The position numbers and the translations under genes are program-made. Positions 1-64,000 of a DNA stretch of 64,000 bases are shown piece after piece. Source of the stretch: an uncultured Albidovulum sp. (GTDB lineage: Bacteria > Pseudomonadota > Alphaproteobacteria > Rhodobacterales > Rhodobacteraceae); the NCBI GenBank assembly GCA_913064775.1, contig CAJYAD010000007.1, forward strand, positions 62,001 through 126,000. Reading direction: 5' to 3'. Each line of letters opens with the position of its first letter. Position 1 is the first letter of the stretch. The notes below the pieces were generated by a model. That model was not told where the DNA came from, did not search any database, and saw only the letters and a list, made by a program, of their open reading frames with translations.

Positions 1-684
1 AAGGTCGATATCGTGCTGATGGATGACGACGCGGCGGGTGACGCGCCCGGCTTCGTGCGGGCCTTGCGCGCCGCCGGGCAGACCGCGCCGGTGCTTCTGG
101 TCAGCGACCGGGCCGAAGAGATGCGCGCAGGCCCCGAGGCCGGGCTGTTCGCGGCGGTGCTGGCCAAGCCGCTGCTGCGCAGTGCACTGTTTCGCACCCT
201 TCAGCGGCTTTCGGCGGCGCCCCCGGCCGACGAAGCGCCGCCGCCCGCGCCCGCCGCCGTGATGGGCGGCCGTCAGATGCGGGTGCTCGCGGCCGAGGAC
301 AACCGAACCAACCAGCTGGTGTTTCGCAAGATGACCAAGGATCTGGATATCGATCTGGTCTTTGCCGGCAACGGGCGCGAGGCGGTGGAACTGTTCCAGA
401 GCTTCCGGCCCGACATGATCTTCATGGATATCTCGATGCCCGAGATGGACGGCCGCGATGCCGCCCGCGCGATCCGCAAGCTGGAGGAAGGCACCGACGC
501 GCATATACCGATCGTGGCCCTGACGGCCCATGCGATGGCGGGCGATGCGGCCGACATCCTGGCCGCGGGGATCGACCATTACCTGACCAAGCCGCTGCGC
601 CGCGCCGCGATCAACGAACGCATCACCGCGCTGCGCCCGGACGGGGTGCGTGCCGTGATGCCCGATCCCGAAGCCGCCGCCTAG
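1..684 (+). CDS. C-terminal part of hybrid histidine kinase / tandem receiver-domain protein (5' truncated by window)
   Basis: Frame open from base 1; second receiver has AEDNRTNQ, FMDISMPEMDG and LTKP motifs; upstream receiver appears degenerate. Confidence 0.85.
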   Translation, partial: KVDIVLMDDDAAGDAPGFVRALRAAGQTAPVLLVSDRAEEMRAGPEAGLFAAVLAKPLLRSALFRTLQRLSAAPPADEAPPPAPAAVMGGRQMRVLAAEDNRTNQLVFRKMTKDLDIDLVFAGNGREAVELFQSFRPDMIFMDISMPEMDGRDAARAIRKLEEGTDAHIPIVALTAHAMAGDAADILAAGIDHYLTKPLRRAAINERITALRPDGVRAVMPDPEAAA

Positions 685-1466
685 GCGACGTTGCGCAGAA
701 AGGTCCAGCGGTCGCCTTCGCTCAGGTCCGGCTCAAACCGGTAGCCGCCGGTGTCGAACGCCTTCAGCCCCTCGGGGTCGGTCAGCCGGTGTTCCATCGC
801 GAAACGCGCCATCGCGCCGCGCGCCTTCTTGGCCCAGAACGAGATGAACTTGCGGGTGCCGTTCCGCTCTTCCAGGAAGACCGGGGTGATGACGCGCAGC
901 TTCAGCGCGCCCAGATCGACGGCGCTGAAATATTCGGTCGAGGCGCAGTTGATCAGCGTGTCGGTGCCCACCGCTTCGCCCGCGTCGTTCAGCGCTTCCG
1001 AAATCGTCGTGCCCCAATAATCGTACAGCGAGGCACCGCGCCGGGTTTTCAGCCGGCTGCCCATCTCCAGCCGGTAGGGCTGAATACGGTCCAGCGGGCG
1101 CAGCAGGCCGTAAAGCCCCGACAGGATGCGCAGATGATCCTGTGCCCAGGTCAGGGCGTCGGGGTCCAGCGTCTTCGCCTCCAGCCCCTGATAGGTGTCC
1201 CCGGCGAAGGCGAAGGCCGCGGGGCGCTGGGCGTCCGGGGCGGGCGTGTCAGAGAAATCGCGAAAGCGTTCGGCGTTCAGCTTGGCCAGCGGTTCGCTGA
1301 TCGTCATCAGCTTGCGCAGATCCGCGACCGACAGGCCGCGCGCGACGCCGGCGAGTTCGCTGGCCGCTTCGGGGAAGGCCGGGTCGGTGAGATGCGGACC
1401 TGTCGCGTGAAGCGCGGGGCGTTCGGCCCAGTCGAGTTTCTTGGCGGGGGAAAGAGTGACGAGCAT
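681..1466 (-). CDS. yaaA: Peroxide stress protein YaaA (DUF328)
   Basis: MLVTLSPAKKLDW N-terminus and LSGLYGLLRPLD, NCASTEYF motifs typical of YaaA. Confidence 0.93.
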   Translation of the reverse strand: MLVTLSPAKKLDWAERPALHATGPHLTDPAFPEAASELAGVARGLSVADLRKLMTISEPLAKLNAERFRDFSDTPAPDAQRPAAFAFAGDTYQGLEAKTLDPDALTWAQDHLRILSGLYGLLRPLDRIQPYRLEMGSRLKTRRGASLYDYWGTTISEALNDAGEAVGTDTLINCASTEYFSAVDLGALKLRVITPVFLEERNGTRKFISFWAKKARGAMARFAMEHRLTDPEGLKAFDTGGYRFEPDLSEGDRWTFLRNVA

Positions 1467-3505
1467 CAGGCCTCCGTCAGGATGTTCAGGAAGGCGGCGC
1501 CGAAGCGATCAGCCCGGCGCTCTCCCAGCAGGCGGTTCAGGGTGTCGGAATTGTCAGGCCGCATCTCGGCGATCTTGGCGATCAGCGAGGCTGAGCAGGT
1601 CAGCGGCTTCTCCGTCCCGTTTTCCCCGCGTGAGAGACGATTTTGCGCCTCCATCAGCTGATCATAAAGGTCGGCGCCCGCGCGGCCCGACAGGCGGCGG
1701 CGGGCGGGGTGCTGGGGGTCGGGCAGGGTGCCGGTGATGATTTCCAGAAACAATGCGCCGTAGCGTTCCAGCTTTTTCGCGCCGACGCCGCTCACCCGGG
1801 CCATGTCGTCCAGCGTGGCGGGCCGGGTTTCGGCCATCTCGATAAGGGTGCGGTCGGGGAAGATCACATAGGCGGGCACGCGGCCCTCTTCGGCGAGCGC
1901 CCGGCGCTTGGCCTTCAGCGCCGACAGAAGGGGCGCGTCCTCTTCTCCCACCAGCGTCTTGATCACGTTGCCCGCCGTGGCTTTGCGGATGGTGTCGCGG
2001 CGCAGGGTGATCCTTTCCTCGCCGCGCAGGATCGGACGGGCGGGGTCGGTCATGCGGAAGGCGCCGTGGCGTTCGGGATCGGGGCGGATCAGGTCGCGGC
2101 CCATCATCTGGCGAAACACCGCCTGCCATTGCGCGCGCGACAGATCGCGGCCGACGCCGAAGGTCGGCAGGTCCTCATGATGGCGGGCGCGGACCTTGTC
2201 GGTGGTGTTGCCGGTCAGGATGTCGATCAGATGACCGGCGCCAAAGCTTTCGCCGGTGCGCAGCATGGCTGACAGCGCCTTGCGCACCGCATCGGTCGCG
2301 TCGAACACCTCGGGCGGGGTCTCGCAGAGGTCGCAATTGCCGCAAGGTTCGGGATCCTCGCCGAAATAGCGCAGCAGCATCTGGCGCCGACACGCCTGGG
2401 CCTCGGCCAGGCCCAGAAGCGCGTTCAGGCGGGTGTGGTCGGCGGCCTTGCGTTCCAGCGGGGCGAGGCCCTCGTCGATCTGGCTGCGGCGCAGGCGGAT
2501 GTCGTCGGCGCCGTAAAGGGTGAGGGTCTCGGCCGGGGCGCCGTCACGTCCGGCGCGGCCGATTTCCTGATAATAGCTTTCGATCGATTTCGGCAGATCG
2601 GCATGGGCGACCCAGCGGATATCGGGTTTGTCGATGCCCATGCCGAAGGCGACGGTGGCGGCGACGATCAGCCCGTCTTCCTGCTGAAAGCGGAACTCGG
2701 CCTGGCGGCGGTCGTCGGCCTCCATCCCGCCGTGGTAATGCAGCGCCGAATGGCCGGCCTCGCGCAGCGCCGCGGCCAGGCCTTCGGTCTTCGCGCGGGT
2801 GGCGCAATAGACGATGCCGGATTGTCCCTTGCGCGCGGCGGCGAAGCTCAGAATCTGGGCGCGGGGCCCGTCCTTGGCGGCAAAGGCCAGATGGATGTTG
2901 GGCCGGTCGAAGCCGCGCAGGAAGCTGCGCGGCGGGGTGCCGGCGAACAGGCGGGTGACGATTTCGGCCCGGGTCTCGGCGTCGGCGGTGGCGGTGAAGG
3001 CCGCCAACGGCACCCCGAGGGTTTGTTTCAGCTCACCGATGCGCAGGTAGTCGGGGCGGAAATCATGGCCCCACTGGCTGACGCAATGGGCCTCGTCCAC
3101 CGCGATCAGGGTGCAGTTCGCCCGCCGCAACAGCCCCAGCGTGGCGGAAGAGGACAGCCGTTCCGGCGCCATGTACAGCAGCTTCAGCCGTCCGTCATCG
3201 ATCGCCTGAAAGACCTCTTCGGTCTCTTCCTCGGTATTGCCCGAGGTCAGCGCCCCGGCCTCGACCCCCGCTTCGCGCAGCGCCCGCACCTGATCGCGCA
3301 TCAGCGCGATCAGCGGCGAGATGACCAGCGTCACCCCCTCGCGGCAAAGCGCGGGCAGCTGGAAGCACAGCGACTTGCCGCCGCCGGTGGGCATGATCGC
3401 CAGCGTGTCCCGACCTTCCAGGACCGAGGCCACGATTTCTTCTTGTCCCGGGCGGAAGCTCTGGAAGCCGAAGATCCGGTGGAGAAGCTCTTCCGGGGCG
3501 GACAT
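1466..3505 (-). CDS. recQ: ATP-dependent DNA helicase RecQ
   Basis: FRPGQEEIV, MPTGGGKSLCFQLPAL, DEAHCVSQWGHDFRPDY, RQC and HRDC regions. Confidence 0.96.
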   Translation of the reverse strand: MSAPEELLHRIFGFQSFRPGQEEIVASVLEGRDTLAIMPTGGGKSLCFQLPALCREGVTLVISPLIALMRDQVRALREAGVEAGALTSGNTEEETEEVFQAIDDGRLKLLYMAPERLSSSATLGLLRRANCTLIAVDEAHCVSQWGHDFRPDYLRIGELKQTLGVPLAAFTATADAETRAEIVTRLFAGTPPRSFLRGFDRPNIHLAFAAKDGPRAQILSFAAARKGQSGIVYCATRAKTEGLAAALREAGHSALHYHGGMEADDRRQAEFRFQQEDGLIVAATVAFGMGIDKPDIRWVAHADLPKSIESYYQEIGRAGRDGAPAETLTLYGADDIRLRRSQIDEGLAPLERKAADHTRLNALLGLAEAQACRRQMLLRYFGEDPEPCGNCDLCETPPEVFDATDAVRKALSAMLRTGESFGAGHLIDILTGNTTDKVRARHHEDLPTFGVGRDLSRAQWQAVFRQMMGRDLIRPDPERHGAFRMTDPARPILRGEERITLRRDTIRKATAGNVIKTLVGEEDAPLLSALKAKRRALAEEGRVPAYVIFPDRTLIEMAETRPATLDDMARVSGVGAKKLERYGALFLEIITGTLPDPQHPARRRLSGRAGADLYDQLMEAQNRLSRGENGTEKPLTCSASLIAKIAEMRPDNSDTLNRLLGERRADRFGAAFLNILTEA

Positions 3506-3513
3506 CTGCGCGG

Positions 3514-3804
3514 TCAGTAGGCGAAGGTCGCGGCGTTATCGACGATGGCCATTCGCAGCACGATCAGGATCAGCAGCACCGCCAGCGGCGCCAGGTCGAG
3601 CGCGCCGGTATCGGGCAGCACGCGGCGGATGCGCGAATAGATCGGGTCGAGCAGACGGTTGAGGCCGTCCCAGATCTGATAGACCAGCGGCTGGCGCAGG
3701 TTCAGTACCTGGAAGCTGATCAGCCAGCTCATGATGATATGCGCGATCACCACGAAGTAGATCACATTCAGAAGCAGCAGGATGGTCTTGAGCAGCGTGA
3801 ACAT
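3514..3804 (-). CDS. YggT family membrane protein
   Basis: MFTLLKTILLLLNVIYFVVIAHIIMSWLISF...LDPIYSRIRRVLPDTGALDLAPLAVLL; start chosen at internal ATG (3804). Confidence 0.9.
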   Translation of the reverse strand: MFTLLKTILLLLNVIYFVVIAHIIMSWLISFQVLNLRQPLVYQIWDGLNRLLDPIYSRIRRVLPDTGALDLAPLAVLLILIVLRMAIVDNAATFAY

Positions 3805-3966
3805 GGGCGCCTTTCCCTCGGTGCTTGGTTGTCGCCAGAGGTAATGGGAGGTTGCGCAAAGCACAACCGGTCAAGGCGCCTTCCGGCACCCGGACGGGGC
3901 AAATGCCGCAAGGTCGGGCTTGACGCCCCCCGGGCAGGCGCACAAGGGGGGCGCAAAGGTGCCCCG

Positions 3967-4497
3967 ATGTATCCGATCTTTCGCTTCGCCAAGGAAATGC
4001 TCGCCGTGCGCCGTGCGCCGGCGCTGGGCCCGTTCGGTGTGCATGTCTCGCATCATCGCTGCTGGCCCTGGGATCTGGACCCGTGGATGGAGCTGAACAA
4101 CGGCCGCACGCTGACGCTGTATGATCTGGGGCGGATCCCGGCGGCGGCCCGCACCGGTCTGGTGGGGGCGATGCGCCGCAACGGCTGGGGGATGACGGTG
4201 GCGGGGGCCGCGGTGCGCTACCGGCGGCGGATCCGGGTCTTTCGGCGGTTTCAGATGCGCAGCCGGGCGCTGGGCTGGGACGGGCGGTTCCTGTATCTCG
4301 AACAAAGCATCTGGTTCGGGGATGAATGCGCGAACCAGATCCTGATCCGGGCCGCCGTGACCGACCGCAGCGGGATCGTGGCCCCCGCCAAGGTGGCCCG
4401 GGCGCTGGGCCTGGCCGAGGAAAGCCCGCCGCTGCCGCGCTGGGTCGAAGCCTGGATCGAGGCCGAGGCCGAACGCCCCTGGCCGCCCGAGCTTTAG
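3967..4497 (+). CDS. Acyl-CoA thioesterase family protein (hotdog fold)
   Basis: HHRCWPWDLDPWMELNNGRTLTLYDLGR resembles the 4HBT-like family; start at internal ATG 3967. Confidence 0.75.
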   Translation: MYPIFRFAKEMLAVRRAPALGPFGVHVSHHRCWPWDLDPWMELNNGRTLTLYDLGRIPAAARTGLVGAMRRNGWGMTVAGAAVRYRRRIRVFRRFQMRSRALGWDGRFLYLEQSIWFGDECANQILIRAAVTDRSGIVAPAKVARALGLAEESPPLPRWVEAWIEAEAERPWPPEL

Positions 4498-4622
4498 GGC
4501 TGTTAAAGCCGCCGGATGATTGCTGCGCGCAGGGCGAGCGCCTGCCCCCCGATCTGGTTGCCCGCGCTTGCGCGCGCGCCGCTTTGCCTGTCATATCCCC
4601 TCAACTGGGCAGGGAGAGCGAC

Positions 4623-5969
4623 ATGACCGAAACATCCAGAAAGCGCCGTATCTGGGGATGGTTCTTCTACTTCTGGGCGGGTCAGCCCTATTTCACCCTG
4701 CTGCTGACCTTCATCTTCTCGCCCTATATCGTCGATCTGGTCGGCAAGGGCACGACCGCGCAGGCGATCTGGGGCTATGGGCTGACCGCCTGCGGCGTGA
4801 TCGTCGCGATCAGCGCGCCCTTCCTGGGGGCGATCGCCGACAAGGCCAGCGGGCGCAAGCGTTTCATCGCCTTCTTCGCAGTCTTCTATGTGCTTGGCGC
4901 CTGGGGGCTGTGGTATGCCGCGCCCGGTCATTTCAACATCTATTTGGTGCTGATCTCCTTCGGGGCCGGCCTGATCGCGGTCGAGCTGATGTCGATCTTC
5001 GCCAATGCGATGCTGCCCACGCTGGGGCCGAAAGAGGAGTTGGGGCGGATCTCGGGCTCGGCCTGGGGGTTCGGCTATGCGGGCGGGGTGGTCGCGCTGA
5101 TCCTGATCCTGGCGTTCTTCGCCGAGATGAAGGACGGCAAGACGCTGCTCGGCCTGGCGCCGGTCTTCGGCCTTGATCCCGCCATGCGCGAGGGGACCCG
5201 CGCCGTCGGGCCGTTCACCGCGATCTGGTTCATGATCTTCATCATCCCGTTCTTCCTGTGGACGCGCGACCCGGTGCGCCCCGGCGCCCCGCGCATCCGC
5301 GATGCGATGCGCACCGCATGGCCCGATCTGCGCGCCACCCTGGCCGCGCTGCCGTCGAACCGGGGGCTGTTGATGTTCCTGATCGCGTCGATGCTGTACC
5401 GCGACGGGCTGAACGGGGTGTTCACCTTTGGCGGCATCTACGCCAAGGGCGTGCTGGGCTGGTCGGTGGTCGATGTCGGCATCTTTGGCATCATCGCCGC
5501 GGTGTCGGGGGCGATCTTCGCCTGGCTGGGCGGCAAGGCCGATTCCGCCTTTGGGCCGAAGCCGGTGATCGTGATCTGCCTGCTGGTGCTGACCCTCATC
5601 GTCGTGGCGACGATCACGCTGTCGCGCAGCTCGGTCTTCGGGATCGCGGTCGCGGCCGGCTCTAAGCTGCCCGATTACGCCTTCTTCGGCATCGGCGCGG
5701 TGATCGGCGCCTGCGCCGGGTCGCTGCAGGCGGCCAGCCGCACGATGATGGTCTATCAGGCCAACCCCGAGCGCATGACCGAGGCCTTCGGCCTTTACGC
5801 GCTGGCCGGTTACGGCACCTCGGCGATCGCGCCGCTGGCGGTGGCGGTGACGACGCAGCTGACCGGGTCGCAGCAGGCCGGGATTGCGCCGCTGATCGTG
5901 CTGTTCCTGCTGGGGCTGGCGGTGCTGCTTCCGATCCGCGCGAACACCCGCGACGCGGGCGCGATCTGA
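4623..5969 (+). CDS. MFS transporter, UMF1/Atg22-like family
   Basis: WGWFFYFWAGQPYFTLLLTFIFSPYI N-terminus, multiple TM segments; ATG 4623. Confidence 0.85.
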   Translation: MTETSRKRRIWGWFFYFWAGQPYFTLLLTFIFSPYIVDLVGKGTTAQAIWGYGLTACGVIVAISAPFLGAIADKASGRKRFIAFFAVFYVLGAWGLWYAAPGHFNIYLVLISFGAGLIAVELMSIFANAMLPTLGPKEELGRISGSAWGFGYAGGVVALILILAFFAEMKDGKTLLGLAPVFGLDPAMREGTRAVGPFTAIWFMIFIIPFFLWTRDPVRPGAPRIRDAMRTAWPDLRATLAALPSNRGLLMFLIASMLYRDGLNGVFTFGGIYAKGVLGWSVVDVGIFGIIAAVSGAIFAWLGGKADSAFGPKPVIVICLLVLTLIVVATITLSRSSVFGIAVAAGSKLPDYAFFGIGAVIGACAGSLQAASRTMMVYQANPERMTEAFGLYALAGYGTSAIAPLAVAVTTQLTGSQQAGIAPLIVLFLLGLAVLLPIRANTRDAGAI

Positions 5970-6046
5970 CGCAGTTTCGCGCGTTTGCGGAACGGGCGCG
6001 GTCTGCTAGGCTGGGCAAAACCCCAACGAAAGCAGGCAAAGACCCC

Positions 6047-6961
6047 ATGGGCATCCCCCTACCCGGCTTGATCCTGGCGCTGGCGCTGGCCACGGGGGCC
6101 GCGCTGGCCCCGCCGGTGGTCGCCGCCGAGCCGCTGGCGACCGCCCTTTTTGGCGCGGAGCGAAGCCCAAGCCACCAAAGGCCGATGGCGATCGGGTCCT
6201 ACAACCGGGGCTGCGCGGCGGGGTTGCGGGAATTGCCGCCCTCGGGCCCCACCTGGCAGGCGATGCGGCTGAGCCGCGATCGCAACTGGGGCATGCCCGA
6301 GACGATTTCCTTCATCGAGGATCTCAGCCGCTACGCCGCCACCCTGCCGGGGTGGAAGGGGCTTTATGTCGGCGATATCGGCCAGCCGCGCGGCGGGCCG
6401 ATGGTGTCGGGGCATGCAAGCCACCAGATGGGGCTGGATGTCGATATCTGGATGCTGCCGGGGCGGAACATGCATCTGTCGCGCGCGGCGCGCGAGAAGA
6501 TCAGCTCAATCTCGGTGCGCACGCCGGACCAGCGCCGGGTGAACGGCAATTGGGACCGCCAGCATTACCTGCTGATGCGTCGCGCCGCGCAGGATCCGCG
6601 GGTCGACCGGATCTTTGTGGCGGCGGCGGTGAAGATCGCGATGTGCAACGCGACGCCGAGGGGCGACCGGGCGTGGCTGCAGAAGATCCGGCCCTGGTAC
6701 GGGCACAAGGCGCATTTCCATGTGCGGCTGAATTGCCCGCCGGGGGATGCGCTGTGCCGTACCCAGCGGCCCTCGGTGGCGCAGCTGTCGAAGGGTGGCG
6801 ACGGCTGCGATGACAGCCTGAACTGGTGGGTCACCGACATGCTGAACCCGCCGAAGACCACGAAGCCGCGCAAGAAGGCGGGTCCGCCCCGGCGCGGTCC
6901 GCGGCAATATCTGCTTACCGATCTGCCCCGCCAATGCGCCGCCGTTCTTTCGTCGCGCTAA
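6047..6961 (+). CDS. mepA: Penicillin-insensitive murein endopeptidase
   Basis: [22 protein letters not shown] and [15 protein letters not shown] metal-binding motifs. Confidence 0.93.
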
Positions 6962-7860
6962 GCCTTGCCATTCTGCTTTTGCAGGTGCCCGCGGGCCGGG
7001 CCGAGCGGCCGGGGCTGGCGGTTCATGTGGGCAGCTATGTCTGGCACCGGCCCGACCGCGCCTTCGGTGGCTTCTCGGGGTTGGAGCTGTCGGCGGACGG
7101 GCGCGATTTCGTCTCGCAATCCGACCGGGGCGCGATCGTCGCGGGGCGGCTGCGGCGCGACCCGGCGGGGGCGGTCGTCGGGGTCGAGGCCGGCCCGATC
7201 ACGCCGCTGCGGGCGCCGGACGGCGCGATCCTGCGCCCCACCCGGCGCGATGCCGAGGGTCTGGCGATCACGTCCTCGGGCAAGGTCTTCATCAGCTTCG
7301 AGGGTATCCAGAGGGTGCTGGAATATGACCACCTCGGCGCCGCGGCCCGGGCGCTGCCGCGCGATCCGGCCTTCCTGCGCATGGCGCCCAATGGCTCGAT
7401 CGAGGCGCTGGCGGTGGACCGCTCCGGTGCGCTCTACACCCTGCCCGAGATGGGGCCGATCGGCCGTCCGATCCCGGTTTTCCGCTATGCCGGGGGGCGC
7501 TGGACGCAGCCCTTCTCGATCGCGCGCGCCGATGCGTTCCGCCCGGTGGGGGCTGATTTCGGGCCCGACGGCAATCTCTACCTGCTAGAGCGCCGGTTCC
7601 TTGGCCTCTTCGGCTTTGCAAGCCGGGTGCGGCGGCTCGACATCGGTGCCAACGGCCGCCCGACCGGGGATGAGGTGCTGTTTCAAAGCACCCCCGGCAA
7701 GTTCGGCAATCTCGAGGGGCTGGCGGTCTGGACGGATGCGCGGGGGCGGATCCGCCTGACGATGATTTCGGACGACAACTTCTTCTTCCTGCAGCGCACC
7801 GAATTCGTCGATTACAGGGTGGTGCCGAGGGCGGCGGGCATGCCGCGCCCGCCGTCCTGA
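6934..7860 (+). CDS. Esterase-like activity of phytase family protein (secreted)
   Basis: Signal-peptide-like N-terminus from ATG 6934; [20 protein letters not shown] and DAEGLAI motifs. Confidence 0.8.
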
Positions 7861-7951
7861 GGCCCCGATCCCGAGACCGGCCGTCCCAGGGCCCCTGCTG
7901 CAATTTTAGGCAATTCTAGGAAAACTCATCGCATCTATTGCGTAAAAACTT

Positions 7952-7957
7952 TTGACA
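7952..7957 (+). promoter_or_regulatory. Candidate -35 element (TTGACA) for the small RNA/micro-ORF unit; -10 not resolved
   Basis: Perfect TTGACA hexamer in a locally AT-rich stretch, about 45 nt upstream of the extended SD. Confidence 0.4.
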
Positions 7958-8016
7958 AACACAAAATATGTGGCACGCTTCCATATAGGCGCAATGCATT
8001 GAAAGGAGGTGGTCCA

Positions 8017-8073
8017 GTGTCGAGAGTGATGTTGGAGAGAGGTGTCGGGACAGTCAGGAGGAATGTGGCCTGA
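8017..8073 (+). CDS. 18-aa micro-ORF MSRVMLERGVGTVRRNVA with extended Shine-Dalgarno
   Basis: GTG at 8017 preceded by GAAAGGAGGTGGTCCA; in-frame TGA 8071-8073; terminator follows at 8140. Confidence 0.5.
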   Translation: MSRVMLERGVGTVRRNVA

Positions 8074-8139
8074 GGGCAGCCCCTGAGGTACTGACCAACT
8101 GATTGGGCATCCTAACTGGCCCATCTCCAGGAACTCGGA

Positions 8140-8171
8140 GGGCCGTGCGCGTCGCACGGCCCTTTTCCTTT
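8140..8171 (+). terminator. Intrinsic terminator of the small RNA/micro-ORF unit
   Basis: Perfect 10-bp stem GGGCCGTGCG-CGT-CGCACGGCCC (8140-8162) followed by TTTTCCTTTTC. Confidence 0.85.
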
Positions 8172-8207
8172 TCAAACCCCCGCTCCCAGGCGCCTGCGCA
8201 CCCCAGG

Positions 8208-8233
8208 GGAGTATTTTCGCCAAGGTGAAGGGA
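8208..8233 (+). repeat. Intergenic repeat copy 1 (GGAGTATTTTCGCCAAGGTGAAGGGA)
   Basis: Matches the element at 56873-56899 (minus strand). Confidence 0.6.
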
Positions 8234-8334
8234 CGGAGGCCTCGGCCGTCATGCGGCGCGTCATGCGGCACGCCGCGAAAGCCGACCCTCGCCCGCCCTT
8301 TTCCTTTCACCCGCTCCCGGATAGCTTCACCGCC

Positions 8335-8757
8335 ATGTTGCGCATCACTGACGATATCAACCTGCAGGACTGGGAAATCACCGAAAGCTTCTCGCGCTCT
8401 TCGGGGCCGGGAGGGCAGAACGTCAACAAGGTGGAAACCGCGGTGGAGTTGCGCTTTGAGGCCGAGCGCTCGCCCAGCCTGCCGCCGGCGGTGAAGGCGC
8501 GGCTGAAGCGGCTGGCGGGGCGGCGCTGGACGGCGGACGGGGCGATCGTGATCCGCGCCGAAGAGACCCGCCATCAGGCCCGCAACCGCGAGATCGCCCG
8601 CGAACGTCTGGCCGAGCTGATCCGAAAGGCGCTGACCGCGCCCAAGCGGCGGATTCCGACGCGGCCGACGCTGGGCAGCCAGCGCCGCCGCCTGAAGGCC
8701 AAGACCGAGCGCGGTCAGGTCAAGTCGCTGCGCGGCCGCCCCGGGGACGAAGAGTAA
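8335..8757 (+). CDS. arfB: Alternative ribosome-rescue factor / peptidyl-tRNA hydrolase ArfB
   Basis: SRSSGPGGQNVNKVETAVELRF (GGQ domain) and basic C-terminal tail; ATG 8335. Confidence 0.93.
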   Translation: MLRITDDINLQDWEITESFSRSSGPGGQNVNKVETAVELRFEAERSPSLPPAVKARLKRLAGRRWTADGAIVIRAEETRHQARNREIARERLAELIRKALTAPKRRIPTRPTLGSQRRRLKAKTERGQVKSLRGRPGDEE

Positions 8758-9004
8758 AGCCGCCCCCCTGTCGCGCCCCCTCCTGTGGCGTTCGGGCCCG
8801 CCCCGCTCCGTGCCCGTCTTGCATCACCTGCGGGCTGATTGGTGGCTGACGGGGCGGTGCCTTGCGGATCCTGATCCGGCGCGATTAGGGTCGCGCTGGG
8901 GGTGCGCGGCCGACCCTGACAGGCGGCCGGGGATGGATTTCGGTGATTGCGGTGCGAACATCTCGGCACGAACCTTTGCCACGACCCCGCGGGCCCCGCC
9001 CGGC

Positions 9005-9298
9005 ATGAGCATCGACCCCAAAAGCGTGGTCGCGCTGGCGCTGCTGCATCATGCGTTTCTGGTGCTGGCCTATGCGCTGACGCCGCTGATCGCCAGCATC
9101 ACCCTGCTGGGCATTCTGATCGCGGTGTTGCAGGGCGCCTTCCAGATCGAGGACGGCGCGCTGGCGATGGGTGCCAAGGTGGCGATCGTGCTGTTCTTTT
9201 CCGCCGCGGCCGGAGAGATGATCTTTATGACCCTTGCCCATCTGGCGCATGACTGGATCGCCTCGATCCCCACCCTGATCGCCGAGGATTGGAACTAG
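9005..9298 (+). CDS. FliQ-like flagellar export gate protein (divergent)
   Basis: 97 aa, two TM helices, LTPLIASITLLGILIAVLQGAFQIEDGALAMGAKVAIVLFF matches the FliQ pattern; directly upstream of fliR-flhB. Confidence 0.75.
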   Translation: MSIDPKSVVALALLHHAFLVLAYALTPLIASITLLGILIAVLQGAFQIEDGALAMGAKVAIVLFFSAAAGEMIFMTLAHLAHDWIASIPTLIAEDWN

Positions 9299-9299
9299 C

Positions 9300-10076
9300 A
9301 TGGTGCCGATCCCCGCGCCTGAGGTGATGGCCTGGCTGAGCGCCGCGTTCTGGCCCTTTCTGCGCATGACCGGGGTTTTCCTGACCGCCCCGATCCTGGG
9401 GTCGCGCAGCGTGCCGGTGTTGCAGCGGGTGCTGATGTCGGCGCTGTTCGCCGGCTGTCTGGGCGCCTGGGACGGGCCCTGGCCGCCGCTGCCCGAGGGC
9501 ATCGTGGCGATCGTCTACGCCGGGATCTTGCAGATTTCCTTCGGCGCCGGGCTGGGGCTGGTCGGGCGGGTGATCGTGTCGACCATCGGCGCGGCGGGAG
9601 AGATCGCGGGCGCGGCGATCGGGTCGAACTTTGCCCGCACCTCGGGGCTGGATCAGTCGAGCGAGCCTCCGGTGCTTTACAACATCCTCAACATGACCGG
9701 GATGCTGGTCTATCTGGGTGCTGGCGGCATGTTCTGGACGCTGCTGGCGGTGTCGCGCTCGTTCCACACCAGCCCTGCCGGGGTGCCGACGCAGCTGTCC
9801 CTGCAGCAGCTGGCCGATTATATCGGCGTGGTGCTGGAATCGGGCACGATCCTGGCCTTGCCGGCGCTGGCCGCGGCCTTCGCGTTGAATGTCTCGATCG
9901 GGCTGGCGAATGCGCTGTCGCCCAACCTCAACATCTTCTCGGTCGGCTTTCCGATCCTGTTTCTGGGCGGCATCTGGGTGATCGGCTCTTCGATCTTCTT
10001 CATCGAGCCGACGGTGGCCAACCTGATGCTGGAGGGCGCGCATCAGCTGGCCGGCCTGATCGGCGATGGGGGCTGA
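9300..10076 (+). CDS. fliR: Flagellar export gate protein FliR
   Basis: FliR family hydrophobic profile, position between fliQ-like and flhB. Confidence 0.9.
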   Translation: MVPIPAPEVMAWLSAAFWPFLRMTGVFLTAPILGSRSVPVLQRVLMSALFAGCLGAWDGPWPPLPEGIVAIVYAGILQISFGAGLGLVGRVIVSTIGAAGEIAGAAIGSNFARTSGLDQSSEPPVLYNILNMTGMLVYLGAGGMFWTLLAVSRSFHTSPAGVPTQLSLQQLADYIGVVLESGTILALPALAAAFALNVSIGLANALSPNLNIFSVGFPILFLGGIWVIGSSIFFIEPTVANLMLEGAHQLAGLIGDGG

Positions 10077-10077
10077 G

Positions 10078-11238
10078 ATGGCCGAAGATTCGGACGCCGA
10101 GAAGAAACACGACCCAACCCGAGAGCGCCTGAAGAAAGCGCGCGAGGAAGGCCAGATCCGGCGCTCGAACGACCTGCCGAAGGCGGCGATGACGCTGGGG
10201 CTGGTGCTGGTGGTCTTTGTCAGCGGCGGGGTGCTGTCGGGGCTGGCCTCGGATTGGCTGGCCACCAGCCTGTCCGCCGCAGGGGCGATGAACCTTGGGC
10301 TGGTCTACGGGCTAGATCTGGAATTCATGGCGGTGCTGAGTGTGTTCTTGCTGGCGACCGGGGCCTTGGCCTTCGCGGCGGGGATGGGGTCTGGCGGGTG
10401 GATGATGTCCTTCATGCTGCTCATGCCGAAGCTGGAGCGTGTCGACCCGGCGAAATCCTGGGGCCAGGTCTTTTCGGTCTCGAACCTGATCGAGGTGGGC
10501 AAGTCGGCGCTGAAGATCATCGTGATCGGCAGCGCTGGATGGAGCGCCTATGCCGGGCAGAAGCTTGACATGCTGGCGCTGGCCGGTGGCCACGACGTGT
10601 CGCTGGCCACGCTGGGGGGGCCTGCGCTGCATGTGATCCTGGGGGCGGCGGGTGGTGCGCTGGTGCTGGCGGTCGCGGATGTGGGCGTGCAGGCCTGGCT
10701 GAACCGCCGGTCGCTGAAGATGACCGACAAGGAGGTCCGCGACGAGACCAAGCAATCCGAGGGCGACCCCCATGTCCGCGCCCGGCGCCGCTCGCTGATG
10801 CGCCGTGCCGCGCGTGCCCGTCAGGTGCAGCAGGTCAAGTCCGCGACCATGGTGATCACCAACCCCACCCATTTCGCCGTGGCGGTGCGCTACCGGCGCC
10901 GCAAGGACGGTGTGCCGCTGGTGGTGGCCAAGGGAGTGGATCTGACCGCCGCGCCGATCCTGGAACAGGCGCGCATCCACGGCGTGCCGCTGGTCGAGGC
11001 CCCCGTGCTGGCGCGCGCCCTGCACCGCCAGGTCGAGGTCGGGAAACCGATCCCGCATCATCTTTACCGCGCGGTGGCCGAGGTGCTGGCCTATGTCTGG
11101 CGGCTGGATGCCTGGCGCGCCGAGGGCGGCGAGAAACCGGCCCGCCCGCGGGTGGAAGGCCCGCTGGATCCGCCGGACGCGCCCGCCGCAGAGGCTGAGG
11201 CCGAGGCTGCGGCGGGGGACGAGGCGCCGGCTGCGTGA
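10078..11238 (+). CDS. flhB: Flagellar export switch protein FlhB
   Basis: N-terminal DAEKKHDPTRERLKKAREEGQIRRSNDL; autocleavage NPTH (VITNPTHFAVAVRY). Confidence 0.96.
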   Translation: MAEDSDAEKKHDPTRERLKKAREEGQIRRSNDLPKAAMTLGLVLVVFVSGGVLSGLASDWLATSLSAAGAMNLGLVYGLDLEFMAVLSVFLLATGALAFAAGMGSGGWMMSFMLLMPKLERVDPAKSWGQVFSVSNLIEVGKSALKIIVIGSAGWSAYAGQKLDMLALAGGHDVSLATLGGPALHVILGAAGGALVLAVADVGVQAWLNRRSLKMTDKEVRDETKQSEGDPHVRARRRSLMRRAARARQVQQVKSATMVITNPTHFAVAVRYRRRKDGVPLVVAKGVDLTAAPILEQARIHGVPLVEAPVLARALHRQVEVGKPIPHHLYRAVAEVLAYVWRLDAWRAEGGEKPARPRVEGPLDPPDAPAAEAEAEAAAGDEAPAA

Positions 11239-11624
11239 TCCTCGGCCCGCTCGGCCAGTCTGTCGGCCGCCGCCCGGGCCGCATCGGCGGCCTTTTGCAG
11301 CGCCTTGTGCTTTTCGGTCGCCAGCGCGAGGCTGTCGAGCGCCTGTTTCTGCGCGTATTCTCCCACGCGGATCTGCGCCTCATTCGCATGGCGGGCCCGC
11401 ACGCCCATCTCGATGAACTGGCCGTAGGATTTCAGCTCCAGCCCCGAGGTGATCCCCTCTTCCACCAGCCGCCGCCCGAGATCGGTCATATAGGCCGACA
11501 GCGTCGCCGATTGCCCGCCCAGCGCCGCCAGCCGCTTCGCCGCGTCGGCGGCCATCTGTTCGGCCCGGATCTTGTCACGGTTCGACAGGATGGTCAGCAC
11601 CCGCAGGGTCTTGCGCGACAGCAT
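11091..11624 (-). CDS. fliJ: FliJ-like flagellar export chaperone
   Basis: Coiled-coil protein directly after fliI, start overlaps fliI stop; Ala/Ser-rich C-terminus. Confidence 0.6.
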   Translation of the reverse strand: MLSRKTLRVLTILSNRDKIRAEQMAADAAKRLAALGGQSATLSAYMTDLGRRLVEEGITSGLELKSYGQFIEMGVRARHANEAQIRVGEYAQKQALDSLALATEKHKALQKAADAARAAADRLAERAEDHAAGASSPAAASASASAAGASGGSSGPSTRGRAGFSPPSARQASSRQT

Positions 11625-12958
11625 CAGCCCAGCACCTTCTGCAACAGCGCCCGGGCGTCGGCGAGGGGGATGTTCTCTTCCGCGGATTGCCGCAGGAAGG
11701 CCTCCATCCCCGGGGCGCGGGCCAGCGCGTCGTCCAGCACGGTGTCGCGGCCCGGGGCATAGGCGCCGATATCGACCAGCTCGCGCTTTTCCTGCAGCCG
11801 CGACCATAGAAAGCGAAACCGCATCGCCCAGGCCTTGTGCTCGGCATCGATCAGCGAAGGCATCGGTCGCGACAGCGACATCGACACGTCGATCGGCGGG
11901 TAGACGCCGGCCTCGCTCATCCGGCGCGACAGCACGACATGGCCGTCCAGAACCGAGCGCGCGGTGTCGGCCACCGGATCGGCGACATGGTCGTCGCCCT
12001 CGACCAGCACGGTGTAGACGCCGGTGATCGAGCCTTCGCCCTTGCGCCCCATCCCGGCGCGTTCGACATAGCCCGCAAGCCGCGCGAAGACCGAGGGCGG
12101 ATAGCCCCGCGTCGCCGCCGGTTCGCCCACCGACAGGCCGATCTCGCGCCCCGCCATCGCCAGACGGGTCAGGGAATCGACCAGCAGCAGCACGTTGCGG
12201 CCCTCGGCCCGGAAGGCCTCGGCGATGGCGGCGGCGCGTTCGGCGCCCAGCACCCGCGCAAGGGGGGGCGTGTCGGCGGCGCTGACCACCACGACCGAAC
12301 GCGACAGCGCCTCGCCCAGATGGTCGTCGATGAATTCGCGCACCTCGCGGCCGCGCTCGCCGATCATCGCGACGACGCAGCAATCGACCTTGGCGTGGCG
12401 CGCGATCATGCCCAGAAGGGTGCTTTTGCCGACGCCGCTGCCGGCGAAAAGGCCGGTGCGCATCCCCAGCCCCAGCGTCGCCAGCCCGTTGATCGCCCGC
12501 ACGCCCACATCCAGCGGCTGGGTCAGGCGCTGGCGGTGCATCGGGTTGATCGACACGCCCTCCAGCGGCCAAAGCTGCCCCGGCGCCGGTGGCGGCCGGT
12601 CGTCGAGCGGCACGCCATAGGCATCGATCACGCGCCCCAGCAGCGCCGGCCCCACCGCGACCGACACGCCGCCGGGCACCGCGCTGACCCGGTCGCCGCG
12701 TTGCAGGCCCTTCAGGCTGCGGTCGGCCATCAGCAGGGTCAGGCGTTCGCGAAAGCCCACCACCTCGGCGTCGATTTCCCCCGTTCGGGTGGCGATGCGG
12801 CAACGAGATCCGATTGGCACGCCAAGGCCGCTGGCCGCGATCACCTCGCCCTCGGTGCCCAGCACGGCGCCGCAGCGCGCAACCGGTGACAGGGCGGGCA
12901 GGTGGCCTTGCAGCCAGTCCTGCGCGGCGCGGGTGATTTCGGGCGGGGCGTCAGACAT
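11624..12958 (-). CDS. fliI: Flagellum-specific ATPase FliI
   Basis: Walker A GLFAGSGVGKSTLLG; IGERGREVREF; LLLVDSLTRLAMAGREIGLSVGEPAATRGYPPSVFA. Confidence 0.97.
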   Translation of the reverse strand: MSDAPPEITRAAQDWLQGHLPALSPVARCGAVLGTEGEVIAASGLGVPIGSRCRIATRTGEIDAEVVGFRERLTLLMADRSLKGLQRGDRVSAVPGGVSVAVGPALLGRVIDAYGVPLDDRPPPAPGQLWPLEGVSINPMHRQRLTQPLDVGVRAINGLATLGLGMRTGLFAGSGVGKSTLLGMIARHAKVDCCVVAMIGERGREVREFIDDHLGEALSRSVVVVSAADTPPLARVLGAERAAAIAEAFRAEGRNVLLLVDSLTRLAMAGREIGLSVGEPAATRGYPPSVFARLAGYVERAGMGRKGEGSITGVYTVLVEGDDHVADPVADTARSVLDGHVVLSRRMSEAGVYPPIDVSMSLSRPMPSLIDAEHKAWAMRFRFLWSRLQEKRELVDIGAYAPGRDTVLDDALARAPGMEAFLRQSAEENIPLADARALLQKVLG

Positions 12959-13604
12959 CGGTAGGCAGCGCGCGCAGGCTCTGCTCCATCCGCTCGACCG
13001 AGGCGTCCCAGCGGTTCAGCACGGTGCCGCCCTCGGATTCGAGCAGCTCTACGACGAAGCCGCCGGGTTTCATCGCGTCGTCGGGCTGGGGCCGCACGGC
13101 GTCGGGCAGGGCGGTGGCGATCTGGTCCAGCGTCTGCGGCGCAGCGCGGGCGATCAGCGGCAGCGCGCCGGGTGCGGCCTCGGCCCGGGCCTCGGCCAGA
13201 ACGCGCTGCAACAGCGCCTCGCGGTCGAAGGGACGCGGCGCGCCGATCAGGGTTTCGGCCAGCACCTTGCCTAGCTCGATCGCGGCGCGGGCCATGGCCT
13301 GCTGACAGGCGGCGTGTTCGGATTCCAGCCGGGCCTGCAGGGCCTCCAGCTGCGCGACGGCGGGGCCGATCGCGTCGGTGATCGCCGCCAGCGCCTCTTC
13401 GCGGCCCTGGCGCAGGCCCTCGGCATGGCCGGCGTCCCGGGCCTCTTGGCGCAGGCGCGCGCGCGCGTCGGCCTCGGCGGCTTCGGCGGCCTCGGCGTCG
13501 GCGCGGGCCGCGTGCTCTTGGCTGGCGCGAAGCTCCTCGGGGTCCGGGGTGTCGGCGTCGAGGGCCGGATCGGGCAGCGGCGGGGGGCGGAACGGATGGG
13601 TCAT
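12951..13604 (-). CDS. fliH: FliH-like export ATPase regulator
   Basis: Ala/Glu-rich coiled coil, upstream of and overlapping fliI; start ATG at 13604. Confidence 0.7.
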   Translation of the reverse strand: MTHPFRPPPLPDPALDADTPDPEELRASQEHAARADAEAAEAAEADARARLRQEARDAGHAEGLRQGREEALAAITDAIGPAVAQLEALQARLESEHAACQQAMARAAIELGKVLAETLIGAPRPFDREALLQRVLAEARAEAAPGALPLIARAAPQTLDQIATALPDAVRPQPDDAMKPGGFVVELLESEGGTVLNRWDASVERMEQSLRALPTDV

Positions 13605-13885
13605 GCGCGTCTCGACAGGGTGGCCAGGAACCAGGGGATTCGGCTGATCGCGAAGACGAGAACCTCCATCGCCGCCGCGATCACCCCGCCCGTGGCGATG
13701 GCGATCGCGACCAGTTTCAGCGCGAAGCCGCCCAGCACCAGTGACCACAGCGCCGCCGGCATGTGCAGCGCGCCCCAGGCCGCCGCCACCGACATGCCCG
13801 CAAGGAAAGGCCGCACCGGGCGCCGCCGCGAGCCCTGTGCAGAGGCGTCCTTGCCGCTGGTCTTTCTGGCGGTCTTGTCAGCCAT
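13601..13885 (-). CDS. Small membrane protein of unknown function in flagellar operon (94 aa)
   Basis: Overlaps motB 3' end and fliH start; basic N-terminus and hydrophobic TM segments. Confidence 0.7.
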   Translation of the reverse strand: MADKTARKTSGKDASAQGSRRRPVRPFLAGMSVAAAWGALHMPAALWSLVLGGFALKLVAIAIATGGVIAAAMEVLVFAISRIPWFLATLSRRA

Positions 13886-14837
13886 GGTTTGCCGTTTCCG
13901 CGTGGCTCTGCCCGGCCTGTTGCGCCGGGTCCGGCGTGCCTGCCTGCGGCGCCACCGTCTCGGGCGTCTTTGCCTGCTTGGGTTTCGGGGCCGAAATCAC
14001 CACCGACACGCGGCGGTTCTGTTGCCGGCCCTGGACGGTGCCATTGCTTGCGATCGGATGGTATTTCGAGAAGCCCTCGGCGCTGAGCGCCTCACCCGGC
14101 ACGTTTTGCGACCGAAACAGCATCACCACGCTGAGCGCGCGGGCCGTCGACAATTGCCAGTTCGACGGGAATTGCCTGGTGTGGATCGGCTGGTTGTCGG
14201 TATAGCCGTGGATCGAGATCCGATAACCCGCCGGGATCGTGCTAAGCGTTTTCGCCAGCGGCGTCAGGATCTTGGAGGCGCCCGAGGTCAGGGTCGCGTC
14301 GCCATTGGCGAACAGGATCTTGGCGTTGAGGCGGATCTTGATCGACAGCGGGGTGGAGGTGACCGAGATCGTCTTGGCCTCGATCTGCGGCTTCAGCAGC
14401 GCCTGCAGCTTGAGGCTGAGCCTTGAGATCGCCTGGACCTTGGGCTGAAGATCCTTCTGCAGCTTCGCGTCAAGGCGCTGGGGGGCCGGGGGCTTGGCGT
14501 CCATCAGGTGGCGCAGGGCTTCGGGCAGCCGCAGCGTCATCGGCGCCGCCGGGGCCTCTAGCGGCAGCGGCACGGGCGTGGGCAGGTTGTGCATCGGCCC
14601 ATGGGACGAGGCCGGCTTGCTGACCAGCGCCGGCGGCGTGCCCGAGAAGGCCAGCATCATGCTGGCCGCCATCTGCTTCATCTTCGACGTGTTCTGCGCC
14701 GAGGTCGCGTAGAGCACGATGAAAAGCGCCAGCAGCAAGGTCAGAAGGTCCGCGTAGGACACCATCCAGCGTTCGTGGTTGGGCTTGTGGCCCTCGTCGC
14801 GGCGTGCGCGGCGGAACTGATCGCCCCCGGAACTCAT
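13878..14837 (-). CDS. motB: Flagellar motor protein MotB (OmpA-like C-terminus)
   Basis: WMVSYADLLTLLLALFIVLYATS plug/TM region; OmpA-like ISIHGYTDNQP...NWQLSTARALSV. Confidence 0.94.
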   Translation of the reverse strand: MSSGGDQFRRARRDEGHKPNHERWMVSYADLLTLLLALFIVLYATSAQNTSKMKQMAASMMLAFSGTPPALVSKPASSHGPMHNLPTPVPLPLEAPAAPMTLRLPEALRHLMDAKPPAPQRLDAKLQKDLQPKVQAISRLSLKLQALLKPQIEAKTISVTSTPLSIKIRLNAKILFANGDATLTSGASKILTPLAKTLSTIPAGYRISIHGYTDNQPIHTRQFPSNWQLSTARALSVVMLFRSQNVPGEALSAEGFSKYHPIASNGTVQGRQQNRRVSVVISAPKPKQAKTPETVAPQAGTPDPAQQAGQSHAETANHG

Positions 14838-15646
14838 CAGGCTGCCTCTTTTTCTGCGGGGCTTTCGCCGGCCGCGTCCGCATTGTGGTCAAGCCCGGCG
14901 CGGCGGCGGGATTCCAGCATGTTTTCAAGACGTTCGCGCAGACGAATCGGGTTGGCATTGCCTTTCGACAGCTGCAACAGCCCTTCGGTCGCGATCTCGC
15001 GGTAGGTGGTGCGGCCGCCGGCGATCGCCTTCAGCCGGTTGCCCAGCGGGAAGAACACCAGATTGGCCGCGCCGACGCCGTAGATCGTGGCCACGAAGGC
15101 GGTGGCGATGCCGCCGCCCAGCTCACTGGGATGGTCGAGGCGCAGCATGACGTGGATCAGGCCCAGCACCGCGCCCAGGATGCCCACCGTCGGGGCATAG
15201 CCGCCAGCGGCCTCCCAGACATTGGCGCCTTCGGTGTTTTCGCGGTCCTCGATATCGCCCAGCTTGTACAGCACGTCGCGCACGTCGTCATGGCTTTGGC
15301 CGGCGACGATCTGCTCCAGCCCGATCTTCAGGAACTGGTCGCTGGTCTCCTCGGCCGCGTCCTCGAGCGCCAGCGCGCTGGAATTACGCATCAACGTGGA
15401 CCAGTCGTACATGTCCTGGATCAGCTGCACCGAATCCCTGGGGGGCGGGCGCAGCAGCCAGGACGACTGCTTGAACGCATTGACGATCGCGCGCCATTCG
15501 GCGTGGACCAGAAGCGCCGCGAAGGTGCCACCGAAGACGATGCAGGCGGCGTTCAGCTTGACCAGCGACATTAGCGGGTCACCCTCGAGCTGGCTGGTGA
15601 GAAGGATCGTGGAGATCCCGAGGATGATGCCCAGAATGGCGCTCAT
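14837..15646 (-). CDS. motA: Flagellar motor stator protein MotA
   Basis: GDPLMSLVKLNAACIVFGGTFAALLV; VWEAAGGYAPTVGILGAVLGLIHVM. Confidence 0.95.
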   Translation of the reverse strand: MSAILGIILGISTILLTSQLEGDPLMSLVKLNAACIVFGGTFAALLVHAEWRAIVNAFKQSSWLLRPPPRDSVQLIQDMYDWSTLMRNSSALALEDAAEETSDQFLKIGLEQIVAGQSHDDVRDVLYKLGDIEDRENTEGANVWEAAGGYAPTVGILGAVLGLIHVMLRLDHPSELGGGIATAFVATIYGVGAANLVFFPLGNRLKAIAGGRTTYREIATEGLLQLSKGNANPIRLRERLENMLESRRRAGLDHNADAAGESPAEKEAA

Positions 15647-16272
15647 GGGTAATGTTTCCCTGTATTTTCAATTTCCGAATGCGGACGTGGCAGTCTGCGG
15701 CCAAGCCCCTCGGCCAGGCAGGCGAGCGCGCGTTCGCGGTAGCGCAGCGCCTGAACCTCGCTGACGCCCATGATCCGGGCGACATCCTTGTTGCGCAGCT
15801 CTTCGAGGTAGAAGAGCGAGATCGCCGTGCGTTCCAGATAGGGCAGGCGGTCGATTTCGTCGGCCAGCGCCGCGACGTCCTGGCACTGGATGATCAGGTC
15901 CAGCGCGTCCGGGGGGGCGGTATCGTCGGCCTCGGCCAGAAAGCTTTCCTCGCGGCGCTTGATAGAGCCGGCGCGGCGCGAGATGTCGATCATCGCGCCC
16001 AGCACGCGGGGCTTGATGAACAGCCCGAAAGGCACGCCGCGGCCGGGGTCGTAGCGGTCGCGCAGTTCCAGCGCGGTCAGGACGCCGTGCTGGACCATGT
16101 CCTCGACCTCGGTCCAGGGCATGCGGGCGTGCAGCCGCCAGGCCGTGCGGGTGATCCAGGTGCCGGCCTCTACCAGCACCTGCTGGGGGTCCGGAACGGC
16201 AAGACCGCCGGCGGTGTCGGCGGTGCCCGTGTCGGGTGTGTTGTCGGGTGTGCTGTCGGGAAAAAGCGTCAT
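15643..16272 (-). CDS. fliA: RNA polymerase sigma-28 factor FliA family
   Basis: Sigma-70 family regions (MIDISRRAGSIKRREE; LPYLERTAISLFYLEELRNKDVARIMGVSEVQALRYRERAL); within flagellar operon. Confidence 0.88.
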   Translation of the reverse strand: MTLFPDSTPDNTPDTGTADTAGGLAVPDPQQVLVEAGTWITRTAWRLHARMPWTEVEDMVQHGVLTALELRDRYDPGRGVPFGLFIKPRVLGAMIDISRRAGSIKRREESFLAEADDTAPPDALDLIIQCQDVAALADEIDRLPYLERTAISLFYLEELRNKDVARIMGVSEVQALRYRERALACLAEGLGRRLPRPHSEIENTGKHYP

Positions 16273-18383
16273 CTCGCGGCCCCGTCAGGTGGTCGGATGA
16301 CGCCCAGTACCGAGGTCGGCTGGGTATCGGGGATCTCTTCCAGCGCGATCACCGGAAGGATGCCGCTGATCGCGCGGGCGATCGGGCGGCGGCAGGCGCC
16401 GGGCACGGCCAGCACCGGCTTGGCGCCCTGGCGCGCGGCCAGTTCCTTGCCCGAGGTGGAGGCGGCGCGCAGCATGCGCAGCATGTTCGGCTCGGTGATC
16501 GCGCCGGGGTCGTTGGCGCGGGCGGTGTCGACCGCCTTGATCACCAGCGCCTCGAATTCAGGTTCCAGCGCAAGGACTTGCAGGGTCTGGCCGTCCGACA
16601 GATAGGCCGCGATGATCAGCCGCGAGATCCGCTGGCGCACCGCCGCCAGCAGCAGTTCGGGATCGCGTGAGGCGGCGTCGGGCGCGTCGGTCATCGCCTC
16701 GGCGATGCGTTCGAAATCGCGGATCGGCACCATTTCCGACACCAGCCCCGCCAGCACCTGGCGCACCATGCCCATCTGATAGCGGGTGCGCAGATCCTCA
16801 ATCAGCTTGGGGTGGCTCTGGGCATGCAGCGCGACGATTTCCTCGACCTCGGCGCGGCCCAGCATTTCCCAGGCGTGGCGGTGCAGCAGGGATTCCAGAT
16901 GGGTGGCGATCACGCTGGCGGGGTCGACGACGGTGTAGCCGGCGGTCTCGGCATCGGCGACCGTCGCCGGGGCGATCCATTTGGCATCGGTGCCGAAGAC
17001 GGGTTCCTTGGTGGGGCGGCCGCCTTCGATCTTCTCGATCACGTTGTCGGTCTCGATCGCCAGCATCTGCTCGGGGAAGACCTCGCCACGGCCGATCACC
17101 CCGCCGCGGATCAGGAAGCGGTATTCCTGCGGCCGGATCTTTTCGGAATCGCGCACATGGATGTTGGGCAGAACGAAGCCGACCTGCTTGCTGAACCGCG
17201 TGCGGATCGCCGTCAGCCGGTTCATCAGGTTGGGCCGGCCCGGTGGCTGCGGCCCGATCAGCGGCACCAGCGCAAAGCCGATGTCGAGGCCGAAGGGATC
17301 GATGCTCTGGATCTGCGACAGGTCCATCGCGGCGGGCTTTGCGTCGGCGGTGGGCTGGGCCGGGGCCTGGGCTGCCTGCTCGGCCTCGCGCCGCTTGCGG
17401 CGGGTGCCGCGCAGGCCGATGAAGCCAAGCAGCGCGCCGAAGCCCAGAAAGGGCAGATGCGCCATGCCGGGGATCAGCCCCAGCACGATCAGAAGGCCGC
17501 CCGCGACCTGCATCGCCTCGGGGTGGCGGGCGATCTGGCCGACGATCTGGTTCGAGATATTCTCGCCATTCGTCACCCGGGTGACGATCAGCCCCGCCGC
17601 GATCGAGATCGTCAGCGACGGGATCTGCGCCGCCACCCCGTCGCCGATGGTCAGAAGCGTGTAGGTCCGCGCCGCCACATCCAGCGGCAGCCCGTGCTGC
17701 AGCATGCCCACCAGCAGCCCGCCGATCAGGTTCACCGCCAGGATCACCATCGCCGCGACGACATCGCCGCGCACGAATTTCGACGCCCCGTCCATGGCGC
17801 CGAAGAAATCGGCCTCGGAGCGCAGCTGGCCACGGCGTTCTTCGGCCTGTTTCGCGGACAGGGTGCCGGCGTTCACATCGGCGTCGATCGCCATTTGCCG
17901 GCCGGGCAGTGAATCCAGCATGAAGCGGGCCGAGACTTCGGCCACCCGGCTGGAGCCCTTGGTGATGACCACGAAATTGATGATGATCAGGATCGCGAAG
18001 ATGATGATCCCGATCACATAATCGCCGCCGACGACGAAGCGCCCGAAGCTTTCCACCACCGACCCGGCCGCCCCCGGCCCGGTATAGCCGTGCAGCAAGA
18101 TCGCCCGCGAGGTGGCCACGTTCAGCGCTAGCCGCATCAGCGTGGTGGCCAGCAGGATCGACGGGAAAGACAGCAGTTCCGACGCCTCGGTGACGTAGAT
18201 CGCCGCCACCAGGATCACCAGCCCGGCTGAGATGTTCACCGCGAACATCAGCGAGATCGCCAGCGGCGACAGCGGCACGATCAGCATCGTCAGCACCGCG
18301 CCCACGATGGCCGGACCGGCCAGCCGCGCGGTCAGTGAGGGCGGCGGAACCGCCAGCCCGGGTTTAGCGGCTGTCGCTGACAT
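16269..18383 (-). CDS. flhA: Flagellar biosynthesis protein FlhA
   Basis: 704 aa; PSILLATTLMRLALNVATSRAIL, DSLPGRQMAIDADVNAGTLSAKQAEERR. Confidence 0.97.
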   Translation of the reverse strand: MSATAAKPGLAVPPPSLTARLAGPAIVGAVLTMLIVPLSPLAISLMFAVNISAGLVILVAAIYVTEASELLSFPSILLATTLMRLALNVATSRAILLHGYTGPGAAGSVVESFGRFVVGGDYVIGIIIFAILIIINFVVITKGSSRVAEVSARFMLDSLPGRQMAIDADVNAGTLSAKQAEERRGQLRSEADFFGAMDGASKFVRGDVVAAMVILAVNLIGGLLVGMLQHGLPLDVAARTYTLLTIGDGVAAQIPSLTISIAAGLIVTRVTNGENISNQIVGQIARHPEAMQVAGGLLIVLGLIPGMAHLPFLGFGALLGFIGLRGTRRKRREAEQAAQAPAQPTADAKPAAMDLSQIQSIDPFGLDIGFALVPLIGPQPPGRPNLMNRLTAIRTRFSKQVGFVLPNIHVRDSEKIRPQEYRFLIRGGVIGRGEVFPEQMLAIETDNVIEKIEGGRPTKEPVFGTDAKWIAPATVADAETAGYTVVDPASVIATHLESLLHRHAWEMLGRAEVEEIVALHAQSHPKLIEDLRTRYQMGMVRQVLAGLVSEMVPIRDFERIAEAMTDAPDAASRDPELLLAAVRQRISRLIIAAYLSDGQTLQVLALEPEFEALVIKAVDTARANDPGAITEPNMLRMLRAASTSGKELAARQGAKPVLAVPGACRRPIARAISGILPVIALEEIPDTQPTSVLGVIRPPDGAAR

Positions 18384-18642
18384 GAACCAGCTCGGGGAGC
18401 GCGCGGAAGATATGGGCGGTGTAATCCCCGGCGCTGCGCAGCATCAGGCCGCCGCCAAGCAGCACCAGGATCACCAGACCCGCCACCTTGGGCACGAAGC
18501 CAAGCGCGGCCTCGCGGATCTGGGTGGTGGTTTGCAAGATGGCACCGGCGACACCCAGCAAAAGGCAGACCGCCAGCGCCGGGCCGGCAAGTGCCAGGAA
18601 CATCCATACGGCGCCCGAGGTGTACCAGTCGGGCAGCGTCAT
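18364..18642 (-). CDS. fliQ: Flagellar biosynthesis protein FliQ (canonical)
   Basis: GVAGAILQTTTQIREAALGFVPKVAGLVI matches FliQ core; overlaps flhA. Confidence 0.93.
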   Translation of the reverse strand: MTLPDWYTSGAVWMFLALAGPALAVCLLLGVAGAILQTTTQIREAALGFVPKVAGLVILVLLGGGLMLRSAGDYTAHIFRALPELVHVSDSR

Positions 18643-18989
18643 GAGACATCTTCCGGGTCGTCCGGGCCGACGATCTCGGTGACGCGGATGCCGTATTTGT
18701 TGCCCTCGGTCGCGACCACCTCGCCGCGGGCGATCAGGCTGCCGTTGGCGCGGATGTCGATCGGGTCGCCGACCGCGCGGTCCAGCGGGATCACGGTGCC
18801 CTGACGGGTCTGGCGCAGGTCCTTGATCGACATGCTGACGCGGCCAAGCTCAACCGTCATCGTCACCTTCACGGCGTCGATCGAAGAGTTCTTGATCGCC
18901 CGTATCGTCTTTGACATCTCGGCCGGCGGCACCAGCGGCTCGACTTCGACATCGATGGGCGCGGCGGGGCTATTGCTCTTGCTGGTCAT
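18639..18989 (-). CDS. fliN: Flagellar motor switch protein FliN
   Basis: SpoA domain: VTMTVELGRVSMSIKDLRQ...GSVIPLDR-like; GEVVATEGNKYGIRVTEIV. Confidence 0.93.
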   Translation of the reverse strand: MTSKSNSPAAPIDVEVEPLVPPAEMSKTIRAIKNSSIDAVKVTMTVELGRVSMSIKDLRQTRQGTVIPLDRAVGDPIDIRANGSLIARGEVVATEGNKYGIRVTEIVGPDDPEDVS

Positions 18990-19854
18990 TGCCGAAGTAC
19001 ACTCCGTAATTGGCGCCGTCGGCGCCGTAGGTGATGGTGCCGACCGCCGCGCCGCCGATGATTGCGCGGGCGTCGTGGTGCAGGGTCAGGGGCAGGATGT
19101 CGCCTTCCGACAGCGCCGCCAGCGCGCCGGCCGAAAGCTGGATGCTGCCGATCTCGAAGGCGACCTCGACCGGGACATTGTCGATCGAGGCGGCGATGCG
19201 ATCGACCCACTGGCTATGGGCTTCTTTCTGGGATTCGCCGCCCATCGGCGCGCCCAGGACCTCGCTGAAGGGTTCGAGCCCGCGATAGGGGATGGCGATC
19301 GAGACCGATCCGGTGCCCGTCGACAGGCTGAGCGTGGTGGAGAGCACGCAGAACGGCTCGGCCGCGTCGGCGACCGAGGCCAGCGCCGAAAAGCCCTCGG
19401 TCCGGACGATTTCGGCGGAGATCGGAAAATATTGCTCGAAGGCGACGTTGACCGAGGTGACGATCATCTCGATCAGGCGGCGGCCGATGCGCGATTCCAT
19501 GATCGAGATCTGCGTGCGCGCCTCGTCTGGCTCTGTCGGGGCGGAGGCGCCGAACAATTCGTCGACCAGCGCGGCCAGAAGCGCGCCTTCCAGGATCACC
19601 AGCGACAGGCCCTTGACCGGCGGCAGGGCGAGGATGCCGTACAGATTGTAGCCCGGGCGATTGCCCAGATATTCGTCATGGCTGAGGATGCGAAACTGAC
19701 CATCGGCCGACTGCAGGGTATAGCGGAACTCCTGAAACAGGAGCGCGCGGAAGTGACGAAACAGCCGCTCGACCACGCCGGTCATGTCCGGCAGGCGGTT
19801 GACGAAGACGGTTTCGGGCTTGAGCAGGTCGATCGTGTGAGAGGTCTCAGGCAT
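18970..19854 (-). CDS. fliM: Flagellar motor switch protein FliM (no N-terminal CheY-binding motif)
   Basis: FliM core (ISIMESRIGRRLIEMIVTSVNVAFEQYFPI...IAIPYRGLEPFSEVL) between fliN and fliK. Confidence 0.88.
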   Translation of the reverse strand: MPETSHTIDLLKPETVFVNRLPDMTGVVERLFRHFRALLFQEFRYTLQSADGQFRILSHDEYLGNRPGYNLYGILALPPVKGLSLVILEGALLAALVDELFGASAPTEPDEARTQISIMESRIGRRLIEMIVTSVNVAFEQYFPISAEIVRTEGFSALASVADAAEPFCVLSTTLSLSTGTGSVSIAIPYRGLEPFSEVLGAPMGGESQKEAHSQWVDRIAASIDNVPVEVAFEIGSIQLSAGALAALSEGDILPLTLHHDARAIIGGAAVGTITYGADGANYGVYFGNDQQEQ

Positions 19855-21196
19855 AGGCCTTCACCGTATCGTCGGGGCCGCTGCGCGCGCGCGCGGTGGC
19901 GGTGGGGCCGGTGGTGGTGGCGGGGGCCGGCTGCTGAGGTTGCGGTTGGCCCTGACCCTGGCCACCGCTGGCCTGCTGCCGCGATTCCGCGAAGCCGCCC
20001 GCCATATTGCCTGCAGCGCCGCCGCCCTGCGGGGCGGGCTGGGTCAGGCCCGGTTGCGGCGCTCCGTTGCCGCCGGGCTGGCCACTGCCGCCCGCGACGA
20101 AGGCCTGAACCGAGCCGACGTTCAGCCCGCTGTGGGCCAGGCTCTGCGCCAGATGCCCTGCCGTCGCGGCCAGCGTCTGATAGCCGCCCTCGGTCGCGGC
20201 GGTCATGTGGACATGGGTCACGCCCTGGGCGGTTACGTTGACCTGCACCACCACCGTGCCCAATGTCGCGGGATGCAGCGTCACCTTCGCCGAGCCGCCC
20301 CCGGCCCCGGCCAGCGCGGTGGCCGATTGCAGAAGTTGCGCCTGGCTTTCCGGTGTGGCCTCGGCGGCGGCGGTGGACGCGGTGGCGCTGGCCCCCAACC
20401 CGGCGACGTGAAGCCCCTGCGCGGGCATCTGCGACACGGTCTGGGCAACGGCCGCGGGGCCGGTCACCTGGCGGATCCGATGCGCCTGCGGTGCCGGATG
20501 CGGCTGCGGCGCGAGACCGGGCATGGTCAGCGGCTGCGGCTGCGGGGTCGCGGGCGCGCTGACCAAGGGCCGATGCCGGGCGTCCTTGCGCAGCTGGGCC
20601 GGCTTTTCGCCCTGCGAGGCCTGCGGATCCGCGCCTTGCGGCGTCGCGGGCTTCTGTGCGTCCTGGGCCATCTTCGCCACCGGGACGGGTGCCGCCTTGG
20701 GTTTCGGGTCATGCGCCACCGTGCCCGTGGGCACCGGTTGAGCCGTGGCGGCCGCCTTGCCCGTCGTCGGCACGGGGGCAGAGCCACGTGGTGCGGCGGC
20801 GACAGTGACGGCCTCGGGCGCGACGGCCATTGCGCTTGCAGGCGTGGCGCCGCGTTGGGCATCCGGGGCCGGGCGCTGAAGCATCTGCGCAAGCGACGAG
20901 TTCAAGCCCCCGGCGGACCCGGCACCCTTGGCCCCCGAGGGATCGGCTGCGGCAACGGTCGCCGGGCCTGTCGCGCCGGCGCTCTGGTCCGGCTTCGCCT
21001 GCCCGGTCGCGGGGGCGGATCCGGCCGGTCGGGACGGGGCGTGTTTCGCGCTGTGATCCGGCCCGGACTGCGGTGTTCCGGTGGCGGCGGCGCAGGCGGC
21101 GGTGAAGGCCTGCGCGCGGGGGTCCGCCGGTTGGGCGGGGCCGCCGGCGGCGGGCGCGGGGGCCAGACTTGCGGCCAGGCTGACGGGCTGGGTCAT
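19847..21196 (-). CDS. fliK: Flagellar hook-length control protein FliK
   Basis: Pro/Ala/Gln-rich N-terminal region; C-terminal LHPATLGTVVVQVNVTAQGVTHVHMTAATEGGYQTLAA. Confidence 0.85.
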   Translation of the reverse strand: MTQPVSLAASLAPAPAAGGPAQPADPRAQAFTAACAAATGTPQSGPDHSAKHAPSRPAGSAPATGQAKPDQSAGATGPATVAAADPSGAKGAGSAGGLNSSLAQMLQRPAPDAQRGATPASAMAVAPEAVTVAAAPRGSAPVPTTGKAAATAQPVPTGTVAHDPKPKAAPVPVAKMAQDAQKPATPQGADPQASQGEKPAQLRKDARHRPLVSAPATPQPQPLTMPGLAPQPHPAPQAHRIRQVTGPAAVAQTVSQMPAQGLHVAGLGASATASTAAAEATPESQAQLLQSATALAGAGGGSAKVTLHPATLGTVVVQVNVTAQGVTHVHMTAATEGGYQTLAATAGHLAQSLAHSGLNVGSVQAFVAGGSGQPGGNGAPQPGLTQPAPQGGGAAGNMAGGFAESRQQASGGQGQGQPQPQQPAPATTTGPTATARARSGPDDTVKAYA

Positions 21197-22194
21197 ATCA
21201 TGTCCTCGTCATTGCGCAGCGAAATCCGCCCGTCACGCGACAGCCGCATCGCGGCCTCGACGAATTCGTGCTGGGCAGATTGCGATTCCGCCCGCGTCAC
21301 CATCGGGCCGTGGTCGATATCGTCCTTCAGGATTTCGGCTTCCTTGCGCGAGATGTTGTGCAAGAAGCGTTCGCGGGCGACGGTCGAGCCGCCACGCAGC
21401 GCAGGCGCCCGGCGTTCGGGATTGACCTCGAAGATCACCAGTTGCAGGAAATTGTCCGGCAGACTCAGCAGATCGTCGAAGGTGAACATGTTCGACCGGA
21501 TCTGATCGGCAAGGTCCGAATCGGCCTCGCGGATCTGCGACAGCGCCCGGTCGGCGGCGCCCGAGCTCATCCCGTTCAGCAGATCCGCCGCCTGACGCAC
21601 CCCGCCGGTGGAACTGGTCCGGGTCTCGACCTGGGTGCCCAGCTGTTCCGACAACATGCCCTTGAGCTCGGCCAGCGCGACGCTGGGAATTGTGTCGAGC
21701 CGGGCGAAGCGGTGGATCAGATCGACCGCCAGCGTCTCGTCGAAGGCATTCAGGCATTCGACCGCGTTCGAGCGCGTCATCTGGCCCAGCAGTACCGCGA
21801 CCACCTGGGGGCGTTCATCCTTGACGACTTCGGCCAGAACCTTGGGGTCCACCTTCGACAGCACGTCGATCTGCGTGGCGCTGGTGCGGATGATGCGTTC
21901 CAGCATGTCATTGGCGCGCTTTTCGCCGAAGGCGCGGGCCAGCAGCTTGCGAAACGCATCATAGCCGCCCGGGGCCATGCCGCCGTTCGATTCCAGATCC
22001 GTCATCAGCCGGGCGTAGATCTGATAGGCCTGATCGCTGGCAGGCTCGTGCATCGCCGCCATCGCCGTGGTCAGCGTGCCGATCGCCGATTCGTCCATAT
22101 GACGCAGCACCTCGGAGGCGGCGTTTTCGTCCATCGACATGACGACATAGGCCGCCATGGTCGCACCATTCATTCCGGCCGCGGGCGTGGTCAT
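21193..22194 (-). CDS. fliG: Flagellar motor switch protein FliG
   Basis: KDERPQVVAVLLGQM; C-terminal MFTFDDLLSLPDNFLQ...NISRKEAEILKDDID. Confidence 0.96.
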   Translation of the reverse strand: MTTPAAGMNGATMAAYVVMSMDENAASEVLRHMDESAIGTLTTAMAAMHEPASDQAYQIYARLMTDLESNGGMAPGGYDAFRKLLARAFGEKRANDMLERIIRTSATQIDVLSKVDPKVLAEVVKDERPQVVAVLLGQMTRSNAVECLNAFDETLAVDLIHRFARLDTIPSVALAELKGMLSEQLGTQVETRTSSTGGVRQAADLLNGMSSGAADRALSQIREADSDLADQIRSNMFTFDDLLSLPDNFLQLVIFEVNPERRAPALRGGSTVARERFLHNISRKEAEILKDDIDHGPMVTRAESQSAQHEFVEAAMRLSRDGRISLRNDEDMI

Positions 22195-23741
22195 CCGGCT
22201 TCCTCCGTTCTCATCTCGGACGCCTCGGCAGTCAGCCAGCGCTGCAATACTGTGGCCATCACCTCGGGCCGGGACAGCCCGACCTCGGCGATCTGGGTGG
22301 CGATGTTGCGCAGGTTGGCGGTTTGCAGGTCTTCCTCGAACGAAGGTTCAGGCTTGCGCACAACCGGCTTGGGCAGCAGCGGCGGTTGGTCCTTCAGCCA
22401 GCGGATCAGCGGCACCGCGACGCCAAGCACAAGGCCGAGCGCGGCAACCAGCAGCAGCACGCCCTGCAGGATGCGGATGATCTGCGCCTGCGACGAGCCG
22501 GCCTTGGCCGCGCCGCTGGACACGAAGGTCGCACTGGTCACCTGAACCTTGCCGCCGGGCACCGCGATGGTCGACCCGATCATGGTTTGCAGTTCGGCAA
22601 GGCTGGTTTTGCCCAGCGCCGAGCGGTTGACCAGCACCGAGGCGCTGATCTTGCGGATCTGCCATGCGGCCGGCTGCGCGACGGACGACGTGGTGTCGAC
22701 ATCGAAGGTCTTGTGCGATTGCTTCGATTGGCTCTTCGGCAGCGGCTGGTTCTTTGCCGCGCCATTCTGCCCCGTTGCCGGCGCGTTCAGCGGCGCCGTG
22801 GTCGGGCCCGGGGGCTGGTTCGACAGGGCGCCTGGAACCCCCATGGCCGCCGAATTCGGGCCGATTTCGGTCTTCGATCGATCGTCGCTGGCGGCGGCAA
22901 TGGCATGCGGACCATAGGTGACGGACTGGATCTTCTTGGTCTCGAAATCGACATCGGCCGAAACCGAGACGCGGGCATTTCCCGGCCCCAGAATCGGCAC
23001 CAGAAGCGCGCGGATCTTGGCCTCTTGCGCGGCCTCGATGCGCTTGACGATGGCCAGCTGCTGGGCGATGTCGCCGCCGGCGCCGACCGGATAAAGGATG
23101 ATGCCATGGGCGGTTGCCACGACGACATGGGCTTCGGTCAGGCCGGGGACGGCGGCGGCGACGATCTTGGCCACCGCGATGCCCAGGGCCTGATCGGCCT
23201 CGGGCGCGCCGGTCATCACCACCGAGGCCTTGGGTCTGGCCTGATCCGCCAGAAAGGGCGTGTTCTTGGGCAGTGCCAGAAGCACCTGGACGCGCTGGGC
23301 CCCCGACAGAGACGTGATCGAGTCTTCCAGACTTTGCTCGACCGCCTGCAGATGCAGGGCGGTGGTGGCGGTTTGGCTGCTGGTGATCGAGGTGCCTTCC
23401 AGTGCCGTCCACTTCGCATCGCTGCCGGTCTGCGGGGTGCCGGCGGCGCCCAGTTGCAGGCGCGCGCGCCCCAGATCCGACGCCGGCACCGAGATCGCGT
23501 TGCCGTCCTGGCTTAACCGGTAGGGGATGCCGTCCTTTTGCAGCGCGGCGATGGCCTCGCCGCCGCGCGCTGGCGACAGGCCATCAAACAGCACCTCATA
23601 CCGCGCGCCCGAAAACTCGACCAGCGCCAGCACGGCAACCGCAACGGCAACGGTCGCCGCCGCCAACAGGACGGACAGCGGCAGGGCCTTGAACCAGGAA
23701 ATCAGGCGCTGGCCGGCAGCCCGCGCGTCCTCGACTGTCAT
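22191..23741 (-). CDS. fliF: Flagellar MS-ring protein FliF
   Basis: YEVLFDGLSPARGGEAIAALQKDGIPYRL; VQVLLALPKNTPFLADQARPKASVV. Confidence 0.96.
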   Translation of the reverse strand: MTVEDARAAGQRLISWFKALPLSVLLAAATVAVAVAVLALVEFSGARYEVLFDGLSPARGGEAIAALQKDGIPYRLSQDGNAISVPASDLGRARLQLGAAGTPQTGSDAKWTALEGTSITSSQTATTALHLQAVEQSLEDSITSLSGAQRVQVLLALPKNTPFLADQARPKASVVMTGAPEADQALGIAVAKIVAAAVPGLTEAHVVVATAHGIILYPVGAGGDIAQQLAIVKRIEAAQEAKIRALLVPILGPGNARVSVSADVDFETKKIQSVTYGPHAIAAASDDRSKTEIGPNSAAMGVPGALSNQPPGPTTAPLNAPATGQNGAAKNQPLPKSQSKQSHKTFDVDTTSSVAQPAAWQIRKISASVLVNRSALGKTSLAELQTMIGSTIAVPGGKVQVTSATFVSSGAAKAGSSQAQIIRILQGVLLLVAALGLVLGVAVPLIRWLKDQPPLLPKPVVRKPEPSFEEDLQTANLRNIATQIAEVGLSRPEVMATVLQRWLTAEASEMRTEEAG

Positions 23742-23749
23742 GGGGATGA

Positions 23750-24052
23750 TCAGATCTGCATATTGGTGAGCGTTTGATAGGCGGAAACAATTTCATTGCG
23801 CACGGCGACCACGCCCGTCCACCCAAGTTCGGCGCGGTCAGAAAGAATCAGAGCGGAAGCTTGCGAAGCCCCCGGTTTTCCGGCAGCGACGGCCGTTTCT
23901 GCGGCGGAAGCGGAATTCTGGGCCTGGCTGACGGCGTCAAGCGCCGCATGGATTGTCGCAAGAAACGACCCATCGCCCTTTGTTTGTGAGGATATAAGAG
24001 GCGCAGTGCCTATTCCCGGTACGCTTAAAGCGGGAAGAATCGGGACCGCCAT
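23750..24052 (-). CDS. fliE: Flagellar hook-basal body protein FliE
   Basis: C-terminal VAVRNEIVSAYQTLTNMQI typical of FliE; next to fliF. Confidence 0.88.
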   Translation of the reverse strand: MAVPILPALSVPGIGTAPLISSQTKGDGSFLATIHAALDAVSQAQNSASAAETAVAAGKPGASQASALILSDRAELGWTGVVAVRNEIVSAYQTLTNMQI

Positions 24053-24354
24053 CGTTTCCCTCCTTCAATTGCATATCATCGCCCATAGAGAAATGGGAGC
24101 GGGAAGGTCAACTCACCGTATCGTCATACTCGTGAAACTGTGATGGAACCGTGAAATGAGGCATCAGTTTGGCAAGAGTATGGCGTGCAGATAACAAACA
24201 GTTGAGTAATGGTACCGTGTTGTTTAAAAAAGAGTTTTTTCGGTAACGTCAACTTGCACGATTACGTTACTTATCGTGTGATTGTGTTCGCTTTTTGGGG
24301 GTGCAATACCAGCATAAGGGGCGCACAAGGTGAAAAAAATAGAAGGACAGGCAG
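24053..24354. promoter_or_regulatory. Divergent regulatory region between fliE(-) and flgB(+) operons
   Basis: About 300-nt AT-rich gap between divergent flagellar operons; contains inverted repeat GTAACGT-N14-ACGTTAC and two CGTGAAA repeats. Confidence 0.7.
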
Positions 24355-24717
24355 ATGTCCGTTTCTAGTCCTCAGTTCCTCACGTTTGCTCAGGCCGACC
24401 TGTCTCTTCGCGAGGAGAGACAAAGCCTGATTGCATCGAATATCGCGAACGCGAACACGCCCGGGTATAAATCGAAAGATATAGATTTCGAAAAGGATTT
24501 GAACGCGGCACTTCGCAACCACGATACGAAACCTGTGGGTGGGATAGATTATAAGACCGGGTTTCCGGTGGGGTTGGATGGCAATGATGTATCCATGACT
24601 GCAGAAAAACTGGAATCCCTTTCAAACTCTGGCGCCATGCGGTCGGAGGTGACCTATCTGCATCAATCCACCACCGATCTGATCACCGCGCTGCGCCCCA
24701 ATCCGAACGGGATCTGA
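24355..24717 (+). CDS. flgB: Flagellar basal-body rod protein FlgB
   Basis: RQSLIASNIANANTPGYKSKDIDFE. Confidence 0.95.
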   Translation: MSVSSPQFLTFAQADLSLREERQSLIASNIANANTPGYKSKDIDFEKDLNAALRNHDTKPVGGIDYKTGFPVGLDGNDVSMTAEKLESLSNSGAMRSEVTYLHQSTTDLITALRPNPNGI

Positions 24718-24721
24718 CGAC

Positions 24722-25138
24722 ATGAGCGGCCCCATTCCCGACATCACCGCGATCATCGGCTCGGGCCTTCTGGCCGAGCGGCAGCGCATGGGGCTGATCG
24801 CCTCGAACATCGCCAACGCGGATTCGATCACCGCCGCCGGCGGCCAGCCCTACCGCGCCCGAGAGCCGGTGTTCGCGGCCGAGCCGGCGCTGAGCGGATC
24901 CGCCGCCGACCGGGTTGTCGTGGCGGGGGTGGTGGAAAGCGCGGCGCCGCCGAAGATGACTTACGATCCGGGCAATCCGCGCGCCGATGCCAAGGGCTAT
25001 GTGACGGGGTCGAATGTCGATCCGGCGCAGCAGATGACCGATCTGATCAGCGCGACCCAGAACTACGCCGCCGACATCGCCGTCCTCGATCAAAGCAGCA
25101 AGCTTGATCAGGCGATGCTGCAAAGTTTCATCGCCTGA
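24722..25138 (+). CDS. flgC: Flagellar basal-body rod protein FlgC
   Basis: RMGLIASNIANADSITAAGGQPYRAREPVF; VDPAQQMTDLISATQNYAADIAVLDQSSKL. Confidence 0.95.
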   Translation: MSGPIPDITAIIGSGLLAERQRMGLIASNIANADSITAAGGQPYRAREPVFAAEPALSGSAADRVVVAGVVESAAPPKMTYDPGNPRADAKGYVTGSNVDPAQQMTDLISATQNYAADIAVLDQSSKLDQAMLQSFIA

Positions 25139-25157
25139 TGTCGCAGGAGACCTTCCC

Positions 25158-25814
25158 ATGACCAGCGTTCCTTCCGCCGCGGCCAGTCCGGCAAGCGGCG
25201 CGGCCGGTGCCTCGGCCGGGCTGAGCGGGCTGAATCAGGCCGATTTCATCCGCCTGCTCACCGCCCAGCTGCAGAACCAGGATCCGACCTCGCCGACCAA
25301 GCCGCAGGATCTGGCCAACGAATTTGCACAGTTGTCGACGGTCAGCGGCATCAACGCCCTGAAGCAGGAGGTCACCAAGATCGGCGCCGGCGCCGGCGCC
25401 GCCCAGATCGGCCAGGCCGCCATCCTGATCGGCAAGACCGTCGCGATCGCCGGCAATCCGCTGGCGGTGGCCAATGCCAACGGTCAGGTCATCGGCGGCT
25501 TCAGCCTGGCCGCGCCGGCCAGTTCGGCCACGCTGACGATCACCGACCCGCAAAACGGCACGGTGGTGAATACCCAGAAGCTGACCAACCTGCCGTCGGG
25601 GATGAACGATTTCACCTGGACCGGCGCCGCCGCCAACCATGTCTACAGCTACAGCGTCAGCGCGTCCTCGGGCAGTTCGAGCGTCGCCACCACCACCTAC
25701 ACCAATACCCAGGTTCGCAACATCGACCTGACCGGTGGCACGCCCACCCTTTCCCTCGCCGGGGCCGCACAGCCGGCGGACCTCACCCAAATCGTCAGTA
25801 TTCTCGGAGGCTGA
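25158..25814 (+). CDS. flgD: Flagellar hook assembly protein FlgD
   Basis: LNQADFIRLLTAQLQNQDPTSPTKPQDLANEFAQLSTV. Confidence 0.95.
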   Translation: MTSVPSAAASPASGAAGASAGLSGLNQADFIRLLTAQLQNQDPTSPTKPQDLANEFAQLSTVSGINALKQEVTKIGAGAGAAQIGQAAILIGKTVAIAGNPLAVANANGQVIGGFSLAAPASSATLTITDPQNGTVVNTQKLTNLPSGMNDFTWTGAAANHVYSYSVSASSGSSSVATTTYTNTQVRNIDLTGGTPTLSLAGAAQPADLTQIVSILGG

Positions 25815-25818
25815 TACC

Positions 25819-27045
25819 GTGTCGCTCAATACCGCACTTTCGGGGCTGCTCAACGCCCAGGACGGACTGAACGTCGTCTCGAACAACCTTGCCAACGCCG
25901 GGACCATCGGGTTCAAATCCGGCTCGGCGCAGTTTACCGACATCTACGCGGCCGGCGGCACCAACGGGATCGGCCAGGGCGCCACGGCCGCGGGCACCCA
26001 GCAGAATTTCACGCAAGGCAACCTGGAGACCACCGGCAACCCGCTGAACCTGGCGATCCAGGGCAACGGCTTCTTCATCACCACCAACGCCGGCACCACC
26101 AGCTACAGCCGCGACGGTGCCTTCCAGCTTAGCCCGACGGGGCAGTTGCTGAACAGCAACGGCTCGTCCGTGCAGGGCTTCGGGATCAAGGCGAATGGTC
26201 AGGCGAACGGGCTGCTGGGCCCGGTGACGATCTCGACCGGTCCGGAAGCTGCTAAACCCACCGCCCAGGTCAATCTGAACGCGGCGCTGAATTCGGCCGA
26301 TCCGGTGATCACGAGCGCCTTCAACTCGGCCAATCCGGCGACCTACGATCAGGCGACCTCGGTCACCGCCTATGATTCGCTGGGCAATGCCAACCGGGTT
26401 CAGCTGTACTTCGCGCGGCAGCCGGCCTCAGCCTCGGCCACGACGCCCAATCCCTGGTCGATCTACGCCCAGCCGGAAACGGCCTCGGGGTCGACCGTGG
26501 GCACGCCGACCACGCTGACCACGCTGACCTTCAACAGCAGTGGCGGGCTGACCTCGGGCGGCTCGGCCGCATTGAACGTGAACTGGGGCAATGGCGCGGC
26601 GTCGTCGAACATCGGCTTCGATTTCACCGGCACCACGCTGAGCAACCAGAACTTCGCGGTCAATTCGCTGACCAACAACGGCTATGCCGCAGGCACCTAT
26701 ACGGGCACCGCGGTGGATGCGCAGGGCAATGTGAACGTCAGCTATTCGAACGGCCAGTCGAAGGCGGTGGCGACGCTGGCGCTGGCCAGCTTCATCAACA
26801 ATCAGGGCCTGAACCCGACCAGCGGCAACCTGTTCGAGCCTACCAACCAATCAGGCGCGGCGGTGGTGAACCAGGCCGGTGCCGGGGTGAATGGCACGCT
26901 GGTGTCGGGATCGCTGGAGAAGTCCAACGTGCAGACCTCGAACGCGCTGGTCGAGCTCTTGAACTATCAGGAGGCCTATCAGGCCAATACCAGTGTGATC
27001 CAGGGCGCCCAGCGGGACGTCCAGAAGCTTCTGCAGTTGAGCTGA
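25819..27045 (+). CDS. flgE: Flagellar hook protein FlgE
   Basis: GTG start 25819; SLNTALSGLLNAQDGLNVVSNNLANAGTIGFKS; C-terminal NALVELLNYQEAYQANTSVI. Confidence 0.95.
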   Translation: MSLNTALSGLLNAQDGLNVVSNNLANAGTIGFKSGSAQFTDIYAAGGTNGIGQGATAAGTQQNFTQGNLETTGNPLNLAIQGNGFFITTNAGTTSYSRDGAFQLSPTGQLLNSNGSSVQGFGIKANGQANGLLGPVTISTGPEAAKPTAQVNLNAALNSADPVITSAFNSANPATYDQATSVTAYDSLGNANRVQLYFARQPASASATTPNPWSIYAQPETASGSTVGTPTTLTTLTFNSSGGLTSGGSAALNVNWGNGAASSNIGFDFTGTTLSNQNFAVNSLTNNGYAAGTYTGTAVDAQGNVNVSYSNGQSKAVATLALASFINNQGLNPTSGNLFEPTNQSGAAVVNQAGAGVNGTLVSGSLEKSNVQTSNALVELLNYQEAYQANTSVIQGAQRDVQKLLQLS

Positions 27046-27047
27046 CC

Positions 27048-27791
27048 ATGGCGCTGGGCGGGCTTTATACCTCGATGGCCGGGCTTGAGACCTCTTCGGA
27101 GCGTCTCGATACCGTCGCGCAGAACCTCGCGAATGCCAACACGCAGGGCTATGCGGCCCAGCAGACGGCGGCGATGGCGCTGCCCTATCATGGCGACGCG
27201 CCACCGGCCGGGGCGGATGTGATCGCGCTGGGCGAGGCCACCGATACCTCGGCCGGGCCGGTCACCCAGACCGGCGCGCCCTATGATGTGGCGGTGCAGG
27301 GCGGCTGGCTGGTGGTGCAGACCGAAGGCGGCGGCCAGGCGCTGACCCGCGACGGCCATCTGGCCCAGAACGCCCAGAACCTGCTGACCACCGCCAGCGG
27401 CCGGCCGGTGCTGGGCGCCAACGGCACCCCGATCAGCCTGCCGGCGCTGCGCGACATCACCATCGCGCGCGATGGCTCGATCTCCGGCATTCCGGCCAGC
27501 GCGGTCGGCGGGCAGGCGCAGAGCTTCGGCAAGCTGTTCCTTGCCCAGACCCCGCCGGGCGGCGCGCTGCGACCGCTGGCCAATTCGCTTTACGCGCTGC
27601 CCGCCGGCACCGCGCCGCAACCCTCGACCAGCGCCACGGTGACGCAAGGCGCGCTGGAGGGCAGCAACGTTGATCAGGTGAAGGCGATGATGGACCTGAT
27701 CGACGTGTCCAAGTCCTACAAGCTGGAAACCCAGGTGATGGGCAAGTCCGCCCAGACGCAGACCGCCCTCGACCAGATCCTCATGTCCTGA
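27048..27791 (+). CDS. flgF: Flagellar basal-body rod protein FlgF
   Basis: MALGGLYTSMAGLETSSERLDTVAQNLANANTQGY; precedes flgG. Confidence 0.93.
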   Translation: MALGGLYTSMAGLETSSERLDTVAQNLANANTQGYAAQQTAAMALPYHGDAPPAGADVIALGEATDTSAGPVTQTGAPYDVAVQGGWLVVQTEGGGQALTRDGHLAQNAQNLLTTASGRPVLGANGTPISLPALRDITIARDGSISGIPASAVGGQAQSFGKLFLAQTPPGGALRPLANSLYALPAGTAPQPSTSATVTQGALEGSNVDQVKAMMDLIDVSKSYKLETQVMGKSAQTQTALDQILMS

Positions 27792-27801
27792 CGGAGACCT
27801 C

Positions 27802-28596
27802 ATGCTTCCCGCGCTTTCCACCACCGCCACCGGGCTTTCGGCCGAACAGGTCGAGATCGACTCGATTTCGAACAACCTTGCCAACCTCAACACCGTCGGC
27901 TTCAAGAAGTCCGATCCGGTGTTCGAGACGCTGGCCTATCAGCAGCATATCCAGCCGGGCGCCTCGTCCAGCGGCAACACGCTGTACCCGTCGGGCTATG
28001 ACTTGGGCACCGGGGTGCGGGTGGCGGCGACGGTGCCGGTGCTGACCCAGGGCAACCTGAAACAGACGAATGAGCCTTTGGACATGGCGATCCAGGGCGC
28101 GGGCTATTTCCAGGTGCTGCAGCCCGACGGCCAGATGGCCTATACCCGCGACGGCGCCTTCCAGCTGGACCAGAACGGCCATCTGGTCACCGCCGACGGC
28201 TATCAGGTGCTGCCCAACATCACCATTCCGCCGAACGCAACCAGCGTGACCATCGGCCAGGACGGCACGATTTCCGCGACCACGCCGGGGACTGCCAACG
28301 CGGCGGTGGTGGGGCAGATCCAGCTGGCCAATTTCGTCAACCCGCAGGGCTTGCAGCCGGTCGGCAACAACCTGTTCTTGCAGACCAATTCCAGCGGCGC
28401 CGCGATCACCGGCAATCCGCAGGCGAACGGGCTGGGGTCGGTCAACCAGAACTTTCTGGAGCAGTCGAACACCAGCGTGGTCGATTCCATGGTCAACCTG
28501 ATCGCGGCCGAGCGCGCCTATCAGTTGGGCACCAACGCGGCCTCGGCCGCCGGCCAGACGCTAAGCGAGCTTTCGTCGATGGCCGCCAACGCATGA
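27802..28596 (+). CDS. flgG: Flagellar distal rod protein FlgG
   Basis: VEIDSISNNLANLNTVGFKKSDPVFE; AERAYQLGTNAASAAGQTL. Confidence 0.95.
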   Translation: MLPALSTTATGLSAEQVEIDSISNNLANLNTVGFKKSDPVFETLAYQQHIQPGASSSGNTLYPSGYDLGTGVRVAATVPVLTQGNLKQTNEPLDMAIQGAGYFQVLQPDGQMAYTRDGAFQLDQNGHLVTADGYQVLPNITIPPNATSVTIGQDGTISATTPGTANAAVVGQIQLANFVNPQGLQPVGNNLFLQTNSSGAAITGNPQANGLGSVNQNFLEQSNTSVVDSMVNLIAAERAYQLGTNAASAAGQTLSELSSMAANA

Positions 28597-38611: not shown

Positions 38612-39238
38612 GTGATTAAGTATCTTCTGATTGGTCTTGGCGTTTTGATGTTCCTGGCGATGGCGGTCGGTGACGGCCTGGGGATCATGGCCTTCCTCAA
38701 GCTGCGCTCGCTGTCGATGCAGAATGCTTCGGCACAGGCAGCGGCGCAGCCCGGTGCCACCGCGAAGCACAATGGCAAGCCCTCGGCGAAGTCCGCCGCC
38801 AAGCCCGCACCGAAGGCGCCGCCCAAGCCCACCGCCGAGAACGCCAATTTCGTCGAGATCCCGCAATTCGTGGTCACCATTCCCGCCCCGGCGCCCAAGG
38901 CCTCGGGCGCTGCCGGCGCGGATGGCAGCGGCGCGGGGGCGGGCGATCCCGCCGCCAGCCCCGGCCGCGCGGGCTATCTGCAGCTGTCGCTGTCCTTCCT
39001 GACCGAGAGCCAGCGCGCGGCCAAGGATTTCGGCAAGCTGATGCCGATGATCAAATCGGCGATCATCAGCGACGTGATGTCCTCGGGGTTGTCGCCAAGC
39101 GAGGATCCGGTGAAGATGAAGCTGCAGATCAGCGATTACAGCCTGCAGGCGGCCAACACCATCGTGTCGCAGGCCGACAGCAAGGTCGGCAAGACGCCCT
39201 TCGTCGGTGCCTATGTCACCACGTTTGTCACGCAATAA
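38612..39238 (+). CDS. fliL: FliL-like basal-body protein
   Basis: Single N-terminal TM, Pro/Ala linker, QLSLSFLTESQRAAKDFGKLMPMIKSAIISDV; before fliP. Confidence 0.75.
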   Translation: MIKYLLIGLGVLMFLAMAVGDGLGIMAFLKLRSLSMQNASAQAAAQPGATAKHNGKPSAKSAAKPAPKAPPKPTAENANFVEIPQFVVTIPAPAPKASGAAGADGSGAGAGDPAASPGRAGYLQLSLSFLTESQRAAKDFGKLMPMIKSAIISDVMSSGLSPSEDPVKMKLQISDYSLQAANTIVSQADSKVGKTPFVGAYVTTFVTQ

Positions 39239-39241
39239 GCC

Positions 39242-39928
39242 ATGCAGGGCGCCGCTTCTCCGCTTCTCAGTGTGACGACCCAGGGGCACGCCCAGGTGTT
39301 CTCGCTGGATGTGCAGACGCTGCTGATCGTCACGCTGCTGGCCTTCCTGCCGGGGCTTGTGCTGCTGATGACCAGCTTCACGCGGTTCATCGTGGTGCTG
39401 GCGATCTTCCGGCAGGCGCTGGGGCTGTCCACGACGCCGCCGAACATCCTGCTGATCGCGCTGGCGCTGATCCTGTCGGCCTTCGTCATGCGCCCGACGC
39501 TGGAGACGGTGAACACCACCGCGCTGCAACCCTATCTGGCGCGGACGATTTCCTTTGACGACGCGACCAAGGCGGCGATCGCGCCGATGCGGGCCTTCAT
39601 GCTGAAACAGGTGCGCGAACGAGAGCTGCACCTGTTCGTCAACCTTTCGGGCCACAAGGGCGAATACGCCAACCTCGACGACGTGCCGCTGCTGACACTG
39701 GTGCCGGCCTATGTGACGTCGGAATTGCAAAGCGCGTTCCAGATCGGCTTCCTGATCTACATTCCCTTCGCGCTGATCGATCTGGCGGTGGCGGCGATCC
39801 TGATGGCGCTGGGGATGATCATGGTCTCGCCCACGCTGATCTCGTTGCCGATCAAGCTGCTGCTGTTCGTGTCGATCGGGGGGTGGTCGCTGTTGCTGGG
39901 GTCGGTCGCGCGCAGCGTGATCCAATAG
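39242..39928 (+). CDS. fliP: Flagellar export gate protein FliP
   Basis: TSFTRFIVVLAIFRQALGLSTTPPNILLIALAL; VPAYVTSELQSAFQIGFLIYIPFALIDL. Confidence 0.96.
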   Translation: MQGAASPLLSVTTQGHAQVFSLDVQTLLIVTLLAFLPGLVLLMTSFTRFIVVLAIFRQALGLSTTPPNILLIALALILSAFVMRPTLETVNTTALQPYLARTISFDDATKAAIAPMRAFMLKQVRERELHLFVNLSGHKGEYANLDDVPLLTLVPAYVTSELQSAFQIGFLIYIPFALIDLAVAAILMALGMIMVSPTLISLPIKLLLFVSIGGWSLLLGSVARSVIQ

Positions 39929-39951
39929 GGCGCAGGCACCCCGGGGATCGA

Positions 39952-40413
39952 TCAGGCCTCGGCGTGCAGGCCAGAATCGTCGTCGTCAGGGCGGGGGGTG
40001 TCGGCCGCCCAGCGGCTTTCGTTCATTTCCAGCAGCACGTCACTGATCTGGCGCTCAGAGCGCGAGATGACCGCGCGCGCCAGCTTGTATTCGCGGATCA
40101 GATCCTGCATCCGCGCGGCTTCGGCTTGGCGCCCGGGCGTGGCCTTCAGGGCCTGATAGGCGGATTCGAGCGTGTGGTGATTGGCGTGGCGCAGCACTTC
40201 GCGCAGGCGCTCGAACACGGTGCGGGTGGTCTCGGCGCGGGCCTCGAAGGCCAAGCTGGAGGCGCGCACCTCGGCCGGGGGGGCGGTGGCGATGCTGGCT
40301 GAAAGGGACTCGGCCTCTTGGCGCAGCGATTGTGCCGCGCCCAGGGCGCCATCCAGCGCCGTGGCGAAATCGGCCGCGTCGGCCGGATCAGTCACGGCCA
40401 AGCTTCCGGGCAA
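39952..40413 (-). CDS. Probable FlgN-like export chaperone
   Basis: Helical protein overlapping and downstream of flgM; position and size only. Confidence 0.5.
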   Translation of the reverse strand: MPGSLAVTDPADAADFATALDGALGAAQSLRQEAESLSASIATAPPAEVRASSLAFEARAETTRTVFERLREVLRHANHHTLESAYQALKATPGRQAEAARMQDLIREYKLARAVISRSERQISDVLLEMNESRWAADTPRPDDDDSGLHAEA

Positions 40414-40720
40414 GCAGGCGTTCGAAGGACAGCATCGCGCCCGCGATCTTGGCGGCGGGCGGGCGGTAGTTGCCGGCGGCGACCTGCAGCGTCAGCTGCT
40501 GGACCTCGGCGCTGGCCTGCGGATGATCGGCGGCCGCGACCCCCTTCAGCAATGCGGCCGCATCCTGGGCCTGACCGGAAAGCGAAACGACTTCCTGGCC
40601 TTGCACCGGGGTCGGGGTCTGAACCGAACCCGGCTGCGCCCGGTCCGCCGCCTGGGGGGTGCCACGCGCGGGTTGGTCGATGGGGACAGTACCGTTGGAG
40701 ACGCCAGAGATCTTGACCAT
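40388..40720 (-). CDS. flgM: Anti-sigma-28 factor FlgM-like
   Basis: MVKISGVSNGTVPIDQ...VVSLSGQAQDAAALL...VAAGNYRPPAAKIAGAMLSFERLL. Confidence 0.75.
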   Translation of the reverse strand: MVKISGVSNGTVPIDQPARGTPQAADRAQPGSVQTPTPVQGQEVVSLSGQAQDAAALLKGVAAADHPQASAEVQQLTLQVAAGNYRPPAAKIAGAMLSFERLLARKLGRD

Positions 40721-41100
40721 TATCTTTCAGCCAGGTTCCTGATTTCCTTTTCGAGCAGACCGATCTGCTCGACGATCGCGCAAAGCGCTTCGGTATCGTT
40801 TTCGGCGTTCGCCTGGGTCAGCCGTACGTTATAGCTGGTGTAAAGTCCAGCAAGCACGCCGCCCAGCGAATTGGGGTCGTCCGAGACGGTGATCGCCTGC
40901 AGGAAGGACAGCAGCCGAGAGGCCCCGGTGACCGCGGCGAACTTGGCTTCGGTATGCTCCAGCTCGATCGCGCGCCGGGTGCGGGTAAGATAGGTCCTCA
41001 CCCCCCGCAGTCCGATCAGCAGCGTCTCCAGCGTCGGTTCTTCGGGAAGGACCGCGGTGTCGCGATAGAAGGCGGCCGTGTCTGACATGATCGTATTCAA
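40720..41100 (-). CDS. fliS: Flagellin chaperone FliS
   Basis: TYLTRTRRAIELEHTEAKFAAVTGASRLLSFLQ...LGGVLAGLYTSYNVRLTQANAEND. Confidence 0.87.
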   Translation of the reverse strand: MNTIMSDTAAFYRDTAVLPEEPTLETLLIGLRGVRTYLTRTRRAIELEHTEAKFAAVTGASRLLSFLQAITVSDDPNSLGGVLAGLYTSYNVRLTQANAENDTEALCAIVEQIGLLEKEIRNLAER

Positions 41101-42518
41101 CCTTTAGTGGTGGAGCCGGATCCGGACAGGATCGACAAGTAAGAGAGGGTGGCAGAGGCGCCGCTGGTGTTGTTGATGGCGTTGGTGAACTGGCTTTCGA
41201 GATTGGCGATCTGCTGGTTGCCGATCAGCGTCTGCATCGCGATCTGGGATTTCAGCGAGGCGACGCTGGTTTTCAGGTCGGTCGCCGCGGCGCCGACAAA
41301 GCCGCTGGCCGCGGTGCCGCTGCCCGATCCCGTCGAGGGTGCTGCCGCCGAGGCCGAGGCCGCGCCGGCGGTGCCGACCGCGCCGGTGACGATGCCGCCG
41401 ACCTTGGTTTCCAGCGTCTTGATCAGGGCGTCGGCGCCGGTCGGATTGGCGGCATAGGCCGATGCGAAGGTGGTGCTGCTGAACGACAGCTTGCCGCTGG
41501 ACGAGATCGTGAAACCCAGCGCATTCGCCGTCATCCCGCTGCTTGTGGCCGAGGACACCGCCGACAACAGATCCTGCTTCAGCTGCTGCACCTGCACATT
41601 GCCCAGCAGCGGCCCGGTTTGGGCGCTTTTCGACGAGGCGCTGGCCGAAGATTTGGGCGGCACGAAGGCGGTTTGCTTGGCGATCTGGCTGACCGCGCTG
41701 TTCAGCTTGTTGGCGAAGGCCGACAGCGCCGAGGACAGCCCCGTGGAAGAGCTGTTCACCGACACCGTGGCCGAGCCCGAGGACACCAGGTTCAGGGTCA
41801 GTCCGCTGACCAGCGACACGCCGCTGTTCGAGGTCTCGGTGACCGGCACGCCATTCAGCGTGAAAGAGGCATTGCGCGCCGCCTGGCCTAGGGTCATCGT
41901 GGCGCCGCTGCTGCCGTAGGACAGCCCCGCCAGCGCGCCGGTGCCACTGACCGAGAAAGATTGCGCTGATCCGGTGGTGCTGCTTTTCAGCACCAGCTTC
42001 GCGCCCGAGGCGGTGTTGATGACCGAGGCCTGAACCCCCTTGCCCGCCGCGTTGATCGCCTGCGCCACGCCATTCACCGTGTCGGCCGAAGAGGCGACGT
42101 TCACCGTCGCCGAGGCGCCACTGCCGAATTTGAACGTCAGCGCCCCCGAGCCCGAGCCCACCGCCGCGCTGCCCGAGGCGTAGGAGCCCGAGTAAACTTC
42201 CTGGCTGTGCGCCAGCTTGATGCCCGAAAGCGTGTAGGATCCGCTCGCGGCGCTCGCTTTGGCCGAGGCCGTCGCCACCGCGCTGGCGCTGGTGGTGGCC
42301 TTCATCGTGCTCAGCGAGGCCGGGTTGGCCAGCCCGCTCAGCGCGCCGTTCAGCGATGACAGCGCACCGCGCACCGACCCAAGGGCCGAGATCTGCGCGT
42401 TGTCGGCCTTGATCTGGGATTGTTCCAGTTTCATCGGCGCCTGGATGCGCGCCTGCAACTGGCTGACGATCGCGGTCACTTCGGCCGACGAGAACAGGCT
42501 TGAGACAGAGTTGGTCAA
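41097..42518 (-). CDS. fliD: Flagellar filament cap FliD
   Basis: SSAEVTAIVSQLQARIQAPMKLEQSQIKADNAQISALGSVRGALSSLNGAL; C-terminal coiled region; TTG start at 42518 with SD AGGGG preferred over the track start at 42554. Confidence 0.87.
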   Translation of the reverse strand: MTNSVSSLFSSAEVTAIVSQLQARIQAPMKLEQSQIKADNAQISALGSVRGALSSLNGALSGLANPASLSTMKATTSASAVATASAKASAASGSYTLSGIKLAHSQEVYSGSYASGSAAVGSGSGALTFKFGSGASATVNVASSADTVNGVAQAINAAGKGVQASVINTASGAKLVLKSSTTGSAQSFSVSGTGALAGLSYGSSGATMTLGQAARNASFTLNGVPVTETSNSGVSLVSGLTLNLVSSGSATVSVNSSSTGLSSALSAFANKLNSAVSQIAKQTAFVPPKSSASASSKSAQTGPLLGNVQVQQLKQDLLSAVSSATSSGMTANALGFTISSSGKLSFSSTTFASAYAANPTGADALIKTLETKVGGIVTGAVGTAGAASASAAAPSTGSGSGTAASGFVGAAATDLKTSVASLKSQIAMQTLIGNQQIANLESQFTNAINNTSGASATLSYLSILSGSGSTTKG

Positions 42519-42584
42519 CGGCGTTACCCCTGATCTGCACCCCGGCCGCGGCACGGGGCCTTGCGGTCACCCTGGTGGGCGACG

Positions 42585-42612
42585 CGGCCAGGCGCCGGAA
42601 AGCGCCTGGCCG
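42585..42612 (-). terminator. Hairpin downstream of fliC (no U-tract)
   Basis: Perfect 11-bp inverted repeat CGGCCAGGCGC-CGGAAA-GCGCCTGGCCG between fliC and fliD. Confidence 0.5.
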
Positions 42613-42627
42613 GTCCTGTGGTGCCGG

Positions 42628-44112
42628 TTACGGCAGCAGCGAAAGATACGCTTGCTGCAGCCGGCTGCTCGATTTAAGCGCGGCCACGCCCGCCTGGGCC
42701 TGGATCTGGCTTTGGGTCAGCTGTTGGCTGACTTGCGGGATGTTGGCGTCCTGCACGCTCGACAGACCGCTTTGCAGGTTGGCCCCCGTGGTGGTGAGGT
42801 TGTTCAGCGTGGCCTGCATCCGCTGCTGCGTCGCGCCCAGCTGACCGCCAAGGTTGTTCAGGCCCTGGATCGCGTATTTGACGATGTTGATCGCCTGGTT
42901 GGCACCGCCGACCGTCGAGACGTTGACCGACGACAGCGATTGCAGGTTCGACTGCGAGGTGAGGCCGATGTCCTTGGCGTTGCCGACGCTGAAGCCGGCA
43001 TCGGACTGGAACGAGACCTTGCCCTGTGCGACCAGCGTTGCGCCGCCGGAGGCCGCGGTGAAGGCCGAGCCGGTGGTGGTGCCACCGAAGGTCTTCGCAC
43101 CCGGGGTGTTAACCGCCTTGAACGTGCCCTGCGACACCCCGGTGATCGAGATGTTCTTGCCCTCGCTCTGGGTCAGGACGATGTTGCCCGAGGCGTTCTG
43201 GGTCGCGGTGATGCCGCTTTTCGCGGTGTCGTTGTTGATCGCCGACACCAGACCCGAGGCGCCGGTCGCCGAGATCTTCGAGGTGTTGGTGGCGCCAGCC
43301 GCGGAACCGTTGCCGAGCGTGAAGTTGTAGCTGCCGCCCGCCCCGCCAGTCGCCTGAAGCACAAGCTGCGTCGAGGCCTGAGCCTGCACGTTGGTCTGGT
43401 TGGTCGCGGTGTTGACCGAAGCGGCGATCGAGGCTGCCGATTCATTGGCCGTGACGGCGACGCTGGCGGACCCGTTCGAACCGTTGATGGCCAGCGTGCC
43501 CGCGGTGAACGCGTTGCCGGTGGCGGTGGCCGCGGCAGAGCCGGTCGCGGTGTAGAGCGCGGTGGAGCCGCCAGCAGCCGCCAGCGTGTTCATCCCGATC
43601 GCATTGGCCGAGGTGTTGCCGATCGACAGACTCAGCGTCTGGCCTTCGCTGGCGCCAACCTGGAACTGCACGCCGGTGAAGGAGCCGTTCAGCAGGCTGA
43701 TGTTGTTGAACTGGGTCTGGTTCGCGATCGTCGTGACCTGGCCGGTGAGCTGCGACACCACGCCTTGCAGCGACTGGGCCTCTTGCGGGGTCTGGGTGCC
43801 GTTCGCGGCCTGCACCGCGATCGAGTTCAGCTTCTGCGCCACGTTCAGCTGCTGCTGGACCGCACCCTGCGCGGTTTGCAGCAGCGAGATGCCTTCGTTG
43901 GCGTTGTTGCTGGCCTGGTTCACGCCGTTGATCTGGCTGGTGAAGCCTTGGGCGGTGATGAAGCCCGCGGGGTTGTCGGACGGGCTGTTGATCTTCAGCC
44001 CGCTTGAAAGTTGCTGTTCGTAGCTGTTGTTTGCCTGCTGCGCGGCAGAGATGCCGTTCAGCGCGGCAAGCGCACCGCTGTTGGATAGGATGGAGCCAAT
44101 GGCGCCGGACAT
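42628..44112 (-). CDS. fliC: Flagellin
   Basis: QQLSSGLKINSPSDNPAGFITAQGFTSQINGVNQASNNANEGISLLQTAQGA; C-terminal D0/D1 helices. Confidence 0.95.
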   Translation of the reverse strand: MSGAIGSILSNSGALAALNGISAAQQANNSYEQQLSSGLKINSPSDNPAGFITAQGFTSQINGVNQASNNANEGISLLQTAQGAVQQQLNVAQKLNSIAVQAANGTQTPQEAQSLQGVVSQLTGQVTTIANQTQFNNISLLNGSFTGVQFQVGASEGQTLSLSIGNTSANAIGMNTLAAAGGSTALYTATGSAAATATGNAFTAGTLAINGSNGSASVAVTANESAASIAASVNTATNQTNVQAQASTQLVLQATGGAGGSYNFTLGNGSAAGATNTSKISATGASGLVSAINNDTAKSGITATQNASGNIVLTQSEGKNISITGVSQGTFKAVNTPGAKTFGGTTTGSAFTAASGGATLVAQGKVSFQSDAGFSVGNAKDIGLTSQSNLQSLSSVNVSTVGGANQAINIVKYAIQGLNNLGGQLGATQQRMQATLNNLTTTGANLQSGLSSVQDANIPQVSQQLTQSQIQAQAGVAALKSSSRLQQAYLSLLP

Positions 44113-44148
44113 GATGTACCTCCTGCCAGGGTTGATAGTCGACGACGG

Positions 44149-44175
44149 CAGTCGGCTGCCGGTCGCTATGAGTTA
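44149..44175 (-). promoter_or_regulatory. Candidate sigma-28 promoter of fliC
   Basis: Minus-strand TAAC-N15-GCCGACTG, close to TAAA-N15-GCCGATAA, 37 nt upstream of fliC ATG with good SD (AGGAGG). Confidence 0.5.
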
Positions 44176-44314
44176 ATTCGAACCTGAGCGGCGATAATTT
44201 CAGTTGGGGAGATGACGATCGCGTGATCGATGTGCGGCGGCGGCGTCGCTTGCGCCCCGCGCGCCGATCTGCGACCCATTCGTCATCCCGCAGCACTCTG
44301 CCCGGAGGCCCCGC

Positions 44315-45556
44315 ATGAGCGCAGAAGCCGATATCGTCATCATCGGGGCCGGCGCCGCCGGCATCGGCGCGGCACGGGGGCTGGCGGGCACCGGCTTGTC
44401 GGTGACCCTGCTTGAGGCGCTACCGCGTATCGGCGGCCGGGCCTGGACGCAGCGGGCCACGGGAATGCCCTTGGACATGGGCTGCGAATGGCTGCATTCA
44501 GCCGACCGCAACCCCTGGACGGGCATCGCCGAAGAGCTGGGCTTTGAGGTGCGTCGCGCGCCCACCGTCTGGAACAGCCAATACCGCGACCTTGGCTTTG
44601 CCCGGGCCGACCGCGCGGCGGCGCAGGCGGCCTTTGATCGCTGGACCGCCCGCATCCATCAGGCCCCGCCCCCGGGCGATTGCGCTGCCGATCTGCTGGC
44701 GCCCGAGGATGCGCGCTGGACGCCCTATATTCAGGCGCTGTCCGGCTTCATCAGCGGCGCGTTCCTGGAACAGATCTCGGTGCGCGATTACGCCGCCTAT
44801 GACGCGGCGGCGACGGATCTGAATTGGCGGCTGCCGGCGGGCTACGGCACGCTGATCGCGGCGCATCTGCCGAAGGGGGCCGCGTTGCGCCTTGGCGTGA
44901 CGGTGCAGTCGGTCTCGCTGGCGGCGGGGGGTGTGACGCTGACCACGCCCGAGGGCACGCTGCGGCCCCGTGCGGTGATCGTGACGGTGTCGACCAACGT
45001 GCTGGCGGGCGATGCGATCCGCTGGCCTCAGGGCCTTGATCCGTGGCGCGCTGCGGCGGTGGACCTGCCGCTGGGACGGGACGAGAAGCTGTTTCTCGAG
45101 ATCCTGGATGATGCGCCCTTCGCCCCCGACAGCCATCTTCTGGGCGATCCTCTTGATGCCACCACGGCCACCTTCAACATCCGCAATTTCGGCTGGCCGG
45201 TGATCGAATGCTTCCTGGGCGCCGACGGTGCGCGGGCGCGGAGCGAGGCGGGGGAAGAGGCCGCCTTTGCCTGCGCGATCGACCAGCTTGCGGCGCTGAT
45301 GGGGACGGATGTGCGGCGCCATCTGCGGCCGCTGACCGCCTCGGACTGGTCCGGCACGCCCAGCATCGGCGGCGGCTACAGCCATGCCCTGCCCGGCCGG
45401 TCCGATTCCCGCGCCGCCCTGGCCCGGCCCTTCGAGGAGCGTCTGTTCTTTGCCGGGGAGGCGACACATCGCACCGATTTCTCGACCGCGCATGGCGCCT
45501 ATCTTAGCGGGTTGCGTGCGGCGGGCGAGGCGATCGCGGCGCTGGGCGCGGCCTAG
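44315..45556 (+). CDS. Flavin-dependent amine oxidase / NAD(P)-FAD oxidoreductase
   Basis: DIVIIGAGAAGIGAARGLAGTGLSVTLLEALPRIGGRAWT; C-terminal RLFFAGEATHRTDFSTAHGAYLSGLRAAGE. Confidence 0.9.
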   Translation: MSAEADIVIIGAGAAGIGAARGLAGTGLSVTLLEALPRIGGRAWTQRATGMPLDMGCEWLHSADRNPWTGIAEELGFEVRRAPTVWNSQYRDLGFARADRAAAQAAFDRWTARIHQAPPPGDCAADLLAPEDARWTPYIQALSGFISGAFLEQISVRDYAAYDAAATDLNWRLPAGYGTLIAAHLPKGAALRLGVTVQSVSLAAGGVTLTTPEGTLRPRAVIVTVSTNVLAGDAIRWPQGLDPWRAAAVDLPLGRDEKLFLEILDDAPFAPDSHLLGDPLDATTATFNIRNFGWPVIECFLGADGARARSEAGEEAAFACAIDQLAALMGTDVRRHLRPLTASDWSGTPSIGGGYSHALPGRSDSRAALARPFEERLFFAGEATHRTDFSTAHGAYLSGLRAAGEAIAALGAA

Positions 45557-45858
45557 TCGGCGGCGGACAACAGGATCGGCGTGCCATGCGGTGTGGCCCG
45601 CGCGGCGGCCTGCCAACGCTGGGTCAGCGCGGCCACTTCGCCGGCGCCGGCGATGCCGCGCCGGTCCAGCAGGGCAACCAGCGCCTCGGACCAGATCCGC
45701 CAATAGGCGTCGGGTTCGGCCTGCTGGACGCGGGGGCCGAATTCGGCCGCCCATTCGGGCCAGGTGAATTGCCCGGCCTCGTTCAGCGCGACGGTCATGG
45801 CGAAGACCTGCGCCTGCCAGGGTTCTGCGAAGGGGGCGTCAGGCCGGGGAGCGGTCAA
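45553..45858 (-). CDS. Nitrile hydratase accessory/activator protein
   Basis: FAEPWQAQVFAMTVALNEAGQFTWPEWAAEFG; next to NHase beta. Confidence 0.88.
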   Translation of the reverse strand: MTAPRPDAPFAEPWQAQVFAMTVALNEAGQFTWPEWAAEFGPRVQQAEPDAYWRIWSEALVALLDRRGIAGAGEVAALTQRWQAAARATPHGTPILLSAAD

Positions 45859-46501
45859 GATAGGGCTCCCATGCTTCGATGCTGACGGTCAGGGTCGGGT
45901 CGGCATCGGCGCCGTAAAGCTCTCCCGCGTCGAATTGTACGGTGTAGAGGGGCTTGGGGTCTTCCTCGGGCGAATGGGCGTGATGGTCGGGGAACACATG
46001 GGCGCCGTGCACGGCGGTCACCACGCCCACACGTCCGCGGGCATAGCCGGGCAGGCGGGTGTGGCCCGCGGGCTGGTGGTTGCGGGTGCGCACCCGGTCG
46101 CCGACGGCGAAGGCGGGCGCCGGGCCGGGCCGGTCGGCAGGGCCGCCGCGTGCCAGAACGCCCGGCGCATCCGCCGCCGTCAGGCACCGATCCGGGCGCA
46201 GGCCGGGGCGCAGGGCGTGACCGGCGGCCAGCTCATCCGCGCCGATCTCGCCCGCGCGTTCCAGAAGGTTGGTCAGCGCCCGCAGCCAGATCTCGTAATA
46301 GCTGGCGTTGTAATAGATGGCGGGCGGCAGGCTTTCGCGCGCATGGCGCGAGCTGTCGATGTTCCAATGCGCCAGCGGCCCGCAGGCCAGCGTCAGCCCC
46401 AGCACACGCTTTTCCCAAGCGGCGTGGAAGCGGTCGGTTTCGGGTTCGGGCACCACCGCACCAAAGCCGTGGCGGCCGCCCAGATCCTGCGGCCCGTTCA
46501 T
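45839..46501 (-). CDS. Nitrile hydratase subunit beta
   Basis: [50 protein letters not shown]. Confidence 0.94.
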
Positions 46502-47145
46502 GCCGCCACCCCGGGGCGCGCGGGCTGGCCGCAGCCGATCATGCTGTCGCGGGTGACCAGCGCGGCCAGGGCCTCGGCATCCATCCCATCGCTGCCGGCG
46601 GGGCGTTCGGGGATCACCAGATAGCGGACCTCGGCAGTGGAATCCCAGACGTGGATCCTGGTGCCCTCGGGCAGGGTCACGCCGAATTCGGCCAGCACCG
46701 CGCGGGGTTCGCGCACCGCGCGCGAGCGGTAGGCAGGCGCCTTGTACCAGGTCGGCGGCAGGCCCAGCACCGGCCAGGGGTAGCAAGAGCACAGCGTGCA
46801 GACGACCATGTTGTGCTGATCCGGCGTGTTGAAGACCGCCACCATATGTTCGCCCTGACGCCCGGTGAACCCCATCGAGGAAATCGCCGCTGTCGCGTCG
46901 CGGCGCAGCCAGTCGGCGAAGTCGGGATCGGTCCAGGCGCGGGCCACCACCGACGCGCCGTTGCGCGGCCCGACCTGATGCTCATAGGTCTCGATGATCG
47001 CATCCACCGCGGCCGGATCGACCAGACCCTTTTCCACCAGGATGGTTTCCAGCGCGCGGGCCCGCGCGGTCATCTCGTCCATCTCGTTGTCGTGGTCATG
47101 CCCGTGGTCGTGCCCGTGAGCATGGTCGTGCGGGTGATCGTGCAT
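46498..47145 (-). CDS. Nitrile hydratase subunit alpha, cobalt type
   Basis: Metal-binding [21 protein letters not shown]; His-rich N-terminus. Confidence 0.95.
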
Positions 47146-47219
47146 CTGCCCTGCCTTTGCTGGGTCGGTCCCGCATCACTATGGCAAAGGCCCGCGGCTT
47201 CGGCAATCGGGCGCGCGCG

Positions 47220-48191
47220 CTACAGCCAGCCGCGGCGCTTGAAATAAAGGTAGGGCAGGATCGCCGAGAGGATCATCAACCCGACTGCCCAGGGGTAGCC
47301 CAGATCCCAATGCAATTCGGGCATGTATTTGAAGTTCATCCCGTAGATCGAGGCGATCAGGGTGGGCGGCAGAAACACCACCGCCGCGACCGAGAAGATC
47401 TTGATGATCGCGTTCTGCTCGATGTTGATCATGCCCAGCGTCGCGTCCAGCAGGAAGGTGATCTTCTGTGACAGGAAGCTGGAGTGATCCTCGAGCGAGC
47501 GGATGTCGCGCGACAGCGTCTTGATCCGTTCGCGCATGTCCTTGGCGGTCTTGCGCTGCAGGGTGGCTTGGCCAAGGAAGCCCACCAGACGCTCCAGCGT
47601 GACCAGACTGTCGCGGATGTTCGAGGTCAGATCCCCCTTGCGGCCGATATCCTCCAGCATCGCCTGGAAATCGCGGCTTCGGCTTGGCTTGTCGAGCCGG
47701 TAGCGAAACACCGCGCGCGAGATCCGGTCGATCTCGCGGCCGGCGCGTTCCAGGATGTCGGCGAGGCGGTCGACGATCGCCTCCAGCAGCGCCACCAGAA
47801 CGCTTTCGCCGCTGTCGCAGCCCATCGGCACCTTTTCGGCGCGCACCGGGAAGGTCTTGAAGGCGCGCGGTTCGTGATAGCGCAGGGTGATCAGCCGCGA
47901 CCCGGCCAGGATGAAGGTCACGGGCCGCATCTCGGGATCGTCACCATCGGCGTGCGAGGGCAGGATCGCGGTCATGAAAATCGCCCCGTCCTCCTTGTAG
48001 AGCCGCGAGGAAATCTCGATCTCCTCCATCTCTTCCTGGGTCGGGATGGCGATCCCCAGACGGTCGCCAAGGTCGCGCTGCTCGTCCGAGGAGGGGTTGA
48101 CCAGATCGACCCAGACCAGCTGTTCGGTCAGGGCAGAGGTTCCCTCTTCGACCCGCAGGCGTCCGGCTTCGTTGATGAAATTCCTCAGCAT
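47220..48191 (-). CDS. corA: CorA family divalent cation transporter
   Basis: C-terminal YGMNFKYMPEL GMN motif and two TM helices; ATG 48191. Confidence 0.93.
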   Translation of the reverse strand: MLRNFINEAGRLRVEEGTSALTEQLVWVDLVNPSSDEQRDLGDRLGIAIPTQEEMEEIEISSRLYKEDGAIFMTAILPSHADGDDPEMRPVTFILAGSRLITLRYHEPRAFKTFPVRAEKVPMGCDSGESVLVALLEAIVDRLADILERAGREIDRISRAVFRYRLDKPSRSRDFQAMLEDIGRKGDLTSNIRDSLVTLERLVGFLGQATLQRKTAKDMRERIKTLSRDIRSLEDHSSFLSQKITFLLDATLGMINIEQNAIIKIFSVAAVVFLPPTLIASIYGMNFKYMPELHWDLGYPWAVGLMILSAILPYLYFKRRGWL

Positions 48192-48541
48192 CGCGTTCGT
48201 CGTCCTTCCAGTCGTCCCGGCCCCGGTTGCGCATGGCGCCCCCGGCCGGGCCCGCTTCGATCGCCCAGCAAGATGCCACCCCGAAGTCATCCGCAAGCCC
48301 CGCCCGGCGCATTGGCGTCGCGGTCACGACGGGGTGATGGCATCGAGAATACACTCGTGCAAGATATGGGTTTCGCCCTATGAGTTCGCCTTGGGACACC
48401 TCCTTCGGCAAGCACAGGGTTGATCGAGGGGGGAAATATTGGTTTTTTGCTGCGAAGGCTAGGACGCGCCCCTGCTGTCCGGCGACTCTCGCCGCTTCGT
48501 GACAAGGTCGGCAACGCGCGCGCAGGGGGCAGAGGGACATC

Positions 48542-50134
48542 ATGGCGGATATTTCGGCCTCGGGGGCCGCTTCCCCGGATCGCGGGGGCAAGGTTGCCGC
48601 ATTCTTCGCGACACCCCTGCGGGGATTGCTTTCGATTTCCGCGTTGCAGCTGGTGCTGTGGACGCTGGTGCCGGCGCTTCTGAACAAGACGCCGCCGACC
48701 GACACGCTGGAAGGCTACATGTGGGGGCGCCAATGGGTGCCGATGACCTACAAGCATCCCCAGATGCCCGCCTGGGCGCTGGAAATCACCCATGATCTGA
48801 CCGGCTCCTACACCTGGGGTCATTTCATGCTGTCGCAGATCTTCATCTGCGCGACCTTCGTGATGGTCTACCTGATGGCCCGCGACATGGTGGGCAAGCG
48901 TGGCGCGCTGGCCTCGGTGCTGTTGCTGCCGACGCTGGCGGTGTTCAGCTGGGGCACGCGGCAGTTCAACCATGATGTGGCGCAGATGCCGTTCTGGGTG
49001 GCGGTGTCGTGGCTTTTGTGGCGCGCCTCGCGTGACAACAAGATGGGCTGGTGGGTTGCGCTGGGGCTGGTGTCGGGGATCTCGCTTTACGCGAAATTCT
49101 CGATGGGGCTGATCATGCTGTTCGGCGCGCTGTGGCTGTGCATCGAGCCGCAGGCGCGCAAGCGCTGGGCAACAGCCGGCCCTTGGGTCGCGCTGGCGAT
49201 CATCGCGGTGTTCAGCGTGACGGTGATCTACAATATCGTGCAGCTGCATTTCCTGCCGGTGACCTATGCCGACGGCCGCGACGGCTGGGTGCTGAACCAC
49301 CGAGGGCGGTTCTACTACATCGGCGTGCAGGTGATGCTGCTGCTGATCCTCCCGATCGCGCTCTATGCCAGCGGCATGCTGCGCCGCGCCAAGGATGAGC
49401 CCGCGGGCTTTGATCCGCGTCTGCTGGGCGATCGGCGGGCGCGCGTCTATCTGTTGTGGATGGGGGCTGGCCCGCCGCTGCTGCTGGCGCTGGCGTCGCC
49501 CTTCACCGGGGTGGGTGAGGCCTGGAGCAAGCCGATGTACAGTCTGCTGGGGCTGATCGCGGTGGCCTATCTGGGCAATCGCCTGACCGACCGGGTGCTG
49601 CGCCGGGTGGCGGGCTGGTCGGTGGGGGTGCTGCTGTTCGGCGTGGTGACCTATGCGATCTTCGTGCCGGTCAAATGCTATGTGACGGGCGATCTGAACA
49701 ACGCTTGCGTTCCGGGGCCGACGATCGGCGCGCGGCTGCAGCAGATCTGGCATGAACAGGAACACCAGCCACTGGGCATCGTTGCGGGGGACGGCAGCAT
49801 GATGATGACGGCGGGGGTTTTCGCCAGCGACCTGCCGTCGATGTTCACCGATTTCAACTTTGCCTATTCGCCCTGGATCACGCCGTCGCGCATCGCGCGG
49901 CAGGGGATGATGGTGATCTGGGCCAACGCCGGGCCACCGCCGCCGGGCGCCGCGCCCTGGGTCGCCGGACGTCAAATTGATCGGGCGAAATTCCCCTGGG
50001 CCAAGGGCCGCCCGCCGCTGACCGTCAGCTATGTGATCGTACCGCCCAAATCCAAGGGCAAAGCCGACACCGCGGCCGGGGAGAAGACAGCGACGGCGAC
50101 GGCAGTGGGGACGGCAGCCGGGGCGAAGAAATGA
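48542..50134 (+). CDS. GT39/ArnT-like membrane glycosyltransferase
   Basis: Multi-TM protein; EGYMWGRQWVPMTYKHPQMPAWALEI. Confidence 0.87.
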   Translation: MADISASGAASPDRGGKVAAFFATPLRGLLSISALQLVLWTLVPALLNKTPPTDTLEGYMWGRQWVPMTYKHPQMPAWALEITHDLTGSYTWGHFMLSQIFICATFVMVYLMARDMVGKRGALASVLLLPTLAVFSWGTRQFNHDVAQMPFWVAVSWLLWRASRDNKMGWWVALGLVSGISLYAKFSMGLIMLFGALWLCIEPQARKRWATAGPWVALAIIAVFSVTVIYNIVQLHFLPVTYADGRDGWVLNHRGRFYYIGVQVMLLLILPIALYASGMLRRAKDEPAGFDPRLLGDRRARVYLLWMGAGPPLLLALASPFTGVGEAWSKPMYSLLGLIAVAYLGNRLTDRVLRRVAGWSVGVLLFGVVTYAIFVPVKCYVTGDLNNACVPGPTIGARLQQIWHEQEHQPLGIVAGDGSMMMTAGVFASDLPSMFTDFNFAYSPWITPSRIARQGMMVIWANAGPPPPGAAPWVAGRQIDRAKFPWAKGRPPLTVSYVIVPPKSKGKADTAAGEKTATATAVGTAAGAKK

Positions 50135-51165
50135 TCGGCACGCCTCGCAAACGGCTGAGCGTCGTCATCCCCGCCTTCAACGAAGAGCGCAACATCGCGG
50201 CGGTGGTCGAGCGCACCGGCGCGGTGCTGGACGATCTGGGGCTGGACTGGACAATCCTGTTCGTCGACGACGGCTCACACGATGCGACGCGCGACATGAT
50301 CCGCCTGCAGAACGCCCGCGACGACCGCATCCGCGCCGTCTTTCTGTCGCGCAACTTCGGCAAGGAGGTGGCGATCGCGGCGGGGCTGCGCAAGGCGGTG
50401 GGCGACGCGGTGGTGGTGATGGATGCGGACCTGCAGCACCCGCCCGAGACGATCCGCGACTTCATCGCCGCCTGGCGCGAGGGCGTCGAGGTCGTTTTCG
50501 GCCACCGCGCCGACGAAATGCATACCGGCCTGATGCGCCGGCTGGCGTCGCAGGCCTTCTACCCGATCTTCCGGCTGCTGTCGCAGCTGCCGCTAGAGGC
50601 CGGGACAGTCGATTTCGTGCTGCTCGACCGCAAGGCGGTGGATGCGCTGAACCTGTTTCAGGAACGTCGACGCTTTACCAAGGGGCTGTTTCGCTGGATC
50701 GGTTTTCACAGCCGCACGGTGAACTTCGTCTGCGCCGAACGCAGCCACGGCGCGTCCAGCTTCAACTTGCGCCGGCTGGTGTCCTTCGCGGCGGATGGGA
50801 TCATCGCCTTTTCCTCGTTCCCGCTGCGGGTCTGGTCGGGGGTCGGGGCGATCATCTCCTCGGGGTCGATCCTTTACGGGCTGTATTTCCTGATCCGCAC
50901 GCTGATCCATGGCAGCAGCGTGCCGGGCTTTCCGTCGCTGATCGTGTCGATCACCTTCCTGTCGGGGATCCAGCTGCTGTCGCTGGGGGTGATCGGGGAA
51001 TACCTGTCGCGGGTCTATGAGGAGGTGAAGGCGCGCCCGATCTTTCTGGTGCGCGAGGAACTGGGTCCCCTGTCCGGCGATGCCCTGGCCCCCGAGGCTG
51101 TGGCGGCCGGCACGCGGCAAGCGCAGGACGGCACCCCCGGCTCTGCAGAATCCCAGCTGGCATGA
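50131..51165 (+). CDS. GT2 polyprenyl-phosphate glycosyltransferase (GtrB/DPM1-like)
   Basis: RLSVVIPAFNEERNI, FVDDGSHDATRDMI, VVMDADLQHPPETI, C-terminal TM helices. Confidence 0.92.
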   Translation: MIGTPRKRLSVVIPAFNEERNIAAVVERTGAVLDDLGLDWTILFVDDGSHDATRDMIRLQNARDDRIRAVFLSRNFGKEVAIAAGLRKAVGDAVVVMDADLQHPPETIRDFIAAWREGVEVVFGHRADEMHTGLMRRLASQAFYPIFRLLSQLPLEAGTVDFVLLDRKAVDALNLFQERRRFTKGLFRWIGFHSRTVNFVCAERSHGASSFNLRRLVSFAADGIIAFSSFPLRVWSGVGAIISSGSILYGLYFLIRTLIHGSSVPGFPSLIVSITFLSGIQLLSLGVIGEYLSRVYEEVKARPIFLVREELGPLSGDALAPEAVAAGTRQAQDGTPGSAESQLA

Positions 51166-52043
51166 CGGCCCCGGCGCCGCGCTTCCTGCTTTCGGCCGAC
51201 GATTACGCGCTGACGCCGGGCGTCTCGCAGGGGATCGCGGACCTGGCGCGGGCGGGGCGGCTTTCGGCGACCACGGCGCTTGTCACCCTGCCCGGCTGGG
51301 CTGGTGCCGGGGCCGAAGTGGCCGCGCTGCGGGGGCAGATCGCCGTGGGGCTGCATCTGAACCTGACCTTGGGCGCGCCGCTCGGCCCGATGCCGCGCCA
51401 CGCGCCGGGCGGGCGATTGCCGCCGGTGTCGACCTGGATCCGGCGCGGGCTGGGCGGCGGGATCGACCTGACCGAGGTGCAAGCCGAGATCGCCCGCCAG
51501 ATTGCGCGGTTCGAAGCGGTCGCCGGTGCCCCGCCCGATCTGATCGACGGGCATCACCATGTCCACGCCCTGCCCGGGGTGCGCCGGGCGCTGGCGGCGG
51601 CGCTGCGCGACCGGTTCGAAGGCGGGCCGGTGCCGCTGATCCGGGTGCCCTCGGACGGGGCCTGGCCGATCTTGCGCCGCCGCGCCGCCCCCGCGAAGGC
51701 GCTGCTGGTCGCGGCGCTTGCGGCACGCGCCCGGCCGCTGTTTCGGGGCCTCGGCGCGCCGGTGAACGCGGGCTTTTCGGGCTTTTCCGGCTTTCGCCGT
51801 GAGGTTCCCTTCGCGCAGGAGCTGGCGCGGTTTTGCCAGGCGCCGGGGCCGGTCCACATGGTGATGTGCCACCCGGGCCACGCCGATGCCGGGCTGCAGG
51901 CGCTGGACCCGGTCGCGGCCCGGCGCGAGGACGAGCTGGCCGCGCTGATGGCTTTCCCGGATCTGCCCGCGCGGATCCATCATCCGGCCGGGGCGCGCGG
52001 CCCCGACGGCAGGATCGGGTGGGCCTTCCTTGACGCGGCATGA
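51162..52043 (+). CDS. ChbG/HpnK/YdjC family deacetylase
   Basis: LLSADDYALTPGVSQGI, VGLHLNLTLG, IDGHHHVHALPGV, VMCHPGHAD. Confidence 0.9.
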   Translation: MTAPAPRFLLSADDYALTPGVSQGIADLARAGRLSATTALVTLPGWAGAGAEVAALRGQIAVGLHLNLTLGAPLGPMPRHAPGGRLPPVSTWIRRGLGGGIDLTEVQAEIARQIARFEAVAGAPPDLIDGHHHVHALPGVRRALAAALRDRFEGGPVPLIRVPSDGAWPILRRRAAPAKALLVAALAARARPLFRGLGAPVNAGFSGFSGFRREVPFAQELARFCQAPGPVHMVMCHPGHADAGLQALDPVAARREDELAALMAFPDLPARIHHPAGARGPDGRIGWAFLDAA

Positions 52044-52437
52044 ACGCAATGGCGGCGGGGCCGCCGCCCATCTGGCAAGCTTCGTCTTCTCGGGGCTGCT
52101 GGCCTTTGCGGTCGATGCCGGCCTGCTGCTGGCGCTGACCCATTGGGCGGGGATGTCCCCGTTCCTGGCGCGGGTGCCGTCGATCCTGCTGTCGATGCTG
52201 GCCGGCTGGCTGAGCAACCGGCGCCTGACCTTCCGGGTGCAGGGGCCGCCGCGCGCGGCGGAATTCCTGCGCTATGCCATGGCCAGCGGCACCGGAGTCG
52301 CGGTGAACTACGCTGTGTTCTCGGCGCTGTTGCTGACCTGGCCCGCGCTGGTGCCGGTGGCCGCGCTGGTGCTGGCCTCGGGGGTTGCGGCGGGGTTTTC
52401 CTATGCCGGATACCGCTGGTTCGCGTTTCGGCGCTGA
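52030..52437 (+). CDS. GtrA family membrane protein
   Basis: FSGLLAFAVDAGLLLALTHW...SNRRLTFRVQG; TTG start overlaps upstream gene. Confidence 0.85.
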   Translation: MTRHERNGGGAAAHLASFVFSGLLAFAVDAGLLLALTHWAGMSPFLARVPSILLSMLAGWLSNRRLTFRVQGPPRAAEFLRYAMASGTGVAVNYAVFSALLLTWPALVPVAALVLASGVAAGFSYAGYRWFAFRR

Positions 52438-52561
52438 CCACATCGCGACCCGCACCCCATACCCCCGCTTCATTGCGTCACTGGACGGTGGGGGGTGTCT
52501 TGGGGAATGATCGCGCAAACGGGGGGGCGCGGGCCTGTCCCGGCACAAGGAGCAGGGTCGC

Positions 52562-54454
52562 GTGACGCAAGACAGCCGCGAACGGGTCAAACGCGCCCTG
52601 TTGGTCTGGGCATTTCTGGGGCTGGCCGTGGGGATCGGGCTGCGCCTTGGCGGTTATCCGGGTCCGGCGGTGCTGTTGTGGCAGGCCAGCGTGCTGCCGA
52701 TCCTGGCCGCGCTTCTGGTCGAGATCGCGCGCAGCCTTGGCCGCGGCGAGGTCGGTCTGGATATCGTCGCGGCGCTGTCGATGTCGGCGGCGCTGATCTT
52801 CGGAGAGACGCTGGCCGCCGCGGTGGTGGCGGTGATGTATTCCGGCGGCACGGTGCTGGAAAGCCTGGCCGAGGGCCGCGCCCGGCGCGAGATGAGCGCG
52901 CTGCTGTCGCGGGTGCCGCGCAGCGCCACGCGGCACCGCGACGGTGCGCTAGAAGAGGTGGCGCTGGACCAGATCGTCCCCGGCGACCGGCTGTTCATCC
53001 GCCAGGGCGATGTGGTGCCGGTGGACGGTTCCATCGCCTCGGAAACCGCCTTTGTCGATACTTCGGCGCTGACCGGGGAATCGCTGCCGCAGCGCCTGAT
53101 CCAGGGCGCCGAGACGATGAGCGGCGCGACCAATGCGGGTGCGGCCTTCGATATGCTGGCGATCCGGCCGGCCTCGGAAAGCACCTATGCCGGGATCGTC
53201 CGCCTGGTCGAGGCGGCGCAACGCTCAAAAGCGCCGATGTCGCGGCTGGCGGATCTGTGGTCGCTGGGGTTTCTGGTGGTGACGGTGGCGATCGCGGCGG
53301 CGGCCTGGTGGACGACGGGCGATCCGATCCGCGCGGTGGCGGTGCTGGTGGTGGCGACGCCCTGCCCGCTGATCCTGGCGGTGCCGATCGCGCTGGTCGC
53401 GGGCATGTCGCGGGCGGCGCATTTCGGCGTGCTGGTGAAGGGCGCGGGGCCGCTGGAGGCGATGGCGCGGATCCGCACGCTGATTCTGGACAAGACCGGC
53501 CCGCTGACCGACGGTCGCCCCCGGATCGTCTCGGTCGAGCTTCACGCGGGCTTCACCGAGGATGAGGTGCTGCGCTACGCCGCCGCGCTGGATCAGGCCT
53601 CGAAACACCCGGTGGGGCAGGCGGTGGTGGCCGCAGCAGTTGCGCGGCAGTTGGCGCTTCCGGTGCCCTCCGCGGTGGCCGAGGAGCCGGGCGAGGGTGT
53701 CGAGGGTCTGGTCGAGGGGCGCCGGGTTCTGGTCGGCGGCGTCGATTTCGTGGCCGCGCGGTTGGCGCAGGGCGCAGAGGCCGCGCCGCAGAGCCGGGTC
53801 GCGGTGGGGGCTGCGGCGGGAGCCGTGCTGGTGGCGGTGGCGGTCGACGGGGTGCTGGCGGGCACGCTGGTGATGGCCGATCCGCTGCGCCAGGAGGTGG
53901 GCGTGATGCTGGCGGCACTGCGCGCCGGCGGGGTTGAGCGCATCCTGCTGGCCACCGGCGACCGCGCCGAGGTGGCCGAACGGGTGACCGAGGGGCTGGG
54001 GCTGGATGCCTTGCGCGCCGGGCTGACCCCGGGGCAGAAGGTGGATCTGGTCCTTGCGGAACGCGCCCGGGCGCCGGTGATGATGGTCGGCGACGGCATC
54101 AACGACGCGCCCGCGCTGGCCGCCGCCGATGTCGGTGTGGCGATGGGCGCGCGCGGCGCCGCGGCCTCGGCCGAGGCTGCCGACGTGGTGTTGCTGGTCG
54201 ATCAGATCGGTCAGCTGAGCACCGGCCTGCAGATCGCCCGCCGCGCCCGTGGGATCGCGTTGCAAAGCGTCGCCGCCGGGATCGGCCTGTCGGTCGTCGG
54301 CATGATCGCGGCGGCCTTTGGCTATCTGACACCGGTCGAAGGCGCGCTGTTGCAAGAGGGGATCGACGTCGCGGTGATACTCAATTCGCTGCGCGCGCTG
54401 CGGATTCCGGCGGCGGTGGCGGCGCTCGACCGGCCGGATCTGGTGCCCGAGTAG
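52562..54454 (+). CDS. P1B-type cation-translocating ATPase with DKTGPLT motif
   Basis: TGESLP; ATPCPLILAVPIAL; DKTGPLT; MVGDGINDAPALAAADVGVAMG. Confidence 0.92.
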   Translation: MTQDSRERVKRALLVWAFLGLAVGIGLRLGGYPGPAVLLWQASVLPILAALLVEIARSLGRGEVGLDIVAALSMSAALIFGETLAAAVVAVMYSGGTVLESLAEGRARREMSALLSRVPRSATRHRDGALEEVALDQIVPGDRLFIRQGDVVPVDGSIASETAFVDTSALTGESLPQRLIQGAETMSGATNAGAAFDMLAIRPASESTYAGIVRLVEAAQRSKAPMSRLADLWSLGFLVVTVAIAAAAWWTTGDPIRAVAVLVVATPCPLILAVPIALVAGMSRAAHFGVLVKGAGPLEAMARIRTLILDKTGPLTDGRPRIVSVELHAGFTEDEVLRYAAALDQASKHPVGQAVVAAAVARQLALPVPSAVAEEPGEGVEGLVEGRRVLVGGVDFVAARLAQGAEAAPQSRVAVGAAAGAVLVAVAVDGVLAGTLVMADPLRQEVGVMLAALRAGGVERILLATGDRAEVAERVTEGLGLDALRAGLTPGQKVDLVLAERARAPVMMVGDGINDAPALAAADVGVAMGARGAAASAEAADVVLLVDQIGQLSTGLQIARRARGIALQSVAAGIGLSVVGMIAAAFGYLTPVEGALLQEGIDVAVILNSLRALRIPAAVAALDRPDLVPE

Positions 54455-54541
54455 CGGCGATCCGCACGGGCGCGGCAAGAACCGACCCGAGGTTCTCCGT
54501 TCGGCTCTCATGGCTTCACTTTGACCAGCATGCACGGGAGT

Positions 54542-54555
54542 GTTTGTTAACAAAC
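54542..54555. promoter_or_regulatory. 14-bp perfect palindrome GTTTGTTAACAAAC
   Basis: Intergenic, between P-type ATPase and zinc-ribbon gene. Confidence 0.45.
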
Positions 54556-54669
54556 CTTGCAAACTGACCTATCGTCCGAGGCAGTATTGGTGGCACCGCG
54601 ACGGCACGGTCCTAGGCCCGCGTTCCGCTGTCGGCGCATGGTGGTGAGGGGCGTCATGCCGCGACTAGA

Positions 54670-54861
54670 GTGATCAAGGCATTGCGCGAATTCCGCGGGG
54701 TCACATGCCCCTATTGCGGCCATAATACCCGTCTGTTTTCAGGGTATTGCGGGCTTTGCCATCAGCGCAAACCCTTTGCAAGCCGGCTGCCGGTCATCCT
54801 GCTTTACCTAGCGGTGCCGCTACTGGCGCTGACGGTCTACATGATCGTGCGCCTCGTCTGA
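54670..54861 (+). CDS. Small zinc-ribbon membrane protein (63 aa)
   Basis: CPYCGHNTRLFSGYCGLCHQRK plus C-terminal TM. Confidence 0.6.
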   Translation: MIKALREFRGVTCPYCGHNTRLFSGYCGLCHQRKPFASRLPVILLYLAVPLLALTVYMIVRLV

Positions 54862-54872
54862 CGGGGGCCGCG

Positions 54873-56165
54873 TCAGACGATCACCTCCATCGGAGTCTGC
54901 GTGCCGACGCCGAACACCCGCTTGTAGCGCGCGACCTCATCCGCCGGGCCCATCGCCTTGTTGGGATTGTCCGACAGCTTCACCGTCGGCCGCCCATCGG
55001 CGCTGACGGCCTTGCAGACCAGGCTGAAGGGCACCAGCGCGTCGCCCGGCACCAGCCCGCGGAAATCGTTGGTCAGCAGCGTGCCCCAGCCAAAGCTGAT
55101 CCGCACCCGACCGGCGAAGCGACGGGTCAGCTCTTCGATCCGGTCGACGTCCAGCCCGTCGGAGAAGATCACCAGCTTTTCGCGCGGATCTTCACCACGC
55201 GCCTGCCACCAGGCAATGGCGGCCTCGGCCCCGGCCACCGGATCGCCGCTGTCGATGCGGATCCCGGTCCAGGAGGTCAGCCAATCGGGCGCATGGGCCA
55301 GGAAGCCCTCGGTGCCGTAGGTGTCGGGCAGGATGATGCGCAGCATGCCATCATGTTCCTCGTGCCAATCCTCCAGCACCCGGTAGGGGGCCTGGCGCAG
55401 GGCGTCGTCGGTATCGGCCAGCGCGGCATAGACCATCGGCATCTCATGCGCGTTGGTGCCGATCGCCTCCAGATCGCGGTTCATCGCGATCAGGCAGTTC
55501 GAGGTGCCGACGAAGGCCTTTCCCAGCCCCTCTTGCAGGGCCTGGACGCACCAATCCTGCCACAGGAAGGAATGCCGCCGCCGCGTGCCGAAATCCGCCA
55601 GCCGCAGATCGGGTACCTGTTTCAGGCGCTCGACCTTCTCCCACAGCTTGGTCATGGCGCGGGCGTAAAGGATCTGCAGCTCGAACCGCCGCATCTGGTT
55701 CAGCACGGCGCGCGAGCGCAGCTCCATCAGCACCGCAAGCGCCGGGATCTCCCAAAGCATCACCTCGGGCCAGGAGCCTTCGAAGGTCAGCTCATACTGG
55801 CCGTCGCGCTTTTCCAGATGGTAGGGCGGCAGTTGCAGGTTCTCGAACCATTCCATGAAGTCGGGGCGGAACATCTGGCGCTTGCCGTAGAACATGTTGC
55901 CGCGCAGCCATGTGCTTTCGCCGCGCCCCAGCCGGAGCGAGCGGATGTGATCCAGCTGCTCGCGCAATTCGCCCTCGTCCACCAACTCGGCCAGGCGGAT
56001 GGATTTTGAGCGGTTGATCAGGCTGAAGGTCACTTGCGTGTCGCGCCGGTTTCGAAAAATAGACTGACACATCAATAGCTTGTAGAAATCAGTGTCGATC
56101 AGCGAGCGCACGATCGGGTCGATCTTCCACTTGTGATTATAGACGCGTGTGGCGATATCGACCAT
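54873..56165 (-). CDS. pncB: Nicotinate phosphoribosyltransferase
   Basis: LIDTDFYKLLMCQSIFRN; TGIRIDSGDPVAGAEAAIAWW; FSDGLDVDRI. Confidence 0.96.
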   Translation of the reverse strand: MVDIATRVYNHKWKIDPIVRSLIDTDFYKLLMCQSIFRNRRDTQVTFSLINRSKSIRLAELVDEGELREQLDHIRSLRLGRGESTWLRGNMFYGKRQMFRPDFMEWFENLQLPPYHLEKRDGQYELTFEGSWPEVMLWEIPALAVLMELRSRAVLNQMRRFELQILYARAMTKLWEKVERLKQVPDLRLADFGTRRRHSFLWQDWCVQALQEGLGKAFVGTSNCLIAMNRDLEAIGTNAHEMPMVYAALADTDDALRQAPYRVLEDWHEEHDGMLRIILPDTYGTEGFLAHAPDWLTSWTGIRIDSGDPVAGAEAAIAWWQARGEDPREKLVIFSDGLDVDRIEELTRRFAGRVRISFGWGTLLTNDFRGLVPGDALVPFSLVCKAVSADGRPTVKLSDNPNKAMGPADEVARYKRVFGVGTQTPMEVIV

Positions 56166-56167
56166 GC

Positions 56168-56776
56168 TCAGCCCTCCAGCACGACGCCGGCGGCGCGCAT
56201 CGCCTTGCGGGCGGCCTCAAGGCTGCCGTCCAAGTCGATCGCCCGGCAGGCGTCCTCGCGCACCGTGACGTCATAGCCCAGCCGCGCGGCGTCGAGCGCC
56301 GAATATTGCACGCAGAAATCGGTGGCGAGGCCGACAAGCGTCAGCCGCGAAACCCCGCGCGTGCGAAGATAGCCGTCCAGGCCGGTCGGGGTTTCGTGGT
56401 CATTCTCGAAAAAGGCGGAATAGCTGTCAACGCCCGCGCGAAATCCCTTGCGGATGATCAGATCGGCCGCGTCGGTGTTCAGATCGGGGTGGAAATCGGC
56501 GCCTTTCGTCCCGATCACGCAATGGTCTGGCCAGAGCACCTGCTCGCCATAGGGCAGGGTGGTGACGCTGAAGGGCGCAGCACCCGGGTGCGACGACGCG
56601 AAAGAGCCGTGCCCGGCCGGGTGCCAATCCTGGGTCAGCACCTTGACCTGATACGCCTCCAGCAGGGCGTTGACGGGGGCCAGGATCTCGTCCCCGCCAG
56701 CCACCGCCAGCGCGCCGCCGGGGCAAAAGTCGTTCTGGATGTCGATCACGATCAGCGCGTCAGGGGTCGGGTGCAT
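56168..56776 (-). CDS. pncA: Nicotinamidase
   Basis: DALIVIDIQNDFCPGGALAVAGGDEI; LTQDWHPAGHGSFAS; VGLATDFCVQYSALDA. Confidence 0.95.
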   Translation of the reverse strand: MHPTPDALIVIDIQNDFCPGGALAVAGGDEILAPVNALLEAYQVKVLTQDWHPAGHGSFASSHPGAAPFSVTTLPYGEQVLWPDHCVIGTKGADFHPDLNTDAADLIIRKGFRAGVDSYSAFFENDHETPTGLDGYLRTRGVSRLTLVGLATDFCVQYSALDAARLGYDVTVREDACRAIDLDGSLEAARKAMRAAGVVLEG

Positions 56777-56872
56777 GGGCGCCTCCTTGTTAAGAAAGGC
56801 CTATGGCGCGGGGGGGCGGTCGTCAATGGTACGGCGCCGGGGTATGGCGCCGGTTCGGCGGCCGGGGCGCGA

Positions 56873-56899
56873 TCCCTTTCATCTTGGTCCAAATACTCA
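56873..56899 (-). repeat. Intergenic repeat copy 2 (TGAGTATTTGGACCAAGATGAAAGGGA)
   Basis: Matches copy 1 at 8208-8233. Confidence 0.6.
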
Positions 56900-56960
56900 A
56901 ATGCGGCCTCTGCCCCGCGCCGCGCTTGCCCGATCCGCACGGCGGCGCTAGCAAGGCGCC

Positions 56961-57872
56961 ATGATCACGGTCGCCGCCCTTTACCACTTCACCCGCTTCA
57001 CCGATCCGGCGGCGCTACATCCGCCGCTGGCAGAGCTTTGCGCGGCGCAGGGCGTGCGCGGCACGCTTTTGCTGGCGGACGAGGGCATCAACGGCACCAT
57101 CGCGGGCAGCCGGGAAGGGGTCGACGCGGTGCTGGGCCATATCCGGGCGCTGCCGGGCTGCGCCGGGCTGGAGTGGAAGGAAAGCGTGGCGCAGGAGATG
57201 CCCTTTGGCCGGATGAAGGTGCGGGTGAAGCGTGAGATCGTGACGATGGGGCAGCCGCAGGTCGATCCGCTGGCCGGCACCGGGCACTATGTCGACCCCG
57301 CCGACTGGAACGCGCTGATCGCGGCGCCGGATGTCGCGGTGATCGACACCCGCAATGATTACGAGGTGGCGATCGGCAGTTTCAAAGGCGCGATAGACCC
57401 TGACACAGCCAGATTCCGCGACTTCCCCGCCTGGTGGGAGGCAAACCGCGACCGCTTCGAGGGCAAGCGCATCGCGATGTTCTGCACCGGCGGCATCCGC
57501 TGCGAGAAGGCAACGAATTATCTGATCGGGCAGGGGGTGGCCGAGGTGCATCACCTCAAGGGCGGCATCCTGAAATACCTCGAAGAGGTGCCCGAGGATA
57601 CCAGCCTGTGGCACGGCGAATGTTTCGTCTTCGACCAGCGGGTCAGCGTCGGCCACGGTCTGGTGCCGGGCGATTACCAAAGCTGCCACGCCTGCCGGCG
57701 CCCGGTGTCTCAGGCCGATCGACGCCATCCCGATTACGAGGAAGGGGTGCAATGCCCGGCCTGCAAGGATGAGTATTCTCAGGCCGATCGCACCCGGTTC
57801 CGCGAACGGCAGCGGCAGGTGGCGCGCGCCGCCGAGCTGGGCGGGCGCCACCTGGGACAGGTGCTAAGCTAG
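56961..57872 (+). CDS. trhO: tRNA uridine(34) hydroxylase TrhO (rhodanese-like)
   Basis: GTLLLADEGINGTIAGS; MFCTGGIRCEKATNYL; C-terminal CxxC zinc pairs. Confidence 0.93.
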   Translation: MITVAALYHFTRFTDPAALHPPLAELCAAQGVRGTLLLADEGINGTIAGSREGVDAVLGHIRALPGCAGLEWKESVAQEMPFGRMKVRVKREIVTMGQPQVDPLAGTGHYVDPADWNALIAAPDVAVIDTRNDYEVAIGSFKGAIDPDTARFRDFPAWWEANRDRFEGKRIAMFCTGGIRCEKATNYLIGQGVAEVHHLKGGILKYLEEVPEDTSLWHGECFVFDQRVSVGHGLVPGDYQSCHACRRPVSQADRRHPDYEEGVQCPACKDEYSQADRTRFRERQRQVARAAELGGRHLGQVLS

Positions 57873-58175
57873 GCACCATCGTCCCCCGGCGGGTGCGGCA
57901 ACCCGGCCGCCTTCATGCTCGGCCCGGCGTGCCCCAGCCCGGGCCAAGCCAATCAATCCGCGTGCCGCCTTGCTTCCCGCCACGTCGGCGTTGCGCGCAA
58001 GGTGGCCCGGATTTCGACAGTTGACGTAACGTAATCCAATGTGCAATCGAGTAACATCTGCGCTTTGCGACGGCGGGTCGTCTTGACGCGCTCCCGCCAA
58101 AACACAATCTTGCGATCAGACGTGAGCTTTGGCCCGCCGGCCGCTGTCTGTGCGTGCCGCAGGAAGGCCTTTTCG

Positions 58176-64000: not shown

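Follow-up and report, generated by a model that had tools for sequence, protein, structure and literature searches.

A diverged CC2171-like small RNA gene of alphaproteobacteria whose Shine-Dalgarno sequence matches the free 16S rRNA tail and whose micro-ORF is probably translated

CC2171 is a small RNA of Caulobacter, reportedly described by Landt et al. in 2008, and its lineage is represented in Rfam by family RF01867. The Rfam name gives no function. The only mention of the family in Rfam 15 concerns a single covarying pair that was added (PMC11701678). MH_s33 of Mesorhizobium huakuii belongs to RF01867, and RNA-seq products were obtained for every predicted non-riboswitch sRNA except MH_s6 (PMC5596092). 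Two of the ncRNAs previously predicted by Landt et al. in Caulobacter are translated, though they are not named in the main text of that study (PMC4117421). Our literature search, conducted mostly outside subscription journals, found no functional study of CC2171, of its peptide words or of 16S decoy sRNAs. The open reading frame and the match to 16S rRNA described below for this lineage come from the present comparison.

At the Rfam gathering threshold, no RF01867 match was found in the window (the whole 64,000-nucleotide stretch of DNA analysed). Positions 7993-8163 match the family with an E value of 2.9e-5 and 32.7 bits, under the gathering score of 75. The likeness lies in the common 5' element AAUCGAAAGGAGGUGAUCCAGUGUC, in the position of this motif near the RNA 5' end, and in the type of terminal hairpin. 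The conserved RF01867 5' element GAAAGGAGGUGRUCCAGUGUC and the 3' intrinsic terminator are both present at the locus. The body helices differ. The RF01867 closing helix UCAUUGUC/GACAAUGG is absent, and UCGAG/CUCGG stands at the equivalent position; covariation of this helix was not demonstrated in the swap test described below. From these features, we regard the locus as related to the RF01867 lineage and deeply diverged from it. A second weak RF01867 match was seen in the same genome (contig C9, positions 125487-125557), and two other genomes each carry two copies of the motif.

All features of the locus lie on the + strand. By direct reading, a TTGACA at 7952-7957 is a probable -35 element. 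No consensus -10 was found at the locus, so the promoter is a putative one; among 134 Rhodobacteraceae copies, about 87 have a TTGAC 49-51 nt upstream of AAGGAGG. The segment 7952-7976 (TTGACAAACACAAAATATGTGGCA) is kept in near relatives, and an imperfect palindrome that spans the promoter spacer is a possible operator. Positions 8001-8017 read GAAAGGAGGTGGTCCAG and the GTG start codon occupies 8017-8019; thus, the 17-nt motif and the start codon overlap by one base, the G at 8017. The GTG opens a micro-ORF of 18 codons at 8017-8073 (coding 8017-8070, stop TGA 8071-8073). A Rho-independent terminator at 8137-8173 ends the unit, as had been proposed, with a 13-pair stem (8137-8165) followed by a T-rich tail.

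Matches to RF01867 were found in 86 of 395 alphaproteobacterial genomes, and DNA homologues of the locus in 19 of 41 relatives. The 17-mer AAGGAGGTGRTCCARTG occurs in 142 of 199 Rhodobacteraceae genera, as a single copy in all but one, and a reversed-pattern control gave no matches in the same 199 genera. Of 136 alphaproteobacteria sampled, 79 had a looser motif by a manual count, versus 1 of 263 other Pseudomonadota; some 42% of the alphaproteobacterial sample is without the exact motif. Carriers include Bradyrhizobium, Methylobacterium, Bosea, Brevundimonas, Sphingomonas, Rhizobium and Paracoccus. We have high confidence that the locus is a real conserved gene. The Shine-Dalgarno (SD) sequence, ORF and terminator of the original prediction have counterparts in relatives, so the prediction withstood the conservation half of its own refuting condition. 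To that prediction the comparison adds the kinship with CC2171, the class-wide spread, the co-evolving helices, the fixed stop codon and a gammaproteobacterial version matched to its own 16S tail. In nine further records the same 19-mer precedes an ORF of 11-24 codons. These records, mostly MAGs, are labelled Acidobacteria, Phycisphaerales, Gemmatimonadota, Nitrospirae, Actinomycetota, Deltaproteobacteria or Nitrosomonadales; five of the nine have strong terminators, and one is a 4.8-Mb chromosome record. Five other records, three of Azospirillum type and two of Geminicoccaceae type, combine the extreme SD with ORFs of 56-59 codons, signal-peptide-like starts and a terminator.

In the original prediction, 8001-8017 was assumed to pair with the 3' end of alphaproteobacterial 16S rRNA. 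The assembly holds only positions 9-754 of the organism's own 16S gene, on a contig edge and lacking the 3' end. The 16S genes of two other alphaproteobacteria end in GGCTGGATCACCTCCTTTCTAAGG, which confirms, on the tails of relatives, 16 Watson-Crick pairs and one G-U pair. The 17-nt duplex has a computed energy of -31.8 kcal/mol compared to -5.7 kcal/mol for AGGAG. We take helix 45 of 16S rRNA to be 1506-1529 and the single-stranded tail to start at 1530 (E. coli numbering). With these limits, 14 nt of the motif coincide exactly with the complement of the single-stranded tail, and the variable remainder would lie opposite helix 45. Because the last three pairs (CAG, 8015-8017) would face the paired strand of helix 45 and vary between clades, the functional complement is probably the 14-nt hyper-extended SD at 8001-8014 (GAAAGGAGGTGGTC), for which the duplex energy is -24.1 kcal/mol.

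Since many loci were collected by means of the motif itself, its conservation was judged on the members that a covariance model or BLAST had recovered. In these, GAAAGGAGGTGRTC is kept almost always, and the near-invariant 14 nt are GAAAGGAGGUGRUC. The R (A or G) lies opposite a U of 16S and is the sole position where both bases pair. The CCA before the start codon changes to CGA, CCG, TCG or CCT in other clades. Variation among the independently found members is nearly always confined to the 16S-wobble position or to positions beyond the free tail; seven members deviate. A chance match was ruled out by the conservation of the motif across genomes and by the uniqueness of the exact 13-mer AAGGAGGTGRTCC in the 4.38-Mb genome. 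A 16S fragment or antisense copy was also rejected, because the motif runs into a start codon and not into AGCC.

Gammaproteobacterial 16S rRNA ends in CCTCCTTA and not in CCTCCTTTC. A search with TAAGGAGGTGRTCNNRTG gave 3 matches in 399 genomes versus 1 for the control. Two of the three, from one gammaproteobacterial family, stand before 18-codon ORFs and have UCGAG, a CGGAAAG segment and a terminator in common with the Rhodobacteraceae RNA. The same two loci were recovered (2 of 90) when the first base was left free. A third genus, found by similarity, carries TTTAAGGAGGTGATC, again with 18 codons. All three relatives carry UAAGGAGGUGAUC, complementary to their own tail, and their 16S genes end in CCTCCTTA. 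The three loci were also noted to share TAAGGAGGTGATC, the 18-codon ORF and the terminator. This version is rare but tail-matched, and with only three cases its support for 16S pairing is suggestive.

The RNA folds better than all 200 of its shuffles (z = -3.5). Because the alignment shifts registers in helices P2 and P3, we used a register-free swap test instead of a column-wise count of covariation. In this test, the own 3' arm was compared with the 3' arms of diverged relatives as partner of each 5' arm. The scores were 0.86 for P2, 0.75 for P3 and 0.87 for the terminator, with controls at 0.44-0.50, and by this measure all three elements are co-evolving. The P2 5' arm (CAGTCAG, 8051-8057) lies within the ORF and pairs with the 3' arm at 8099-8105 (CTGATTG) in predicted folds. 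The P3 hairpin (8069-8088) has the stop codon in its 5' arm and a conserved GGCAGCCC-like loop. The second AGGAGG noted inside the ORF is present at 8056-8061. It belongs to the 5' arm of a co-evolving helix, and its role as a second SD was ruled out by its lack of conservation.

In the predicted fold of the free RNA, the anti-SD-like strand CCCATCTCC (8120-8128) hides the SD and codons 5-7 hide the start codon. An alternative fold is predicted once the SD is occupied; in folds with and without a blocked SD, UUGGAG of codons 6-7 (8032-8037) is the partner of the start-codon segment UCCAGUG or of CUCC at 8125-8128. Conservation of the SD, codons 6-7 and the CUCC strand is too strong for covariation to be assessed, and the swap test found no covariation of the SD with its mimic. 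The cost of opening the SD is higher than in shuffles in Rhodobacteraceae (11.5 vs. 7.2 kcal/mol) and Bradyrhizobium (10.6 vs. 7.4 kcal/mol), but it is not raised in Caulobacter-type (5.9 vs. 8.0 kcal/mol) and MSS-type (5.4 vs. 6.7 kcal/mol) relatives. Universal sequestration of the SD was therefore ruled out, and sequestration is put forward for particular clades. The same structure could serve a dual-function base-pairing sRNA. Its 3' half would then bind mRNAs in trans, through CCCATCTCC or the P2 3' arm for instance, and translation of the micro-ORF would do no more than control how the RNA folds or how stable it is. The autonomous sRNA-like unit with its terminator, the anti-SD-like strand and the need for a passing ribosome to open P2 and P3 all fit this explanation, and such sRNAs are known in alphaproteobacteria (PMC10117765). 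However, the 3' half is far less conserved across orders than the SD, and the CUCC may merely close the fold. We consider this explanation rather unlikely.

The micro-ORF claimed at this position was examined in 136 distinct Rhodobacteraceae copies, and it is exactly 18 codons long in 129 of them. Codon 19 is TGA in 61, TAG in 48, TAA in 20 and TGG in none, whereas 22.7 TGG codons are expected if the two variable columns are independent (naive P = 1.6e-11, kinship ignored). An earlier in-frame stop was found in one copy, and interruptions of the two alternative frames in 68 and 63. The start codon is always GTG or ATG in the set, but the collecting pattern demands one of the two. With its start, frame and stop kept in relatives, there is a good case that the micro-ORF is translated. 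The entropies at codon positions 1, 2 and 3 are 0.81, 0.83 and 0.89 bits; thus, codon-position entropy gave no sign of amino-acid selection, which RNA pairing constraints could mask. Elsewhere the ORF has 14 or 21-26 codons, and the peptide sequence also differs between clades. Since the codon positions are equally variable, selection looks to be on the passage of the ribosome rather than on the peptide. The TW..AS and L-E motifs were considered as peptide-level conservation and rejected on the same ground, as they fall in predicted pairing segments. A plain mRNA for a functional micropeptide would explain the conserved start, frame and stop, and the lengthened Azospirillum ORF (56-59 codons) with its signal-peptide-like start agrees with it. 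The equal variability of the codon positions and the change of peptide sequence and length by clade (14, 18 and 21-26 codons) make it unlikely.

The neighbouring gene arfB, identified as an ORF with GPGGQNVNK (8335-8757), encodes an alternative ribosome-rescue factor and lies outside the RNA unit. It follows the RNA in about 60 Rhodobacteraceae loci, with 14-194 nt between the T-run and the arfB ATG. No SD-like word precedes arfB in 53 of 59 cases and TA is concentrated at -12/-13; Rhodobacteraceae arfB appears to be leaderless with its own promoter. An apparently leaderless arfB thus adjoins a gene with an extreme SD. Outside Rhodobacteraceae the neighbours include prfC, rnr, dus, acs and glmM-like genes (named by eye from sequence), and two Hyphomonadaceae loci have arfB upstream on the opposite strand at 0.2 and 1 kb. 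The differing neighbours and the leaderless arfB argue that the RNA is a gene independent of arfB. Together with the conservation in relatives and the terminator of the RNA itself, they support the self-contained transcription unit of the original prediction and speak against its cis-acting ribosome-status sensor for arfB. A cis-acting leader or attenuator of arfB would account for the downstream position of this gene, as near as 14 nt to the terminator, and perhaps for its presence beside the Hyphomonadaceae-type loci. We regard it as very unlikely; cis attenuation was ruled out by the varied neighbours and the leaderless signature, no antiterminator partner is evident, and the terminator/antiterminator before a co-transcribed gene that defines attenuators was not found. 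Least probable of all is a guide or chaperone of 16S rRNA 3'-end maturation that is not mRNA-like, because, despite the full-length complement of the 16S tail, complementarity goes up to the mature 3' end or stops just short of it, with free variation of the nucleotide preceding the motif, and the start codon at SD spacing and the selected stop favour translation.

The reading we favour is that of a ribosome-capturing, translation-dependent regulatory RNA. More precisely, the locus would encode an autonomous, structured, translated sRNA, related to the CC2171 lineage and deeply diverged from it, that captures the 30S subunit through the entire 16S tail, and we put the probability of this at roughly 0.55. 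We infer that transcription begins about 20 nt before the SD and stops at the terminator, giving an RNA of about 190 nt. Its 5' element would pair with the whole single-stranded 16S 3' tail, a target suggested by conservation, and pairing of this extent would give a much tighter grip on the 30S than an ordinary SD. In Rhodobacteraceae, tail pairing would also pay for opening the fold predicted to hide the SD. The captured ribosome would then translate the short ORF, which is constant in length and nearly indifferent to peptide sequence, and terminate at a fixed point within P3, necessarily melting P2 and P3. The output would most likely be the ribosome-bound versus the free state of the RNA, which could sense free 30S subunits, act as a decoy for them, or gate pairing by the 3' half. 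The RNA may also have the decoy or sponge function or the leader-like function first proposed. Our confidence in 30S capture is moderate and in any specific output low. The complete 14-bp duplex would end 2 nt before the start codon and may hinder initiation, and SD sequestration is unsupported in the Caulobacter-type and MSS-type relatives. A broader proposal is more tentative: throughout the class, the RNA would sense free 30S subunits or buffer them, with a micro-ORF that only moves the ribosome and releases it at a set point, and with sporadic tail-matched analogues in gammaproteobacteria and, by record labels, in other phyla. We hold it possible, though doubtful.

The locus is a small stand-alone RNA gene with counterparts throughout the alphaproteobacteria. 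Its 16S-matched SD and the preservation of start, frame and stop, but not of the peptide, suggest that the RNA exists for ribosomes to bind and translate it. It offers a natural, conserved example of an mRNA complementary to the entire free 16S tail, with selection apparently acting on ribosome passage instead of on the peptide. An unexplained Rfam sRNA thereby becomes a testable question of how ribosome availability is sensed, and because many well-studied bacteria carry the RNA roughly once per genome, testing should be easy in model strains. Among known systems, rnTrpL/peTrpL of Sinorhizobium meliloti likewise comes from an alphaproteobacterium, is small, and combines a very short ORF with a terminator (PMC10117765). 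The leaderless rnTrpL attenuates trpE and encodes a functional peptide of 14 aa (PMC10117765), whereas the present RNA has an extreme SD, is an autonomous gene and gives no sign of peptide-level selection. The extended SD motifs of Staphylococcus aureus also pair with 16S rRNA past the canonical SD core, by about two extra pairs in ordinary mRNAs (PMC13009471); unlike these, the present RNA pairs with the whole free tail and is represented by about one gene per genome. By its supposed way of working, the RNA may also be compared with another structured RNA that occupies a core machine. That machine is RNA polymerase for 6S RNA, and for the present RNA it may be the 30S subunit.
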